Shown here: positions 1-64,000 of the stretch, piece by piece
Layout of the letters: each line of letters begins with the position of its first letter
How positions within the stretch are numbered: position 1 is the first letter of the stretch
From: Gammaproteobacteria bacterium
GTDB taxonomy: Bacteria; Pseudomonadota; Gammaproteobacteria; Steroidobacterales; Steroidobacteraceae
Direction: 5' to 3'
Length of the DNA stretch: 64,000 bases
NCBI GenBank assembly: GCA_016874235.1
Contig: VGUJ01000001.1
Coordinates: forward strand, 62,001-126,000
Program-made: the position numbers and the translations under genes
Notes under the pieces: model-generated
Database searches by the model: none
The model's input: the letters and a program-made list of their open reading frames with translations, nothing else
What the model was told of the DNA's origin: nothing

Positions 1-949
1 CGCTCGTCGTGGCGACGGATACCACCGCAAACGCCGCGTGCCTCAGCGACTCGAGCACGCTCTCGTACTCTCCGTGAACCTTGAGCACGACCGCGACTGC
101 AATGACACTTGCACCAATAATCGATAACACCGCCCTGACCTCAGGGTCTTTCCGGTAGGGCATCAGCGAGCGTGTACGAATAGCCGTGAAATGACGCGCG
201 AAATTGAGTGCGGCAGTGATCATCAATACGATCATCACGAACTCGATGACCGCGGAATCGAAATGACCGACGCTGGCGTCGTAAGTCGAGAAGCCACCGA
301 GCGCCATTGCTGAGAACGCATGACAGATGGCGTCGAACCAATTCATTCCCGCAAGTCGAAGCGCGACGATGCCGATCAACGTCATACCGGCGTAGGTAAT
401 CCAGAGTGCTTTGGCCGTCTCAGTGATGCGCGGCGTGAGCTTCTCGTCTTTGATTGGCCCAGGTGTCTCTGCACGATACAGCGCCATACCACCGACACCG
501 AGCAGTGGCAGCACGGCCACGGCGAGCACGATGATGCCGATGCCGCCGAACCAATGCAGCGCGTGCCGCCAAAAATTGATGGAGGGAGGGAGGTTGTCGA
601 GACCGGTGAGCACTGTGCCACCTGATGTCGTGAGCCCCGAAACAGCCTCGAAATACGCGCCCGTGAAACTAAGATGAGGCAGCGCGATCAAAAAGGGAAT
701 CGACGCTGAGGCGGACATCAGGACCCAAGCGAGCGTCACTAGTAAAAACCCGTCGCGGGCTTTCAATTCCCTCTTATGACGCCTCGTGAGTGCCGCGATC
801 AGGAGCCCGAGAACGACATTGATGCCGGCGGCTATGGCGAAATCGAGAAACATGCCATCTTGCATGATGATCGAGCAGACCATCGGCATAATGAACGTCG
901 TGGCGAAGAACGCCATCATCAGGCCGAGAACATGAGCGACGGCCAGCAT
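1..949 (-). CDS. trkH: Trk potassium uptake protein TrkH (partial, cut by left edge)
   Basis: This is the membrane subunit that moves K+ in the Trk system. The frame has no stop before the window edge, so it is absent from the ORF track; I translated it by hand from ATG at 949. About 316 of the usual ~480 residues are present, and the C-terminus is missing. Two selectivity-filter loops are visible (SGLTTSGGTVL and a later ALGGFSTYDAS), together with the typical stretch HWFGGIGIIVLAVAVLPLLG and the ETPGPIKDEKLTPRI segment between them. The start lies 15 bases after the trkA stop, so trkA and trkH form an operon and the cytoplasmic NAD-binding TrkA subunit is made first. Confidence 0.93.
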   Translation of the reverse strand, partial: MLAVAHVLGLMMAFFATTFIMPMVCSIIMQDGMFLDFAIAAGINVVLGLLIAALTRRHKRELKARDGFLLVTLAWVLMSASASIPFLIALPHLSFTGAYFEAVSGLTTSGGTVLTGLDNLPPSINFWRHALHWFGGIGIIVLAVAVLPLLGVGGMALYRAETPGPIKDEKLTPRITETAKALWITYAGMTLIGIVALRLAGMNWFDAICHAFSAMALGGFSTYDASVGHFDSAVIEFVMIVLMITAALNFARHFTAIRTRSLMPYRKDPEVRAVLSIIGASVIAVAVVLKVHGEYESVLESLRHAAFAVVSVATTS

Positions 950-964
950 GGACGAGCGCTTCGC

Positions 965-2344
965 TCAGCGCCTGCCGGCGGTTTCGCCGAGGAACAGACG
1001 CTCGACCTGATCGACGTGGCGGCGATCCGTGATGAATAGCACGACGTGATCGTCGGCCTGCACGACCGAGTCATGGTGCGCCATGATGACGTCGTCACCG
1101 CGGACGATGCAGCCGATCTTCGCGCCCTCGGGTAACGCGATGTCTTCCACGCGTTGGCCGACGACCCGCGAACTACGATGGTCGCCGTGGATGATGGTCT
1201 CAAGCGCTTCAGCAGCGCCACGTCGCAGAGAGTGCACTTGCACGACGTCGCCACGGCGGACGTGCGTCAACAGCGAGCCGATGGTGATGGTCTGGGGAGA
1301 GATCGCGACGTCGATACTGCCGCTTTGCATCAGCTCGGCATATGACGGCTTGTTGATGAGCGCCATCACCTTGGCCGCGCCAAGACGTTTGGCGAGCATC
1401 GCCGAGAGAATGTTCGCTTCCTCTGAGTTGGTGAGTGCCACGAAGACATCGCAGCTGTCGATGTTTTCTTCGACGAGCAGCTCTTCGTCCGCGGCATTAC
1501 CTTCGAGCACGATGGCGCTATCGAGCCGCTCTGCGATGCGACGCGCTTGTTTCGGATCGCGCTCGATGAGCTTCACTTGATTATTTTCTTCGAGACGCTT
1601 GGCGAGTGCGAAACCAATATGTCCGCCGCCAGCGATGACCACTCGGCGCACAGGTTTTTCTTCTTTTCGCATCTCGGCCATGAATTGACGGATGTCGTTT
1701 TTGGCAGCGAGGAAAAACACTTCGTCGCCATCTTCGATGACGGTGTCTCCCTCAGGCTGCACGCTTCGACCATTTCGATAGATCGCGACCACTCTCGCTT
1801 CGGTATTCGGAATGTGATCTTTGAGACTGCGCAAGGCCTGACCGACCAGCAGACCCCCCTTGCGCGCCGAGAGCCCCACGAGGCGAACTTTGCCGTCGGC
1901 GAAATCGAGTACTTGCAGCGCACCGGGGTAACGAATGAGCCGTTCGATGTAATCGGTGACGAGCTGTTCGGGGCTGATCCATACGTCGACCGACAAGGCC
2001 TCAGCGCTGAAGAGCTCGGGATGGCGGGTGTACTCGGCGGATCGGATGCGCGCGATTTTGGTCGGGGTGCGATAGAGCGTGTACGCCACTTCGCAGGCCA
2101 TCATGTTGACTTCATCCGAGCTCGTGAGCGCGACGAGGATATCTGCGGAGGCCGCGCCCGCTGCCTCGAGGATTGAGGGGAACGCTGCGTTACCGACAAC
2201 CGTACGAATATCGAGGCGATCTTGAAGATCGCGCAGCAGCTCTTCGTTGGTGTCGACGACCGTGACTTCGTTGGCCTCTTCACGAGCGAGTTGGTAGGCC
2301 GCCGTGCGCCCGACTTGTCCGGCGCCGAGGATCACGATCTTCAT
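965..2344 (-). CDS. trkA: Trk system potassium transporter peripheral subunit TrkA
   Basis: Cytoplasmic NAD(H)-binding regulator that gates the TrkH channel. I start at ATG 2344 (MKIVILGAGQVG), not at the longer ORF start 2377, because the Rossmann glycine motif then falls at residues 6-11 as in the family and the length becomes 459 aa, close to the usual 458. Two RCK modules are visible: the first begins ILGAGQVGRTAAYQL and the second, near residue 230, has VVIAGGGHIGFALAKRL. Each is followed by a TrkA-C type domain with IGxxL-like segments. It is directly upstream of trkH on the same strand. Confidence 0.95.
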   Translation of the reverse strand: MKIVILGAGQVGRTAAYQLAREEANEVTVVDTNEELLRDLQDRLDIRTVVGNAAFPSILEAAGAASADILVALTSSDEVNMMACEVAYTLYRTPTKIARIRSAEYTRHPELFSAEALSVDVWISPEQLVTDYIERLIRYPGALQVLDFADGKVRLVGLSARKGGLLVGQALRSLKDHIPNTEARVVAIYRNGRSVQPEGDTVIEDGDEVFFLAAKNDIRQFMAEMRKEEKPVRRVVIAGGGHIGFALAKRLEENNQVKLIERDPKQARRIAERLDSAIVLEGNAADEELLVEENIDSCDVFVALTNSEEANILSAMLAKRLGAAKVMALINKPSYAELMQSGSIDVAISPQTITIGSLLTHVRRGDVVQVHSLRRGAAEALETIIHGDHRSSRVVGQRVEDIALPEGAKIGCIVRGDDVIMAHHDSVVQADDHVVLFITDRRHVDQVERLFLGETAGRR

Positions 2345-2409
2345 AAGAATGAGTAGGGTACTCTCAACGCCGCCCACGGAACAGAGGCGAGGGGGTATGC
2401 TTGGACGCC

Positions 2410-3678
2410 ATGAACACCCGTTCCGAATTCGGACACGCCTGGAAAGTGCTCACGGCTTCGATGGTTGGCGTTGCATGCGGCGCTTCGCCGCTTCCCTTCA
2501 TCACCATCGGGTTTTTCATCGACCCGCTGCAACAAGAGTTTGGCTGGAGCCGAACCGAGATCAGTCTCGGTGTGACCATTTACGGCATCCTTGCAGCGTT
2601 GCTTGCCCCCGTCTTTGGCGGACTGGCGGATCGTCATGGTGTGAGGCCGGTCGCGCTCGGATCTTTGGCGATTTTTGGTCTGACCTTTGCCGCATTTGCC
2701 GTGGTACCGGGCGAATTGTGGGCGTTTTATCTCGTCTGGCTGATGATCGGTTTGTTTGGAATCGGCTCGACGCCAGTCACCTGGTCCCGTGCCGTGAACC
2801 TCTGGTTTTTCACGCAGCGCGGTCTGGCGCTGGGGCTCATGTTGGTGGGCACCAGCATTTCGGCCATCGTCTTGCCGTTCCTGACTACTTATTTCATCAC
2901 CCATTTCGGCTGGCGCACGGCGTACGCCCTGCTGGCGTTGTTGCCGCTCGCCGTGGCGTTGCCTCTGGGCATACTTTGGTTTCGCGAGCCACGCCCCGAA
3001 GAGCGTCCCCCGGGCGTCGGCGCGGCGTCGGATCCGTCCGCATTGCCCGGACGCACATTAAAAGAGGCGATGAGCGAAGGGCGATTCTGGATTCTCTGGA
3101 CCTCCGTCGCGCTGATCACGCTGGCCTATGCGGGTGCGCTGGTGTTCCTGCCCTCCATGCTCAAGCAGCGCGAGTTTGATCCGACGAGTGTCGCGACGGT
3201 CCTCAGCGTGTTTGGCCTGTCGATCTTTGCAGGTCGCATCATCACGGGTTTACTGCTTGACCGGTTTTGGGCGCCGCTCGTCACGCTGCCCATTCTTTGT
3301 TTGCCCGCGCTCTCGTGTTGGATGTTGATGGGGGACGCACCCGTCGGATTAGCCATGGCCGTTCTGGCCGCATTTCTAATGGGATTTGCCTCGGGCGCCG
3401 AGACGGATCTCATTGCGTATCTCGCAGGCCGCTATTTCGGCATGAAAAGTTATGGCCAGATCTATGGCGTGCAGTACATGGCCTTTGGCTTGATGGCGGC
3501 GTTGTCGCCCACGCTCTACGGCTGGGTTCGCGATACCACCGGGAGCTTTGATCCGATGCTACTTGCTGCGGCAATCATGTTCCTGGCCGGCGCGTTCTTG
3601 TTGCTGCTGCTTGGGCCTTACCCGGATTTCAGCCGGGACTCCAAGACACCCAACCGAACTGCCAGCTCAGAAGGATGA
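2410..3678 (+). CDS. MFS transporter, oxalate/formate- or monocarboxylate-type
   Basis: A 12-span major facilitator protein of about 422 aa. The first half has MFS motif A (GLADRHGVRPV) between spans 2 and 3, and a long cytoplasmic loop near residue 200 splits the two halves. The sequence style (FGWSRTEISLGVTIYG near the N-terminus) resembles the OFA/MCT-like MFS families that carry small carboxylates, but the substrate cannot be read from the sequence. ATG 2410 is chosen; the track starts at TTG 2401, which is also possible. The gene is divergent from trkA, and its last 50 bases overlap the 3' end of uppP on the other strand. Confidence 0.8.
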   Translation: MNTRSEFGHAWKVLTASMVGVACGASPLPFITIGFFIDPLQQEFGWSRTEISLGVTIYGILAALLAPVFGGLADRHGVRPVALGSLAIFGLTFAAFAVVPGELWAFYLVWLMIGLFGIGSTPVTWSRAVNLWFFTQRGLALGLMLVGTSISAIVLPFLTTYFITHFGWRTAYALLALLPLAVALPLGILWFREPRPEERPPGVGAASDPSALPGRTLKEAMSEGRFWILWTSVALITLAYAGALVFLPSMLKQREFDPTSVATVLSVFGLSIFAGRIITGLLLDRFWAPLVTLPILCLPALSCWMLMGDAPVGLAMAVLAAFLMGFASGAETDLIAYLAGRYFGMKSYGQIYGVQYMAFGLMAALSPTLYGWVRDTTGSFDPMLLAAAIMFLAGAFLLLLLGPYPDFSRDSKTPNRTASSEG

Positions 3679-4447
3679 AACCGCCGAAGACGATTCGGTA
3701 CCACGCGAAGACCGCGAAAGAGTGCTGGCTGACGTAGCGGATGAGAAAGCGGATCGCGATCAACGCTGCAAAAAACGCCACGACGCTACTCAATAAAATC
3801 GACCGGGCTTCATCTGCCGTGATGGGCTCGCGCGCATCGAGCAATTTGTAGCCCGTTGCCGCCAGCATCACTGGGATCGCTACGAAGAACGAAAACTCGG
3901 CGGCGGTCTTGCGGGAGAGCCCCGTCAACAACCCGCCGAGAATGGTAGCGGCCGAACGGCTGGTTCCGGGGACGAGTGCCAGCATCTGGAAAAGTCCGAC
4001 TTTGAAAGCGTCCATGGGCTGCAACTGATCTACGGACGTCACACGCTCGACATGGGTCCTACGCTCCGCCCAAAGAATCAGTACACCGCCAATGACGAGC
4101 GCGAGCGCGACGGGAATCGGCGCGAACAGCACGCTGCGGATCGTGTCCTCGAAGGCGAGCCCCGCTACGGCTGCAGGCAAAAAGGCGAGGAAAAGATTGA
4201 GCGCGAACAGACGGGACTGGCGATCGCTGATCAAGGTCGTGCCGATGGCCCATAGGCGGCGGCGATACTCCCAGCACACGGCCAAAATCGCGGCGCCTTG
4301 AACCACGATGAGCTGACGGAATCCGGTCTCGCCTTCCGGATCGAGTAGCGCACGAGTGATGACAAGATGTCCCGTGCTCGAGATCGGCAGGAATTCGGTC
4401 AGGCCTTCGACGAGGCCGATGATGACGTCGACGATCCAGTCAGCCAT
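3629..4447 (-). CDS. uppP: Undecaprenyl-diphosphatase UppP (BacA)
   Basis: Integral membrane phosphatase that recycles undecaprenyl diphosphate to the monophosphate lipid carrier for peptidoglycan and other envelope polymers. At 272 aa it has the usual family length. Visible signatures are the N-terminal GLVEGLTEFLPISSTGHL segment with the catalytic glutamates, and the PGTSRSAATILGGLLTGLSR segment near residue 165. The start codon lies one base after the stop of the upstream MFS gene, so the two are co-transcribed. The 3' end overlaps the convergent MFS gene by 50 bases. Confidence 0.96.
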   Translation of the reverse strand: MADWIVDVIIGLVEGLTEFLPISSTGHLVITRALLDPEGETGFRQLIVVQGAAILAVCWEYRRRLWAIGTTLISDRQSRLFALNLFLAFLPAAVAGLAFEDTIRSVLFAPIPVALALVIGGVLILWAERRTHVERVTSVDQLQPMDAFKVGLFQMLALVPGTSRSAATILGGLLTGLSRKTAAEFSFFVAIPVMLAATGYKLLDAREPITADEARSILLSSVVAFFAALIAIRFLIRYVSQHSFAVFAWYRIVFGGFILLSWQFGWVSWSPG

Positions 4448-4448
4448 A

Positions 4449-5759
4449 TCAGTCCGGTATTCTTTGACCGCGGGTTTCGATGACCCAACCCATACCGAGC
4501 AGGCCGATGAGTGGGATGAAGCCCACCATGAAAAGGGTATTCAGGACGACAGCCGGATCTCCGGCGCCCGCAGCCGCAACCGATCCCACGAAGAATGGAC
4601 CTGCAGCCGCGACGACACGACCGATGTTGTAGGTGAATCCGGAACCTGTTGCACGAAGGCGCGTCGGAAACAACTCCGGAAGATAGAACGTGAAGCTGCC
4701 GAAGATGCCGAACACGGTGAGGCCGATGAAGAAATACATGTAGAGGCGAACCTGCGGCGGCAGGTCGAGACCGAAAGTAGACAGTAGCGAAAGCGCCGAG
4801 CAACCGAGGTAAATGACGAACATCGGCTTGCGACCCCAGCGCTTGGCAAAAGGGATGGTCAGCAAGGTGCCAATGAGACCACCTAAATTGAAGATCGTGG
4901 TGGCCTGCGTTTTCCAGGATTCGGTGAGAATACTCGTGGCCGTTCGGTCGAGTCCGAGTTGCAGCGCTTCGGCTTGAGCCAGCCCGGCGACCACGACGGG
5001 AATGAAGGCATTGCAGCTCCACCAGGTCAGCAGTGCAATGAGAGCGACCAGTAGTGCGCTGCGCGTACGCGGCCAGATCTCGGGCGTGAACAGCTCGCGC
5101 AATCGTGGCGGGGGTGCCTTGGCAGCAGCAGCCTGCCAACGCTCCGGTTCTTCGACAAATGTCCTCACCCAGATCGCGAAGGCCGCCGGCAGAAGACCGA
5201 AAATCAGCACATAACGCCAAGAGACTTCGGGCACATCGGCGAAGAAATGGCCCGCAATGAGCGCGTTGACGCCTGTCGCGAGGAACAGACCAAACGGAGC
5301 CGCCGTATAAAGGACTGCACCGGCCTCGACGCGCTGGTCTTCCGGAACGACTTCCGCGACGAGTGCACAACCCGCCGCCCACTCGCCGCCGATCCCGAGG
5401 CTCGCGATGATTCGACAGACAATCAGCTGTTCAATCGTCGTGACGAAGGCACAGAGCGCCGTACCGACGGCGTAGAGCACCATCGTGATGAGCAGTACGC
5501 GCTTGCGACCATAGCGATCGGAGATCGGTCCGAACAGCACGCCACCGACCGCCCAGCCGACGAGGAAAATGGCCGTGATGAGCCCTGTCCAGTAGAGCGT
5601 CGCGGAGCGGGCCTCTGGGGAGCCAATCTCGAGACCGAGCAGCGTCGGGATGGCATTGGGTGCGACGTAGTTGAACAACAACCCGTCAAAGATATCGAAG
5701 CCCCAGCCGAGCCAGGCGGCAAAGAGTACGATCCATTGGTAGCGGGTCAATCGCAGCAT
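4449..5759 (-). CDS. MFS transporter, sugar/aromatic-acid (SP/AAHS-like) type
   Basis: A 436-residue, about 12-span transporter. MFS motif A is well preserved (GPISDRYGRKR, near residue 78), followed by SLGIGGEWAAGCALVAEVVP, which is characteristic of the sugar-porter and aromatic-acid/H+ symporter groups. The second half carries a motif-A-like FAKRWGRKP. The N-terminus has FDIFDGLLFNYVAPN, with the acidic D...D spacing seen in AAHS and metabolite:H+ symporters. It lies just upstream of uppP with a 1-base gap and downstream of pyrF. Substrate unknown; an organic acid is the best guess. Confidence 0.8.
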   Translation of the reverse strand: MLRLTRYQWIVLFAAWLGWGFDIFDGLLFNYVAPNAIPTLLGLEIGSPEARSATLYWTGLITAIFLVGWAVGGVLFGPISDRYGRKRVLLITMVLYAVGTALCAFVTTIEQLIVCRIIASLGIGGEWAAGCALVAEVVPEDQRVEAGAVLYTAAPFGLFLATGVNALIAGHFFADVPEVSWRYVLIFGLLPAAFAIWVRTFVEEPERWQAAAAKAPPPRLRELFTPEIWPRTRSALLVALIALLTWWSCNAFIPVVVAGLAQAEALQLGLDRTATSILTESWKTQATTIFNLGGLIGTLLTIPFAKRWGRKPMFVIYLGCSALSLLSTFGLDLPPQVRLYMYFFIGLTVFGIFGSFTFYLPELFPTRLRATGSGFTYNIGRVVAAAGPFFVGSVAAAGAGDPAVVLNTLFMVGFIPLIGLLGMGWVIETRGQRIPD

Positions 5760-5783
5760 CGGCGCCCCCTCCCGAAAGTTGGT

Positions 5784-6608
5784 TCAGCGACGTGCGGCGT
5801 TGACCGCATCGCGTAGTTCGAGTGTCGCACGTCGGGCTGCAGTCGCGAAGTCCTCACCCTGGCTCGCATACAGGATGCCCCGAGAGGAATTGATCACGAG
5901 GCCGCGACCGTCGGCACGCCGGCCATTGCGTACGGCTTTTTCGATATCGCCACCCTGCGCGCCGATGCCGGGCACTAGGAAGGTCATGTCGCCGGTGATC
6001 CTACGAATATCAGCGAGTTCATCAGGGTAGGTGGCGCCGACGACGAGCAAGCAATTACCGCGCGAGTTCCATTCTTTGGAGACTTTCTCCGCGACAAGTT
6101 GATAGAGCTTGCGCCCTCCCACGTCGAGGTCTTGCAGTTCACGCGCTCCGGAATTGGAGGTTCGACACAACACGACGACGCCTTTATCGGCGTATTCGAG
6201 GAAGGGTTCTGCAGAGTCACGACCGAGATAAGGGTTGATTGTGACGGCATCGGCACCGTAGCGCTCGAACGCTTCGCGCGCGTACTTCTCCGCTGTGCTG
6301 CCGATGTCACCTCGCTTGGAATCGAGGATCACCTGGATTCCCGGCGCCCGCTGACGGATATAGCGAATGGTTTCAAGCAACTGCTCTTCAGCACCGACCG
6401 CAGCGTAGTGAGCGATCTGCGGCTTGTAGGCGCAGGCTAAATCGGCTGTCGCATCGATGATGGCGCAGTTGAATTCAAGAATGGCTTGGGGCCGCTGCCG
6501 TATATGGGCGGGAAACTTCTCAATCTCAGGATCGAGACCGACACAGACGAGAGACTGCGTCGAGGTCATCGCTGCATCGAGTCGTTGAAGAAACTTAGAA
6601 GCGCTCAT
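5784..6608 (-). CDS. pyrF: Orotidine 5'-phosphate decarboxylase, long (subfamily 2) form
   Basis: Catalyses the last step of UMP synthesis, decarboxylation of OMP. The active-site lysine lies in [18 protein letters not shown] (near residue 95), the form of the motif found in the longer ~270-aa OMP decarboxylase subfamily rather than the DxKxxDIPNT motif of the ~230-aa E. coli enzyme. Length is 274 aa. The phosphate-binding end is seen as [12 protein letters not shown] with the following [12 protein letters not shown]. It is encoded on the same strand as, and downstream of, uvrD. Confidence 0.95.
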
Positions 6609-6656
6609 GATGGGACGGCAGTTTAACCGCAGCCGCCGCCTGCGGGGGCGTTCGAC

Positions 6657-8852
6657 TCAAGCCGGTTCGAGATTGGCGTACTGCAGCATTAACCATTTGC
6701 TACCCGCGCCTTCGAAATTGACCTGAACGCGCGCGTGTGGCCCCTGGCCTTCGATGTTGAGTACGACCCCCATGCCGAACTTGGCGTGGCGGACTCGCGC
6801 ACCGAGTCGAAGCCCCGGCGCCACCGACTCGCTTCGCAGGGCCGAGGGACCTGTCGAGCGCGGCGGGGAATGGGCGCGGGCCACGCTGGCGGCGTAGCCT
6901 TGGCCTCCCTGCACCCGAGGACGTACTTCCTCGAGTAACTCCTCGGGGATTTCCTTGATGAATCTCGAAGGCTGTCCATAGCTGTCGATGCCGTGAAGGC
7001 GACGCTGCTCGGCATAGGTGAGAAAGAGCTGTGTCATCGCTCGCGTCGTACCCACATAAGCGAGACGTCTCTCCTCTTCTAAGGAGTCGAGATCGTTGAG
7101 CGATCGTTGATGCGGGAACAGCCCGTCTTCGAGGCCCGCGAGAAACACGAGCGGGAACTCGAGCCCCTTGGCGGTGTGCAGAGTCATCATCTGAATGCAG
7201 TCTTCCCAAGCCTCGGCTTGACCCTCGCCCGACTCAAGTACCGCATGCGCGAGAAACGCCTCGAGCGGAGGGAGATCTTCGCCGTCGACTCTTTCAGGCT
7301 CGAAGCCGCGCGCTGCGGAGACGAGCTCGAGCAGGTTCTCGGCCCGGGCTTCGCCACGTTCCGCTTTTTCTTTGCGGTGATGTTCGAGGAGACCGCTCGA
7401 GTTGATCACCTGATCGACGATTTCGTGCAGCGCGAGGCCCCGCGTATCCTCAGCGAGCCGATCGATTAACTGTAGGAACCCGTGAATGGAGGCGCTGGCT
7501 TTGGCGCCGAGTCCACCCGACGCCGTGGTCGCTGCCGTCCAAAGGGAGCTGCTGGCTGCTCGCGCTTGCTCCCGTAGCGTATCGAGGCTCTTGGCGCCGA
7601 TCCCTCGCGTTGGAAGATTGACGACGCGCTCGAACGACGTGTCATCGTGTCGGTTGGACACGAGTCTGAGATAGGCGAGAGCGTCCTTGATTTCGGCTCG
7701 TTCGAAGAAGCGGAGCCCGCCGTAAACTCGGTAAGGAATTCGGGCTGACAAAAACACTTCTTCGAACACTCGCGATTGAGCATTCGATCGATAAAGAATG
7801 GCGATGTCGCGTCGATTCCCGCCGCGCGACGTCCACTCCTTGATGCGCTGAAGTACGAATTCGGCTTCGTCACGCTCGTTGAATGCCGCATACAAACGAA
7901 TGGGCTCGCCGCGCGTTCCGCTCGTCCAGAGGTTCTTGCCGAGGCGTCCGCTGTTGTTCGCGATGAGTGCATTGGCCGCATCGAGGATGGTGCCAGTCGA
8001 GCGATAGTTTTGTTCGAGTTTGACGAGGCGCGCGTGGGGGAAGTCGCGTCGGAACGTCTGCAGGTTTTCGACCCGGGCGCCGCGCCAACGATAGATCGAC
8101 TGATCATCGTCGCCGACGGCGAAGGGCGCACCCTCTGACCCGACGAGCAATTTCATCCAGGCATATTGGATGGTGTTCGTATCCTGGAACTCGTCGATCA
8201 GCACATGCCGGAAGCGGCGACGATAGTGGCCGAGCATCTCAGGATTGTCGCGCCACAACTCGAATGCGCGCAGCAGCAGTTCGGCGAAGTCGACGACACC
8301 GGCTCGCTGACAGGCGTCCTCGTAATCTTGGTACAACTTGATGAACTGACGACGAGTTGGATCATTGCCATCCTTCATCGCCTTGGGGCGCATCCCCTCG
8401 TCTTTGTTTTGGTTGATGAAGTATTGGATATCGCGAGGGACCCAGCGCGTCTCATCGAGCGCCTGCGCTTTGAGAATCTTTTTGATCAGTCTGAGTTGAT
8501 CGTCGCCATCGAGAATCTGGAATGTTTGGGGAAGGTTGGCTTCCCGCCAGTGCAGACGCAGCAGACGATGGGCGATACCGTGAAATGTACCGATCCAAAG
8601 TGCCGCGCCCGGCATCCCAAGCAAGGCTTCAATGCGCGCTCTCATCTCACCCGCGGCCTTGTTGGTAAAGGTGACGGCCAGCACGCTGTGGGCTGATACA
8701 CCTTCCGCCTCGATGAGCCAGGCCACGCGATGCGTGAGGACGCGGGTCTTTCCGCTACCCGCTCCGGCGAGTACGAGCACGGGTCCGATCGGCGCCGTCA
8801 CAGCCTCGCGCTGGGCGTCGTTGAGCGGATTGAGGATGGGCGAAACGTCCAT
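6657..8852 (-). CDS. uvrD: DNA helicase II UvrD
   Basis: 3'-5' superfamily 1A helicase acting in methyl-directed mismatch repair and nucleotide excision repair. All helicase motifs are visible: Q-motif LNDAQREAV at the N-terminus, Walker A AGAGSGKTRVL near residue 32, Ia (VTFTNKAAGEM), II (LIDEFQDTN), III (VGDDDQSIYRWRGA), IV (EQNYRST), V (TLHTAKGLEF) and VI (RRLAYVGTTRA). The C-terminus (GARVRHAKFGMGVVLNIEG) forms the Tudor-like RNA-polymerase-binding domain usual for UvrD/PcrA. 731 aa is normal length. The start MDVSPILNPLNDAQ fits family members. Confidence 0.96.
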   Translation of the reverse strand: MDVSPILNPLNDAQREAVTAPIGPVLVLAGAGSGKTRVLTHRVAWLIEAEGVSAHSVLAVTFTNKAAGEMRARIEALLGMPGAALWIGTFHGIAHRLLRLHWREANLPQTFQILDGDDQLRLIKKILKAQALDETRWVPRDIQYFINQNKDEGMRPKAMKDGNDPTRRQFIKLYQDYEDACQRAGVVDFAELLLRAFELWRDNPEMLGHYRRRFRHVLIDEFQDTNTIQYAWMKLLVGSEGAPFAVGDDDQSIYRWRGARVENLQTFRRDFPHARLVKLEQNYRSTGTILDAANALIANNSGRLGKNLWTSGTRGEPIRLYAAFNERDEAEFVLQRIKEWTSRGGNRRDIAILYRSNAQSRVFEEVFLSARIPYRVYGGLRFFERAEIKDALAYLRLVSNRHDDTSFERVVNLPTRGIGAKSLDTLREQARAASSSLWTAATTASGGLGAKASASIHGFLQLIDRLAEDTRGLALHEIVDQVINSSGLLEHHRKEKAERGEARAENLLELVSAARGFEPERVDGEDLPPLEAFLAHAVLESGEGQAEAWEDCIQMMTLHTAKGLEFPLVFLAGLEDGLFPHQRSLNDLDSLEEERRLAYVGTTRAMTQLFLTYAEQRRLHGIDSYGQPSRFIKEIPEELLEEVRPRVQGGQGYAASVARAHSPPRSTGPSALRSESVAPGLRLGARVRHAKFGMGVVLNIEGQGPHARVQVNFEGAGSKWLMLQYANLEPA

Positions 8853-8917
8853 GGCAATGGAATGTTGGCGACGATCGAAAAGAGGGAGGCGATTCTAGAG
8901 CGAATCGTCGGACCTGC

Positions 8918-9991
8918 TTAAGGATTTTTGCTGGAGTCCTGCGCTCGCGTTTCTTCGATGAACCCGAGTAGCGCCGAGACCAGCGTCAACAACACAGGTC
9001 CGATGATCAACCCGATGCCACCGAAGGCCGCTGCGCCGCCGATGACGCCCATGAACACCGCCAGTGTCGAGACGTGCGCATGTTTCGATACGAGCAGGGG
9101 GCGCAGAAAGTTGTCGGAGATCGAGATCAATGTACCCCAACCGAGCATGAACACGGCCGCACCGGAGTGCCCCATGCCCAGAAGTGCCAGCGCGGCAGGC
9201 GCCCAAACAAACGCGGTTCCACCCGCAGGCAGTAAAGAGAACAGTGCCGCGAGCACGCCGAACACCACCGGAGAGGGCAGGCCGGTCAGGGCAAAGCCGA
9301 TCCCCGTGAGCGCCCCTTGAAAAATCGCTGTGAGTCCAGACCCGAACACCACGGCGCGGGTTGTATTGGCGATTAGTGTGAATAGCTGCTCCCGCCGTCC
9401 GTGGTCGATCGGTAGCAGATGGGTGATGCGCGCGAGGAAATGGCGGCCGTCGCGTAGCATGAAAAAAAGCAGGAATAACATCAGCAGAAACGCCAAGGTC
9501 GTATTGAGCGCACCCAAGACCATTTGGCTGCCGAAGCTGGCGGCGTAGCGCAGCAGGGTCTGACCGAGCGTGACGAGGAATCCGGTGATCTCGGATGGAT
9601 CGAGATCGAGTGTTTCGGTGAGCCACGTGACGGCACCGCCCAAGACCGGGTAGTCACCGAGGCGGCTGACGAGAGACCCGTCTATACACCAATTGCTGTG
9701 CTGCATTCCGTCGATCAGGGCGCGCCCTTGCTCAATGAATTCGGCCCCGAGCCAAAACAACGGCAGGAAAATCACTAATGGTGTGAGCAGGGTGAGCACT
9801 GCAGCAGCCAGCGACGGACGGCCCCCGAGACGTGCGAGAAGACGGTCTTGCAGCGGTGCGAGTAACACAGCCATCACGATGGACCAGGCGAGTGCACCCC
9901 AGAAGGGCGCAAGGACCTGCCATACGGCGAATCCAAGAACGGCCGCACTCAGGACGAGAACACTTCGTCGGTAAAACTCTGACATGGACAT
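8918..9991 (-). CDS. AI-2E family transporter (YdiK/PerM-like permease)
   Basis: Membrane protein of the AI-2E/UPF0118 family, about 357 aa with roughly eight predicted spans: two hydrophobic segments at the N-terminus, a soluble region near residues 70-150, then a run of spans with the family-typical GALTGIGFALTGLPSPVVFGVLAA. Members export small molecules or ions, and only some are linked to autoinducer-2, so the substrate is open. I place the start at ATG 9991; the track uses TTG 10003, and ATG 9985 is also possible, with no clear SD site for any of them. Confidence 0.82.
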   Translation of the reverse strand: MSMSEFYRRSVLVLSAAVLGFAVWQVLAPFWGALAWSIVMAVLLAPLQDRLLARLGGRPSLAAAVLTLLTPLVIFLPLFWLGAEFIEQGRALIDGMQHSNWCIDGSLVSRLGDYPVLGGAVTWLTETLDLDPSEITGFLVTLGQTLLRYAASFGSQMVLGALNTTLAFLLMLFLLFFMLRDGRHFLARITHLLPIDHGRREQLFTLIANTTRAVVFGSGLTAIFQGALTGIGFALTGLPSPVVFGVLAALFSLLPAGGTAFVWAPAALALLGMGHSGAAVFMLGWGTLISISDNFLRPLLVSKHAHVSTLAVFMGVIGGAAAFGGIGLIIGPVLLTLVSALLGFIEETRAQDSSKNP

Positions 9992-10028
9992 CACTATACT
10001 CAATTAGCACATCTTGGAGGTTTCGCCC

Positions 10029-10997
10029 GTGCTGTCCCTCAACGTCAACCCCAGAGCATTCGCATATGTCTTGATCAGCGTGACCGACATGGATCAAGCG
10101 CTTGATCTTTGGGCGACCCGTTTCGGTATGGAAGTCGTCGTGCGGCGACGGGGGGATGATCACGGACTCTCGCGTCTGTGGGGGCTTGCGGACGATGACA
10201 TCGTCGATCAGGCATTGCTGGTCACGCCGGGCCGACAACAGGGCGGCATACATCTCGTACGCTTTCGTCAGCCGGGCCCTGCTGTGCGTGAGGGTGCCGC
10301 GCCGACGGACCTCGTACCCAAGAGTGTCGACATCGCCGTCCATGACATCCAGTCCCGATTCGCAGAGCTCGAAGCCGCAGGTTTCAAGTTTCGTTCAAAG
10401 ATTGGGCGGTTCGAGACCGACGGTATCGTCGTGCATGAAGTTCATATGAACGGTCCCGAGTCCGTGAACATCGTATTCCTCGAGATGGAGGGCAAGCCTG
10501 AGCACGTCAGCATCAGAGGCTATGGAGTCGCGCCGCAAGTGATCGCCACCACGCCCGACAACCTTGGCGAAAAAGCGTTCTTCGAGAGCGTCCTCGATCT
10601 TGATGAAACCTCGTACCATCGTTTCTCTGGGCCAGAAGTGGAACGGACCATCGGATTACCTCCGGGTGGCGCGCTCGACGTACGGATTTTCGGCGATTCA
10701 GACTACGACTACGGACGCCTCGAAATCGTCCAGTACGAAGGCGTGAAGAGCAACAATCTTTATTCGCGCGCCCAGCCACCTGCGCGTGGTTTTTTATCTG
10801 TCTCGTTTTTCGTCAAAGATATTGGCGAGGCCCTCGACCGAGCGGCATCGCTTCAGCAATCACGCGGAATAGACGCCATGCGTGCACCGACGCGCGATCA
10901 TGGTGTGGTGGAAACGATTTTCGGACGGGTCCGAATGGCCACGCTGACATCACCCGCCGGGCTGGTCGTACTGCTCGTCGAACAGCCAAGGGGCTGA
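10029..10997 (+). CDS. VOC-family protein with two vicinal-oxygen-chelate modules
   Basis: A 322-aa protein made of two glyoxalase/dioxygenase-fold halves. The first, residues ~8-140, has AYVLISVTDMDQALDLW followed by KSVDIAVHDIQSRFAEL. The second, ~150-318, has VIATTPDNLGEKAFFESVL and FLSVSFFVKDIGEAL. This is the layout of extradiol-dioxygenase or 4-hydroxyphenylpyruvate-dioxygenase-like proteins, but I do not see a clean metal-binding His/His/Glu set and assign no reaction. Start: GTG 10029 sits 8 bases after a strong GGAGG, whereas the track start TTG 10014 lies upstream of that SD site. The gene converges on gloB with a 4-base gap. Confidence 0.78.
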   Translation: MLSLNVNPRAFAYVLISVTDMDQALDLWATRFGMEVVVRRRGDDHGLSRLWGLADDDIVDQALLVTPGRQQGGIHLVRFRQPGPAVREGAAPTDLVPKSVDIAVHDIQSRFAELEAAGFKFRSKIGRFETDGIVVHEVHMNGPESVNIVFLEMEGKPEHVSIRGYGVAPQVIATTPDNLGEKAFFESVLDLDETSYHRFSGPEVERTIGLPPGGALDVRIFGDSDYDYGRLEIVQYEGVKSNNLYSRAQPPARGFLSVSFFVKDIGEALDRAASLQQSRGIDAMRAPTRDHGVVETIFGRVRMATLTSPAGLVVLLVEQPRG

Positions 10998-11001
10998 TGC
11001 C

Positions 11002-11805
11002 TTACCAGCGATTACGCAGCTCGCGCAGTTTCAAAAAAATCTCTCGAGGGTCTGGCCGATCGCCTAGGTCCGGAAAAACTTTGCGCAAGCCCTCGATCAC
11101 GACCGGGTTTTGCAGTCTGAAAAATGTATTGATACGGCGTTCGTCACCCAGCGTCGTGACAGGTGCTTGCGCGCCATCCAAACCTTGCATGCTCGCCAGC
11201 AAAGTCGAGGCATCGCGGTTGTTCGGCTCTCGATCGAGGGTGAAGGCGAGGTTACGAGCGAGATAGTCGTGTCCTGGATGGATGCGCGTGGCATCCGGCA
11301 GCGGCGCGAGGCGTTGTACGAAGGTGTGATAGAGCAGTTCCGGATCGCCGCCGTTGTGACAATTGCCCGCGCCCGCGTTGAACAGTGTGTCTCCGCACAG
11401 CAGCTCGGGCGGGGCATAGGACGACCTTCCCCGCATGAGCAGGCAGAGGTGCGAGCGCGTGTGGCCAGGCGTATCCAGGCACTCGAGTTCCACGCTGTGC
11501 CCAACCCTGACGGTGTCTCCATGCGAGAGGCCGCGATCGAGACCCGGAATGCGTCTCCCTGCACCGGCATGCGCCAACACCTTCGCCCGCGTCGCCTCCC
11601 GAAGAGGTTCGTTGCCACCGATGTGGTCGCCGTGCTCGTGGGTGTTGAGGATCTGGGTGATGGTCCACCCGCGCGCCCGAGCGGTGTCGGCGCATAACCT
11701 CCAGTCGAGGGGGTCGACGGCGAGGGCCTCGCCGGTCTCTGCGCAAGCGATGAGATAGTGGTAGTTCCGCCACGCATTGGCTGGCCAGAGGCGTTCGATG
11801 ATCAT
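11002..11805 (-). CDS. gloB: Hydroxyacylglutathione hydrolase (glyoxalase II)
   Basis: Zinc-dependent thioesterase that hydrolyses S-D-lactoylglutathione and related glutathione thioesters. The metallo-beta-lactamase signature NTHEHGDHIGGN is near residue 55, followed by the conserved CLDTPGHTRSHLC, CGDTLFNAGAGNC and HPGHDYLARNLAFT. From ATG 11805 (MIIERLWPANAWRNYHYL) the protein is 267 aa, near the family's 250-260; the track start 11886 would add an unusual tail running into the pcs start. It is divergent from pcs, with 80 bases between the two start codons, so regulation may be shared. This is one of two glyoxalase-II-fold genes flanking pcs-mcr. Confidence 0.93.
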   Translation of the reverse strand: MIIERLWPANAWRNYHYLIACAETGEALAVDPLDWRLCADTARARGWTITQILNTHEHGDHIGGNEPLREATRAKVLAHAGAGRRIPGLDRGLSHGDTVRVGHSVELECLDTPGHTRSHLCLLMRGRSSYAPPELLCGDTLFNAGAGNCHNGGDPELLYHTFVQRLAPLPDATRIHPGHDYLARNLAFTLDREPNNRDASTLLASMQGLDGAQAPVTTLGDERRINTFFRLQNPVVIEGLRKVFPDLGDRPDPREIFLKLRELRNRW

Positions 11806-11885
11806 ATTTTGACAGTGAATTTTAACACGCATCTTTTCACATACTGCCGTGCTAGTCTGCTTTCGGGGGTCGGAGTGCGGCATCA

Positions 11886-14800
11886 ATGTCGAGTGTTAAC
11901 GGGTCCATGGACGCGGCCCCGACGCCCGTGGCGATTACGCCACCGTCGGCTTCCGTAAACCCCTTCGTCCACCGCGCTGCCTGGCAGGCTGCACGCGATG
12001 CGTGTGTGGCCGACCCGGGCGCGTTTCATGGCGATATCGCCAGTCGCGAAATTCATTGGTTCGAACCCAAGGTCGGCTCTCACGGCGCTTGGATCACCCG
12101 CGATCCCGAAGGGCGTTGGCACGGATTCGACGCTCGAACCGGCGATCCCGTCGACCCTTCTCTGCCTCAAAGTTATCGGCCATGGAGTCGCGGGCTCGAT
12201 GACTCCGAGGCGCCGTTCTATCGCTGGTTCAGCGATGCCCTGACGAACGCCTGCTTCAACGAAGTCGATCGACATGTCCTCGCCGGACACGGTGCTGAAG
12301 CGGCATTGTGGTTCGAGGGGGATCGGTGGGACCAGTCTCAGGACGGTGGACGCGGTGCTCCGGTCGTTTCTTATAGCGTCTCGCGTAAGCAGCTGATGCT
12401 CGAGGTGGCGCGGTGTGCGCTTGCGCTGCGCCAGCTCGGCCTCAAGACAGGTGATCGCATCGCGATCAACATGCCGAACATTCCCGAGCAGATCTATTGG
12501 ACCGAAGCCTGCAAGCGTCTGGGTATCGTCTACACGCCCGTGTTCGGCGGATTTAGCGATAAAACGCTGTCCGATCGCATTCACAACGCCGGTGCCCGCA
12601 TCGTCATCACGGCTGACGGCGGTTATCGCAACGCACAAATCGTCGCGTTCAAAGAGGCCTATACCGATCCGGCCCTCGATGGTTATGTACCTGCAGAGAC
12701 GGCCATCGCGGCGGTGACCCAAGCGCTCGAGTCCCTCGGCCTCGAAATGCTACACGCGAACGCCATCCTCGAGGGTGCGCGCAAGACCGTAGCCAATGAA
12801 ATTACCCTCGAACGTTCCGACGTGATGCGTGGCGTCGGTCGTGCTCTCGAGGGGATCGCAGGACTTTCGCCTTCTGCCGCCAGTCGAATTCGTACGGCCA
12901 TCGCCAGTGCCCTCGTGACGACGCCACCGCGAGTCGACACCGTCGTCGTCGTCAAACATGCTGGACAAGCCGACATCGTGTGGCGTCCGGAGCGAGATCG
13001 TTGGGCTCACTCACTCACCGACGCCGCAATGCAGATTTTGTTGGACGGAGCACGCAAGGCGGGCCATGCCGTCGCGAACGAAGCGCAACTGTTGGCGCTC
13101 GATGATCGCGCTTTCGTCGCAGCGATCTGGGCGACGGTTCCACCGGAGCCGCTCGACGCCGAATTCCCGATGTTTTTCATCTATACCTCGGGCTCGACGG
13201 GCAAACCCAAAGGCGTCGTGCACGTTCACGGTGGTTACGTCAGCGGTGTCGCCTACACCTTGCGCGTGGCGTTCGACGCTCGCGCCGGAGATGTGATGTA
13301 CGTGGTCGCCGATCCAGGCTGGATCACGGGACAGAGCTACATGATTTGCGGTGCGCTGACGACGCGCGTCACGACGGTGATTGCCGAGGGCGTGCCGGTC
13401 TTCCCGAGTGCTGGCCGCTTCGCGAGCATCATCGAGCGGTTGAAGGTCAATATCTTCAAAGCCGGCGTCACCTTCCTCAAAACAGTGATGACCGACCCGC
13501 AGAACGTCGAGGATGTCCGCGCGTACTCGCGCGCGAGCCTGCGTGTTGCGACGTTCTGCGCCGAACCCACTTCGCCGGTGGTTCAACAGTTCGGCATGGA
13601 GCTCGTCACGCCTTGGTATACCAATTCGTATTGGGCGACCGAGCACGGCGGCATCGTCTGGACGCACCTGTTCGGCAACGCGGACTTCCCGTTGCGCGCC
13701 GATGCCCACACCTATCCGCTACCGTGGATCATGGGCGACGTTTGGCTCGCTGATAGCGAGGCAGACGCGTCGGGTACGGTCGTTGCACGCGCGGCAGCGG
13801 TCGGCGAGAAAGGCGAAATCGTGATCGCAGCGCCGTTTCCGTATCTCTGCCGCACCATTTGGGGCGCGGAGGGAGACTTCAAAGTCGAGGGGCGCCGAGT
13901 CGTTCGTCAATGGCGCGGCGATTTCGAGCGATATCGAAAAACGTATTGGACTCGCTGGAAAGGAAAACTGGCTTACACGCAGGGTGACTTCGCGGTGAAG
14001 TACGCCGACGGCGGTTTCTCGTTGCATGGACGATCGGACGACGTGATTAACGTGTCAGGTCATCGACTCGGTACCGAAGAAATCGAAGGCGCCATCTTGC
14101 GCGACAAGCAGGTGAATCCGGATTCACCCGTCGGCAACGTCATCGTAGTCGGCGCGCCGCATGCACAAAAAGGGTTGACGCCACTCGCGTTCGTCCGGCC
14201 CGCCCCCGGCCGCAAGATTACCGCCGAAGATCGTCGACGACTCATTGAGACCGTTCGACAAGAAAAAGGCCAGGTTGCGATCCCGGAAGACTTCGTCGAA
14301 GTGACGCAGTTCCCAGAGACTCGCAGCGGCAAGTACATGCGACGCATGGTTCGCGCGCTGGTCGAAGGTCAGGAAGTCGGAGACACCTCGACGCTGCGTA
14401 ACCCCGAATCCATCGCCGAGCTCCGTAGTGCCATCGCCGAGTGGCAAGCGCGTCAGCGAGTGGCCGACGAGCAGCAACTCTTCGAAGACTTCCGTTATTT
14501 CCGAATTCATTATCACTCGCTCGCGACGCCCTCGATCGGCAAGCGTCGCTCAAAAAAGGCCGCGCTGCGTATCGCGGTGATCACGATCAACAACCCGCCG
14601 GTGAACGCGCTTAATGAGCGTGCACTCGATGAGCTCAATATCGTGATCGATCACGTGGCTCGACGTGATGACGTCAAGGCGGTGGTATTCACTGGACAGG
14701 GCACCTCGGCGTTCGTCGCCGGTGCCGACATTCGCCAGCTCTACGAAGACGCCCATACGCTCGATGAGGCGCTTCCGCTGCCGAACAACGCTCATCTCGC

Positions 14801-17381
14801 ATTTCGCAAGATCGAAGCGATGGATAAACCCGCGATCGCCGCCATCAACGGTGTGGCGCTCGGGGGTGGCATGGAGTTCGCGATGGCCTGTCATGTGCGC
14901 GTCGCCGAGCCACTCGCCACCTTCGGACAGCCTGAGGTTCGCCTCAATCTGTTGCCGGGATACGGCGGCACACAAAGATTGCCGAGACTGCTCGAGCAGG
15001 CGGGTCATCCGTCACCGATCGTGCGTTCTCTCGAGATCATTATGGGCGGCAGAACGCTCGAGGCTGCAGAAGTGCAGGCCGACGGATTACTGCACGCCGT
15101 GTCCGACGAGAACGAAGACGTCTTGGCGCTCGCGACACGACTCGCTCGCGAATATGTCGCTGCACCGGCCGGCCGCAATCTCGTCGCAAAGACCTTCGCG
15201 GCGCGCCGAGCGGCCAATGCCGCTTGGCAATCGGCAGGTCGCGCCGACTTCGTTGCCGCCATCGCCGATTCGGAAGTGCAGCGACTCCTCGCGCAGGCGC
15301 GTGCCGTCGGTCGCGGCCCAACGGCCGAACGGATTTTCGATGCTGTGAAGACGGGTTGGCATCAAGGCATCGGCGCAGGACTCGCTCGCGAGGCGCAGTT
15401 ATTCGCCGAAGCGATCGTCGATCCTCAAGGTGGCAAGGCGGGCATTCGAGCGTTCTTCGACAAGCAGAGCGCACCGTTACCGACGCGCCGCGCTGAAACA
15501 CCCCGACCAGAGAAGGTCGGAGACCTCGTCAAACGAGGCGAGTTGCTGCCGGTGGGCGCCGCATTCTTCCCTGGGCTGACGCCGCTGCCGACATGGCAAT
15601 ACGGTCATGCGGTCGTCAAAGACGAACGAACCGGCGCTCCAGCGCACGGCCTTCCTAAAAACGCCGAGCGGGAAATCATCGTTCCAGTGCCGACACCTGG
15701 CCCGAACGAGGCACTCGTGTATGTGTTGGCGTCCGAGGTCAACTTCAACGACATCTGGGCGATCACCGGCATCCCAGTTTCGCCTTTCGACAATCATGAT
15801 CTCGATTATCAGGTGACGGGCTCCGGCGGCGTCGCGCTGATCGCAGCGGTGGGCAGCGAGGTCAAACGAGAAGGGCGATTGAAAGTCGGCGATCTCGTCA
15901 CGGTGTACTCGGGGCAAAGTGACCTGCTCTCTCCGCTCGCAGCTCGCGATCCGATGTATGCAGGATTTTCGATTCAGGGATACGAAACTGACACCGGTAG
16001 TCATCAACAGTTTCTGCTCGTACAGGGACCGCAGCTACATGCGCTCCCCCCCGATCTCACGCTCGAGGCGGCAGGCTCCTACGTACTCAATCTCGGCACG
16101 GTCGTTAGAGCGCTCTTCACCACGCTGCAGATCGAGAGTGGGAAGACACTCTTCGTCGAAGGTGCAGCGACCGGTACCGGATTCGAAGCACTCAAGAGTG
16201 CTGCGCGTAATGGGCTCACGAGTGTGGGTCTGGTGTCGAGTTCGGAGCGCGCGACGTTCATTGCAGGTCACGGCGCAGCGGGCGCGATCAATCGACGCGA
16301 TCCGCGTTGGGCAAAAGCCTTTACGGCCGTTCCCGAAAGCGCGGCGGACATCGCGGCCTGGGAGCAGGCGGGTGAGCCCATTCTCAAAGAAATGCGTCAG
16401 CAAGCGGGTGGCCGACTTGCAGACTATGTGGTGTCGCATGCAGGACAGGAGTCCTTCCCACGGTCTTTCCAGCTCTTGGCTGAGAACGGCACGCTGACCT
16501 TCTACGGCGCGACGAGTGGCTACTGGTTCTCTTTCGTCGGTAAAAAAGGATCTGCGACCCCTGAAGACATGCTGCGTCGAGCGCGGTTGCGTGCCGGCGA
16601 GGCTGTGCTGCTTTATTACGGCGTCGGCGCACACGATCTACTCGATCCGGTCGGGCTCGAGGCGATCGAGGCGGTACGCAAAGCCGGTGGACGGTTGGTG
16701 GTGGCGACGGCCACCGACGCTCAGCGAGAATTCGTGCAGTCACTGGGTTATGGCGATGCGGTTCGCGGTGTCGTGTCCATCGAGGAAATCCGTCGTAAAG
16801 AAGGTGCGGACTTCGATTGGCCGTCGGCGCTTCCTGCGATGCCCGACTCGAAGAAAGACACGGTCCGATTCAAAGAGGCCGTGCGGCAATTTCAAGATCG
16901 CACCATGAAGCCCTTCGGCGGAGCGATCGGACGCTGGTTACGCTCACCGGACAATCCCCGCGGTTACCCAGATCTCATCATCGAGCGTGCCGGGCACGAC
17001 GCCCTCGCAGCCTCGACGTCGCTCGTCAAACCTTTTACGGGACGCGTCGTGTTTTGCGAGTCGATGGCGGGGCGCCGCTATACGTTCTATGCACCGCAGG
17101 TGTGGATGCGACAGCGACGAATCATCATGCCCACCGCCACCATTGCAGGAACCCATCTTTGCAACGCCTTCGAAGTTGCCCGCATGAACGACATGATCGC
17201 GGCGGGGCAACTCGAGGTCAGTCCACCCACCATCGTTCCGTGGGGCGACCTGCCGGCTGCACACCAGTCAATGTGGGACAACACTCACGCTGGAGCGAAT
17301 TACGTTGTTAACCATGCGCTGCCACGGATTGGGCTGCGCTCGCGCGATGAACTTTTCCAGGAATGGGGAGCGGCTCGATGA
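11886..17381 (+). CDS. pcs: Trifunctional propionyl-CoA synthase (acyl-CoA synthetase / enoyl-CoA hydratase / enoyl-CoA reductase fusion)
   Basis: Converts 3-hydroxypropionate, CoA, ATP and NADPH to propionyl-CoA through 3-hydroxypropionyl-CoA and acryloyl-CoA. Three domains are visible. An AMP-forming ligase spans ~1-880, with YTSGSTGKPKG near 433 and the catalytic lysine in PETRSGKYMRR near 816. A crotonase-fold hydratase spans ~890-1150, with glutamates in GGGMEFAMAC (~997) and FGQPEVRL (~1017), spaced as in classic enoyl-CoA hydratase. An MDR-type reductase spans ~1230-1831, with ASEVNFNDIWAITGIP and nucleotide-binding GAATGTG near 1426. Length (1831 aa), domain order and many remembered stretches match Chloroflexus Pcs (~1820 aa). 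The frame is unbroken. GGAG lies 10 bases before ATG. Its stop overlaps the mcr start as ATGA. Confidence 0.95.
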   Translation: MSSVNGSMDAAPTPVAITPPSASVNPFVHRAAWQAARDACVADPGAFHGDIASREIHWFEPKVGSHGAWITRDPEGRWHGFDARTGDPVDPSLPQSYRPWSRGLDDSEAPFYRWFSDALTNACFNEVDRHVLAGHGAEAALWFEGDRWDQSQDGGRGAPVVSYSVSRKQLMLEVARCALALRQLGLKTGDRIAINMPNIPEQIYWTEACKRLGIVYTPVFGGFSDKTLSDRIHNAGARIVITADGGYRNAQIVAFKEAYTDPALDGYVPAETAIAAVTQALESLGLEMLHANAILEGARKTVANEITLERSDVMRGVGRALEGIAGLSPSAASRIRTAIASALVTTPPRVDTVVVVKHAGQADIVWRPERDRWAHSLTDAAMQILLDGARKAGHAVANEAQLLALDDRAFVAAIWATVPPEPLDAEFPMFFIYTSGSTGKPKGVVHVHGGYVSGVAYTLRVAFDARAGDVMYVVADPGWITGQSYMICGALTTRVTTVIAEGVPVFPSAGRFASIIERLKVNIFKAGVTFLKTVMTDPQNVEDVRAYSRASLRVATFCAEPTSPVVQQFGMELVTPWYTNSYWATEHGGIVWTHLFGNADFPLRADAHTYPLPWIMGDVWLADSEADASGTVVARAAAVGEKGEIVIAAPFPYLCRTIWGAEGDFKVEGRRVVRQWRGDFERYRKTYWTRWKGKLAYTQGDFAVKYADGGFSLHGRSDDVINVSGHRLGTEEIEGAILRDKQVNPDSPVGNVIVVGAPHAQKGLTPLAFVRPAPGRKITAEDRRRLIETVRQEKGQVAIPEDFVEVTQFPETRSGKYMRRMVRALVEGQEVGDTSTLRNPESIAELRSAIAEWQARQRVADEQQLFEDFRYFRIHYHSLATPSIGKRRSKKAALRIAVITINNPPVNALNERALDELNIVIDHVARRDDVKAVVFTGQGTSAFVAGADIRQLYEDAHTLDEALPLPNNAHLAFRKIEAMDKPAIAAINGVALGGGMEFAMACHVRVAEPLATFGQPEVRLNLLPGYGGTQRLPRLLEQAGHPSPIVRSLEIIMGGRTLEAAEVQADGLLHAVSDENEDVLALATRLAREYVAAPAGRNLVAKTFAARRAANAAWQSAGRADFVAAIADSEVQRLLAQARAVGRGPTAERIFDAVKTGWHQGIGAGLAREAQLFAEAIVDPQGGKAGIRAFFDKQSAPLPTRRAETPRPEKVGDLVKRGELLPVGAAFFPGLTPLPTWQYGHAVVKDERTGAPAHGLPKNAEREIIVPVPTPGPNEALVYVLASEVNFNDIWAITGIPVSPFDNHDLDYQVTGSGGVALIAAVGSEVKREGRLKVGDLVTVYSGQSDLLSPLAARDPMYAGFSIQGYETDTGSHQQFLLVQGPQLHALPPDLTLEAAGSYVLNLGTVVRALFTTLQIESGKTLFVEGAATGTGFEALKSAARNGLTSVGLVSSSERATFIAGHGAAGAINRRDPRWAKAFTAVPESAADIAAWEQAGEPILKEMRQQAGGRLADYVVSHAGQESFPRSFQLLAENGTLTFYGATSGYWFSFVGKKGSATPEDMLRRARLRAGEAVLLYYGVGAHDLLDPVGLEAIEAVRKAGGRLVVATATDAQREFVQSLGYGDAVRGVVSIEEIRRKEGADFDWPSALPAMPDSKKDTVRFKEAVRQFQDRTMKPFGGAIGRWLRSPDNPRGYPDLIIERAGHDALAASTSLVKPFTGRVVFCESMAGRRYTFYAPQVWMRQRRIIMPTATIAGTHLCNAFEVARMNDMIAAGQLEVSPPTIVPWGDLPAAHQSMWDNTHAGANYVVNHALPRIGLRSRDELFQEWGAAR

Positions 17382-20300
17382 TCGTCAGGACGACCCAGGT
17401 CAAAAAGACTCAGAAATCGAAGACCAAGACCGCTGCGCCTAAACGTGCTGTAAGCAAAGCCAAGGCTAAACGCTCGCCGAAAAAGCCAGCGACCTCGACC
17501 GCACGACACGGCCGCTCGCGCCCACTGCGGCTCGCCGGAAAAGTGGCGCTCGTATCGGGAGCCGCCGGAAACATCGGCGAGGTGATCGTCCGGCGCTATC
17601 TCGAAGAAGGCGCCCGCGTCGTGATGGTGGGGCGAAACCGCACGAAGCTCGAGGCAGCGCGCGAGAAACTGCTCGCCAAAACCGGTGCGCCCGCGAGTCA
17701 TGCCTATGTTCTCGATTTTGATGCGTCGGACTCGGGACAGGCCCGATACGGCACCGAAGCAGTGATGCGTCAATTCGGTCGTATCGACATCCTCGTCAAT
17801 AACGCGGGCTCGGCAGGTCCTAAAGCACCTATCGAAAATCTACCGCTATCGCGTGAAGAACTCGATGCGATGCGTGCCGGCGGCGCGACCGACACCGAAA
17901 CCGTCGCCGATGCTGCAGGCAACCTGCTTGGTCTCAGCTGGAACATGGTCCGTGCGACCGCGCCTTATTTACAAGCCGGCGCCTCGATCATCAACATCTC
18001 CACGATTTTTTCGCGTACCAAATATTTTGGACGCGCGGCGTACGTTGTACCCAAGTCGGCCCTCAATGCTTTTTCGAAGCAGCTGGCGGTTCAGCTAGGT
18101 CAGCGTGGCATTCGCGTCAATACCGTGTACCCGGGGCCCATTGAGAGTCAGCGGATTCGTACGGTCTTCAAGGCGATGGATCAGCTGCGCAAAGCGCCAG
18201 ATGGTACGACGGCCAACGATTTCACCTCGACCATGGCACTTTCCAGAGCGACGCCTGAGACAGGGGCGACACACAGCTTTCCGAGTGTGGAGGATGTCGC
18301 CAATACCATCGTCTTTCTCGGTAGCGACGAATCCCAGGCCTTCAGCGCCCAAGGGTTCGAAGTCACCAACGGCATGCAGGTCATGCAAGAGTCCCGGTCG
18401 ACGTGGGTATCGCGACCCGAGCTTCGGACCGTCGATGGCACGGGATCAACCGTGCTCGTCGCTGCGGGTGATCAAGTCGCGGATGCTTTGATGATCGCTC
18501 GTATTCAAGCGAGCTGTGGTGCCCGAGTTCTTTTGGGGCTCGGAACGGAAGAGGCCGTTCAGGCCGCCGCCGCCGCTCTGCAAAACAGTGACGCCGACCG
18601 ACGCATCAAGCCCGTTCTCTTCGATCGCCATCGCCCCGACACGCTCGCGGTATCGCTTGCGTCGGTCGATCCGTCGCAAGGATTACACGGTGCCGTCGTG
18701 TTACCCGCTTTCGGCCACTGGCGTTTCAAAGCGCCGCTGTCGGAGGCGAGCGATTCGGATGTCGACGCTTTTTTGAAGGGCGAGCTCGCGGGCGCCATTG
18801 GTATCGCAAGAGAGCTCTCCCGTCTTTGGCACCGACTTGCGCCGGCTGGCGTCAGTCCGCGAATTATCTTCATGTCAAATGGCAGCGATGAATCCGGGGA
18901 TACCTACGCCGACATTCTTCGGGCGGGCATCGAGCAACTTGTTCGCGTCTGGCGTGACGAAAGTGAAACGCAAGTCAAATCCGGCGATCGTGCCGTGCTC
19001 GAATGGTCGAACCAGATTCTCCGCTGGTCGAATACCGAAGAAAACGGACTACTCTTCGCTGCCGCGCAGGCTGCTCGTTTGCTCTACACGAAGCGACGTG
19101 TACCGCAGGTGAATCTCTACATGCCTGCTGCGATTGTCGATGCGACGGGCTCCACGCGTCCGAACTTCGGCTGGATTGAATCGCTCATGGGCTTGCACCT
19201 CGGTAAGTGTGTGTTGATCACGGGGGGCTCGGCCGGCATTGGAGGCCAACTCGGCCGCTTGCTCGCGATCTCCGGCGCACGAGTGATGCTCACCGCCCGT
19301 CGCGAAAATCAGCTCATCGATCTGCGTGACAGCATCGTTCGAGAGCTCGAAGAAATCGGCTATAACCGAGCGCATGAGCGAGTACGGATTCTGGCGGACA
19401 TTGACGTCGCCGATGAAACAGCGCTGGTGAAATCGGTAGCCGCGACTCTGAAGGCCTTTGGCCGAATCGATTATCTGATCAACAACGCTGGAGTCGCCGG
19501 CGCGGAACAGATGGCAGTCGATTTGTTGCCTGAAGACTGGCGCAACACGCTGCACGCCAATCTGGTGTCGAACTATTCGCTCATCGAAAAAGTCGTACCG
19601 ATGATGAAGCAGCAGGGGTCGGGCTACATCCTCAATGTCAGTTCCTACTTTGGCGGCGAAAAGTATATCGCCGTGCCGTATCCGAACCGATCCGACTACG
19701 CCGTCTCAAAAGCCGGCCAGCGCGCCCTCGTCGAAAACCTTGCACGATTCGTAGGGCCTGAGATTCAAATCAACGCCATTGCGCCTGGACCTGTCGAAGG
19801 GCAGCGGCTCAAGGGCAAGGACGGCAAGGCGGGGCTCTTTGATCGACGCGCGAAGCTGATCCTTGAAAATAAGCGATTGAATCAGCTCCATGGTGCGGTG
19901 CTGAAAGCGCTCGCGGATGGCGCAACGCTCGACGCAGTCCTTGGCGCCATGTGCTCCAACGACATCGGTTTGCTGCAGTCGCCCGAGGTTCCAGCGGCGT
20001 TGCGCGACCTTAGCGTCAAATTGAAAACTGAACCTAATGGCTCAGACGAGCCCACCTACTCGTCCTTACATTTTTTGATGACGCGTTCGATAGCGACTCG
20101 GTTGATCGCGCGGTTGTGCAACGGCTGCTTGATGCCACAGCGTATCCATCATGATCTGGCTGAGCAGTGGATTCTCGACCTTCCCGTTCCGCCGGAGCCC
20201 TTCATCGATCCTGCCCGTATCGATATTGAGGCAGAGAAAATTCGGACGGGCGTGATCGGCATGCTGCATCTCAATCGCATGCCGACCGAAACGGATGTGG

Positions 20301-21163
20301 CGCTCGCCACGGTGTTCTTCATGGCCGACCGCGCAATCTCGGGCGAAACCTTCGAGCCCTCGGGTGGCTTACAACAGGAACGCACGATTACCGAGCGTGA
20401 ACTCTTCGGTCGTGCCAAGCCTGAGCGTGTACGCCGGATGGAAGGCGAGACGATCTGGCTCATCGGTGAGCATATGTCTGAACCGCTCGCCGCGGCCGCG
20501 AAGTTATTCCTGGCAGAGGGTCATGTGGGCAGTATCGTGATGCTGACGCGTACTGCGGCGGCTGGTGATGCCATCCGTTTCGCATTGGGCCGCGCGTTGG
20601 GCCACGACCGAATTTCCTACCTGACTGTCGGGGATGACCTCGAGGAGGGGATGGATACCGCGTTTGCCAACCATGGCCCGCCAGCGGCCGTGGTTTCCAC
20701 GCCGTTTGCGCCGATTCCGCGCGCGTTGTTTGGCATCGAAGGCAAGGACCATCTTGCAGCACCCGAGTTTTCTGCGCTCATTGAGATGAACCTCACACAT
20801 CATTTCCGTGTGGCACGGAAAGTATCCTTGTTCAAGGGCGCCCGACTCATTCTCACTTCGCCGGATGTCCCAGCCGGCGGGACGCTTGCGCAGTTTGCGA
20901 TGGCGAATTTCATCAAGACCACGCTGCATGCATTCACGGCGACACTCGGCGTCGAAAATGAGCGTCTACCGACGTCGGTACCGGTCAACCAGGTAAATTT
21001 GACGCGACGCATGCGGAGCGAGGAGCCGAGAGATGCGGCTGAACAAGCTGAGGAGTATCAACGCTACGCGCATGCCGTCTTGTTGGCGGCTGCGCCGATC
21101 GTCGAGGCACAGGAGAGTCGTTATCGAGCTCGAATCTACCGAGGGCTTGCGATCACGGTATGA
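17378..21163 (+). CDS. mcr: Bifunctional malonyl-CoA reductase (3-hydroxypropionate-forming)
   Basis: Reduces malonyl-CoA with two NADPH to 3-hydroxypropionate through malonate semialdehyde. It is a tandem of short-chain-dehydrogenase halves. Half 1 has SGAAGNIGE (~60) and a YVVPK active-site pair (~221); half 2 has ITGGSAGIGG (~613) and YAVSK (~773). In the Chloroflexus enzyme the N-half reduces the semialdehyde and the C-half reduces the thioester. The match to that ~1219-aa protein runs to the end (ANFIKTTLHAFTAT, then RGLAITV). Start ATG 17378 overlaps the pcs stop (ATGA) and has GGGGAG 7 bases upstream, so I prefer it to the track start 17363. An unusual basic extension of ~50 residues precedes the first Rossmann motif. 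Confidence 0.95.
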   Translation: MIVRTTQVKKTQKSKTKTAAPKRAVSKAKAKRSPKKPATSTARHGRSRPLRLAGKVALVSGAAGNIGEVIVRRYLEEGARVVMVGRNRTKLEAAREKLLAKTGAPASHAYVLDFDASDSGQARYGTEAVMRQFGRIDILVNNAGSAGPKAPIENLPLSREELDAMRAGGATDTETVADAAGNLLGLSWNMVRATAPYLQAGASIINISTIFSRTKYFGRAAYVVPKSALNAFSKQLAVQLGQRGIRVNTVYPGPIESQRIRTVFKAMDQLRKAPDGTTANDFTSTMALSRATPETGATHSFPSVEDVANTIVFLGSDESQAFSAQGFEVTNGMQVMQESRSTWVSRPELRTVDGTGSTVLVAAGDQVADALMIARIQASCGARVLLGLGTEEAVQAAAAALQNSDADRRIKPVLFDRHRPDTLAVSLASVDPSQGLHGAVVLPAFGHWRFKAPLSEASDSDVDAFLKGELAGAIGIARELSRLWHRLAPAGVSPRIIFMSNGSDESGDTYADILRAGIEQLVRVWRDESETQVKSGDRAVLEWSNQILRWSNTEENGLLFAAAQAARLLYTKRRVPQVNLYMPAAIVDATGSTRPNFGWIESLMGLHLGKCVLITGGSAGIGGQLGRLLAISGARVMLTARRENQLIDLRDSIVRELEEIGYNRAHERVRILADIDVADETALVKSVAATLKAFGRIDYLINNAGVAGAEQMAVDLLPEDWRNTLHANLVSNYSLIEKVVPMMKQQGSGYILNVSSYFGGEKYIAVPYPNRSDYAVSKAGQRALVENLARFVGPEIQINAIAPGPVEGQRLKGKDGKAGLFDRRAKLILENKRLNQLHGAVLKALADGATLDAVLGAMCSNDIGLLQSPEVPAALRDLSVKLKTEPNGSDEPTYSSLHFLMTRSIATRLIARLCNGCLMPQRIHHDLAEQWILDLPVPPEPFIDPARIDIEAEKIRTGVIGMLHLNRMPTETDVALATVFFMADRAISGETFEPSGGLQQERTITERELFGRAKPERVRRMEGETIWLIGEHMSEPLAAAAKLFLAEGHVGSIVMLTRTAAAGDAIRFALGRALGHDRISYLTVGDDLEEGMDTAFANHGPPAAVVSTPFAPIPRALFGIEGKDHLAAPEFSALIEMNLTHHFRVARKVSLFKGARLILTSPDVPAGGTLAQFAMANFIKTTLHAFTATLGVENERLPTSVPVNQVNLTRRMRSEEPRDAAEQAEEYQRYAHAVLLAAAPIVEAQESRYRARIYRGLAITV

Positions 21164-21816
21164 AGATCGAAGTCGTTCCGGTGACAGCGTTTCAGCAGAA
21201 CTGCAGCATCGTATGGTGTGAGCGAACGAAGCGTGCTGCGGTGATTGATCCCGGAGGTGACCTCGATCGAATACTCGCGGTCGTTGAACGGCATGGCTTA
21301 AAACTCGAAAAGATTTTGATCACTCATGCGCATCTCGACCATGCAGGTGCAACCGCCGAGCTTTCTCGTCGATTCTCGCTACCGATCGAAGGGCCGCAAA
21401 CCGACGACCAGTTCTGGATCGATCAGATGCCCGCGCAAGCCAAGATGTTCGGCTTCCCACCGTCAGATCGATTTACACCCGATCGTTGGCTCGGCCAGGG
21501 CGACCGGGTCACGGTCGGCGATATCGAGTTTGAGGTGTTTCACTGCCCGGGGCATACGCCGGGGCACGTCGTTTTTTTTCAGCGCGAATCGCGATTTGCG
21601 ATCGTGGGTGACGTGATCTTCGCTGGATCCATCGGCCGTACCGACTTTCCACGCGGCAACCACGATCAGTTACTGCGATCGATCCGCCACAACTTGTTTC
21701 CACTTGGCGACGACGTGACCTTTTTACCGGGACACGGACCTACATCGACCTTTGGTGCGGAGCGGCGCAGTAATCCGTTTGTCGCCGATCGTTTATTTTT
21801 AGATCGTGTGCAGTGA
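21160..21816 (+). CDS. MBL-fold metallo-hydrolase, YcbL/glyoxalase-II-like
   Basis: A 218-aa metallo-beta-lactamase-fold hydrolase with the metal motif [11 protein letters not shown] near residue 52, [29 protein letters not shown] and [12 protein letters not shown]. It resembles the YcbL branch of type II glyoxalases, which lacks the C-terminal substrate domain of GloB. The start codon overlaps the mcr stop (ATGA), so it is translationally coupled to mcr and is the last gene of the pcs-mcr operon. That position suggests thioester hydrolysis or detoxification linked to the pathway, but this is inference. Its 3' end overlaps ctaB on the other strand by 18 bases. Confidence 0.88.
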
Positions 21817-22710
21817 GGTGGTCGGCAGGTAGTGATCGACCAGCAGGGCGATGAACAGCCACATCAAGTAAGAAATGGAAAACTTGAAGATTTTCATCGG
21901 TAGTTCGGCGCGATCTGTCAGTTTTAGCGCGAAGGCGTAATACAGAAACCGGGCATTCAGTACGAGCACCGCGGCGAGATAGATCAACCCGCTCATCCCT
22001 GAGATCCAGGGCATCAACGTGACCAGCACTAGTAACACGGTGTAGAGCAACACCTGCAGGCGGGTATAGGGGATGCCGTGGGTCACCGGCAGCATCGGAA
22101 TGCCAGCCTTCGCATATTCGTCGCGGCGCGCGATGGCGAGCGCCCAAAAATGGGGCGGCGTCCAGATGAAAATGATGAGAAACAGCAGCAGGGCGTTCGG
22201 TTCGATCGAGTTGGTGACCGCCGCCCAGCCGAGAACGGGTGGGGCTGCACCGGCTGCGCCGCCAATCACGATGTTTTGCGAAGTTGCCCGCTTGAGAAAC
22301 ACGGTATAGATCACGGCGTAGCCAATCAGCGAGGCGAAGGTGAGCACGGCCGTGAGCGGGTTTACGAGGAACCACAGGATGAGCATCGAAAGCACACCGA
22401 GTGACAACGCAAACGTCAGCGCCTGGGATGTTTTCAGCGTACCCGTCGCCAGGGGACGACTCTGCGTACGCGCCATTTGCTCGTCTATTTTTTGATCGAG
22501 GACATGGTTGATGGCTGCGGCACATCCCGAGGCGAGTGCGATGCCGAGGTTTCCCCAAACAAGCGCATCGAGGGGCGGCATGCCCGGACTCGCGAGCAGT
22601 GTGCCGACGATCGCGGTGAAGACAATGAGCGCGACGACTTTCGGTTTGGTGAGCTCGAAGTACAGCTTCCACGTTGGGCGAGGCGCGAGAGCGGCGGCAG
22701 GGGTTGACAT
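21799..22710 (-). CDS. ctaB: Protoheme IX farnesyltransferase (heme O synthase)
   Basis: UbiA-superfamily membrane enzyme that adds a farnesyl group to heme b to make heme O, the precursor of the heme A in aa3 oxidase. The polyprenyl-binding motif is [21 protein letters not shown] near residue 70, and a second conserved loop is [12 protein letters not shown]. From ATG 22710 ([10 protein letters not shown]) it is 303 aa; the track starts at GTG 22722, inside the end of ctaA. The TGA of ctaA is followed one base later by this ATG. Last gene of the surf1-SCO-like-ctaA-ctaB group. Confidence 0.94.
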
Positions 22711-22711
22711 C

Positions 22712-23758
22712 TCAGGCCTCACGCAGGCGACGATTGAGGAGAATCAGCGACATCAACAAAAGCGCTGCGCCCGCATTGTGACCCGCCGCGAGTGACAACG
22801 GGAAGGCTTTCAGAATCATCAAAAATGCAACGAGCAGCTGAACGCCTAAAGCGCCGATCGCCCAGTAACCCGCACGACTCACGAGGACGGTCGGCGCACG
22901 ACGGATGGCGAGCCACGCTGCAAACAACACGGCGAGTGTGGCCACCACAGCGCCGATTCGGTGAGTGAAATGAATGGCGACCCGAGCCGGATGTTCGAGC
23001 ACCCCACCGGTGTAGTTGATGTCGAGACCTCGCCAGAGAACGAATGCTTCGCTGAAATCCATGCCCTCGGGCCACCACTGCTGTTGACACTTCGGCAGAT
23101 CGGGGCAGGCGACCGCCGCGTAGTTACTACTCGTCCAGCCGCCGAGCATGATTTGAAAGGCGACGACGATCGTTGCGACGACCGCCATACGACGCGCGCC
23201 ATCGAGCGCAGAGGTATGTGTGGCACCCGGTGTTGGTTCGATGAGCCGAGTTCTGCGACGCATGCCGAGCCACATCCACATTAGTAACGACAACGTGGTG
23301 AGTCCACCAATAAGGTGCAATACGACGACGAGAGGCTTGACGAGCCACCACACTGTAAAGGCACCCAACGTTCCTTGTAATACCACGACGACCAGCAGTG
23401 AGACGGCAAGGGGAATACTGGCAGGGCGTTCGCGCCGATAAGCGATGGCGATTACAGTGATCAGCACGATGATCAATCCGAGAGCCGTCGCGGCATAACG
23501 ATGGATCATCTCGCGCCAAGCTTTTCCGGAGTCGTATTCCCATCCGGGGGAAAAAGACTCGATCTTGCCTTCATTACGCTCTGCACCGGCAGGTGTGACG
23601 TGACCGTAACAGCCCGGCCAATCGGGGCAACCGAGACCCGCATCGGTCAGTCTCACCCATGCGCCGAGCACGATGACGATGAGACATAGCGAGACGCCAA
23701 GCAGCGCCAACCGGCGGATCGCCGTGGCACCCTGTGGAATTGATGAGTGGATGGACAT
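22712..23758 (-). CDS. ctaA: Heme A synthase (COX15/CtaA)
   Basis: Membrane enzyme that oxidises a methyl group of heme O to give heme A. At 348 aa and about eight spans it is the long COX15-like form. Conserved heme-ligand histidines are visible in [13 protein letters not shown] (~85), [10 protein letters not shown] and [10 protein letters not shown] (~265). The first span is followed by [18 protein letters not shown], a hallmark of the family. It follows the SCO-like gene by six bases and adjoins ctaB. Confidence 0.95.
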
Positions 23759-23764
23759 GGAGGG

Positions 23765-24373
23765 TCAGCCGATATGTGAAAGCTTGAGAAGTTTGTTGAG
23801 ATCCTCGAGCAGACCTTTCGGATTCTGCGTGGAATCGAATCGCATCATCAGATTACCGAGAGGGTCGACTACGAAAATGTAGGTCGTGGAGCCTGATGCC
23901 TCGCGCGGAAATTGTTCTAGCCACGTCGGTGAGGCGGCATCGGCAAATTGAATAGTCTCCAAGCCTGGATGTTCGGCTGCCAGAAACGCCGTGTCGCAGC
24001 AGTTTTTTTCGGCGAGAAAGACTCGTTGGACGCGGTCCATGTCTTCGGCGAGTAGCAGCCGCGTTTGACGGATGGTCCACAGCGCCTGCCGACACGCAGC
24101 ATCACACGCCCCCTCGTCGATGTAGAGGAGCGTCCATTTCCCACGGAATAAGTTTTCCCTCGACGGTGAGCCATCGGGTGTGACGAAACCGTGGTCGGCA
24201 AGCGGCTTGGCGGGCGAGATCAGCTCACCGTGATTCGTACCGCCAGCGGGGCGCCAACCTCCGACGTAGTACAGCCAAAACGCCCCGAGCAGCGGCAGGA
24301 AGAAAAGTGCGGCAAGGCCGACCAATACCCCTCGACCCGCGGTGGGCGTATGAAATTTTTGGGTCTCAGTCAT
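23765..24373 (-). CDS. SCO1/SenC-like thioredoxin-fold membrane protein of the cox locus
   Basis: A 202-aa protein with one N-terminal membrane span (~17-37) and an extracytoplasmic domain with an SCO-like layout. KWTLLYIDEGACDAACRQ (~85-100) carries a CxxxC pair in the place of the SCO copper ligands, and later there is TYIFVVDPLGNLMMRF. It is shorter and more divergent than canonical SCO1, and a conserved distal histidine is not obvious. A role in Cu(A) or thiol chemistry for oxidase assembly is inferred from its position between surf1 and ctaA. Its ATG overlaps the surf1 stop (ATGA). Confidence 0.78.
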   Translation of the reverse strand: MTETQKFHTPTAGRGVLVGLAALFFLPLLGAFWLYYVGGWRPAGGTNHGELISPAKPLADHGFVTPDGSPSRENLFRGKWTLLYIDEGACDAACRQALWTIRQTRLLLAEDMDRVQRVFLAEKNCCDTAFLAAEHPGLETIQFADAASPTWLEQFPREASGSTTYIFVVDPLGNLMMRFDSTQNPKGLLEDLNKLLKLSHIG

Positions 24374-25119
24374 GCTTTATTCCGTTTCTTTAAGTTCATG
24401 ATCACAAACAGCACCAGCAGCAGTACCGCAAAACTCCACCACTGGATCGCATAAGACCAGTTCTGCTCGGGGCCCTTTGCATAGGGCTTCCAGTCGCGTC
24501 GATACCCCTCGGGTGCCGATGCGTCGAGCAACAACATTCGCGACTCGAGCCTCTCTGGGTCGACTCCCAGCGATCGGGCGAGTTCCGCTGATTGCGGGTA
24601 CGCGGTCACGCGCGGCCACTCTCCAGAGACGGCTGGCGGCGCGCGCCCTCCTGCGAGACCCGCTGTGGGCAACTCATCGAGCCGACCTAACACTTGGACC
24701 TCGCGACCGGTCTGCGCTACGCGAACATCAGGCAGACGATCGCGATAGCCTTCGAACGGCACCCAACCTCGATTCACCAACAACCAGCGCCCGTCTGCGA
24801 GCTGCAGCGGTGTCAGCACCTCGTATCCCGCGCGACCGTCGCGCGTACGATTGTCGAGCAAAAACTGACGCGAATCATCCCAGCGGCCGTCCGTCTCGAC
24901 TTGCGTATAACGCGGCAAGGCGGTCGAGGATTTGGAGCCGAGCGCGACGATGCGTTCCGCTTGGGTCGTAAAAGCGTCGCCCAGCTGTTGCTTGAACTCC
25001 GCACGACCCCATTGCCAACGGCCGAGGCTGATGAAGAGAACAAGAAGCAGCAAGGTGACGATGGTCATCAGCCACGACGGAGAAAAAACCCTGCGACCGA
25101 CGGCGATTCTGAGCGGCAC
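24370..25119 (-). CDS. SURF1-family cytochrome oxidase biogenesis protein
   Basis: A 249-aa protein with the SURF1 layout: an N-terminal span (~18-35) ending in the family signature LGRWQWGRAEFKQ, a periplasmic domain containing LLDNRTRDGRAGYEVLTPL and LLVNRGWVPF, and a C-terminal span followed by a short basic tail (LKKRNKA). SURF1 proteins help insert heme A into oxidase subunit I. The start GTG 25119 has no visible SD site and lies seven bases downstream of a TATTAT hexamer on the same strand, so the transcript could be leaderless. It is coupled downstream to the SCO-like gene by an ATGA overlap. Confidence 0.92.
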   Translation of the reverse strand: MPLRIAVGRRVFSPSWLMTIVTLLLLVLFISLGRWQWGRAEFKQQLGDAFTTQAERIVALGSKSSTALPRYTQVETDGRWDDSRQFLLDNRTRDGRAGYEVLTPLQLADGRWLLVNRGWVPFEGYRDRLPDVRVAQTGREVQVLGRLDELPTAGLAGGRAPPAVSGEWPRVTAYPQSAELARSLGVDPERLESRMLLLDASAPEGYRRDWKPYAKGPEQNWSYAIQWWSFAVLLLVLFVIMNLKKRNKA

Positions 25120-25138
25120 ACGCCTATAATAACGGTTA
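25119..25138. promoter_or_regulatory. Symmetric -10-like element shared by surf1 and the DUF2909 gene
   Basis: Between the divergent GTG (25119) and ATG (25138) start codons lies TATAATAA. Read on the plus strand it is a perfect TATAAT at 25125-25130, about seven bases before the ATG. Read on the minus strand it is TATTAT, about seven bases before the GTG. Neither gene has an SD site. No good -35 box is obvious on either side, so this remains a prediction. Confidence 0.45.
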
Positions 25139-25350
25139 TGGAACTCTTGCGGCTTTTTGTCGGACTCGTCATGTTGGGCATCGTAGTCAGCCTGGGCTCA
25201 GCGCTGTTCCACCTCATGACCGACAAAGGCGACTCAAAGAAGATGGTCAGAGCGCTTACCGTTCGCGTGGGCTTGTCGGTGGGCCTCTTCTTGCTGCTCA
25301 TGGTGGCGTGGGCCACCGGACTCATCCAGCCGCTCGGCGTAGCCCGCTGA
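25138..25350 (+). CDS. DUF2909-type twin-transmembrane protein of the cox cluster
   Basis: A 70-aa protein with two membrane helices (residues ~4-24 and ~44-64) separated by a short charged loop (HLMTDKGDSKKMVRALTVR). Small proteins of this type (DUF2909/HIG1-like) recur in gammaproteobacterial cytochrome oxidase loci, where they probably act in assembly or stability. The track gives a 218-aa frame from 24694, but that part is antisense to surf1, so I start at ATG 25138 directly after TATAAT. It is divergent from surf1 and convergent with ctaE, with a terminator between. Confidence 0.85.
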   Translation: MELLRLFVGLVMLGIVVSLGSALFHLMTDKGDSKKMVRALTVRVGLSVGLFLLLMVAWATGLIQPLGVAR

Positions 25351-25357
25351 AAAGCAA

Positions 25358-25379
25358 ACGGGCCGGTTTCCCGGCCCGT
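25358..25379 (-). terminator. Rho-independent terminator at the end of the ctaE operon
   Basis: A perfect nine-base stem, ACGGGCCGG / CCGGCCCGT, with a four-base loop. On the minus strand it is followed by TTGCTTTTC, so it should end the ctaC-D-G-E transcript. As an inverted repeat it may also slow transcripts from the convergent DUF2909 gene, although the plus-strand side lacks a T tract. Confidence 0.72.
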
Positions 25380-25416
25380 CGGATCATCTAAAGTGTGGCG
25401 ACCGCCACCGTGATCG

Positions 25417-26304
25417 TCACACCCAGTAGACGAACACGAAGAGCCCCAGCCAGACCACGTCGACGAAGTGCCAATACCAGGCGACGGCCTCGAAGCCGAA
25501 GTGTCGTTGTGGTGTGAAGTGACCCTTCATGGTTCGGAACCAGATGACGAGCAGCATGATGGCGCCGAGCGTCACGTGTACACCGTGGAAGCCCGTCAGC
25601 ATGAAGAACGTCGAACCGTAGATACCGGTTGCGAGTGTGAGTCCGAGCTCAGTGTAGGCGTGGACGTACTCGTAGGCCTGCAACCCGACGAACAAGAAGC
25701 CGAGCAAGAACGTTGCCGCCAAGAAGATATTGAGGATCTTGCGATTACCTTCTTTGAGGGCGTGGTGTGCGATGGTGATCGTGACACCTGAGAGCAGCAG
25801 GATCGCCGTGTTGATCGCAGGCAAGCCGAAGGCCGGAATGGTTTCGAAGGACCCGTCATCACGAGGACCGAGCGCTGCCGGGCCGTTCGTCGGCCACGTC
25901 GCATTAAAGTCTTGGAACAACAGCAGCTTGTTGAAAATTTTTACGCCCTCGCCGCCGATCCAGGGAACCGAGAGCGTGCGTGCGTAGAAGAGCGCACCGA
26001 AAAACGCCGCGAAGAACATGACCTCGGAGAAGATGAACCACAACATCCCCATTCGGAATGACTTGTCTACCTGCATGTTGTACATGCCGTGCTGATGCTC
26101 GTTGATGACGACCGCGAACCAGCCGACGAACAAACCGATCAGCATGATGACGCCGATCGCGAACACCCACGGGCCGTACCACTGGTTGAGCCAGCCGCAG
26201 AGACCGATCATGAACACGAAGAGCGTCAATGAGCCGTAAATCGGCCAAGGGCTCTCATGCGGTACGTAATATTTGTCGGCGGCGTGTTCTGTGGCATTGG
26301 CCAT
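25417..26304 (-). CDS. ctaE: Cytochrome c oxidase subunit III
   Basis: Seven-span subunit of the aa3-type oxidase, 295 aa. Recognisable segments are the N-terminal YYVPHESPWPIYGSLTLF, the FSEVMFFAAFFGALFYAR helix (~95-112), the ALKEGNRK loop (~185), and a C-terminal end TGFHGVHVTLGAIML...FEAVAWYWHFVDVVWLGLFV. It stabilises the catalytic subunit and its proton-uptake path. It is encoded ten bases after ctaG in the usual order and followed by a terminator. Confidence 0.96.
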   Translation of the reverse strand: MANATEHAADKYYVPHESPWPIYGSLTLFVFMIGLCGWLNQWYGPWVFAIGVIMLIGLFVGWFAVVINEHQHGMYNMQVDKSFRMGMLWFIFSEVMFFAAFFGALFYARTLSVPWIGGEGVKIFNKLLLFQDFNATWPTNGPAALGPRDDGSFETIPAFGLPAINTAILLLSGVTITIAHHALKEGNRKILNIFLAATFLLGFLFVGLQAYEYVHAYTELGLTLATGIYGSTFFMLTGFHGVHVTLGAIMLLVIWFRTMKGHFTPQRHFGFEAVAWYWHFVDVVWLGLFVFVYWV

Positions 26305-26314
26305 GTTGTATTTC

Positions 26315-26866
26315 CTAGTTCAGCGCGGCGACCCGCGTCGAGTTATCGTAAAAAACGTAAGACAAGGTCACCCGATCGATACTTTTCGGCAGGTTGGGGT
26401 CGATCACGAAGCGCACCGGCATGACGCGTTCTTCATCTTTGGCGAAATTCTGCGGAATGAAGCAGAAGCACTCCGTCTTGCGGAAGAACGCCGTGGCTTT
26501 ACCCGGCGCGACATTCGGAATGGCCTGAGCGACGGTATCCCGACCCGTCAGGTTGCGGGCGACATAGTCGATTTCATAAAGCCGACCCGGGTTCGCCTTC
26601 ATCTCGGCGATGACCGGACGAAACTCCCAACTCCCGACCGAAGGCAGATCAGCCACGAATTCGACGGTGACCAAGCGTGACTCATCGTGCTCGATGGCTT
26701 GGACGTTTGACGCGCGCAGCAGATCTTTGGGATTTCCTACGCCGGTGATGTCGCAAATCACGTCATACAACGGAACCAACGCAAAACCAAAGGCGAAGGC
26801 GCCCGCTGCAAAACCAAGCAGGCGCAGCGTGAGACGACGATTATTTTGTTCTCGCATCTCGCTCAT
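26315..26866 (-). CDS. ctaG: Cytochrome c oxidase assembly protein CtaG (COX11)
   Basis: Membrane-anchored copper chaperone that delivers Cu(B) to subunit I. It has a single N-terminal span (~14-34) ending in [17 protein letters not shown], and the diagnostic copper motif [10 protein letters not shown] near residue 128. The C-terminal beta domain ends [16 protein letters not shown]. 183 aa is normal. Its ATG overlaps the stop of the small assembly gene upstream (ATGA). Confidence 0.96.
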
Positions 26867-26991
26867 TGTCGCAAGCCCAAAACTGACATCAGGATGAACG
26901 CGAGATAGAATCCGAACGCGACGAGTCCGAGCACGATCGCCGAGCGTTTCACTCGTCGGGCTCGTTCAACTTCAGCGGAGTGCGGGTCCAC
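26863..26991 (-). CDS. Cytochrome oxidase small assembly protein (single-span)
   Basis: A 42-aa peptide with a basic N-terminal segment (ERARRVKR) and one membrane helix ([21 protein letters not shown]). Very small single-span proteins occupy this place between ctaD and ctaG in many gamma- and betaproteobacteria and are thought to help oxidase assembly. The track extends it to 27123, but that part overlaps the end of ctaD. GTG 26991 lies just after the ctaD stop and has GAAGGA about ten bases upstream. The stop overlaps the ctaG ATG. Confidence 0.78.
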
Positions 26992-27014
26992 GTCACGCAG
27001 TCCTTCAGTGATGA

Positions 27015-28622
27015 TTAGTGCATCGCGCCGTGCGAAATGACGGAGCGAGTCGGCGGCGTTTCCCAACTGTGATACGGGGCCGGAGTCGGCAGCTCCCACT
27101 CGAGCCCATGCGCGCCTTCCCACGGGCGATCGGCCGCTTTTTCACCGGAGCGCACCGCGCTCCAGATGACGTAGACGAAGAGCAGCTGAGAAAAGCCGAA
27201 GAGAGAGGCGCCAAGCGAGGACACCATGTTCCAGTCGGCGAATTGGGTCGAGTAGTCTGGGATACGACGCGGCATGCCGGCGAGCCCCAGGAAGTGCTGC
27301 GGGAAGAACAATACGTTGACACCGATCGTCGACAGCCAGAAGTGCAGCTTGCCGATTTTCTCGTTGTACATGCGGCCCGTCCACTTGGGTAGCCAGTAGT
27401 ACACCCCCGCCATGATGGCGAACACGGCACCTGGAACCAGTACGTAGTGGAAGTGCGCCACGACGAAGTAACTGTCGTGGTACTGGAAGTCTGCCGGGAC
27501 GATGGCGAGCATCAAGCCGGAGAAGCCACCGAGCGTGAACAAGAACAAGAAGGCAATCGCAAAGAGCATCGGAGTTTCAAAACTGATTGATCCCTTCCAC
27601 ATCGTCGCGCACCAGTTGAACACCTTTACGCCCGTCGGTACGGCAATGAGCATGGTCGACAGCATGAAGAAGAGTTGGCCTGCCAGCGGCATGCCGACCG
27701 TAAACATGTGATGTGCCCACACGATGAACGACAAGAACGCGATCGAGGCGGTTGCATAGACCATCGACTCGTAACCGAACAGCGGCTTGCGCGAGAAGGT
27801 CGGAATGATTTCCGATACGACACCGAAGGCCGGCAGGATGAGGATGTAGACCTCGGGGTGACCGAAGAACCAGAAGATGTGCTGGAACATAACGGGGTCA
27901 CCGCCACCCGACGCGGCGAAGAAGCTCGTCCCGAAGAAATAGTCGGTGAGCAGCATGGTTACTGCACCCGCGAGCACCGGCATGACCGCGATCAGCAGGT
28001 AAGCCGTAATGAGCCATGTCCAGCAGAAGAGCGGCATATTGAGCAGCCCCATGCCCGGGGCGCGCATGTTGAGAATGGTGACGACCACGTTGATGGCGCC
28101 GAGGATCGACGAGATACCCATGAGGTGAATCGCGAAGATCGTGAGCGGGAAGCTGTCACCGGCCTGCAGGGAGAGAGGCGGATAAAGCGTCCAGCCGCCT
28201 GCGGGAGCGCCGCCCGGGACGAACAGCGTGAGTAGCAGCAACGTGAAGGCGAACGGCAGCAACCAGAAGCTGAAATTGTTGAGTCGGGGCAGTGCCATGT
28301 CCGGAGCGCCCACTTGCATGGGCACCATCCAGTTGGCGAGACCCGTCCACGCGGGCATCACTGCGCCGAAGATCATGAGTAGCGCGTGCATGGTCGTCAT
28401 CGAGTTGTAGAACCCCGGATCGACGAACTGCAAGCCAGGCTGGAAGAGCTCAGCGCGAATGACGAGCGCCATGGCGCCGCCGAGGAAGAACATCACGCAA
28501 GCAAACACTAAGTACATCGTGCCGATGTCCTTGTGGTTGGTGGCGTAGAGCCAGCGCTTGAGGCCATGCGGCTTGTGATCGTGGTGATCGTGCGCGTGAT
28601 CGTGGGTCGCGGTGTTGGCCAT
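27015..28622 (-). CDS. ctaD: Cytochrome c oxidase subunit I
   Basis: Catalytic heme a / heme a3-Cu(B) subunit of an aa3-type terminal oxidase, 535 aa with about twelve spans. Conserved signatures are visible: [16 protein letters not shown] (helix II, heme a ligand), the Cu(B) and cross-linked tyrosine region [15 protein letters not shown] (~240), the WAHHMFTVG loop, and helix X with [14 protein letters not shown] carrying the heme a3 and a ligands. The histidine-rich N-terminus ([11 protein letters not shown]) is typical of proteobacterial CtaD. It is preceded by ctaC with a 60-base gap. Confidence 0.97.
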
Positions 28623-28682
28623 GATGTTCTTACTCTCTAGATTTAAGTCTTGCGTTGAATTCTTTGATTAGCCGGGATCGAG

Positions 28683-29582
28683 TCAGCCCTGGGGGGCAGC
28701 GGGAAGAGCTGCGATCGTTGGCGAGGAGTCCGCGGCGGGTTCGCTCGATGCGTCAGCGGGGGTTGACTCCCCAGCTTTCTGGCCCGCGAGCCAAGTGCGG
28801 TATTCATCTTTTGTTACGACCTTCACAACGATGGGCATGAAGCCGTGATCGCGGCCACAGAGCTCGGCGCACTGACCACGATAAAGACCGGTCTTGCCCT
28901 TCTCGACCTTGAACCACAGTTCATTCACGTTTCCGGGAATGGCGTCCTTCTTCATGCCGAAGGCCGGCACCCACCAGGCGTGGATGACGTCCTGCGCGGT
29001 GAGCAGCACGCGGACTTTGGTGTCCTCCGGCACGACGAGCGGGTTATCGACGTCGCGGAGATAGTTTTCGACGGATTCAGGATTGACGCCCGAACCGAGT
29101 TGACGGGCCTCGTCGCTCGCACGGGCAAGCGAGGAAAAGAACTTCACGTCTTCGCCAAGATAATCGTAGTGCCACTTCCACTGGTAACCCGTCACCTTGA
29201 TGCTGATCTCGGTGTTGCGGGTATCTTCGATTGCAATGAGCGTACGAGCCGCGGGAATCGCCATGATCACGAGGATGACCACCGGGATCACTGTCCAGAC
29301 GATTTCCGCCTTGGTGCTGTGAGTCATCGTGGTATCGGGTTTTGCGCCTTGTGATTTTCGGAAGGCGACCAAGGACCAGATCATCCAGCCGAACACGAAC
29401 ACGCCTATCGCCACGCACCACCAGAACATGGTCATGTGCAGGGCATGGATTTCTTTGGAGAGAACGGTGACACCGACCGGCATGTTCAGATTGCCCCACT
29501 CGGCATGGGCGGCGAGCGGGGCGAGGCTGCCCAGGATCGCGAAGGCGGTAGCGGAGAGGGCAGTGCGAGCATGTCTGGTCAT
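28683..29582 (-). CDS. ctaC: Cytochrome c oxidase subunit II
   Basis: Cu(A)-bearing subunit that accepts electrons from cytochrome c. It has an N-terminal signal peptide (TALSATAFAILGSLAPLAAHA), two membrane helices (~45-70 and ~90-110) and a cupredoxin domain. The Cu(A) ligands are seen in VIHAWWVPAF and YRGQCAELCGRDHGFM, and the aromatic electron-entry stretch is YQWKWHY. A Ser/Ala/Pro-rich tail follows, with no fused cytochrome c domain. First structural gene of the ctaC-D-G-E operon. Confidence 0.96.
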   Translation of the reverse strand: MTRHARTALSATAFAILGSLAPLAAHAEWGNLNMPVGVTVLSKEIHALHMTMFWWCVAIGVFVFGWMIWSLVAFRKSQGAKPDTTMTHSTKAEIVWTVIPVVILVIMAIPAARTLIAIEDTRNTEISIKVTGYQWKWHYDYLGEDVKFFSSLARASDEARQLGSGVNPESVENYLRDVDNPLVVPEDTKVRVLLTAQDVIHAWWVPAFGMKKDAIPGNVNELWFKVEKGKTGLYRGQCAELCGRDHGFMPIVVKVVTKDEYRTWLAGQKAGESTPADASSEPAADSSPTIAALPAAPQG

Positions 29583-29638
29583 GGCTTATCCGATGGGTCG
29601 ATCAAAAACCAAAAAACGAACCTGCCCGAGCATGCCGG

Positions 29639-30136
29639 TCAAGCCGGACCACCCTGGGCGGGCAATGGCGGGGACTCTGCTATCCGACCAATCAAGCGAC
29701 GGAGCCGCTTGGCGAGACTGAGCCGTTCCTGTTCATTCAGGAAATGCCCGATCTCGAGGCCGCGACCATGCGATTCGACGGTCAGTCGACTCGGATGTAG
29801 CGGTGAACCCCCGCCGCGAATTCTAACTTGCGCCCAGTGTCGCGGGAACTCGACACGCTGGTGATTGGGCGGCGATACATCTTCGATGGTCACGAGGTCC
29901 TCGGACACGATGATCGTCTGCCGCTGATGTCGCCTCGCCATGCTGACGCGCAAAGCCCACCCTACCAGTGCGATTTCCAGTCCCGCAAAGGGCAGAACGA
30001 GCCAGAAACCCATCAGGGAGATCGGGAGGGCGATCGACAGTGAGGCGACGCAAATGCTAATAAAAAACCAGCGCGCTCCGCGGGGTGATAGCGAGCAATG
30101 GGGAGCGATGTCAATTCGGGCTTCGGACTCGGGCAT
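29639..30136 (-). CDS. DUF2244 membrane protein upstream of the cox operon
   Basis: A 165-aa protein with two adjacent helices (~20-65) followed by a soluble beta-rich part containing VEFPRHWAQVRI and SRLTVESHGRGLEIGHFL, which is the DUF2244 pattern. Proteins of this family often lie next to subunit II genes in proteobacteria; their role is not known. I start at ATG 30136 (MPESEARID) rather than the TTG six codons upstream. Same strand as ctaC, 56 bases before it. Confidence 0.82.
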   Translation of the reverse strand: MPESEARIDIAPHCSLSPRGARWFFISICVASLSIALPISLMGFWLVLPFAGLEIALVGWALRVSMARRHQRQTIIVSEDLVTIEDVSPPNHQRVEFPRHWAQVRIRGGGSPLHPSRLTVESHGRGLEIGHFLNEQERLSLAKRLRRLIGRIAESPPLPAQGGPA

Positions 30137-30202
30137 AAAACTTGGACGTTGCACTCCGCAAAAAGTGCTTCCAATTTGTTAAAATTCAATCAATACAGTC
30201 AC

Positions 30203-31493
<1,291 letters not shown>

Positions 31494-31497
<4 letters not shown>

Positions 31498-32642
31498 ATC
31501 GCAGCCTCCAGCGCCACGAGTAACTGATCGATCTGTGACTCGCTATGTGCTGCGGAGAGCGTAATACGTAGTCTTGCGGTCCCTAGAGGGACCGTCGGTG
31601 GTCTGATGGCGGTGACACGAAAGCCCGCTGCGGAAAGCTTGGCGCTTGCCGATAAAGCCGCCTCGGCTGAACCGAGAACCATCGGCTGTATGGGCGTTGT
31701 CGAGTGCATGAGGTGAATGCCGCGCGATGTTGCACCTTCTCTGAATCGTGATATCAACGAATTGAGATGGTCTCGTCGCCACGACTCCTCGTGGACGATC
31801 GCGAGCGCCATTCGGGTCGCCGCGGCGACCGCCGGCGGTAGCGCCGTCGTATAGATGTACGTTCTTGCCCGTTGCATGATCAATTCGATGACGTCTGCAT
31901 CTCCAGCAATGAACGCTCCAAACGTCCCGAACGCCTTGCCGAATGTGCCGATGAGAACGGGAACATGCCTCGCGCTCAGCCCATGAAGTTCGCAGCTACC
32001 TCGCCCCGTTTCACCGACGACGCCGAGCCCGTGCGCATCATCGACGATGAGCCAACCGTGATGCCGAGCGACGGCGTCCGCAAGCTCTGGGAGGGGCGCC
32101 AAATCTCCGTCCATGCTGAAGACGCCATCGGTGATGAGGAAGGTTCCGCTGCCATTGACCTCGCTCGTTGGAGCGTGCGTATCAAGCAGACAAGTCGCTT
32201 CTGCGGCATCCCCATGCGGATACCGATGGTTGGACGAACTGCGGACGAGGCGCACGGCATCGATCAAAGAAGCGTGATTGAGTTCGTCCGCGATCAGTAC
32301 GGCATGGCGATCCGCGAGCGCCGATAGCACACCGAGGTTAGCCATATAGCCCGTCGAGAACACGAGGGCGCGTTCGCGCCTCGTGAATTCGGCGAGCTCT
32401 CGCTCGAGTGCATCGTGTTCGGCGCTATGCCCGCTGATGAGATGTGATGCGCCGGCACCCGCGCCCAACTGCCGTGCCGCTTCCGCCATGGCGCTCGAGA
32501 GGCGCTCGTCGGTCGCGAGCCCTAGATAGTCATTGCTACAAAAATTGAGGCGACCGTCCGGAGCGAGTTCACGTCGTCGACGGAGATTGCGGGCATCGAT
32601 GTCGCCTAATGCGGCGGCAATCGCTTCAGGCGTGCAACGCAC
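31494..32642 (-). CDS. bioF: 8-amino-7-oxononanoate synthase BioF
   Basis: PLP enzyme that condenses pimeloyl-ACP (or -CoA) with L-alanine. The PLP lysine is in [15 protein letters not shown], the cofactor aspartate in [13 protein letters not shown], and [11 protein letters not shown] is the N-terminal signature. I start at GTG 32642, preceded by GGAG six bases upstream, which gives 382 aa, matching the ~384 of the family; the track start 32762 would put 40 extra residues in bioB. The gene begins inside the last codons of bioB. Confidence 0.93.
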
Positions 32643-33603
32643 CGGATGCTCCGGTCGCGGTACGTATGCCGAGGCGTTGAAGCAACTCGCGATCGTGCTC
32701 GACGTCGGGATTACCCGTCGTGAGCAGCTTCTCGCCGTAGAAGATGGAGTTTGCGCCAGCAAAGAAAGCGAGGGCTTGGAGTTCGTCGGACATTTGCTCG
32801 CGACCTGCAGACAGTCGCACGGCCGACTTCGGCATCACGATGCGCGCTACGGCAATGGTACGAACGAAGTCGAACGGGTCGATGGGTGCTTGATTGGCGA
32901 GCGGGGTACCCGGAACGGCTACTAATTTATTGATCGGAACGCTTTCGGGGTGCTGTGCGAGGTTTGCAAGAACCTGGAGCATGCGTGCCCGGTCTTTCAC
33001 CGTCTCGCCCATGCCGACGATCCCGCCGCAGCAGACGTTCATTCCCACCTCTCGAACCGCTTCGAGCGTATCGAGCCGATCTTGGAAATCGCGCGTGGTG
33101 ATGATCTTGTCGTAGAACTCTGGAGAGGTATCGATGTTGTGGTTGTAATAATCGAGACCCGCCTCGCGTAATTCTTTGGCCTGCTCGCGATTAAGCATGC
33201 CGAGTGTGGCGCAGCTTTCGAGGCCCAACGCCTTGACCTCACGAATCATCGCAGTCATGACGTCGATGTCTTTTTTCTTTGGCGATCGCCACGCGGCACC
33301 CATGCAGAAACGTGTGGCGCCGGCATTCTTCGCCGCTCGCGCTCGGTCGGCGACGTCGGCGACAGCCATCAACGCCTCGCGATCGAGTCCCGTGTCGTAT
33401 CGGATGCTTTGGGGGCAGTACGCGCAGTCCTCGGGACACGCCCCAGTCTTGACCGACAAGAGAGTACTCATCTGAACCGTATTGGTGGCCTGATGTTCGC
33501 GATGTACCGATTGCGCACGAAACAACAAATCCTGGAAAGGCAGCGCGAACAGGGCCTCGACCTCGTCGATGGACCAATCGTGTCGGACGGCGTGTTCGGT
33601 CAT
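32626..33603 (-). CDS. bioB: Biotin synthase BioB
   Basis: Radical SAM enzyme that inserts sulfur into dethiobiotin. The [4Fe-4S] motif is [11 protein letters not shown] near residue 50, and conserved stretches [23 protein letters not shown] and SAGREQM follow; the auxiliary-cluster cysteines lie in the family positions. ATG 33603 ([11 protein letters not shown]) is chosen because GGAAAC precedes it and family length (325 aa) results; the track start 33696 lacks support. First gene of bioB-F-C-D, divergent from comF. I saw no BirA-type operator upstream. Confidence 0.95.
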
Positions 33604-33716
33604 GGTGTTTCCTGGTGCGATGGCGAGATTCCCGGAGTGCCTGACGGCACGGTCCGAGGGCAGCCTGTCCCGCTGCGTGAAGAGGATGTTCCTCAAGGGC
33701 GGGGGAGGCTGTCAAC

Positions 33717-34451
33717 TTGCAAGTGCCGAATGAGTCGACAATCAACGCGCTCGGGCTTTGGCTGGTTGAACAGGGTCGCCGATTACCTTGGCGAGCCAGA
33801 TGGAGCTTCTTTGGACTGCCACCGCGATGTTTCTTCTGCCATGACCCCGCGAATCTGGGGTCCGTCGACGTGTGTAGCGAGTGTTTATCGATCTTGCCGT
33901 GGAGGGTCGAGCCTGATCGTCTGGCCTCGACGCTCTCCGCCTTCGCCTATCGGGACCCTGTCGACGAGGCCTTGAAAGCGCTCAAGTATCGGGGCGATCG
34001 TTGTGCGGCACGGCTCTTTGGCGCGCTCCTGGCCGCGGCTGCCCGAGACAGACCACGACCCGATGTCCTGATCCCGGTGCCTTTGCATCCCGACCGTGTC
34101 TGCAGTCGAGGTTTCAACCAATCCTCACTCATCGCGAAACATGTGGGCGCTTGGCTCTGTTGCCCCGTGAGTTCATACGGAATGTCCCGAATTCGCGCTA
34201 CGCCTTCACAAACCACGCTTCATGCTGCTGAGCGACGTCACAATGTCGAGGGCGCGTTCATCGTGTGCTCGGAGTTTCGCACCCACATCGAATCGTTGGG
34301 TCTGCGTCGGGTCGCACTCATCGATGATGTCGTCACCACCGGCGCCACACTCAATGCGGCTCGGGAGGCGCTTCTCGAAGTGGGCGTCGTGGACGTTCAG
34401 CGCTGGGCTGTGGCCAAAGCGATGCCCACAAAGAGCACCATGCCGACGTAG
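33717..34451 (+). CDS. ComF-family phosphoribosyltransferase-like protein
   Basis: A 244-aa protein with an N-terminal zinc-finger-like cysteine set (CFFCHDPA...CSECLSILPW, ~38-62) and a C-terminal PRTase domain with the PRPP motif VALIDDVVTTGATLN near residue 203. ComF proteins help DNA uptake or processing in naturally competent bacteria, but many hosts keep them without known competence. The start TTG 33717 is supported by GGAGG eight bases upstream. It is divergent from bioB, and its last 55 bases overlap ubiA on the other strand. Confidence 0.88.
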   Translation: MQVPNESTINALGLWLVEQGRRLPWRARWSFFGLPPRCFFCHDPANLGSVDVCSECLSILPWRVEPDRLASTLSAFAYRDPVDEALKALKYRGDRCAARLFGALLAAAARDRPRPDVLIPVPLHPDRVCSRGFNQSSLIAKHVGAWLCCPVSSYGMSRIRATPSQTTLHAAERRHNVEGAFIVCSEFRTHIESLGLRRVALIDDVVTTGATLNAAREALLEVGVVDVQRWAVAKAMPTKSTMPT

Positions 34452-35266
34452 TGGTTGTTAAGAAACGCTCGAAAGCAGGCTTCACGGGCACGGTTTCGAG
34501 CAGACCAGGTCTGCGAGACAAACAGAGCTGCTGCGCAGGCGACACCTAAAAAATAGATCCATCCAAGATTGGCTATCACACCGACCAGACCTAGAGTCGA
34601 GATCATCAAGATCTGTAACAAAGAAATAACGAGGAGATCGCGACGACCGAAGAGCAGCGCAGTCGACTTGATACCGATACGACGATCGTCCTCGCGATCG
34701 ACCATCGCATAGAACGTATCGTAGATACACGCCCAGACCACGGTGGCGACAAAGATCAGCCAGGCGATCAGCGGGACTTTTCCCTGAGTTGCCATAAACG
34801 CCATGGGTACGGCCCAGCCGAAAGCGACGCCGAGATAGAGCTGGGGTGCCGGAAAAAATCGCTTGAACAGCGGATAGGTGCCGAGAAAACCGGCCGCGAC
34901 GAGCGACAGCAATACGGTCCTCGTATTGAGTTGTAGAACCAGCACGAAAGCGAGCAGCATCAAGATCACGAAGAGCGCGAGCGCTTCGTGTGGTGATATG
35001 CGTCGCGCAGCGAGCGGCCTCTCCCGTGTCCGCTCGACATGCGGATCGAAATTCCGATCGGCGAAATCATTGATGATGCAACCAGCCGAACGCGTCAGCA
35101 GCGTACCTAAAACAAATACGGCTAAAAGCAGTGGATCGGGTAGACCGCCTGCGCCGATCCAGAGCGCCCAGAGCGCGGGCCACAACAGAAGCAACGTTCC
35201 GATAGGGCGATTGAACCGCGTTAGCAATACGTATTCGTTCAAGCGTCGTTTAAAGGCAGGCGTCAC
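34397..35266 (-). CDS. ubiA: 4-hydroxybenzoate polyprenyltransferase UbiA
   Basis: Membrane prenyltransferase that attaches the polyprenyl tail to 4-hydroxybenzoate in ubiquinone synthesis. The two aspartate-rich motifs are GCIINDFADRNFDPHVERT (~65) and YDTFYAMVDREDD (~180), with FKRFFPAPQLYLGVAFGW between them. At 289 aa and eight to nine spans it fits the family. It is encoded after ubiC, as in E. coli ubiCA. It overlaps the 3' end of comF on the opposite strand. Confidence 0.96.
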   Translation of the reverse strand: MTPAFKRRLNEYVLLTRFNRPIGTLLLLWPALWALWIGAGGLPDPLLLAVFVLGTLLTRSAGCIINDFADRNFDPHVERTRERPLAARRISPHEALALFVILMLLAFVLVLQLNTRTVLLSLVAAGFLGTYPLFKRFFPAPQLYLGVAFGWAVPMAFMATQGKVPLIAWLIFVATVVWACIYDTFYAMVDREDDRRIGIKSTALLFGRRDLLVISLLQILMISTLGLVGVIANLGWIYFLGVACAAALFVSQTWSARNRAREACFRAFLNNHYVGMVLFVGIALATAQR

Positions 35267-35290
35267 GGCGTGCTCGCGTTATCGACGGTG

Positions 35291-35851
35291 TTAGGTGTCA
35301 GCGGAGCCGCGTCGTCCGATCGCGGGTAGGAACGCTTCGTAGAGATCGAAAGGCGAAGCACCGATCTTGAACGCGGAATGGCGCACCCATAGAGGCTGAC
35401 GCGGCAGTCTCGCGTGATGTAGTACCCGTTCGGCGAGCCAGCTCTCCGGATAAAGTTGTGCATACCGAAAATCTTCACGCTGCACGCTTTCACGACCTGC
35501 GAGTGCCTCACCCAAAGTCCGACCACCGATCTGTCCTAGCCAAGGATGGGCCGCGAGCGTTGAGGTGGGGATACGCGTATGCGCAAACATCCAGACGACG
35601 TCGTCACAGCACATATCGATTTCGCGTACATGTTCGCCGTGAAGCAATCCCTCTCGAAGGTAGTGCATGGCGAAACCATCGCCTGCCGCCTCGCGAATTC
35701 GCTGGGTGAGCAATCCGGGGGTAAGTAGCCAGTCACGCATGGCGGCATCGCCGACATAGCAATTGAGCGCACTTGCGGGCAGCCACATCGCCGCTGCAGG
35801 CACCGCGGGTGGCAGCGAGAGGGAATCAGCCGATGCGGCCATATCGTTCAT
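35291..35851 (-). CDS. ubiC: Chorismate lyase UbiC
   Basis: Makes 4-hydroxybenzoate and pyruvate from chorismate, the first committed ubiquinone step. Family markers are the central REGLLHGEHVREIDMCCDD with the substrate arginine, PLWVRHSAFKIG near the C-terminus, and the W-L-x-D-x-G-like WLLTPGLLTQRI segment near residue 40. 186 aa is normal for proteobacterial UbiC. The start region overlaps the end of recG by 26 bases, and ubiA follows after 24 bases. Confidence 0.85.
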   Translation of the reverse strand: MNDMAASADSLSLPPAVPAAAMWLPASALNCYVGDAAMRDWLLTPGLLTQRIREAAGDGFAMHYLREGLLHGEHVREIDMCCDDVVWMFAHTRIPTSTLAAHPWLGQIGGRTLGEALAGRESVQREDFRYAQLYPESWLAERVLHHARLPRQPLWVRHSAFKIGASPFDLYEAFLPAIGRRGSADT

Positions 35852-37907
35852 CCGTTCCGATCCACCGTTGAGTCAGGGGGCCGATTCTATCTTGATGGGC
35901 GGCGAGCAGGATTTCTGCGGCTTCCTGTACTTTCGGCAACAGATCGGCATCTCGAATGAGATCTGCGACCCGCATTCGCGCAAGACCGGTCTGCTTCGTA
36001 CCGAGTAACTCGCCTGGCCCGCGTAGTTCGAGATCACGACGCGCGATTTCAAAGCCGTCATTGCTTTCGCGAATGGCATTGAGTCGCGCACGAGCGAGTG
36101 GGCCGAGCGGCGCACGATAAAGTAGGACGCAACCGCTTTCACGCGAGCCGCGACCCACACGGCCACGTAACTGGTGCAACTGCGCGAGGCCCATACGCTC
36201 CGCGTTCTCGATCACCATCAGCGTCGCGTTTGGAACATCGACGCCGACTTCGATCACCGTCGTCGCGACGAGAAGATGAATCTTCCCGGCCTTGAACGCC
36301 ATCATGGTCGCGTCTTTCTCGCGAGGCTTCATGCGGCCATGAACGAGTCGTACCACAAGATGCGGCAACGCTTCGGCGAGTACGGCGGCCGTCTCCTCCG
36401 CAGCCTGACACTGAAGCTCCTCGGACTCCTCGATGAGTGGACATACCCAATAGGCCTGACTGCCTTCCCGACACGCCGCGTCGATTCGAGCGACGACCTC
36501 CTCTCGACGGGTTTCGGCTGCCACCACGGTTCTGACCGGTGTTCGTCCGGGAGGCAGGGCGTCGATGACTGATACATCGAGATCCGCATAAGCGGTCATG
36601 GCGAGAGTTCTCGGGATCGGAGTGGCGGTCATGATGAGCTGATGAGGATGCCGCCCGCTCGCTTGCCCTTTCTCGGCAAGGCGCAGTCGCTGCTGTACTC
36701 CAAACCGATGTTGTTCATCGACGATGACGAGTGCGAGATCGCGGAACTGCATACCTTCCTGAAAAAGCGCATGCGTCCCGACCACGATCTGAACGTCGCC
36801 CGATGCCACGGCCTCAAGTGCACTGCGTCGCGTACGCGCGGGCTGCGAGCCAGACACCATGCCGACCGTTATGCCTAATGGTCGGAACCAGGCATCCAAA
36901 TTTCTTTGATGTTGTTCGGCAAGGAGCTCGGTCGGTGCCATCAGCGCCGCCTGGCGTCCGCTGCCGACCGCCCGGGCCGCCGCCGCCGCGGCCACCACCG
37001 TTTTTCCACAGCCGACATCACCCTGAACGAGCCGAACCATTGGCCGCTCGCGTTCGAGATCTGCATCGACCTCGTTCAGCGCGCGCTGTTGGGCGCTGGT
37101 CAATGAATAGGGGAGGGTCGCGATGAATCGGGATTCGAGCCCATCGGCATCATCGAGCGCCCAGGCGGGATCCGTCCGAGTCGATTCTCGCAGGCGTCGC
37201 ATCACCGTTTGATGCGTGAGTAATTCTTCGAAGGCGAGTCGCCGCTGAGCAGGGTGTCGCCCCGCCTCAAGTTCGTCGAGTGCGGCGTCAACAGGAGGCC
37301 GATGCACGTAGCGCAACGCATCGCGCAGAGCAGGCAAACCTAGCGGTGCGATGATCGAAGCGGGCAGCCAGTCTCGAACGCCTGCAGTATCGAGTTCACG
37401 TAGCGCCATGTTGATCAGCATCCGCAGTCGGCCTTGACTGACGCCCTCGGTCGCCGGATAGACAGGCGTGAGCGAATTCTCGAGAGGGGCGTGATCGTCA
37501 AAGATTCTGCGGTACTCCGGATGTACCATCTCGAGCCCGAGGGGGCCCCGACGGACCTCGCCAAAACATCGGATACGCGTCCCTCGTGCAAGCCCTTCTT
37601 GTTGGGCGCTCGAAAAGTAAAAGAAGCGCAGCGTGAGAAAACCCGAGCCGTCCGCAATTCGACATAGCATTTGACGGCGTCTTCGGTAAACGACTTCCGT
37701 CAACTGCACTTCACCTTCGACGACGGCGCGGTGCCCCGCGAGCAGGGAGCCGATCGGTTGAACACGAGTTCGATCCTCGTACCGCGTGGGCAGAACGAAG
37801 AGCAGGTCCTGAACGGTGATCACGCCGAGCACAGCGAGGCGAGCTGCAAGTGCATCGCCTACGCCGCGCAGCGCGGTGACCGGGCGTTGTTCTCGGGGTT
37901 CAGTCAA
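35826..37907 (-). CDS. recG: ATP-dependent DNA helicase RecG
   Basis: Branched-DNA helicase that remodels stalled forks and recombination intermediates. It has an N-terminal wedge/OB domain (LRGVGDALAARLAVLG, then VVEGEVQLTEVVYRR), Walker A GDVGCGKTVVAAAAAA near residue 310, the DEQHRFGVQQR box and the motif TATPIPRTLAM. Motif VI is HQLRGRVGRGSRESG, with the RecG C-terminal wedge hook after it. 693 aa is normal. The start TTG 37907 overlaps the ridA stop (TTGACTGA); no nearer alternative start is visible. Confidence 0.96.
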   Translation of the reverse strand: MTEPREQRPVTALRGVGDALAARLAVLGVITVQDLLFVLPTRYEDRTRVQPIGSLLAGHRAVVEGEVQLTEVVYRRRRQMLCRIADGSGFLTLRFFYFSSAQQEGLARGTRIRCFGEVRRGPLGLEMVHPEYRRIFDDHAPLENSLTPVYPATEGVSQGRLRMLINMALRELDTAGVRDWLPASIIAPLGLPALRDALRYVHRPPVDAALDELEAGRHPAQRRLAFEELLTHQTVMRRLRESTRTDPAWALDDADGLESRFIATLPYSLTSAQQRALNEVDADLERERPMVRLVQGDVGCGKTVVAAAAAARAVGSGRQAALMAPTELLAEQHQRNLDAWFRPLGITVGMVSGSQPARTRRSALEAVASGDVQIVVGTHALFQEGMQFRDLALVIVDEQHRFGVQQRLRLAEKGQASGRHPHQLIMTATPIPRTLAMTAYADLDVSVIDALPPGRTPVRTVVAAETRREEVVARIDAACREGSQAYWVCPLIEESEELQCQAAEETAAVLAEALPHLVVRLVHGRMKPREKDATMMAFKAGKIHLLVATTVIEVGVDVPNATLMVIENAERMGLAQLHQLRGRVGRGSRESGCVLLYRAPLGPLARARLNAIRESNDGFEIARRDLELRGPGELLGTKQTGLARMRVADLIRDADLLPKVQEAAEILLAAHQDRIGPLTQRWIGTDERYGRIG

Positions 37908-38283
37908 GGTGCAGGATGCAATCGACCTCGACTCTCGCTCCCTTGGGCAATTGCGAGACCCCTAGCGCAGCGCGCGCCGGCCAGGGCTGCGGGAAGTAGG
38001 TCGCCATGATTTCATTGACCTTCGCAAAGTTCGAGAGGTCGGTGAGGAATACGGTGACCCGAACGGCGTGCCTCAGTGAACCACCTGCTGCCTTCGCGAC
38101 TGCAGATAGGTTGTCGAAGACTCGACGTATCTCAGCATCGATATCGCCGCTGACGAGCTCTCCGGTCGCGGGGTCGAGCGGAATTTGTCCGGAGATGTAG
38201 ACGGTGGGACCGACTCGAACGGCCTGTGAGTAGGTGCCGATCGCCTGTGGAGCATCGGGGGTACTGATGATCTGTCGAGTCAT
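37900..38283 (-). CDS. ridA: RidA-family reactive enamine/imine deaminase
   Basis: A 127-aa trimeric-type RidA (YjgF/YER057c) protein that hydrolyses 2-aminoacrylate and related imines. Visible conserved parts are the N-terminal APQAIGTYSQAVRVG, YISGQIPLDPATGEL and the C-terminal RAALGVSQLPKGARVEVDCIL, which holds the substrate-binding arginine and glutamate. It is encoded between spoT and recG, an order seen in many gammaproteobacteria, and its stop overlaps the recG start. Confidence 0.95.
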   Translation of the reverse strand: MTRQIISTPDAPQAIGTYSQAVRVGPTVYISGQIPLDPATGELVSGDIDAEIRRVFDNLSAVAKAAGGSLRHAVRVTVFLTDLSNFAKVNEIMATYFPQPWPARAALGVSQLPKGARVEVDCILHLD

Positions 38284-38314
38284 GTCTTAAACCTCATTTT
38301 GATTTCCGCGCGAG

Positions 38315-40510
38315 TCAGTCGTCGCGCGTCTTGACGGCAAGTGTACGCGAGAGACGTAAGACGTCGGGCATACGGCGGATCACCCGAATGACGCTCGCGA
38401 GATGTTGGCGGTCACGAACGCGTACCTCGAAGATCAGCACGGAGGTGTCGGTATCGCGCTCCTCAAGTTCGACGTGATCGATATTGGTTTCGGTTGCCGC
38501 GATGGACGAGGCTACTGCAGCGAGTACACCCATTCGGTTTTGAACCTCGACGCGAAGTTCGCAGCCGAACATTCGTCCAAGCTGCTCCGCCCAAGCGACG
38601 GAAATCCATTTTTCCGGATGCTTGCGGTAATCATCGACGTTCGCGCAGTCTTCTCGGTGGATGATGATTCCACGTCCACTCGAAAGATAGGCAAGGATCG
38701 GATCACCTGGGACCGGGAAACAGCAGCGAGCGTAACTGACCAGCAGACCCTCGGTTCCCGCGATCGCAAGCGGTGCAGGAGCGCTTTCACCCCCTTCCTC
38801 ACCGCCTGTGCCGGGGATCGACGGTGCAGCCGGTCCGAGTCGGCGCGCGATGAGGGGCGCGAGACGTTCTCCCAGACCCACTTTTTCGAATAGCTCATCA
38901 GTGTCTGCCATACCGAGCTCGCCGGCTGTGGCCACCAAAGCGTTTTCGCTGATGTCCGTGAGCGACAGGTCGAACTCCGCGAGCGACTGATTGACGAGCC
39001 GTTGCCCGAGTTCGATGGCTTCGGATCTTCGCAGTCCTTTTAGATACTGCCGGATGGCTGCGCGAGCTTTGGCCGTGACAACGAAGTTGACCCATGACGG
39101 GTTGGGGATCGCTCCCGGTGCCGTGACGATTTCGACCGTCTGTCCGTTTCGCAGCTGGGTACGCAGAGGCGCAAGCCTGCGGTCGACTTTGGCGGCGACG
39201 CAACGATTGCCGACATCGGTATGTACGGCATAGGCGAAGTCCACCACGGTTGCGCCGCGCGGAAGTCGAAGAATCTTGCCTTTGGGCGTGAACACGTAAA
39301 CCTTGTCGGGGAAGAGATCGAGACGAACGCTCTCCAAAAATTCTTCGGAAGAGCCCGTTTCCTGCATCGAGATCAAGTTCGACAACCACTCGCGTGCGCG
39401 GGCCTGCTCGTGCCCTGCTGAGGCCTCACCCGACTTGTACTTCCAGTGGGCGGCGATTCCCGACTCCGAGACGCGATGCATATCGCGAGTTCGAATTTGC
39501 GCTTCGATGGGCTGCCCATTGGGTCCGAACAACGTGGTGTGCAGCGACTGATAACCGTTGACACGGGGAATGGCGATGTAATCTTTGAATCGACCCGGCA
39601 TCGGACGATAGGCGCCGTGGACAACACCGAGAGCCCGATAACAATGATCGACGGACTCCACGATCACACGCAGCCCATACACATCGACAATTTCCGAAAG
39701 AGAAGCGCGCTTGCGCTGCATTTTTCGGTAGATGCTGTAGAGATGCTTTTCGCGAGCTTCGACCTCTGCTTCGATACCAGCCTTGGAGAGCGCGGTGTTG
39801 ATGGTCTCGGAGATGCGTGTGAGAAACTCTTTTTGGTTACCGCGGGCCCGCTTGAGCGCTTTCTCGATGACCTTGTATCGGCGCGGATACAAGGCGTGAA
39901 AGCCGAGATCCTCGAGCTCGAGCTTCATGGCATAGAGGCCGAGTCGCTCGGCGAGCGGGGCGTAAATATCGAGCGTCTCTCGGGCGATGGCCCGGCGACG
40001 CGGTGGCGCCATGCCTTCGATCGTCCGCAAGTTGTGCAGCCGATCGGCAAGCTTGACCAAAATGACTCGCAGGTCTCGAACCATCGCGAGCAGCATTTTT
40101 CGGAAAGACTCTGCTTGAGCCTCTTCCCGACTCTTGAACTGAATCTGGTCGAGTTTCGTGACGCCGTCGACGATGTCCGCGACGCTTTGACCGAAGCGAC
40201 TCGCCAGGTCTTCTTTGGCGATCGGCGTATCTTCGATGACGTCGTGGAGGATGGCGGCGACGATGGTGTCGGCATCCAGCCGCAGAGTTGCGAGCACTTC
40301 GGCTGCGGCTACGGGGTGCGCGATGTACGGCTCACCCGTTTTGCGCTTTTGTCCTTGGTGGGCCTCCGCACCGAATTCCGCAGCTTCGCGGATGCGCTCG
40401 ACGTGCTCGGGGGGCAGGTACGCGCTGGCAGCGCTCAGCAGCTCCTTGAGGCCGGGGGTCCTGCGTGAACCGCCGGGCAAGAGGCCGAGCAGTGTCTGCG
40501 CATAATCCAA
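38315..40510 (-). CDS. spoT: Bifunctional (p)ppGpp synthetase/hydrolase SpoT
   Basis: Makes and degrades the stringent-response alarmone. Domains in order: HD hydrolase (AYIAHPVAAAEVL...ILHDVIEDTP, ~60-110), synthetase (GRFKDYIAIPRVNGYQS near 310, and YGLRVIVESVDHCYRALG), TGS (VYVFTPKGKILRLPRGATVVDFAYAVH, ~400), zinc-finger-like/helical region (VSYARCCFPVPGD) and a C-terminal ACT domain. The RFKD form of the synthetase motif is the one found in bifunctional Rel/SpoT enzymes. The start is TTG 40510 with GGAGG four bases upstream. It lies downstream of rpoZ. Confidence 0.96.
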   Translation of the reverse strand: MDYAQTLLGLLPGGSRRTPGLKELLSAASAYLPPEHVERIREAAEFGAEAHQGQKRKTGEPYIAHPVAAAEVLATLRLDADTIVAAILHDVIEDTPIAKEDLASRFGQSVADIVDGVTKLDQIQFKSREEAQAESFRKMLLAMVRDLRVILVKLADRLHNLRTIEGMAPPRRRAIARETLDIYAPLAERLGLYAMKLELEDLGFHALYPRRYKVIEKALKRARGNQKEFLTRISETINTALSKAGIEAEVEAREKHLYSIYRKMQRKRASLSEIVDVYGLRVIVESVDHCYRALGVVHGAYRPMPGRFKDYIAIPRVNGYQSLHTTLFGPNGQPIEAQIRTRDMHRVSESGIAAHWKYKSGEASAGHEQARAREWLSNLISMQETGSSEEFLESVRLDLFPDKVYVFTPKGKILRLPRGATVVDFAYAVHTDVGNRCVAAKVDRRLAPLRTQLRNGQTVEIVTAPGAIPNPSWVNFVVTAKARAAIRQYLKGLRRSEAIELGQRLVNQSLAEFDLSLTDISENALVATAGELGMADTDELFEKVGLGERLAPLIARRLGPAAPSIPGTGGEEGGESAPAPLAIAGTEGLLVSYARCCFPVPGDPILAYLSSGRGIIIHREDCANVDDYRKHPEKWISVAWAEQLGRMFGCELRVEVQNRMGVLAAVASSIAATETNIDHVELEERDTDTSVLIFEVRVRDRQHLASVIRVIRRMPDVLRLSRTLAVKTRDD

Positions 40511-40539
40511 AGTGCCTCCGCCCTGTCAGGGCCGCGCGA

Positions 40540-40830
40540 TCAGTCTCCGAGACCGAACTGGGGAGCACGGAAGCCCGGATCGGGCTCCATGATATCGGGC
40601 AGCAGGCTCGGCTCCGGCTCGGGTTCCGGCTCGGGCTCGAGCAGCATCTCTGGGGTGATATTGCCTGCGGCGATTTCGCGCAAGGCGACGACGGTGGGTT
40701 TGTCGTTTTCCCAAGGCACGGTCGATTCGGCGCCATTGGCCAGCCGACGCGCACGCTGCGACGCGAGAATCACGAGCTGGAAGATGTTGTCGACGTTCTG
40801 GAGACAGTCTTCGACGGTGATTCGCGCCAT
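40540..40830 (-). CDS. rpoZ: RNA polymerase omega subunit RpoZ, with acidic proline-rich tail
   Basis: Small polymerase subunit that aids beta' folding and forms ppGpp site 1. The core [30 protein letters not shown] and [15 protein letters not shown] match the family. The tail from residue ~63 is a run of Glu-Pro repeats ([12 protein letters not shown]) and an acidic end, so the protein is 96 aa. The repeat DNA makes a Gly-Ser shadow ORF on the plus strand. A TATACT hexamer on the minus strand at 40880-40885 could be its -10 box, but no good -35 box is visible. Confidence 0.95.
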
Positions 40831-40931
40831 GTGGAGAAGCCCTCGGGATCAGCCCGGAATAACCTGAAATGGGCCGGCAAGTATAGGCGAGCGCGGGGGC
40901 TGACCGCCAGCGGCAACGCTGCCACGCCGAT

Positions 40932-41564
40932 CTAGGCGAGCAAGTCGCTCAACAGGGGCGCAAGCGACGCCCGACCCCCGGAAAGGTCCTGGGCATCCCC
41001 TGCCACCACGCTCAGCAGGTCCGACACGGCTCGATCGAAATCCTGGTTGACGATGACGTAGTCGAACTCATCGTGGTGCCCCATGTCGTTGACCGCATCG
41101 CTCAGTCGTCGGGCGATCACCGATTCACTGTCGGTTCCGCGTCCGCGCAGTCGCCGCTCGAGTTCGGCTCGCGAGGGGGGTAGCACGAAGATGCTGATAC
41201 ATCCCGACTTGCCGGTCGCCGGGTCACGCATCCTTTCGCGCACCTGCCTCGCGCCCTGCCAGTCGATTTCCAGGATCACGTCGTGTCCGCGACCAAAGGC
41301 CTCCTCGAGCGCTGCGCGGCTGGTGCCATAAAAATTGTCGAACACGGGCGCGTATTCGAGGAAGCCGTCCGCGGCGATCATTTCTTTGAACTGGTCGACG
41401 GAGACGAAGTGGTAATCACGACCATCGACTTCGTTAGCGCGTCGGGCACGGGTCGTGTGCGAAACACAGACACGCAGGTTCGGCTCGCGCGCGAGCGCCG
41501 CCTTGACGAGGCTGGTCTTGCCGGCACCCGAGGGCGCGGCGATTACGAAAAGCCGACCACTCAT
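40932..41564 (-). CDS. gmk: Guanylate kinase
   Basis: Phosphorylates GMP to GDP. The P-loop is APSGAGKTSLV at residue 9. GMP-binding residues lie in SHTTRARRANEVDGRDYHFVS (~36-56) and EYAPVFDNFYGTSRAALEE, and the NMP/lid region is seen in LEIDWQGARQVRERM. 210 aa is normal. The ATG overlaps the yicC stop (ATGA), and rpoZ follows. Confidence 0.96.
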   Translation of the reverse strand: MSGRLFVIAAPSGAGKTSLVKAALAREPNLRVCVSHTTRARRANEVDGRDYHFVSVDQFKEMIAADGFLEYAPVFDNFYGTSRAALEEAFGRGHDVILEIDWQGARQVRERMRDPATGKSGCISIFVLPPSRAELERRLRGRGTDSESVIARRLSDAVNDMGHHDEFDYVIVNQDFDRAVSDLLSVVAGDAQDLSGGRASLAPLLSDLLA

Positions 41565-42433
41565 TCGATGTTTTGTACCTGCTCTCGCATCTGTTCGATC
41601 AAAACCTTCATGTCGACGGCGATACGCGTGATGTCGATTTCCTGCGATTTCGACGACAGGGTGTTTGCCTCACGATTGAGTTCCTGCATGAGAAAGTCGA
41701 GCCGACGACCGGCGGCTTCGTCCCCTTCGATCACACGACGGATTTCCGCGATGTGCCCATCCAGACGATCGAGCTCCTCATCGACGTCGGCACGCTGCAG
41801 CAGCAAGGCGACTTCTTGTTCGAATCGCCCGGCATCGACTGTAGTGCCGAGTTCGGCAAGACGATCTTGCAGACGGGTACGCAGGCGGGTTTGCAACTCG
41901 GGCATACGCGAGCGCAAGTGGACGAGGAGCTCGGCCAGTGCGCCGCAGCGCTGCTCAATGAGTTCACGCAATCTTTGACCTTCGCGACGGCGTGCCGCTG
42001 CCATCTCTCGAACCGTCTCTTGAAACAGTGTGCGGCAGGCGCCGTGCAGGCTCTCGGTGTCGGGGGCGTCGTCTTTGAGTACGCCGGGCCAGCGCAATAC
42101 GTCGAGCGGATCGACCCGAGCCGCAGTGCCGATCGACAGCCGTGAGGCGACTTCGCCGGTACGTGTGAGCAAGTGCTGTAGCACGGCTTCGTCGATCCTC
42201 AATTCTTGTTCGGCTCGGTGGGATCCACGGAGATGAATCGTACAATCGAGTTTGCCGCGTCTCAGTTCCTTGGCGAGTAACTGCCGCAACTCACCCTCCA
42301 ACGAGCGCAGTTCCTCGGGTAACCGGAACCCGGGCTCCAGATACCGGTGATTGACGCTGCGCAGTTCGCAGGTGAGTTCTCCGAAAGGACCGCTCACCTC
42401 GCGTCGCGCGAAGCCCGTCATGCTGCTGATCAT
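41561..42433 (-). CDS. YicC/YloC-family endoribonuclease
   Basis: Highly conserved endoribonuclease-type protein. It begins MISSMTGFARRE, followed by LTCELRSVNHRYLEPGFRLPEELRSLE, the hallmark of the family, and ends FLMQELNREANTLSSKSQ...DMKVLIEQMREQVQNIE. From ATG 42433 it is 290 aa; the track start 42457 adds eight residues not seen in relatives. It is divergent from rph and coupled to gmk. Confidence 0.94.
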   Translation of the reverse strand: MISSMTGFARREVSGPFGELTCELRSVNHRYLEPGFRLPEELRSLEGELRQLLAKELRRGKLDCTIHLRGSHRAEQELRIDEAVLQHLLTRTGEVASRLSIGTAARVDPLDVLRWPGVLKDDAPDTESLHGACRTLFQETVREMAAARRREGQRLRELIEQRCGALAELLVHLRSRMPELQTRLRTRLQDRLAELGTTVDAGRFEQEVALLLQRADVDEELDRLDGHIAEIRRVIEGDEAAGRRLDFLMQELNREANTLSSKSQEIDITRIAVDMKVLIEQMREQVQNIE

Positions 42434-42537
42434 CGAGAGTCCTCTGCTCGCGGCCACCGTTGTCGTGCGTCCAGACCGGCCGGGGTGTATAAAGCGCGCA
42501 GTTTATCCCACGGCTCTGCCAGAGACGGAAATCAAAG

Positions 42538-43269
42538 ATGTTTCAACGTCCGAGCGGTCGCAGCCCCGACCAACTTCGTCCCGTTAGCTTCCATCGTCAC
42601 TACACCCGACATGCCGAGGGGTCCGTGTTAGTGGAGTTCGGCGGCACCCGGGTGCTTTGCACGGCCAGCATCGAAGAGGGGGTGCCCGGATTCCTTCGTG
42701 GGCGCGGTCAGGGCTGGGTGACGGCCGAGTACGGCATGCTACCGAGGTCGACTCACACTCGATCTGCTCGCGAAGCAGCGAAGGGGAAGCAATCCGGGCG
42801 TACTCAGGAGATTCAGCGATTGATTGGCCGCAGTCTGCGTGCAGTCATCGATATGACTGCGCTCGGTGAACGCACCGTGACGCTCGATTGCGACGTGTTA
42901 CAAGCCGATGGCGGTACGCGCACGGCAGCCATCACCGGAAGCTATGTGGCGTTGGTTGATGCCTGCCAGACTTTGATCGCCCACGGCACACTTCTGCGTT
43001 CGCCGCTGCACGGGCAGGTTGCGGCCGTGTCGGTCGGCATTTGCGGCGGCGTGCCCGTACTCGATCTCGACTATGACGAGGACTCTCAGGCTGAGACAGA
43101 TATGAACGTCGTGATGAAAGACGGTGGTACGTTCGTTGAAATTCAGGGCACTGCCGAAGGTCATGCGTTCCGTCGAGAAGAACTGGACGTCATGCTGGGC
43201 TTGGCGTCGAGCGGTATTTCGCGACTGCATGACCTGCAGCGCGAGTCCCTCCAGGCGGGCAACCCCTGA
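42538..43269 (+). CDS. rph: Ribonuclease PH
   Basis: Phosphorolytic 3'-5' exoribonuclease that trims tRNA 3' ends. Conserved stretches are [30 protein letters not shown], the RNA-binding [19 protein letters not shown] and the phosphate/metal site [19 protein letters not shown], with [15 protein letters not shown]. 243 aa is close to the E. coli enzyme. It is the first of the rightward genes after yicC; rdgB follows after three bases. Confidence 0.96.
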
Positions 43270-43272
43270 ACC

Positions 43273-43863
43273 ATGCGGATCGTGCTCGCTACCGGTAACG
43301 CCGGGAAGATCCGCGAGTTTTCCGACATGCTCGGTCCGTTCGGCTTCGAGTTCGTCCCGCAATCCGAATTCGGTATCGAACCTCCTGAAGAGACGGGCGA
43401 AACTTTTGAAGACAACGCGCTCTTGAAAGCGCGGCATGCCGCGGCGTTGAGCGGTCTGCCGGCGATGGCGGACGACTCGGGTCTTGAGGTGGATGCGCTC
43501 GGTGGTGCGCCGGGGGTGCGATCCGCACGATATGCCGGCGAGGGGGCTGGCGATCTCGCGAACATCAAAAAATTGCTTGAGGCAATGCAGGCCGTGCCAG
43601 AGGCGGCACGATCGGCTCGCTTTCGTTGCGTGATTGCATTGGCTCGAACTGCCGATGATCCGTCACCGGCGTTCGGCCGTGGTATCTGGGAAGGCGTCAT
43701 CTTGCGCTCTCCGAGAGGCCATGGTGGTTTCGGTTACGACCCGGTGTTCTCACCTCGCGGTGAGACTCGCAGCGTGGCTGAACTCGCCGCCGCAGAAAAA
43801 CATGCACAAAGCCATCGCGGTTCGGCTTTGCGCGATCTGCACGCGCGCTTGCGTAGTGCCTAA
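43273..43863 (+). CDS. rdgB: XTP/dITP diphosphatase (RdgB/HAM1)
   Basis: House-cleaning pyrophosphatase that removes non-canonical purine nucleotides (ITP, dITP, XTP). It begins MRIVLATGNAGKIREF (substrate loop), has FEDNALLKARHAAALSGLPAMADDSGLEVDALGGAPGV with the catalytic aspartates, and ends with GFGYDPVF and EKHAQSHRGSAL. 196 aa is typical. It is encoded in rph-rdgB-hemW order, as in many gammaproteobacteria. Confidence 0.97.
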   Translation: MRIVLATGNAGKIREFSDMLGPFGFEFVPQSEFGIEPPEETGETFEDNALLKARHAAALSGLPAMADDSGLEVDALGGAPGVRSARYAGEGAGDLANIKKLLEAMQAVPEAARSARFRCVIALARTADDPSPAFGRGIWEGVILRSPRGHGGFGYDPVFSPRGETRSVAELAAAEKHAQSHRGSALRDLHARLRSA

Positions 43864-43876
43864 ACGGCACGGAGCC

Positions 43877-45103
43877 ATGAACTTCGAGACGCCGCTCAGT
43901 CTGTACATCCACTTTCCGTGGTGTGTCAGCAAGTGCCCCTACTGCGACTTCAACTCGCACGTATTGCGGGAGGATGTCCCTGGCCGAGAGCGCGTACCCG
44001 AAGAGTCGTATGTGACGACCCTGCTTAGCGATCTGGCCTCTCAATGCGAGTCACAGGCGACGCTCATTGGCGGTCGTCGTATCTCGACTGTCTTCATGGG
44101 GGGTGGAACGCCGAGTTTGTTTTCTCCGTCCGCTATCGGACGTGTAATCGATGCGGTTCGAGCGGGGCCGGGTCTCGCGGTGGATGCCGAGATTACGCTC
44201 GAGGCGAACCCCGGCACGATCGAGCGAGGACGATTTACCGAATATGCCGCAGCGGGTGTCAATCGGGTTTCGCTTGGCGCTCAAAGTTTTGATGCAGAGG
44301 CTTTACGAAAGCTTGGACGAATTCACTCGTCCGACGAAACGCGAAACGCTGCCGCAGAACTTCACGCCGCGGGGCTTTCCAATTTCAATATCGATTTGAT
44401 GTACGGGTTGCCCGAGCAAGATAAGGCGGGCGCTCTTCGAGATATCGAAGCGGCTCTCGCATTGCGCCCTACGCAAATCTCCCACTATCACCTGACTCTC
44501 GAGCCTGGCACGCCTTTCGCGGCCCGACCGCCCTCGGGCTTGCCGCTCGATGAACACGTGGCACGCATGCTCGAGGTCACGAGTCGAAGACTCGCTGAGG
44601 ATGGGTACCGCCAGTACGAGGTGTCGGCGTATGCCCGCGAGGGTTTCGACTGCGCCCACAACCTCGTTTACTGGAGCTTCGGCGACTATCTCGGCATCGG
44701 CGCGGGCGCGCACGGCAAGCTGTCGGGCCCTCGCGCGGACGGCGGAATCGCAGTGATCCGAAGCGTCCAACCTCGTGAGCCGCGTCGCTATCAGCGTGAT
44801 CCGAAGAGTGCGCTCGTTTGGCAGCATGTCGAGGATGACCAGCGGCCCTTCGAGTTCATGTTGAATGCGCTGCGCTTGACCGTGGGCTTCGAGATCGAGC
44901 TCTTCGAGCGCCGAACAGGGTTGAACTGGGAGGTCGTGAATCCGGTGGTGCAAAGACTCCGAAGTCGAGGGCTACTGTCTCACTCAGCGTCTTCCGCGGG
45001 CCGCGGCAGGATCTCGGCCACGCCGATCGGACGCCAGTTTTTAAATGAAGTGCTGCTGGAATTCCTGCCTGAAGACGGCTCGAAAAGTATGCACAGCGAC
45101 TAA
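43877..45103 (+). CDS. hemW: Radical SAM heme chaperone HemW
   Basis: HemN-like radical SAM protein that acts as a heme-transfer chaperone rather than as the coproporphyrinogen dehydrogenase. The cluster motif is CVSKCPYCDFNSH near residue 18, followed by FMGGGTPSLFS, LEANPGTIE, RVSLGAQSFD and IDLMYGLPEQD. The C-terminal part has FEFMLNALRLTVGFEIELFE. ATG 43877 gives 408 aa; the track's earlier start 43634 would overlap rdgB by a long stretch. SD is GGAG, closer than usual. Confidence 0.93.
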   Translation: MNFETPLSLYIHFPWCVSKCPYCDFNSHVLREDVPGRERVPEESYVTTLLSDLASQCESQATLIGGRRISTVFMGGGTPSLFSPSAIGRVIDAVRAGPGLAVDAEITLEANPGTIERGRFTEYAAAGVNRVSLGAQSFDAEALRKLGRIHSSDETRNAAAELHAAGLSNFNIDLMYGLPEQDKAGALRDIEAALALRPTQISHYHLTLEPGTPFAARPPSGLPLDEHVARMLEVTSRRLAEDGYRQYEVSAYAREGFDCAHNLVYWSFGDYLGIGAGAHGKLSGPRADGGIAVIRSVQPREPRRYQRDPKSALVWQHVEDDQRPFEFMLNALRLTVGFEIELFERRTGLNWEVVNPVVQRLRSRGLLSHSASSAGRGRISATPIGRQFLNEVLLEFLPEDGSKSMHSD

Positions 45104-45414
45104 AAAACCCCGCTGAACTCGTGAATTACGTGATTTTTTCAGTTTTAATACAAAATTAAACATATAAGTCCATGATTTTAATAATAAAAACACCCTCTTA
45201 ATTTTTTGATGAACGACCGAACAAGGCTGGAATGCCGTGATCAGGTCGGGAGGGCCTCGCGCTATTCCACAGACTTATCCACAGATTTCAGTGGCTTGGG
45301 CTTCCAATTTGATCTGGACACCCCGACGGAGGCGACTTGCCCTTGTCGAAACCGGCCCGCCGCGCTTAGACTGCGCGCCCTTTTTCGTCCTGCCCGTTAA
45401 CTGGAAGGTCGGTC
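45104..45414. other. AT-rich intergenic island with DnaA-box-like sites
   Basis: The longest gene-free stretch in the window, about 310 bases between hemW and rpmE. By direct count 71 of 90 bases in 45121-45210 are A or T, in a genome that is otherwise clearly GC-rich. Downstream lie TTATCCACA (45275-45283), a perfect DnaA-box consensus, and TATTCCACA (45263-45271), one mismatch away, with start points 12 bases apart and the same direction. Two GATC sites are also present. The last ~100 bases should contain the rpmE promoter. I see no RNA gene in it. Confidence 0.6.
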
Positions 45415-45627
45415 ATGAAGCCCTCGATTCACCCGGAATATCACGAGATCAAGGTGTCCTGCTCTTGCGGCAACACGTTTCAGACGCGCTCGACCCTCGG
45501 TCAGGACCTCTCGCTCGAAGTCTGCTCGAGCTGCCACCCGTTCTACACGGGCAAGCAGAAAATCGTCGACACGGCAGGCCGCGTCGATAAGTTCCGAAAG
45601 AAGTACGCCTCCGCCGCTGCGCGCTGA
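45415..45627 (+). CDS. rpmE: Ribosomal protein L31 (zinc-binding form)
   Basis: A 70-aa large-subunit protein. The zinc ligands are seen in VSCSCGNTF (~15-22) and [14 protein letters not shown] (~35-48), so this is the C+ form that needs zinc, and ends with the usual [17 protein letters not shown] stands about eight bases before the ATG. It is a single-gene unit with a rho-independent terminator downstream. Confidence 0.97.
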
Positions 45628-45668
45628 GGCTGGACGGGGCGCCTCGTGCGACCCGATCGCTTTCGACC

Positions 45669-45688
45669 AAGCGCCCGACAGGGCGCTT
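45669..45688 (+). terminator. Rho-independent terminator after rpmE
   Basis: A perfect eight-base stem AAGCGCCC / GGGCGCTT with the loop GACA, followed by TGTCGTTTC. It stands 41 bases after the rpmE stop and 90 bases before the start of the M48 protease gene, so it separates the two transcripts. Confidence 0.75.
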
Positions 45689-45777
45689 TGTCGTTTCTGG
45701 GTCGAGCACATCCGGATCTACCGGAACTTCTGTTAGCGTCTAGTCGTCAGAATGGACGTGGATTTTTGGATCGCCGT

Positions 45778-47250
45778 ATGAAGCCGTCGAGAGCGCTTGC
45801 CACCCTGTTCGTCGCGATGACGGTCGCGTTGGCATCGCTGCAACTCGACGCGCAGTCTTCCTCGCGCAAACAAACTGAACGAAAGTCTCAAGAGAGCTCT
45901 AGTTCTCGCAAAGCGCACGAGAAGATTCTCAAGGCGTACGGCGTTTATGAAAATCAGGCGCTGCAAGACTACGTCAGCGAAATCGGGCAGCGCGTGGCGA
46001 GACAAAGCAGCCTGGCCGACCAGGAATGGAAATTCGTCGTGCTCGACGACGACTCCATCAACGCGTTCACGACGGGTTGCTGCTATGTCTACCTCCATCG
46101 CGGTTTGTTGATCCACCTCAACTCCGAGGCGGAATTGGCCTCTGTGCTTGGGCATGAGGTCGCGCATGTCACGGCAAAGCATCCCCAAAAGCGAATGACC
46201 CGCGGTGTGCTGGCGTCGCTCGCTGCCGCCGCGGCAGCGATCTACACCGGCTCCGGTGCGGTCGCCGACCTCGCGAACTTGGGCGCGACGGCCTGGATGC
46301 GCGGATATGGTCGAGAGAACGAGCTCGAGGCCGATCGCATTGGTCTGCAGTATTCCGTTCGTGCGGGGTACCGACCCGAAGCAATGGGTGAGGTCTTCGA
46401 CATGTTCCGACGCGGAGAGCGGTTCGAAATCGACCGTGCACGCGCCGAAGGTCGTGAGCCCCGCGTCTATCACGGTATGTTTTCCTCACACCCCGCGCCT
46501 GATGCCCGAGCCGTTCAGGCAGCCAAGGCTGCGGCCAACCTCGAGGCAGGCCCTGAGGGCGGGTGGGTCGATAACCGCGAGCGATACATGAAGGCCATCG
46601 ACGGGTTGACTTATGGGTCGAGCCGCGCGCAGGGCATTGTTCGTGGAAACCGCCTGTACCACGCCGAGCTCGGCATCACGGTTGCGTTTCCGAAGGCTTG
46701 GACGGTCGAGAACCAGCGAGACGCGCTGATCGCCTATACCCCGAGCAAAGACACGTTGATGCAGATCACGTTGCGAGACTATCCACCCACGATGGGCCCG
46801 CGCGAGTTTCTGTTTTCGCAACTGCGCGGCGCGACCTTGTCGGGAGGGGAGCCGATTCAGATCAATGGAATGGAGGGGTACACGGCGCGTACCACCTCTG
46901 GCTCACCCCTCGACAACGGAGCGGGGCCGGTGCGTTGGGTGGTGCTGTATCGCGGCAAGAGCGCCTATCTATTTGCCGGCGCGAGTCGTTCGTCCCGAGG
47001 CGCTGTTCCGGAAGCCGACGGTCTGTTCTTGTCGGTCGCCGAGACGCTTCGTGCCCTGAAGCCATCTGAGTATCCGTTGGCCGAGCCCTATCGGCTGCGA
47101 ATCCGCACCTCCACAGCCGATACTCGACTGGAGGATTACGCCGACGACATGCCGGTCGAAAAGTATCCGCGGGAAGAGCTGATGCTCATCAACGGTTTGT
47201 ACCCCAACCGCAAGCTGCAGCCTGGAACCCTCTACAAGGTGGTCGAATGA
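45778..47250 (+). CDS. Periplasmic M48-family metalloprotease
   Basis: A 490-aa zinc protease with a signal peptide (ALATLFVAMTVALASLQLDAQ). The active site is LGHEVAHVTAKH (HExxH, near residue 125), with the third ligand in the downstream RENELEADRIGLQY glutamate helix. This is the BepA/LoiP/YfgC-type envelope protease pattern, which acts on outer-membrane protein quality control. The C-terminal ~200 residues (LGITVAFPKAWTVENQ, then INGLYPNRKLQPGTLYKVV) form an additional domain in place of the TPR region of BepA. ATG 45778 is chosen because the signal peptide starts there. Confidence 0.87.
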   Translation: MKPSRALATLFVAMTVALASLQLDAQSSSRKQTERKSQESSSSRKAHEKILKAYGVYENQALQDYVSEIGQRVARQSSLADQEWKFVVLDDDSINAFTTGCCYVYLHRGLLIHLNSEAELASVLGHEVAHVTAKHPQKRMTRGVLASLAAAAAAIYTGSGAVADLANLGATAWMRGYGRENELEADRIGLQYSVRAGYRPEAMGEVFDMFRRGERFEIDRARAEGREPRVYHGMFSSHPAPDARAVQAAKAAANLEAGPEGGWVDNRERYMKAIDGLTYGSSRAQGIVRGNRLYHAELGITVAFPKAWTVENQRDALIAYTPSKDTLMQITLRDYPPTMGPREFLFSQLRGATLSGGEPIQINGMEGYTARTTSGSPLDNGAGPVRWVVLYRGKSAYLFAGASRSSRGAVPEADGLFLSVAETLRALKPSEYPLAEPYRLRIRTSTADTRLEDYADDMPVEKYPREELMLINGLYPNRKLQPGTLYKVVE

Positions 47251-47366
47251 GGACGGCTGACTAAAAAAATCATCTGGAGCGCCTTGATTATGTGCACCCG
47301 CCGTGTCAATTTCGTCACGATTCGTCGCGTTTCTGCGACGAGCTTCAAGATGATGATGTTCACGCC

Positions 47367-48665
47367 ATGACTACCAAGAACTTCGAACTCAAAGATCTCT
47401 CCTCGGACAAAACGAGCACCTTGCCGGTGCGCTCCGGCAGTATCGGTCCGGACGTCGTAGACATCGGCGCACTCAATAAAGACCACGGTGTCTTTACTTT
47501 TGATCCGGGGTTCATGGCGACGGCGAGCACCGAAAGTCGCATCACCTACATCGATGGTGATCAGGGCGTATTGCTCTACCGCGGCTATCCCATCGAACAA
47601 CTGGCTGCCCAGAGTTCGTTCATCGAAGTTGCATATCTCCTCAACAACGGAGAGCTTCCCGATCAGAAGCAGCTTGCTGATTTCAGTGTGAGCATCCAGC
47701 GCCACACGATGATCAACGAGTCGTTGCTGCGCATGTACAACGGATTTCATTACGATGCGCACCCCATGGCCATGGTCAGCGCCATCGTGGCCTCGATGTC
47801 CGCGTTCTATCACGACTCGATGGACATCAATAATCCGCGTCACCGCGAAATCTTCATGCATCGCATCATCGCGAAGCTGCCGACGATCTCTGCGGCGGCT
47901 TATAAGCGATCGGTGGGACAGCCTTTCGTCTATCCGCGGAACGATCTCGACTACTGCAGCAATCTGCTGCACATGTACTACGCGGTACCCTGCGAGCCTT
48001 ATCACGTCGATCCGCTTGCTTCGCAGGCGCTCGACCTGCTGCTCATCCTGCACGCAGACCACGAACAGAACGCGAGTACCTCGACGGTACGCCTGGCAGG
48101 CTCAACGGGTGCTAACCCCTATGCCGCTATTTCTGCGGGCGTCTCGGCGCTATGGGGCCCGGCGCACGGTGGTGCGAACGAAGCCGTGCTCGAAATGCTC
48201 GAAGAAATCGGCAGCGTCGATAACATTACGAAGTTCCTGGCGCAGGTCAAAGACAAGACCAGCAACGTGCGCCTGATGGGTTTCGGTCACCGGGTTTACA
48301 AAAATTTCGACCCGCGCGCCAAGATAATCCGCGAGATGTGTCACAAAGTGCTTGCGAAAATGGGGCGCGCCGACAACCCCTTGCTCGAGCTCGCCCAGCG
48401 TCTCGAAGAAATCGCCCTCAAAGACGACTACTTCATTTCGCGTAAGCTCTATCCGAACGTCGATTTCTACTCAGGCATCATCTACAGCGCCCTCGGTATC
48501 CCGCGCTCGATGTTCACGGTCATGTTCGCGATCGCGCGAACGGCGGGGTGGGTGGCGCATTGGCAAGAGATGATTAGCGATCCGGCCTACAAGATCGGTC
48601 GGCCGCGTCAGCTCTATACAGGTCCTGTGAAGCGCGACTACCTGCCGATTGCCAAGCGCGCCTAA
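47367..48665 (+). CDS. gltA: Citrate synthase, type II
   Basis: TCA-cycle enzyme condensing acetyl-CoA and oxaloacetate. At 432 aa it has the hexameric type-II signature: a small beta N-terminal domain, then [13 protein letters not shown], the oxaloacetate and CoA sites with [19 protein letters not shown] and [15 protein letters not shown], and the catalytic [14 protein letters not shown] and [15 protein letters not shown] 47367 ([10 protein letters not shown]) is preferred to the track start 47292. It converges on the 48.7 kb gene. Confidence 0.95.
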
Positions 48666-48668
48666 GAT

Positions 48669-49301
48669 TCAGCGAGAGATCGATTCTCCGCCATAGCCTG
48701 TGGCGACGAGGGCCGACACCTCACTCGTGTCGGCACGGCGCATCGGCTTGCCATCGACTGGACTGATCGGCGCCTGTCGGATTCCATCTATCGGAAAAAC
48801 GACGATCTCCACGGGCTGACCATCGACCTCTAGCCGTAGGGCCGGTTGCTGAACGACGCGCTCGGGATTGAGACGGGTGCGCCGCTCGCCCACCTCGAAG
48901 GGGACGCCCTGATCCATCAATCGAAACGTCACCGACTCCGTGCGATCGGCAAAGACGTGAAGTAGGACGTCGTCGTGGTCGGTTGCCGTGCCCTGCAGGA
49001 CCGACCCTACGAGACGAGGCTGAAACTCTTTGAGACGCTGCATGACATCGAGAGCAACTTCTCGTTGCGCCTGCAGCGACTCGAGATGTGCGTCACCCCC
49101 GAACAGACGTTGATATTCCTGCAGGGCTTCTTCGATTTCGGTGTTGCGTGGCAACACTGAGCCATCGACTACGCCGAATCGTTCAGCAGCTTTACGTTTG
49201 GCGAAAAGAAAATCGCGAATCCCGTGCTCGGCCATCACGCGTGCGGCTTCTTGAGCGAGCGCTCGTCTGAGATTTTCGGCGCGCGGCGGCAGCTTTTTCA
49301 T
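48669..49301 (-). CDS. Uncharacterised protein with nucleotidyltransferase-like core
   Basis: A 210-aa soluble protein with an alpha-helical N-terminal half (RAENLRRALAQEAARVMAEHGIRDFLFAKRKAAERFG). It then has PRLVGSVLQGTATDHDDVLLHVFAD (~95-120), which follows the GSxxxGxxxxxDDxxL pattern of the polymerase-beta nucleotidyltransferase fold. The C-terminal part is beta-rich (VTFRLMDQGVPFEVGERRTRL). I recognise no named family and assign no substrate. It is encoded ten bases downstream of mrcA on the same strand, so it is probably co-transcribed with it. Confidence 0.72.
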   Translation of the reverse strand: MKKLPPRAENLRRALAQEAARVMAEHGIRDFLFAKRKAAERFGVVDGSVLPRNTEIEEALQEYQRLFGGDAHLESLQAQREVALDVMQRLKEFQPRLVGSVLQGTATDHDDVLLHVFADRTESVTFRLMDQGVPFEVGERRTRLNPERVVQQPALRLEVDGQPVEIVVFPIDGIRQAPISPVDGKPMRRADTSEVSALVATGYGGESISR

Positions 49302-49310
49302 GACGAGGAA

Positions 49311-51797
49311 TCAAAAAATAGGTTCAGCTGGGGTCTCGTTCGGGCGTCGAGGATCGGCCGCAGGGTTTCCGGGGCTACTGCCGACCGGGAGTCGATCGAC
49401 CATGAAAGTTTCGAAGACGGCGTCCGGATCGTCTGCTCCCGCCAATTCTCCCGTGACGGGCGAGATCCGCACTTGCATGAGTCCGCCGGGCATGTCCCAC
49501 GGACGATCAGGCACGCCCTTCAGAGCTTCGGCCATGAAGTCGATCCAAATGGGCACCGCCGTCCGACTGCCTTCTTCGCCTTCGCCAAGAGGCCGTGACT
49601 GGTCGAATCCGACCCACACGGTCGCGACAACCGACGCGTTGTATCCGTTGAACCAGGTATCGCGCGCTTCGTTGGTGGTGCCGGTCTTGCCTGCGATGTC
49701 GCTACGACCGAGCACCAGCGCACGACGTCCCGTGCCGCGCGTGATGACTTCGCGAAGCATGTCGGTCATCAGCCAGGCATTCTGTGCACTGATCACGCGC
49801 GGTGCGATTTCGGTCGCCGGTAATGCGCAGCCTGCTGGTACGAGGGACGGCCCTTCAGTTTCTGCTGGAGAGGGCGCAATCGGCACCTCTGGGAGGGACA
49901 TTCCATCGGCGCTTGGTCTGCTGATCGGGTCAGGCGGATCGCACTCGAGCGCAACGCGCCGAGGTGCCGCCTGAAACACCACCTGGCCGGCCGGATCTTC
50001 GATGCGCTCGATGAACCAGGGCTGAATGCGATGTCCGCCGTTGGCGAAGACGGCATAGCCAGAGGCGACCTCCAGCGGCGTGGCGCTCATGGTGCCGAGC
50101 GACAGCGTGAGGTTACGGGGGAGGCTTGCGCGAGCGAAGCCGAAGCGTTCGCTGTAAGCGATGGCCGGGCCCATGCCAATCGCTTGTAGCACCCGGATCG
50201 ATACGAGATTGCGTGATTTGACGAGCGCTTCGCGTAGTCGCGTCGGCCCACCGAAATCACCACTCGAGTTTTCGGGGCGCCACGCTTCCTCCATGTTCGG
50301 ATCGTCGATGATGAACGGCGCATCGAGCACTACCGAGGCGGGTGTGAATCCGTTATCGAGCGCCGCCGAGTAGAGAAAGGGCTTGAAGCCAGAGCCAGGC
50401 TGTCGTTTGGCTTGGATGGCGCGATTGAACTTGCCTGCAGTCGGATCAAAGTAATCGAATCCCCCGACAAGCGCCGTAATTGCGCCATCAGACGGCGAGA
50501 GCGCTACGAGCGCCGAAGCGGCTTCGGGAATCTGAGCGAGCTGCGGCGTGGGAATCAGCGTGACGTGGATGACGTCGCCGCGCGCCAGAATCTCCCGCGC
50601 CATCTTTGGCGATTTGCCGAGTCGCCCGTTGATTTTCGGGCGTGCCCAAGAGAGACCTTCCCAAGGCAGCGTGACAATACCGGCATCACGCACATATACC
50701 CGCGCAGATTTTTCCTGAACATCGAGGACTACACCCGGAAGCACAGGACCGCTGGCATCTTGATCGGCAATGAGTGCCTCAAGCTCCCCTTCGTCGTTAG
50801 TGGCCGGAAGTGTGACGCGCGTTTTCGCGCCTCGCCATCCGTGTCGACGATCGTAGTCCAGTAGTCCTTTTCTGAGAGCGGCATTGGCAGCGCTCTGCAT
50901 ACGCGGATCGATGGTGGTGTAGATCTTGTAGCCTTCATTTTGCGCCGCAGCGCCAAGCCGTTGTACGAGTTCAATCCTCGCCATTTCTGCGATGTAGGGC
51001 GCTTCCACCTCGAATGTCTGAACATGCTCTCTGGCGAATACTTTTTCAGTGGCCGCACGCTCTTCGGTTTCGCGATCGATATACCCGAGTTCGCGCATGC
51101 GGCGTAGCACATAACTGCGACGCTGCGCAGCAGCCTCGGGGTTATTGATTGGGTTGTAGCGTGACGGAGCCTGCGGCACGCGCGCGAGTGTGGCCGCCTC
51201 GGCGAGCGTCAATTGATCGAGAGTCTTGCCGAAGTACAGATCGGCAGCGGCGGCGATTCCATAGCTCCGCTTTCCGAAGTGGATGACGTTAAGATACAGA
51301 CCAAAGATTTCCTCTTTGGTGAACTCGTTCTCGATACGATAAGTGAGGAACATCTCCTGTACTTTTCGTCTCCAGGTTCGGTCTTGGGTTAGAAAGAGAT
51401 TGCGGGCAGTCTGCTGCGTGATGGTGCTGGCACCCTGGAGGCGTGAACCGGGTAATAGGTTGACGGCCAGTGAACGCAGGATGCCTTGATAGTCGAATCC
51501 GGAGTGCTCGAAAAAGCGGTCGTCTTCAGCCGCGATGAAAGCTTGACGCACCATGGGCGGAATATCGTCGAAGGTCACCGGGATACGTCGTTGCTCACCG
51601 ATTTGCGCAATGACCTGTCCATCGCGCGAGTAGACCCGCAACGGTACCTGTAACTCGATCTGGCGCATCGCCTCGACGGTGGGCAGCGAGGGTTGTAAAT
51701 AGAGATAGGCGCCAGAGATGAGCGCGGCGATCGCAAGAGAGCTAATCGCGAGGCCCGCTGCGGCCAGAAACGCGATTTTCGGCAGGTAACGCTTCAC
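49311..51797 (-). CDS. mrcA: Penicillin-binding protein 1A (bifunctional)
   Basis: Class A PBP that polymerises and cross-links peptidoglycan, 828 aa. It has an N-terminal membrane anchor (~8-33). The glycosyltransferase domain is visible as AFIAAEDDRFFEHSGFDYQGI, QGASTITQQTARNLFL and RKVQEMFLTYRIENEFTKEEI. An OB-like insert follows. The transpeptidase has the serine motif QPGSGFKPF (~450), the KSRN motif and KTGTTNEARDTWFNGY (~720). It is divergent from aroK with about 100 bases between the start codons; the pilMNOPQ genes often found here are absent. Confidence 0.96.
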   Translation of the reverse strand: MKRYLPKIAFLAAAGLAISSLAIAALISGAYLYLQPSLPTVEAMRQIELQVPLRVYSRDGQVIAQIGEQRRIPVTFDDIPPMVRQAFIAAEDDRFFEHSGFDYQGILRSLAVNLLPGSRLQGASTITQQTARNLFLTQDRTWRRKVQEMFLTYRIENEFTKEEIFGLYLNVIHFGKRSYGIAAAADLYFGKTLDQLTLAEAATLARVPQAPSRYNPINNPEAAAQRRSYVLRRMRELGYIDRETEERAATEKVFAREHVQTFEVEAPYIAEMARIELVQRLGAAAQNEGYKIYTTIDPRMQSAANAALRKGLLDYDRRHGWRGAKTRVTLPATNDEGELEALIADQDASGPVLPGVVLDVQEKSARVYVRDAGIVTLPWEGLSWARPKINGRLGKSPKMAREILARGDVIHVTLIPTPQLAQIPEAASALVALSPSDGAITALVGGFDYFDPTAGKFNRAIQAKRQPGSGFKPFLYSAALDNGFTPASVVLDAPFIIDDPNMEEAWRPENSSGDFGGPTRLREALVKSRNLVSIRVLQAIGMGPAIAYSERFGFARASLPRNLTLSLGTMSATPLEVASGYAVFANGGHRIQPWFIERIEDPAGQVVFQAAPRRVALECDPPDPISRPSADGMSLPEVPIAPSPAETEGPSLVPAGCALPATEIAPRVISAQNAWLMTDMLREVITRGTGRRALVLGRSDIAGKTGTTNEARDTWFNGYNASVVATVWVGFDQSRPLGEGEEGSRTAVPIWIDFMAEALKGVPDRPWDMPGGLMQVRISPVTGELAGADDPDAVFETFMVDRLPVGSSPGNPAADPRRPNETPAEPIF

Positions 51798-51896
51798 GAT
51801 CAGTGCATGTTACCGGAATGGAGATGTCCGGTACCCCATCCCGGGATCCCCGGCCTTCGGTTAGGCTTGGATCGTCTGGGCGATGTCCTGATAAAG

Positions 51897-52418
51897 ATGA
51901 AAGACACACGAAATCTCATTCTGGTCGGACCGATGGGCTCCGGTAAGTCCGCGGTGGGTCGCCAACTCGCCCGAGCACTCCGGCGGCCGTTCATCGACTG
52001 CGACACGGAACTCGAAGCACGCACGGGCGTCGATATCCCACTGATATTCGAGAAAGAGGGCGAGGCGGGGTTCCGCGCACGAGAACGCGAGCTCATCGCC
52101 GAACTAGCGACTCGCCAGGGCATCGTCTTGTCGACAGGTGGTGGCGCGGTCCTTCTGGATGAAAACCGCCAGCGATTGCGCGAGGGTGGGATCGTCATCT
52201 ATCTCGAGACCTCTATCGAACAGCAAGTAAAACGAGTCCGTCGGGGTGAGCGTCGACCGCTCCTTTCGGGGGCGCCTGATCTGCCGGGGCGCCTGGCGGA
52301 GTTGATGGCACGGCGCGCACCGCTCTACGCCGACGTTGCGTCGGTGACTGTGCGTACTGACGGGCACCGCGTACGTGACGTCGTAGATCAAATTCTGAAA
52401 CGGTTGTCGTCAGACTGA
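51897..52418 (+). CDS. aroK: Shikimate kinase
   Basis: Phosphorylates shikimate in aromatic amino acid synthesis. The P-loop is VGPMGSGKSAVGRQLA near residue 10; FIDCDTELEARTG, FRARERELI and LSTGGGAVL hold the shikimate-binding residues, and RRPLL is the lid arginine region. ATG 51897 gives 173 aa, normal for AroK; the track start 51807 adds a tail lying in the intergenic space. It is followed by aroB. Confidence 0.95.
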   Translation: MKDTRNLILVGPMGSGKSAVGRQLARALRRPFIDCDTELEARTGVDIPLIFEKEGEAGFRARERELIAELATRQGIVLSTGGGAVLLDENRQRLREGGIVIYLETSIEQQVKRVRRGERRPLLSGAPDLPGRLAELMARRAPLYADVASVTVRTDGHRVRDVVDQILKRLSSD

Positions 52419-52450
52419 CTCGGCCTCGCCCCGCGTATACTTTGCTCGGC

Positions 52451-53539
52451 ATGACGCTGCTCCACTCTATGACGGTCCCGCTCGGTGAGCGGTCTTATCC
52501 GATCTACATCGGCGATGGACTGCTGCGTGACGTGACGTGGCTCGGCGACGTACTAAAGGCCCGTAAGGCGGCGATCGTCACGAATGATGTGGTCGCGCCG
52601 CTTTATGCCGCGACCCTCCATGATGCGCGGCAGGGTGCCGAGACATACGACATCGTTTTACCGGATGGCGAGTCGCACAAGACGCTTGCCACGGCATCGA
52701 CAATCTTCGATCGCCTAATAGACCATCGATTTGCGCGAGATGACGTCATCGTCGCTTTGGGCGGCGGTGTTATCGGCGACATGGCGGGGTTCGCTGCGGC
52801 GTGTTACCAGCGCGGCATGGCGTTTATACAGATCCCAACCACGCTTCTCGCTCAGGTCGACTCCTCTGTCGGTGGCAAGACGGGAGTCAATCATCCGCTC
52901 GGCAAAAACATGATCGGTGCTTTCCATCAACCGCGCGCGGTCGTCATTGATCTCGCGACGTTGCGTAGCCTATCGTCGCGTGAATTGCGGGCAGGACTCG
53001 CCGAGGTCGTGAAGTACGCCGTGATTTGCGACCCTAAGTTCTTTGATTGGTTGGAATCCAATGCCGAGAAGTTGCTCACGGGTGATGTCGATGCATTGGG
53101 ATACGCCATCCATCACTCCTGTAAAACCAAGGCGACCATCGTAGCTCGCGATGAACGCGAGCACGGGGAGCGTGCACTCCTAAACTTCGGCCATACCTTC
53201 GGGCACGCCATCGAGAGTGTCACGGGCTACTCGAGGTGGTTACATGGTGAGGCGGTTGCGGCCGGCATGCTGATGGCGACCTCTCTCTCTGAGCGTTGCG
53301 GTTTGATCTCCGGTCGCGATGTCGCCCGTGTTGCCCTGTTGCTTCAACGGCTGGGCCTGCGCACCGAGACTCGCGGCGAGTTGACGGTCGATGCAGCCCG
53401 CCGTGCCATGAGCATCGACAAAAAAGCAAAAGATGGTCGTATGAGACTCATCTTGTTGCGCAGTGTCGGTCAAGCATTCGTGAGCGACGACTATCCGACC
53501 GACGCGCTGATGGCTACCCTCGAGGCTCATTTGTCATGA
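52451..53539 (+). CDS. aroB: 3-dehydroquinate synthase
   Basis: NAD+- and metal-dependent cyclase that makes 3-dehydroquinate from DAHP. Conserved segments are LPDGESHKTL, ALGGGVIGDMAGFAAACYQRG, VDSSVGGKTGVNHPLGKNMIG, the zinc ligand region LNFGHTFGHAIES and WLHGEAVAAGM. ATG 52451 gives 362 aa. The stop overlaps the dgt start (ATGA), and aroK lies 32 bases upstream. Confidence 0.96.
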   Translation: MTLLHSMTVPLGERSYPIYIGDGLLRDVTWLGDVLKARKAAIVTNDVVAPLYAATLHDARQGAETYDIVLPDGESHKTLATASTIFDRLIDHRFARDDVIVALGGGVIGDMAGFAAACYQRGMAFIQIPTTLLAQVDSSVGGKTGVNHPLGKNMIGAFHQPRAVVIDLATLRSLSSRELRAGLAEVVKYAVICDPKFFDWLESNAEKLLTGDVDALGYAIHHSCKTKATIVARDEREHGERALLNFGHTFGHAIESVTGYSRWLHGEAVAAGMLMATSLSERCGLISGRDVARVALLLQRLGLRTETRGELTVDAARRAMSIDKKAKDGRMRLILLRSVGQAFVSDDYPTDALMATLEAHLS

Positions 53540-54711
53540 CGAGCGAGGGCGCTGCCGACGCGCTGCGTCTTGCGTCGTGGGCTGCGCACGACGCCGCATC
53601 GCGAGGTCGGGTCTATCCCGAGCCGTCGCCGGAGATGCGCGGCGAGTTTCAACGCGACCGTGATCGCATCGTGCACTCGAACGCCTTTCGACGCCTCGTC
53701 TACAAGACGCAGGTTTTCGTCAACCACGAAGGGGATCTCTACCGAACGCGACTGACCCACTCGATGGAAGTCGCGCAGATTGGGCGCACGATCGCTGGAG
53801 TGCTCGGATTGCACGAGACCCTCACCGAGGCCATTTGTCTCGCGCATGATCTTGGGCATACACCATTTGGACACGCCGGGCAGGATGCGCTCAACGAGTG
53901 CATGCGAGAGTACGGCGGATTTGAGCACAATCTTCAGTCGCTTCGTGTTGTCGATCTACTCGAAGAGCGTTATGCAGAGTTTCCGGGACTCAATCTCACG
54001 TATGAAACGCGCGAGGGAATCCTCAAACACTGCTCGCTTAATAATGCGCGACAACTCGGTGAGCTCGGGGAGCGCTTTCTGCGTCGCGGACAGCCGAGTC
54101 TCGAGGCTCAGCTTGCGAATCTCGCCGATGCCATCGCCTACAACAACCATGATGTCGACGATGGACTGCGAGCGGGGCTTGTCGAGATGGATGGATTACG
54201 CGAAGTCACGCTCTTCGGTCGCGAGCATGCGGCCGTCATGGCGCGATATCCCGCGCTGACGGGGCGACGCGTCATTCATGAAACCATTCGGCGCATGATC
54301 AATCGCGTGGTAAGGGACGTGGTCGAGACCAGTCGCGCGCGTATTCTCGACTCCGGCGTTCGCTCGATCGATGACGTACGTACTCAGGCTGAACCGCTCA
54401 TCACCTTGAGCGATGCGGTACGCACCGAGCATGTTGAGCTCAAGCGTTTTCTGAACGCCAATCTTTATCGGCACCATCGAGTCCTGGGCATGACCGACAA
54501 GGCGCGCAAAGTATTGCGCGAGTTATTCGAGGCGATGATGGGCGACATCGACTTGTTGCCGCGCGAACATCGTGATGCAGCTGCGCTAGCCGAACAATCA
54601 GGCGGCAAATCAGGACGCGCGCGTGTCGTGGCCGATTACGTCGCCGGCATGACCGATCGCTATGCCATCGGTGAGCACCGACGGCTCTTTACGCCCGCCG
54701 ATCCATTTTGA
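53536..54711 (+). CDS. dgt: Deoxyguanosinetriphosphate triphosphohydrolase-like protein
   Basis: HD-domain dNTP triphosphohydrolase, 391 aa. It has the N-terminal FQRDRDRIVHSNAFRRLVYKTQVF typical of the Dgt-like family. The metal site is made of HSMEVAQIGRTIA, CLAHDLGHTPFGHAGQDAL and the later NLADAIAYNNHDVDDG. It is coupled to aroB by an ATGA overlap, the same order as in several gamma- and betaproteobacteria. Convergent with the fadD-type gene. Confidence 0.94.
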   Translation: MTSEGAADALRLASWAAHDAASRGRVYPEPSPEMRGEFQRDRDRIVHSNAFRRLVYKTQVFVNHEGDLYRTRLTHSMEVAQIGRTIAGVLGLHETLTEAICLAHDLGHTPFGHAGQDALNECMREYGGFEHNLQSLRVVDLLEERYAEFPGLNLTYETREGILKHCSLNNARQLGELGERFLRRGQPSLEAQLANLADAIAYNNHDVDDGLRAGLVEMDGLREVTLFGREHAAVMARYPALTGRRVIHETIRRMINRVVRDVVETSRARILDSGVRSIDDVRTQAEPLITLSDAVRTEHVELKRFLNANLYRHHRVLGMTDKARKVLRELFEAMMGDIDLLPREHRDAAALAEQSGGKSGRARVVADYVAGMTDRYAIGEHRRLFTPADPF

Positions 54712-54720
54712 GTAACGCGA

Positions 54721-56394
54721 TCAGAGCGTCTGTGCTTCGTCGCGCAAGGCGCGACGCAGAATTTTTCCGACGTTCGTCTTGGGCAACTCTTTACGGAAGT
54801 AGACGTATCGCGGCACTTTGTATCCGGTGAGGGATCCGCGGCAGTGCTCGATGATCTGCTCCTCGGTGAGCTTAGGATCTTTTCGAACCACGAAGAGTGC
54901 GACCGCTTCACCTGAGCGTTCGTCGGCTTTGGCAACGGCGGCTGCCTCGAGTACGCCGGAGTGGGTGACGGCGACGCTCTCGACTTCGTTCGGATATACG
55001 TTGAAGCCAGACACGTTGATCATGTCTTTCTTGCGATCTTCGATATAGACGAAGCCTTTCTGATCCATTCGGCCGATGTCGCCGGTACGCAGCCAGCCGT
55101 CTGGCAGCATCACCTTCGCGGTCTCTTCCGGACGTTTGTAATAGCCCTTCATCACTTGAGGACCGCGTACGCAAATCTCGCCGAGCTCTCCGACGGGGAG
55201 CATTTTCCCGTCGTCGTCGGCGATGCCGATCTCAGTCGAGGAGATGGGCAAGCCGATGGAATCGTTGAAGTCGACGTCGATCGGGTTGACACAGGCAGCC
55301 GGCGAGGTTTCGGTGAGCCCCCATGCCTGCGTGAGAATGCAGCCTGTGACTTGCTTCCAGCGTTCCGCCACCGCGCGCTGGACAGCCATGCCGCCGCCGA
55401 GCGTGCAACGCAGTTTGCTGAAGTCCACCTGATCGAAGCCCGGTGTATGAAGCAAGGCGTTGAACAAAGTATTCACGCCCGACATGTAGGTGAACTTATA
55501 TTTTTTGAGCTCAGCCACAAAAGCCGGGAAGTCGCGAGGGTTCGTAATGAGAACGTTGGTCCAGCCCAATCTCAAGAACAAGATGCAGTTCGCCGTCAGT
55601 GCGAAGATGTGATACAGCGGCAGTGCCGTGATGGCGATTCCGACTTCATTGCGTGGCAGGACGGCTTCTGTCCAAGCTGACGACTGAAGAACGTTGGCGA
55701 CCATATTGCCGTGACTCAACATCGCGCCTTTCGAGACCCCCGTCGTTCCGCCGGTATATTGCAGGAATGCGAGATCGTCATGCGTCAGCGCGTGGCGCGT
55801 GAGCTCGAGACCTCGCCCTTCGCGAAGCACGTCAGAGAAGCGTAGTGCCCCTGGAAGCTGGTAGGCCGGTACGCTCTTGCGAACACGCCGAACCACGAAG
55901 TCGACGATGTTTCCTTTAGGAAAGCCCAGCAGTTCACCGACGCTGGTAAGAATGACGGTGCGTACGCTCGTCCTCTCGATCACTTCCTGCAGGACATGAG
56001 CGAAATTCTCGAGGATGACGATGGTCTCTGCACCCGAGTCTTTAAGCTGGTGTTCGAGTTCGCGAGCGGTGTAAAGCGGGTTGGTATTGACGACCGTTCC
56101 GCCAGCGCGCAGCACACCGAACAGGGCGATTGGATACTGCAGGACATTCGGCATCATGATGGCGACACGATCGCCGCGTTTGAGACCTGTGCGGTGCTGC
56201 AACCAAGCCCCGAAAGCCTTCGACTCGTGATCGAGATCGCCGTAGGTGATCTGCCGACCCATCTGAATGTAGGCCGGTCGATCGGCGAATTCGGTGAAGC
56301 ACTGCTCGGCCATGTGCGTCACCGAGGAGTAGCGGCTGGGATCGATTTCGGCGGGTACGCCGGCGGGGTAAGAAGACAACCAAATTTTTGACAT
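54721..56394 (-). CDS. fadD: Long-chain fatty acid-CoA ligase (FadD-type)
   Basis: AMP-forming acyl-CoA synthetase of 557 aa that activates fatty acids for beta-oxidation. The ATP motif is YTGGTTGVSKGAMLSHGN near residue 213, ALPLYHIFALTAN follows, the adenylate site is AWGLTETSPAA, and the C-terminal domain has GWLRTGDIGRMD, the FACS motif and the catalytic lysine in PKTNVGKILRR. Chain-length preference is not readable. A monocistronic gene between dgt (convergent) and tesA. Confidence 0.92.
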   Translation of the reverse strand: MSKIWLSSYPAGVPAEIDPSRYSSVTHMAEQCFTEFADRPAYIQMGRQITYGDLDHESKAFGAWLQHRTGLKRGDRVAIMMPNVLQYPIALFGVLRAGGTVVNTNPLYTARELEHQLKDSGAETIVILENFAHVLQEVIERTSVRTVILTSVGELLGFPKGNIVDFVVRRVRKSVPAYQLPGALRFSDVLREGRGLELTRHALTHDDLAFLQYTGGTTGVSKGAMLSHGNMVANVLQSSAWTEAVLPRNEVGIAITALPLYHIFALTANCILFLRLGWTNVLITNPRDFPAFVAELKKYKFTYMSGVNTLFNALLHTPGFDQVDFSKLRCTLGGGMAVQRAVAERWKQVTGCILTQAWGLTETSPAACVNPIDVDFNDSIGLPISSTEIGIADDDGKMLPVGELGEICVRGPQVMKGYYKRPEETAKVMLPDGWLRTGDIGRMDQKGFVYIEDRKKDMINVSGFNVYPNEVESVAVTHSGVLEAAAVAKADERSGEAVALFVVRKDPKLTEEQIIEHCRGSLTGYKVPRYVYFRKELPKTNVGKILRRALRDEAQTL

Positions 56395-56426
56395 GACGAG
56401 ACTTTAGCCTTTGCCCGGGGTGTGAC

Positions 56427-57062
56427 TCAACGACGAAGCATCGGTTTCAACACCGGCCAGACCGTGTCGAGCATGACGGGCTGGGCTTTGGCTGTGGGGT
56501 GGAGACCATCGGCCTGCATCATGCCGGGGGCGAGCGCGATTTTTTCCAGAAAGAAAGGCTCAAAGGGCAGGCGATAGCGGCGCGCCAGATCGCGAAAGAG
56601 CTGTTCGAAGCCTTGTGAATATCGGAGCCCGTAATTAGGCGGAATCTTCATGCCGAGTAGCAGCACGCGCGCGCCCGATGCCTGCGAGGCTTTGATGATG
56701 CCCTCGAGATTTTGGCGCGATGTCTCGAGGGGGAGGGCGCGGAGGCCGTCGTTACCGCCGAGCTCGACGATGACGATCTGAGGACGGTGTACGGACAGAG
56801 CCCTTGGCAGGCGGGCGAGCCCGCCCGTGGTGGTTTCGCCGCTGACGCTGGCATTGATCACTCGGTATCCGTAACCTTGAACCTTGAGTCGGCTTTGAAG
56901 CAAGGCTACCCAGCCCTCGTTGGAGGCCAGACCGTAACCCGCGCTGACGCTATCCCCCAGAACCAATATGGTGGGGCTGTCGTTGCGCGCCGTATTGCCA
57001 TAGGACCATGCTGGTGCGATCGCAATCAGCAGCGCCAAGACGAAGGAACGTTTCGTGACCAA
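56427..57062 (-). CDS. tesA: SGNH/GDSL esterase, TesA-like (acyl-CoA thioesterase I / lysophospholipase L1)
   Basis: Periplasmic SGNH hydrolase. Blocks I, III and V are visible: VLGDSVSAGYG near residue 35, VELGGNDGLRAL and the His block QADGLHP. A signal peptide (KRSFVLALLIAIAPAWSYG) precedes. I start at TTG 57062, eight bases after GAGGA, giving 211 aa, near E. coli TesA; the track start 57128 adds residues antisense to ybbA. With this start the first codons overlap those of the divergent ybbA gene by eight bases. The tesA/ybbA/ybbP arrangement matches E. coli. Confidence 0.88.
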   Translation of the reverse strand: MVTKRSFVLALLIAIAPAWSYGNTARNDSPTILVLGDSVSAGYGLASNEGWVALLQSRLKVQGYGYRVINASVSGETTTGGLARLPRALSVHRPQIVIVELGGNDGLRALPLETSRQNLEGIIKASQASGARVLLLGMKIPPNYGLRYSQGFEQLFRDLARRYRLPFEPFFLEKIALAPGMMQADGLHPTAKAQPVMLDTVWPVLKPMLRR

Positions 57063-57732
57063 AGATATCGTCCTCGAAGCCCGTGAACTGTCTAAAGAGG
57101 TTAGCAGCCCTGAAGGCAGACTCGCCATTGTGCAGAAGGTTTCCTTTTCGGTTCACTCGGGTGAGTCGGCGGCCATCGTCGGCGCGTCGGGCGCGGGTAA
57201 GTCGACACTCCTGGCGTTGCTGGCTGGTCTCGACACGCCGACCTCGGGCAAGGTGCTGCTTGCTGGGGAAGACCTCACCACGCTTGATGAAGACGGTCGG
57301 GCTCGTCTTCGCGCTGAGCGCGTAGGCTTCGTTTTCCAGTCATTTCATCTCGTCCCGGCGCTCACGGCACTCGAAAATGTGATGTTGCCGCTCGAGCTTG
57401 CAGGCCGCTCCGATGCGAAAACGGGGGCACTTGAGGCGCTTGAGCGTGTCGGCCTGCGTGAAAGAGTCGGGCACTATCCAAGGCAGTTGTCGGGAGGCGA
57501 ACAGCAGCGTGTCGCCATTGCCCGAGCTTTCGTCGTACGACCGGCGGTTCTTTTTGCCGACGAGCCCACCGGAAATCTAGATACCGTCACCGGCGGTCGA
57601 ATTGCCGATTTGCTCTTCGATTTGAACGCCGGCTCGGGAACCACCTTGGTTTTGGTCACTCACGATCGAGCACTGGCTGCACGCTGTAATCGTGTTTGGG
57701 TGATGGAGGCTGGGCGTCTCGCCCCGGGCTAA
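57055..57732 (+). CDS. ybbA: ABC transporter ATP-binding protein YbbA
   Basis: A 225-aa ATPase of the LolD/MacB-like type. Walker A is [18 protein letters not shown], the Q-loop [18 protein letters not shown], the signature [15 protein letters not shown], Walker [12 protein letters not shown] and the switch histidine VTHD. The start is GTG 57055 with AAGGA seven bases upstream. It pairs with the large permease that begins two bases after its stop. A role in lipid or lipoprotein handling at the envelope is inferred from the family and the tesA neighbour. Confidence 0.93.
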
Positions 57733-57734
57733 GC

Positions 57735-60233
57735 ATGCTACGTCGTTCCGCCGTCCTCGGAGTACGCTTGCTCGGCCGCGAATGGAAATCGGGCGAGCTC
57801 GGAATTTTATTGATTGCCCTGATCGTGGCGGTGGGTGCGCTCACTGGAGTGGGTTTCCTCGTGAATCGCATCAGCCAGTCGGTCGCGCTGCAGGCCAATG
57901 AGGTGCTCGCGGCAGACTTGCGCCTTGAGTCAGGATCAGCCGCACCAGAAGGAACCTACGTTAGCGAGGCGACGACGCGCGGATTGCGGACGGCGCGTAG
58001 CACATCGGTGCTGAGTGTCGTGTTCCGAGATGATCGAAACCAACTTGCCAACGTACGTGCGGTCAGCGAGGGCTATCCGCTGCGCGGCACGGTGGGCGTT
58101 GCAGACGAGGCGTTCGGTGTTCCGGTTGCCGTCACCCGTGGCCCCGCGCGTGGAGAGGTCTGGCCCGACTCCAAGCTACTCGCAGCCCTCGAGGTGTCTG
58201 TCGGCGATACCCTCTCGGTCGGCGCCGCCACGTTCCGTGTTACCCGCGTGCTCATCACTCGACCCGATCAAGGCGGTGGGTTCGGTGAACTCGCGCCGTC
58301 GATGCTCATGCACGCCGATGATTTACCGTCGACTCGGCTGCTTCAGCCAGGCTCTCGTGCAACGCACGCTTTGCTGTTCGCCGGAGAGCGCGATGCTGTC
58401 GTGAGCTTCAAGGCTTGGCTCAAAAAGACCAAACAACGTGGGCAGCGCCTACTCGATGTCAGTGAGGCGAGTCCTCAAATACAAAATGCGATCGATCGCG
58501 CGGGCCGCTTTCTGAGTCTGGCGAGTCTCGTTGCGGTTTTACTCTGCGCGATCGCTGTCGCCATGGCTGCCAGACGCTACGTTCAGCGCCACCTCGATTC
58601 CGTTGCCCTACTCAAAACCGTGGGCGCGACGCGCGCATTCACGCTATCGATGAGTCTCGTCCAGCTTTGCATCATCGCGATTGCGGCCGCACTCATCGGA
58701 TCGGGAGTCGGCTATCTTGCTCAAGAGTGGTTGCTGCGCGCACTCGAGGGGCTGTTGCGCGCGAATCTCCCGCCACCCAATTTATTTCCGCTCGGACTCG
58801 GATTTCTCACCGCAATCGCGCTGCTTGCGGGATTCGCCCTTCCGCCTTTGCTTCAGCTGTCTCGAGTACCGGCGATTCGGGTGCTCCGCCGAGACATAGA
58901 GCCGCCACCGCCTGTGGTCTGGCTCGCGTTTGGCCCGGCGATCGCTGCCGTCGTTTTTCTTATATGGTGGGTTGTACGTGACGTACGGCTCTTCGCTGGT
59001 TTTACCGTCGGGCTCACAGTCTTCACGGTGATTCTCGCGCTCGCGGGCTGGGCGATGGTTCGCCTGGCGGGTTCGATGCGAGGCACGGTCGGCGTGTCTT
59101 GGCGTTACGGTATCGCGAACTTGAGTCGTCGCCGCGCCGAAAGCGTGGTGCAGATCGTGGCTTTCGGTCTTGGAATCATGGTGCTTTTACTGCTTGCGGT
59201 CGTGCGTAACGACTTGCTGACCGATTGGCGCCGAAGTCTTCCAGAAAACTTGCCGAATTTTTTCTTCATCAATATTCCGCCTGATGAGCGCGTGGCGTTT
59301 TTTGATTTTCTCGATGAGCAAGGCGCTTCGAGATCTCGTGCATTGCCGATGATTCGGGCGCGGCTCACGCAGATTAACGGGCAGCCGATACAGACCTTGC
59401 AATTCATTGATCCTCGTGGCGAAGGGTATTCGCGTCGTGACCAGAACATCACTTGGCAAGCCGAGCTCGGCGATGACAACCAGATCGTGTCGGGACGCTG
59501 GTGGACTCCGGCTGAGCATGGACGTTCTCTCGTATCGATCTCAGATGAGTATCAGGAAGGCCTCGGGCTCAAGATCGGCGATCGCATGACGTTCGATATC
59601 GCCGGTGAAATCATCGAGGCGGAGGTTGCGAGCGTTCGCAAGATCAAGTGGGATAGCTTCCAGCCCAATTTCTTCATCGTCTTCCCACCGGGACTACTCG
59701 ATGAGCTCGCAGGGACGTGGATGACGAGCGCCTACTTCAAACCAGGCGATGGACGCGTGATCTCTAATCTGGTTCGCCGATTCCCCAGCGTATCGGTTTT
59801 CGATCTCGACGATCTGCTGTCCCAGGTTCGCTCCGTAGTCGATAAAGCCGCGATGGCGGTTCAAAGCGTTTTTGTGTTCACGCTGTTCTCGGGCCTCGTC
59901 GTATTGCTCGCAGCCGTGCAGGCTTCGCGCGACGAGCGACGTTACGAAAGCGCGATGTTGCGTACCTTGGGCGCGAGTCGTGGAACAGTAGCGCGTGGCA
60001 TCTTGGCCGAGTTCAGTGCGCTCGGCCTGCTTTCGGGCCTTCTTGCCGCGACAGGCGCTTCGATCGCTGGATACTTTCTTGCGCAGCAGATACTGCAGGT
60101 GTCCTATTCCTTCGATCCTTTACTGTGGTTGTTCGGCTTGTTAGGTGGTGGTGCGCTGGTTGCGGTAAGCGGTTGGCTGGCGACGCGTAGTGTTTTGAAG
60201 CAACCGCCGGCGAGCACCTTGAGGGGCGGCTGA
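57735..60233 (+). CDS. ybbP: FtsX-family ABC transporter permease YbbP
   Basis: An 832-aa permease of the YbbP type with about ten spans. It has an N-terminal span (ELGILLIALIVAVGALTGVGFL), a large periplasmic region (~50-255), a first FtsX module (~258-400, with SVALLKTVGATRAFTLSMSL), two further central spans and a second periplasmic domain. A last FtsX module carries AMLRTLGASRGTVARGILAEF. ATG 57735 is chosen because it directly follows the ybbA stop; the track start 57696 lies inside ybbA. Confidence 0.93.
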   Translation: MLRRSAVLGVRLLGREWKSGELGILLIALIVAVGALTGVGFLVNRISQSVALQANEVLAADLRLESGSAAPEGTYVSEATTRGLRTARSTSVLSVVFRDDRNQLANVRAVSEGYPLRGTVGVADEAFGVPVAVTRGPARGEVWPDSKLLAALEVSVGDTLSVGAATFRVTRVLITRPDQGGGFGELAPSMLMHADDLPSTRLLQPGSRATHALLFAGERDAVVSFKAWLKKTKQRGQRLLDVSEASPQIQNAIDRAGRFLSLASLVAVLLCAIAVAMAARRYVQRHLDSVALLKTVGATRAFTLSMSLVQLCIIAIAAALIGSGVGYLAQEWLLRALEGLLRANLPPPNLFPLGLGFLTAIALLAGFALPPLLQLSRVPAIRVLRRDIEPPPPVVWLAFGPAIAAVVFLIWWVVRDVRLFAGFTVGLTVFTVILALAGWAMVRLAGSMRGTVGVSWRYGIANLSRRRAESVVQIVAFGLGIMVLLLLAVVRNDLLTDWRRSLPENLPNFFFINIPPDERVAFFDFLDEQGASRSRALPMIRARLTQINGQPIQTLQFIDPRGEGYSRRDQNITWQAELGDDNQIVSGRWWTPAEHGRSLVSISDEYQEGLGLKIGDRMTFDIAGEIIEAEVASVRKIKWDSFQPNFFIVFPPGLLDELAGTWMTSAYFKPGDGRVISNLVRRFPSVSVFDLDDLLSQVRSVVDKAAMAVQSVFVFTLFSGLVVLLAAVQASRDERRYESAMLRTLGASRGTVARGILAEFSALGLLSGLLAATGASIAGYFLAQQILQVSYSFDPLLWLFGLLGGGALVAVSGWLATRSVLKQPPASTLRGG

Positions 60234-60256
60234 TCGTACAAACTCCGGAGGTCATC

Positions 60257-60466
60257 ATGACAAGACTCATGTGGTCCAACACTTCGTTTAGGCCTTTGAC
60301 CTCGCTTCTCGTCATCGCCTTGATCGTTCCGGTCGTTCTTGCGGATACGGGTATCAAGCAGAGCCAAGAGTCGACCAAGCTCGATGCCCGCCAGGTCCAG
60401 TTTGTCACCAAGCTTCCCAAGAACGGCACCGCGATAGTGAGTTACCGGGTTCGGTACACTTGGTAG
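60257..60466 (+). CDS. Small secreted protein, possible remnant of a DUF4139-type gene
   Basis: A 69-aa ORF with a strong GGAGG six bases before its ATG, so translation is likely. Residues ~13-30 form a signal peptide (PLTSLLVIALIVPVVLADT). The rest is polar and ends NGTAIVSYRVRYTW, which resembles the last beta strands of DUF4139-like secreted proteins. It could be a real small protein or a signal peptide joined to a C-terminal remnant by deletion. No named family is recognised. It lies 23 bases after ybbP. Confidence 0.55.
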   Translation: MTRLMWSNTSFRPLTSLLVIALIVPVVLADTGIKQSQESTKLDARQVQFVTKLPKNGTAIVSYRVRYTW

Positions 60467-60477
60467 TCCGAGGTTCG

Positions 60478-60984
60478 TCAGACCCCGCCGAGAAAGTCCT
60501 GTTTGCCGACGTCGACCCCCGCCTGCCTGAGCAGGGAGTAGGTCGCGGTCACGTGAAAGTAGAAGTTCGGTAACGCCCAGCGCTGAATGAAGGGCAGGCC
60601 ATCCATCTCCAACGTCCGGGTTCGTAGCGGCACCACGATGTGACGGGTCTCGGCGCCCTCGAGCTGGGAGGGCTGCACGGTTTTCATCCAATCGAGGGTC
60701 TTGTGGACCCTCGCGATCAGTTCGTCGAGCGTCTGCTCCTCATCCGGAAACTTAGGCGGCTCGATCCCGGCCAATCGTGCCGTGCTGTTCTTCGCGAAGT
60801 CCGTCGACAACTGAACCTGTCGTTTAAGCGGGAACATATCGGGCGCCAGACGCAGCCCCTCGAGTACCCCCGGCTCCAGCTTTTTCGCCTCGGCATGCGC
60901 CTTCGCCTTTCCCAAAATCTGGGCGAGGTTTTGGAGCATGGGGGTGAACAGTTCGGACGTACAGGCGTGAACGCTGAGCGACAT
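60478..60984 (-). CDS. DUF1993 family protein
   Basis: A 168-aa mainly helical cytosolic protein of the DUF1993 type, a DinB-like four-helix fold. It starts MSLSVHACTSELFTPMLQNLAQILGKA and includes LSTDFAKNSTARLAG, TLDELIARVHKTLDWM and the C-terminal ALPNFYFHVTATYSLLRQAGVDVGKQDFLG, which is the family's most conserved part. ATG 60984 is chosen with GGAG six bases upstream; the track start 61398 runs into the LysR gene. Function unknown. It is divergent from the LysR regulator, which may control it. Confidence 0.87.
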   Translation of the reverse strand: MSLSVHACTSELFTPMLQNLAQILGKAKAHAEAKKLEPGVLEGLRLAPDMFPLKRQVQLSTDFAKNSTARLAGIEPPKFPDEEQTLDELIARVHKTLDWMKTVQPSQLEGAETRHIVVPLRTRTLEMDGLPFIQRWALPNFYFHVTATYSLLRQAGVDVGKQDFLGGV

Positions 60985-61129
60985 GTCGGTCTCCGTAGGC
61001 GAGTGACTCTTCGATGATCGAACAGCATGGTAACCGTCGGCGATACAATTTAGGGGCGTTCGGATGCTCTTGCCATTTTGATTCTCGGGAGAAACAATAA
61101 GCGGCAATTGGCCTCTCGGAGTCTCACCC

Positions 61130-62038
61130 ATGTCGCAGTTTTGGTCTCCGGCGCATATGGCGACCTTTGCCAAAATCATCGATCTGAACGGATTTTCCGC
61201 AGCGGCCAGAGCCCTCGGCGTTCCTAAGGCGGCGGTCAGCCGTGCGATCGCGGAGCTTGAGGATGAGCTCGGGGTGAAGCTCATGACCCGAACGACCCGA
61301 AGGCTGACGTTGACCCCGGCAGGTGAGCGGCTGCTCCCAGCGTGTCGCGCCATTCTGCAATCGACGGATGACGCGCGCCGGCTTGCCGGAGAACTCATCG
61401 AGTCGCGAGGCGGGCCGCTGCGAGTCTTGGCCGAACCGACCTTCGGGCGGGTACTGCTCGCCCCCCTCGTACCTCGATTCCTCGAGCGGTATCCGAAGAT
61501 CCCGCTCGAGGTCGAGCTCGGGGACCTTTCCTCCGGACTTCAGGTCGAGCATGACCTCGTGATTCGGGTGGGCGAGGACCCTTCGACTGATCGGGTGTCT
61601 CGTGTGCTCGGCGCTCCACCGGCGATCTTGTGCGCGACCCCGACCTACCTCCAAAAGGCTGGGGAGCCGATCGCCCCAGGCGACTTGGCTCGTTTCGACA
61701 TGCTTACTCCGGAGACGCCGCCCGGCTCCCTGTTCGTGCTTCGGCTGACTCATGGCAAGCGTCGAGAGGAAGTCAGTATCAGTCCCAAGTTGGCCGTGAA
61801 TGATCCAGCGCTCCTGCACGCCTCGGTCGCGGCGGGCCTCGGAATCGGTGTGTTACCCGAGTTTTTGTGTCGGCAGGGGCTCGCCTCGCAGCGTCTCAAA
61901 AAAGTCCTGCCCGATTGGCGTCCGCCCGAGCAGGCGCCGCTGTATGCGGTGTATCCCGGACGGCTCGCCGAGGACGAGCGGGTCAAGGCGTTTGTCGATT
62001 TTCTCGCGGCCAATCTCGTCCCGGCCCTCGCGGGTTAG
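61130..62038 (+). CDS. LysR-family transcriptional regulator
   Basis: A 302-aa regulator. The winged helix-turn-helix is in residues ~4-62 (FAKIIDLNGFSAAARALGVPKAAVSRAIAELE, then RTTRRLTLTPAG), followed by the usual linker helix and a periplasmic-binding-fold effector domain beginning GPLRVLAEPTFGRVLL. CGGAG stands eight bases before the ATG. It is divergent from the DUF1993 gene with 145 bases between, a typical LysR arrangement, and 60 bases upstream of the acyl-CoA dehydrogenase gene. The effector is unknown. Confidence 0.92.
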   Translation: MSQFWSPAHMATFAKIIDLNGFSAAARALGVPKAAVSRAIAELEDELGVKLMTRTTRRLTLTPAGERLLPACRAILQSTDDARRLAGELIESRGGPLRVLAEPTFGRVLLAPLVPRFLERYPKIPLEVELGDLSSGLQVEHDLVIRVGEDPSTDRVSRVLGAPPAILCATPTYLQKAGEPIAPGDLARFDMLTPETPPGSLFVLRLTHGKRREEVSISPKLAVNDPALLHASVAAGLGIGVLPEFLCRQGLASQRLKKVLPDWRPPEQAPLYAVYPGRLAEDERVKAFVDFLAANLVPALAG

Positions 62039-62098
62039 AATTCGCCATCCCCTGTTATTCAACGTGTCCAGCCCAGGCCGGGCAAAAGGATTTCGACG

Positions 62099-63883
62099 AT
62101 GTACCGTGCACCGCTCAAAGATTTGCAGTTTGTCATCCATGAGTTGCTTGATGAGAGCGCTCTGCAGGGCTGTCCGGCCTTCGCCGACTATTCGCCTGAG
62201 GTTGCCGATGCGATTCTCGAAGAGGCCGGCAAGTTCGCTGAGAACGTCCTCGATCCGCTCTACAAGAGCTCTGATCGTGAGGGCGCGCGCTGGACACCTG
62301 AAGGTGTCTTGACGCCGAAGGGTTTCAAGGCGGCCTATCAGCAATATGTCGAAGGGGGCTGGGCGGGACTGCGTGCTTCGCAAGAAAGTGGCGGCCAAGG
62401 CGCGCCCACGATGATCGGAACGGCCGTCGAAGAAATGTGGGCGGCTTCGAACTTGTCATTCAAGCTGTGCCCGATGCTGACGCAGGGCGCCGTCGAGGCG
62501 CTTGAGCATTACGGCACGGATCATCAAAAAAATCTCTTTCTGCCGAAAATGGTGAGTGGGGAGTGGACGGGTACCATGAACCTGACCGAACCTCAGGCGG
62601 GTTCGGACCTCGCCGCCATCCGCACGCGCGCCACACCCGAGGGTGATCAATATCGCGTGTTCGGCCAAAAGATTTTCATCACGTACGGCGAACACGATTT
62701 AACGCCGAACATCATTCATCTCGTTCTGGCGCGCATCGATGGTGCTCCGCCGGGCGTGAAGGGTATCTCGATGTTCATCGTGCCCAAGGTGCTCGTGAAC
62801 GACGATGGATCGCTCGGCGCACGCAACGACGTGCAGTGCATTTCGATCGAGCACAAGCTCGGCATCCACGGCAGCCCAACTTGCGTCATGGCTTACGGTC
62901 AAAAAGACGGCGCGATCGGTTATCTCGTCGGCGAGCCCAATCGCGGACTCGAATACATGTTCGTCATGATGAATGCGGCGCGCCTTTCCGTGGGTCTCGA
63001 GGGTTACGCTGTCGCGGAGCGCGCGTTCCAACAGGCCGCCGAGTGGGCTCGCACCCGTGTGCAGGGCAAGCCTCCGGTTGCTCTCCCTCCGGGACCTGCG
63101 CCGATCATTCATCACCCTGACGTCAAGCGCCTGGTGTTGACGATGCGCTCGCAAGTTGAGGCGCTGCGCGCAGTCGCACTCTATGGGGCCTATCAACTCG
63201 ACGTCGGCGGAAAGCATGCAGATGAAGGGATGCGTCGCGCCGCGCAAGCTCGAGGTGATCTGCTCATTCCGGTGATCAAGGGCTGCAGCACCGAGGCGGG
63301 CATCGAGTTGGCATCGCTCGGCGTGCAAGTTCATGGCGGTATGGGCTTCATCGAAGAGACCGGTGCGGCTCAGGCCTATCGAGACGTACGCATCACCACG
63401 ATTTACGAGGGGACGACGGCAATCCAGTCCAATGATTTCATTGGGCGCAAGATTGCACGTGATCGGGGCGCGGCGATGGCGGCGCTTATCGCCGATATGC
63501 GTCGCGAACTCGCGGCGATCAAGGGCGGTGACTCTGCCATCGAAACTGTACGCACTGACGCGCTCGCGGCTGTCGATACGCTCGAGGCAGCGGTTCGCCA
63601 GATTCTCGAGTCGTTTGCCCAAGGGCCCGAGCGTGCTTTGGCCGTTTCAGTACCGATGTTGCGACTTGCGGGTTATGTGCTTGGCGGCTGGTTGCTCGCA
63701 AAGTCGGCGGACGTCGCCGCTCGAAAGTTGGTGGCAGGCGCCGAAGACAAAGATTTCCTTCGTGGCAAGATTACCTCGGCGCGTTTCTATGCCGCGCACG
63801 TGCTGCCGCAGGCGCAGGCTCTGGTCAAAGTGGTGACCGCGGGCGCCTCGAGTGTGCTCGAAGCCGATGCGGCGATCCTCTGA
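62099..63883 (+). CDS. Acyl-CoA dehydrogenase, ~600-residue class
   Basis: FAD enzyme that introduces the 2,3-double bond into acyl-CoA thioesters. The flavin and substrate motifs are TGTMNLTEPQAGSDLAAIRT (~155) and VFGQKIFITYGEHD, and the catalytic glutamate lies in ITTIYEGTTAIQSNDF (~440). At 594 aa it belongs to the longer group with an extra C-terminal helical domain and the N-terminal YRAPLKDLQFVIHEL stretch, which includes DmdC-like and FadE-like enzymes. The substrate is not readable. Confidence 0.92.
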   Translation: MYRAPLKDLQFVIHELLDESALQGCPAFADYSPEVADAILEEAGKFAENVLDPLYKSSDREGARWTPEGVLTPKGFKAAYQQYVEGGWAGLRASQESGGQGAPTMIGTAVEEMWAASNLSFKLCPMLTQGAVEALEHYGTDHQKNLFLPKMVSGEWTGTMNLTEPQAGSDLAAIRTRATPEGDQYRVFGQKIFITYGEHDLTPNIIHLVLARIDGAPPGVKGISMFIVPKVLVNDDGSLGARNDVQCISIEHKLGIHGSPTCVMAYGQKDGAIGYLVGEPNRGLEYMFVMMNAARLSVGLEGYAVAERAFQQAAEWARTRVQGKPPVALPPGPAPIIHHPDVKRLVLTMRSQVEALRAVALYGAYQLDVGGKHADEGMRRAAQARGDLLIPVIKGCSTEAGIELASLGVQVHGGMGFIEETGAAQAYRDVRITTIYEGTTAIQSNDFIGRKIARDRGAAMAALIADMRRELAAIKGGDSAIETVRTDALAAVDTLEAAVRQILESFAQGPERALAVSVPMLRLAGYVLGGWLLAKSADVAARKLVAGAEDKDFLRGKITSARFYAAHVLPQAQALVKVVTAGASSVLEADAAIL

Positions 63884-63896
63884 CCGAGGGTGCGTC

Positions 63897-63983
63897 GTGA
63901 ATACCGAGCTTGACTGGATATCCCGGCGCGAGTTTCTCGTCGGATCGGTTACAGCATTGGGTGTGGCGAGTGGAGCGTCTTAA
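63897..63983 (+). CDS. Truncated Tat-signal ORF at the right edge
   Basis: From GTG 63897, just after the acyl-CoA dehydrogenase stop, the frame reads a short lead and then SRREFLVGSVTALGVASGAS before TAA at 63981. The twin-arginine motif SRREFLV followed by a hydrophobic stretch is a clear Tat signal peptide, but it ends after 28 residues. Either a frameshift or nonsense change broke the gene, or the base calls at the edge are wrong. Only 17 bases of the window remain, so the downstream domain cannot be seen. Confidence 0.5.
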   Translation: MNTELDWISRREFLVGSVTALGVASGAS

Positions 63984-64000
63984 TCGTCAACCGCGCATTC

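Follow-up and report, generated by a model that had tools for sequence, protein, structure and literature searches.

A pcs-mcr operon in a photoheterotrophic member of the Steroidobacteraceae as a probable half 3-hydroxypropionate route run with the glyoxylate shunt

The window analysed here, a stretch of 64,000 nucleotides from a gammaproteobacterial genome (C1:62001-126000), carries an operon for propionyl-CoA synthase (Pcs) and malonyl-CoA reductase (Mcr), both signature enzymes of the 3-hydroxypropionate bi-cycle. Our reading, to which we assign a probability of roughly 0.7, is that pcs-mcr provides half of a 3-hydroxypropionate route, co-assimilating acetyl-CoA and bicarbonate, and is run together with the glyoxylate shunt in a photoheterotroph. 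This reading builds on features found in the DNA itself: the two enzymes, an operon for the downstream steps, a photosystem, and a putative operator common to pcs and the glyoxylate shunt and conserved in the genus. Table 1 gives the features of the locus.

Table 1. Features of the pcs-mcr locus, in positions of the window
Feature	Position	Strand	Basis
Divergent hydroxyacylglutathione hydrolase-like gene (probable start 11805)	11002..11805	-	HAGH_C and Lactamase_B
Extended first arm GTGAATTTTAACA, imperfect palindrome kept in the genus	11815..11827	+	Alignment of genus pcs upstream sequences
Putative operator, direct repeat TTTAACA-N7-TTTCACA	11821..11841	+	65 bp before the pcs start codon; genus conservation
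pcs, predicted propionyl-CoA synthase (CoA ligase, enoyl-CoA hydratase and enoyl-CoA reductase fusion), 1831 aa	11886..17381	+	6eqo match, domains, motifs
mcr, predicted bifunctional malonyl-CoA reductase (two SDR halves), 1261 aa	17378..21163	+	8hi4 and 8hjw matches; motifs
Metallo-beta-lactamase-fold hydrolase, glyoxalase-II-like (GloB-like), 218 aa	21160..21816	+	Lactamase_B E 3e-37

The host genome (1.81 Mb, 27 contigs, 95% complete) belongs to a genus placed by its depositors in the Steroidobacteraceae, and its Pcs shares 97% identity with the one from Steroidobacteraceae bacterium DEBay_Sum019D (L088). A first-pass annotation of this DNA was right to name a gammaproteobacterial host and wrong to call the chromosome otherwise ordinary, since the genome encodes PufL and PufM of the photosynthetic reaction centre, a pair of genes expected in an aerobic anoxygenic phototroph. 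A chlorophyllide-reductase-type subunit is encoded upstream of PufLM, in the part of the gene cluster that was read. By this gene content the host is a bacteriochlorophyll-type phototroph, and we take it to be a photoheterotroph.

The identities that the first-pass annotation gave to both proteins are borne out by end-to-end matches to solved enzymes. In a search against solved structures, residues 30-1830 of Pcs match 6eqo (a chain of 1850 aa, deposited as acetyl-CoA synthetase) with 2439 bits. The protein has AMP-binding, ECH and ADH_zinc_N domains; that is, an ACS-type ligase, a crotonase and an MDR reductase lie on a single chain of about 1800 aa. For Mcr, the matches to 8hi4 and 8hjw span residues 55-1266 with about 1200 bits, and there are half matches to 6k8s and 6k8v; an alternative in-frame mcr ATG at 17363 would give 1266 aa. 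The expected catalytic residues, which had also been reported as intact, are kept. In Pcs these are the ligase P-loop, the SGK lysine K816, crotonase E997 and E1017, and the reductase nucleotide-binding motif; in Mcr, YxxxK and S motifs are present in both extended SDR halves. Both proteins align with their Erythrobacter NAP1 counterparts without a difference in these motifs, and the same is true of Pcs against Chloroflexus islandicus and of Mcr against a Chloroflexaceae MAG. Identity to Erythrobacter sp. NAP1 is 61% for Pcs and 48% for Mcr. Judged from sequence, the products are a propionyl-CoA synthase and a bifunctional malonyl-CoA reductase.

A 4-bp ATGA overlap joins the pcs stop to the mcr start, in agreement with the head-to-tail, translationally coupled arrangement first described. 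A third gene is coupled to mcr in the same way, by an ATGA overlap with the mcr stop; it fell within the stretch covered by the first-pass annotation and went undescribed there. Its product scores 104 bits for GSH_gloB, below the equivalog cut-off of 200.8. Locus comparisons drew on the best 80 of 311 loci encoding Pcs relatives (from a scan with one genome per species), and among these 80 a GloB-like hydrolase gene 3' of mcr is found in the host's own genus only. The divergent hydrolase neighbour is kept in most genus members and is absent beside pcs in one of them (L040). A two-part VOC (glyoxalase-type) protein is encoded further upstream of pcs, at window positions 10014-10997; glyoxalase-type genes thus stand on both sides of the operon.

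With acetyl-CoA carboxylase presumed, a path from acetyl-CoA to succinyl-CoA can be drawn from the predicted host genes. Acetyl-CoA carboxylase, an enzyme expected for fatty-acid synthesis, would make malonyl-CoA; Mcr would reduce it to 3-hydroxypropionate with 2 NADPH, and Pcs would convert this into propionyl-CoA with 1 NADPH and the cleavage of ATP to AMP. Succinyl-CoA would then be formed by propionyl-CoA carboxylase, epimerase and mutase, whose genes lie elsewhere in the genome, so that on balance one acetyl unit and two bicarbonates would enter the TCA cycle. Such a half-route costs three NADPH and about four ATP equivalents per acetyl-CoA with two bicarbonates. The genes for the last steps form an mcm-meaB-pccB-pccA operon which, with a 157-aa VOC protein, lies on the same contig as pcs (C1:152797-160071). 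The VOC protein, for which no NCBIfam match was reported, is likely to be the methylmalonyl-CoA epimerase, given its Glyoxalase_4 match and adjacent position. Propionyl-CoA carboxylase, mutase and a likely epimerase, for which the first-pass annotation had proposed a genome search, are therefore present, and anaplerotic bicarbonate entry through propionyl-CoA is, among the roles it listed, the one favoured by the evidence. Besides methylmalonyl-CoA mutase, the host encodes another mutase that is of the fused IcmF type (a frame of about 1169 aa, G000:C2:95712-97415). In 15 sphingomonad-type loci among the best 80 of the 311, accA lies 3' of mcr, and this joining of accA to pcs-mcr points to acetyl-CoA/malonyl-CoA as the start. 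We infer a flux in this direction.

The host also possesses a glyoxylate shunt, encoded by malate synthase (aceB) followed by isocitrate lyase, with a divergent gene for an HTH-DUF3612 regulator. With isocitrate lyase and malate synthase both present, growth on C2 compounds does not depend on the pcs-mcr route, and we rejected the idea of pcs-mcr as a stand-in for a missing shunt. Beside the shunt, pcs-mcr would be a second path of acetyl-CoA assimilation, one that fixes bicarbonate at the expense of ATP and NADPH, in a cell able to gain ATP from light and with both operons under common control.

This common control is suggested by the putative operator. An alignment of the genus sequences upstream of pcs displays a conserved block, GTGAA-TTTT-CACA, followed by TTTCACA. 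The pattern TTTCACA-N7-TTTCACA, with at most one mismatch, has three sites in the 1.8 Mb host genome (about 0.15 are expected from composition): one before pcs and two overlapping ones between aceB and the divergent regulator gene. Across 24 genus genomes there are 54 matches, compared with 0 for a reversed-pattern control. We classed these by place and sequence, reading the sequence around many of them: 37 lie at aceB/regulator, 11 at pcs, 2 at sdh and 4 elsewhere, the last in line with the roughly 5 that base composition predicts for 58 Mb. The aceB/regulator sites were also checked in relatives. With up to two mismatches allowed, the operator is found in 12/12 genus pcs promoters and in 0/63 others, and in at most 0.05% of random stretches. 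Since L040, which has no divergent hydrolase gene beside pcs, keeps the operator in front of pcs, this element most likely belongs to pcs. A search for a sigma-70 consensus promoter before pcs found none.

The HTH-DUF3612 protein is the candidate reader of these sites. It is encoded divergently from aceB-aceA in the genus members read (C3:39923-41416 in the host; L123:9923-11416), is likely to be a glyoxylate-shunt regulator and, from the position of its gene, most likely reads both the pcs and the aceB operators. Its mode of action, repression or activation, and any link of the operon to light belong to what we infer rather than read. Its C-terminus is DUF3612, a Pfam domain of unknown function; a PDB sequence search with the protein matched the HTH only, and no paper that takes up DUF3612 together with glyoxylate was found in the literature searched. 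In its N-terminal HTH and its position beside glyoxylate-shunt genes, the protein resembles acyl-CoA-responsive regulators of the RamB/PccR type. It differs in its DUF3612 C-terminus and in an operator word unlike the RamB/PccR sites, and we do not claim membership of that type.

Further copies of the operator occur elsewhere. In two genus members (L171, G551:C500; L173, G144:C102) it stands before the succinate dehydrogenase operon, with a ygfZ-like gene on its other side, which suggests that the regulon may be wider. The host has a copy with two mismatches immediately ahead of a gene for pyruvate dehydrogenase E1 (aceE-like; L142, G000:C3:117164-117184). In two other genomes, G549 and G110 (L149, L154), aceA directly adjoins the regulator gene, without aceB.

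The presence of Pcs is closely tied to phototrophy. In a family sample of 150 genomes, Pcs occurs in 13 and PufLM in 27; PufLM is present in 13/13 genomes with Pcs and in 14/137 without (Fisher p = 1.1e-11), an association that is weaker when counted by genus (3/3 vs 6/22, p = 0.037). G110 has PufLM and lacks Pcs. Across phyla, PufLM was found in 48/51 Pcs genomes tested, the host's own included, with the family sample as the sole non-Pcs background. The three Pcs genomes without PufLM are two of Aneurinibacillus and one gemmatimonad MAG. A PpsR-type motif (TGTN12ACA) is not enriched before pcs (3/77 vs 3.5% background); we rejected PpsR/CrtJ control of pcs, and direct control together with the photosynthesis genes is unsupported. 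The link of pcs to light rests instead on the co-occurrence with PufLM and on daytime expression in a Porphyrobacter culture (ULC335), in which 3-hydroxypropionate gene transcripts rise by day and CO2 co-assimilation has been proposed (PMC10674011).

The tie to PufLM would also suit a redox valve, in which the pathway chiefly drains NADPH accumulating in the light and gains carbon incidentally; the established stoichiometry of three NADPH per acetyl-CoA fits such a drain. We nevertheless think this unlikely, because no photosynthesis-type regulatory motif precedes pcs and the control element found there, specific to the genus, is common to a carbon-assimilation operon.

The first-pass annotation held that these fused enzymes are known, outside Chloroflexales, from a few marine Proteobacteria. 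This is too narrow, as the 311 loci span Chloroflexales, Sphingomonadales, Gemmatimonadota, Rhodopila, Burkholderiales, Aneurinibacillus and others. In nearly all loci of Proteobacteria and Gemmatimonadota with enough flank (among the best 80 of 311), mcr is directly 3' of pcs; in the Chloroflexota loci read, the two genes are not adjacent, one MAG (L086) excepted, where mcr lies on the 5' side of pcs. Phyla are intermingled in the Pcs tree, which places gemmatimonad with gammaproteobacterial sequences and a Lysobacteraceae MAG with Rhodopila, a pattern that fits transfer between lineages. A MAG contig titled Klebsiella pneumoniae (L118) bears the pcs-mcr locus of the host's genus; the title is evidently wrong. 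In Aneurinibacillus (Bacillota; L067, L093), the flanks of a gene for full-length Pcs lack mcr and reaction-centre genes are absent, an instance of Pcs use outside phototrophy.

Aneurinibacillus bears on another possible role, namely that Pcs mainly assimilates 3-hydroxypropionate or acrylate made elsewhere (e.g. from DMSP), with Mcr secondary or reversed. Pcs alone would be enough for this, and in Aneurinibacillus it occurs with no Mcr close by and without a photosystem. Against it stand the near-constant coupling of mcr to pcs in proteobacterial and gemmatimonad loci, the 15 operons with accA, which point to malonyl-CoA as the start, and the operator in common with the glyoxylate shunt, which ties pcs to the use of acetyl-CoA. 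We regard this role as improbable in the host.

The host has both signature enzymes, and gene sets of this kind have led published surveys to infer autotrophy; for Luminiphilus, for example, an HP/HB cycle has been claimed (PMC9802188). A complete autotrophic cycle in the host, whether the bi-cycle or HP/HB, is nonetheless very improbable. The mesaconyl-CoA C1:C4 transferase (Mct, TIGR04253), one of the enzymes that the first-pass annotation proposed to look for, was not found: the best score in the host genome is 97 bits vs a cut-off of 725, and two Chloroflexus genomes used as positive controls gave 871 and 870. The 4-hydroxybutyryl-CoA dehydratase family (PF11794) is absent from the host and from all genomes of its genus that were sampled (a Sulfolobus control was positive), and the RuBisCO large subunit was found in 0/24 genus genomes. 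On these grounds we rejected a complete bi-cycle, an HP/HB cycle and a Calvin cycle, and the partial autotrophy once suggested for this operon finds no support in a bi-cycle, since Mct, specific to its second cycle, and RuBisCO were not found. At 95% completeness the chance that a gene was missed is small, and the genomes of relatives cut it much further.

In Rhodopila, mesaconyl-CoA hydratase-like and Mct-like (527 bits) genes lie near pcs-mcr (L095:18768-21117), and Mct scores reach 529-675 bits in several Burkholderiales and Gemmatimonas genomes; these organisms are candidates for a complete bi-cycle.

Least probable of all is a supply of propionyl-CoA for the biosynthesis of odd-chain lipids or polyesters: propionyl-CoA is the established product of the Pcs family, but a complete operon from propionyl-CoA to succinyl-CoA is present and the operator is common to pcs and the glyoxylate shunt.

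The half 3-hydroxypropionate route that we favour has its nearest parallel in the aerobic anoxygenic phototrophs Erythrobacter sp. NAP1 and Porphyrobacter, which share the fused enzymes, the gene order and PufLM-bearing hosts. They belong to a different lineage, however, many sphingomonad loci have accA where the host has the GloB-like hydrolase, and the operator in common with the glyoxylate shunt is found only in the host's genus (the 63 other pcs promoters lack it). With the Chloroflexus bi-cycle the host shares the Pcs and Mcr reactions, so that its first half can be drawn, whereas the Mct of that cycle is missing and pcs and mcr are adjacent, as they are not in the Chloroflexota loci read (L086 aside). 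Luminiphilus (Halieaceae; PMC9802188) is likewise a gammaproteobacterial phototroph with the capacity to turn malonyl-CoA into propionyl-CoA; it belongs to another family, and the sampled genomes of the host's genus lack the 4-hydroxybutyryl-CoA dehydratase family.

Published work already covers both enzymes, their occurrence in phototrophic Proteobacteria, and CO2 co-assimilation. The operator link between pcs and the glyoxylate shunt is new as far as the literature searched goes; that literature, with subscription journals mostly outside it, yielded no report of this link, of this lineage or of the Pcs-PufLM overlap, and earlier reports may exist.

The finding bears on the ways in which lake and ocean phototrophs that lack RuBisCO come to incorporate bicarbonate, and it cautions that Pcs and Mcr alone are insufficient for calling autotrophy. 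The overlap of Pcs with the reaction centre and the defined operator make the role of pcs-mcr directly testable. More tentatively, and at somewhat less than even odds in our estimate, Pcs-Mcr may serve phototrophy with type-II reaction centres as a widespread accessory module in different phyla, moved from lineage to lineage as a unit and often used where the remainder of the bi-cycle is lacking, and placed in the host's genus under a DUF3612 regulator, not recognised before, that would govern the glyoxylate shunt too, along with succinate dehydrogenase in some members. If this is true, cells would switch between an acetyl-CoA route that yields reductant and one that is paid for by light and fixes bicarbonate.

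Follow-up and report, generated by a model that had tools for sequence, protein, structure and literature searches.

A symmetric -10 element between surf1 and a DUF2909 gene, with predicted leaderless starts on both sides, conserved in a genus of Steroidobacteraceae

Introduction

Symmetric promoters were reportedly first described in a 2021 paper from the group of Warman, Grainger and colleagues. In such promoters, as that group's work sets out, one near-palindromic -10 element is read on both strands, the two transcription starts lie about 18 bp apart with reciprocal -7T and -11A bases, and no -35 element is needed in principle (PMC10268837, PMC12825309). In the bidirectional promoters of E. 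coli and Salmonella it is the 18-bp separation of the starts that lets the -7T and the -11A coincide (PMC10268837), and opposing polymerases are unable to bind together at a bidirectional promoter (PMC12825309). Leaderless output is not discussed in either of these papers, and the terms "leader" and "start codon" are absent from the text of PMC12825309.

Leaderless mRNAs are described from Mycobacterium, Zymomonas and Caulobacter, where a -10 element lies directly upstream of an ATG or GTG with no SD site (PMC4633059, PMC7566282). In mycobacteria, only ATG and GTG can serve as leaderless starts, TTG being accepted as well where a leader and an SD site are present (PMC4633059). In E. coli, leaderless messages led by GTG are poorly translated. 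Caulobacter has many leaderless mRNAs.

The locus described here, between the divergent genes surf1 and DUF2909 of a gammaproteobacterium, has, with its transcription starts as predicted, the features of the symmetric -10 promoters listed above, but differs from them in that both start codons lie at the predicted start sites and in that several gene pairs of one genus show this spacing on both sides. It likewise has the -10 placement and the lack of SD sites of the leaderless systems, but here two messages would share one element. We conclude that the kind of promoter proposed, bidirectional and of sigma70 type, is already known and that the new part would be the leaderless start codons on both sides. 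Bidirectional promoters and leaderless translation, usually studied apart, would be joined here in a regulatory region that could hardly be smaller and still serve two genes.

Features of the surf1/DUF2909 Intergenic Gap

The window, the 64,000-nucleotide stretch of DNA that was analysed, comes from a 1.8-Mb draft genome. The features at the locus are as follows (window positions).

24370-25119, minus strand: surf1, cytochrome oxidase assembly factor (Pfam PF02104, E=3e-38)
25117-25119, minus strand: surf1 GTG start codon (CAC on the plus strand), with the predicted +1 at 25119
25120-25124, no strand: 5-nt spacer ACGCC from the surf1 GTG to the core, of fixed length and varying letters (21/21 genomes)
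25125-25131, no strand: shared symmetric -10 core TATAATA, from sequence and conservation
25125-25130, plus strand: DUF2909 -10 hexamer TATAAT, separated from the ATG by 7 nt
25126-25131, minus strand: surf1 -10 hexamer TATTAT, separated from the GTG by 6 nt
25132-25137, no strand: 6-nt spacer ACGGTT from the core to the DUF2909 start
25138-25140, plus strand: DUF2909 ATG, with the predicted transcription start at 25137-25138
25138-25350, plus strand: DUF2909 gene, a hydrophobic protein of 70 aa, probably a membrane protein (Pfam PF11137, E=3e-22)
25357-25380, minus strand: terminator-like hairpin with a 10-pair stem and a T-rich tail, between coxIII and DUF2909
25417-26304, minus strand: coxIII (Pfam PF00510)

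The original prediction had placed a palindromic -10 element between the two divergent genes in a gap of 18 bases, and both points held. The gap from the surf1 GTG (25119, minus) to the DUF2909 ATG (25138, plus) is 18 nt and reads ACGCC-TATAATA-ACGGTT, in which TATAATA provides TATAAT on the plus strand (6/6 matches to the consensus) and TATTAT on the minus strand (5/6). The self-complementary part is the 7-mer TATAATA (pattern TATNATA) around its middle base; the eighth base, an A, lies outside it. Transcription starts were predicted seven bases past position -7, the usual distance from a -10 element. As had been claimed, they would coincide with each start codon or precede it by a single base, at 25119 on the minus strand and at 25137 or 25138 on the plus strand, 18-19 bp apart. 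For starts at 25119 and 25137, the A at 25126 and the T at 25130 would serve as -11A and -7T in both directions. The claim that neither gene has an SD site also stood: none is present at a workable distance before surf1 or DUF2909 in the window sequence.

A consensus promoter scan found no -35 hexamer in either direction and no -35/-10 pair, and no extended -10 TG is visible at TATAATA. The T favoured at -18, which is common in bidirectional promoters but not obligatory, is missing on both sides, with C or A at 25119/25120 for the plus strand and A at 25137 for the minus strand. With the -35, the extended -10 and the -18T all lacking, the proposed promoter could be a weak one or depend on an activator. 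Neither an Rfam nor a tRNA scan of the window gave a match.

We think it likely that TATAATA forms the core of a promoter of sigma70 type that works bidirectionally, with leaderless messages produced both ways. RNA polymerase would bind TATAATA in either orientation, one at a time; the minus-strand RNA would have the G of the surf1 GTG as its first base, and the plus-strand RNA would begin at the A of the DUF2909 ATG or one base before it. With starts at the codons, both messages would therefore be without a 5' untranslated region, and translation would proceed by direct loading of ribosomes on the 5'-terminal AUG or GUG.

Gene Context and Termination After coxIII

On the minus strand, surf1 heads an oxidase-assembly block in which it is followed by the frame at 23765-24373, ctaA/COX15 and a ctaB/UbiA-type gene (identified from open reading frames and Pfam). 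The block coxB-coxA-ctaG-coxIII lies upstream of surf1 on the same strand and ends with coxIII. The hairpin at 25357-25380 is oriented so that it would stop coxIII messages before surf1, and since it separates the two genes, surf1 probably needs its own promoter in the window genome. A similar hairpin was found at the loci of relatives G018, G023, G005, G015, G010 and G006. It was not seen after coxIII in several other relatives, so read-through into surf1 may occur in some of them.

This possibility bears on a one-way alternative, in which TATAAT would drive DUF2909 only, surf1 would be expressed by read-through from the cox operon and the GTG would merely abut the promoter. The lack of a visible terminator in those relatives agrees with it, as does the better match of the plus-strand hexamer to the consensus. 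In addition, in other genera of the family the -10 element of DUF2909, mostly TATACT, is often only 0-2 nt from the surf1 start, which is too close for this element to give a leaderless surf1 as well. However, a one-way promoter leaves unexplained the terminator of the window, the constant 5-nt spacer on the surf1 side and the A at the seventh base of the core (20/21 genomes, see below), as well as two further gene pairs with a two-sided arrangement. We consider it rather unlikely.

Conservation of the Element Within the Genus

The locus was present in 21 of 24 same-genus genomes. The named near relatives are metagenome assemblies; several carry the label Steroidobacteraceae, and many have isolate names that refer to lakes or rivers. 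Many of the conserved sites are found in genomes related to one another and should not be counted as separate events. In all 21 genomes surf1 starts with GTG, the spacer to the core is exactly 5 nt with variable letters, and the T and the A that would serve as -7T and -11A in both directions never change. TATNATA is the core in 17 genomes, TATACTA in three and TATACTT in one, so that TATNNTA describes 20 of the 21, with A as the seventh base in 20. The minus hexamer, the weaker of the two, is TAGTAT or AAGTAT in four relatives.

The surf1 genes average 65% DNA identity and their four-fold sites are 44% identical between pairs. Given this divergence and the varying letters of the spacer, its fixed length is not merely the result of recent ancestry. 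No gap interrupts the alignment of the surf1 proteins between the GTG and the end of the first membrane segment. That the element is kept in divergent species suggests selection for the proposed bidirectionality, as opposed to transcriptional noise.

In the surf1 tree the genus forms one clade (100/97), within which resolution is poor. The sister genomes L046 and L059 were without the two-sided layout, and in the family's other genera the element is mostly TATACT or TATAAT, with a different distance to the surf1 start. On these grounds the layout at surf1/DUF2909 looks specific to the genus, and an ancestral origin was rejected.

Two of the surf1 loci of this genus are carried by contigs titled Klebsiella pneumoniae MAG (L093, CAMCBU010000008.1; L106, CAMAQZ010000010.1). 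The titles look mislabelled.

Leaderless and Leadered Starts of DUF2909

The DUF2909 start varies in its distance from the core, being 6 nt after it in 11 genomes and 8 nt in four, with a leader of 20-63 nt in the remaining six. The 15 close starts (6-8 nt) have no SD site (0/15) and are ATG in 11 cases and GTG in four. Five of the six leadered starts have an SD-like site, and four of the six are TTG. The two classes differed in both respects (Fisher P of 0.0003 for SD and 0.0025 for TTG, with relatedness ignored). TTG was thus seen only with a leader, a pattern like the mycobacterial rule (PMC4633059).

In the course of evolution, the symmetric core would have been fixed 5 nt from surf1 and the DUF2909 leader would then have been lost in most species, an order read from the surf1 tree, which is poorly resolved within the genus.

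Recurrence of the Layout at Other Gene Pairs

The pattern CAY-N4-7-TATNATA-N4-7-RTG was found at 56 sites in the 24 genus genomes against five for the reversed pattern (totals here and in other pattern searches were hand-summed from tables). In 35 genomes of the other genera of the family, there were 23 sites against 20 reversed. The enrichment of the genus over the rest of the family had P of about 1e-5, a value to be read with the sites in related genomes not being independent. The near-equal counts outside the genus are what would be expected if a -10-like motif overlapped a short intergenic gap by chance. As an account of the element within the genus this is scarcely credible, because it conflicts with conservation across 21 divergent genomes and with genus-specific enrichment; the 21/21 conservation and the 56 sites against five argue that the element is more than a chance motif.

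Much of the 56 sites, besides surf1/DUF2909, was made up of two gene pairs, which we propose would be served by the same layout. Proteins at the recurrent pairs were named from reading the sequences and not from a family search. Between xth and pyrE the layout was present in all 20 readable genus loci, and in 19 of them each of the two spacers is 5 nt long. The xth start codon is in little doubt, because the N-terminus of exonuclease III fixes its position. For xth there was no match in the window's own genome, so the xth/pyrE counts come from relatives. The second pair, a HAD hydrolase and a PHP phosphoesterase, had the layout in 20 of 21 loci, including that of the window's genome (G000:C9:16752-16775).

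Among the other families of the order, none of 18 readable xth/pyrE loci had the leaderless layout. Several of these gaps resemble those of the genus in having TATCATA or TATGATA between the same genes, but unlike in the genus the xth start is well downstream of the core, so leaders are expected.

A short palindrome between divergent genes, common to several gene pairs, could also be an operator for a dimeric regulator. Against this, the core is only 7 bp and fits the -10 consensus whichever strand is read, it lies as far from the start codons as a promoter does from its start, and the genes served are functionally unrelated housekeeping genes. We regard an operator as highly improbable.

Further occurrences were observed. 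A divergent pair of BolA-like and Sua5-YciO-like genes (L215, G008:C137) has CAT-N5-TATCATA-N7-GTG, with matches in G020 and G004 and a similar site in G014. In another genus of the family, a divergent purM-like/secreted-protein pair (L218 and L219, from G036 and G055) has CATGCCGCTATAATAGCCGACATG, a doubly leaderless layout. The pattern has a third match in the genome of the window, at G000:C2:143331. It adjoins an rluC-like gene on one side and an unsupported frame of 37 codons on the other, and for the latter reason was not counted as a pair.

GTG was retained at the predicted leaderless start of surf1 in 21 of 21 loci (L013-L042) and of xth in 18 of 20 (L225-L243). As one transition would give ATG, its retention suggests selection for GTG at these genes.

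Leaderless-Type Starts Across the Genome

Spacing counts across the genus, from which the AT-rich genome G016 was excluded, pointed in the same direction. TATAAT-N6-7-ATG occurred 191 times in the 23 remaining genomes, against 36 for a spacing of N10-11 and 25 for the reversed pattern, and TATNAT-N6-GTG occurred 168 times against 58 reversed. Within 364 kb sampled from the window's genome, consisting of 300 kb of stretches and the window, a -10-like hexamer lay at -13/-12 in 9 of 303 called genes; these were the two most populated positions, in a modest peak. A cruder count for ATG spacing in that sample was weaker (P=0.017). SD-like motifs preceded 44% of genes in the sample against a background of 14%, which indicates that leaderless starts coexist with ordinary ones.

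The original prediction had called two leaderless messages from one symmetric element unusual for this group. Leaderless mRNAs are few in E. coli, which agrees with that statement; within the genus it does not hold, given the excess of close spacings and the recurrence of the doubly leaderless layout. The underlying proposal, of one symmetric -10 and two leaderless messages, is well supported by comparison (the 5-nt spacing, the core, the absence of SD sites and the recurrence). From these we infer the start sites, the use of the element by polymerase in both directions and leaderless translation, with the reservation that the plus-strand start may be 1 nt upstream of the ATG.

The spacing counts also bear on whether the AT-rich stretch might act in translation, as a ribosomal protein S1 site or an unstructured start region within longer messages, and not as a promoter of surf1. 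AU-rich stretches before starts without an SD site can bind S1, an ambiguity raised in PMC5397173. An S1 site, however, would need neither an exact 5-nt spacing nor a self-complementary TATNATA, and among the distances from TATAAT to ATG, 6-7 nt was specifically enriched over 10-11 nt. A translation aid is, in our view, very unlikely.

Implications of a Shared Symmetric Promoter

Extending the bidirectional leaderless promoter to the genus as a whole, we lean, on balance and with some hesitation, towards the following view. This freshwater genus of Steroidobacteraceae, known from metagenome assemblies, would have at several divergent housekeeping pairs a recurrent minimal regulatory unit, some 18 bp long, in which a symmetric -10 element is flanked by a leaderless start on each side. 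Its ribosomes, unlike those of E. coli, would accept leaderless GUG well. Since only one polymerase could bind at a time, competition would couple the two genes of a pair, and neither gene would have a 5'-UTR for regulation.

The repeated gene pairs would form a natural set for studying polymerase competition with no intervening 5'-UTR. The same reading predicts that a leaderless GUG is tolerated by a gammaproteobacterial ribosome, and gene-calling programs that rely on an SD site may put such starts in the wrong place.

Other Observations in the Window

The frame between ctaA and surf1 (23765-24373, minus) encodes a 202-aa protein that had no Pfam match. Its sequence contains a C-x3-C motif, and it is possibly an assembly factor of the Sco type. 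Elsewhere in the window, a 1266-aa open frame (17363-21163, plus) appears to have several short-chain dehydrogenase-like domains in one chain.
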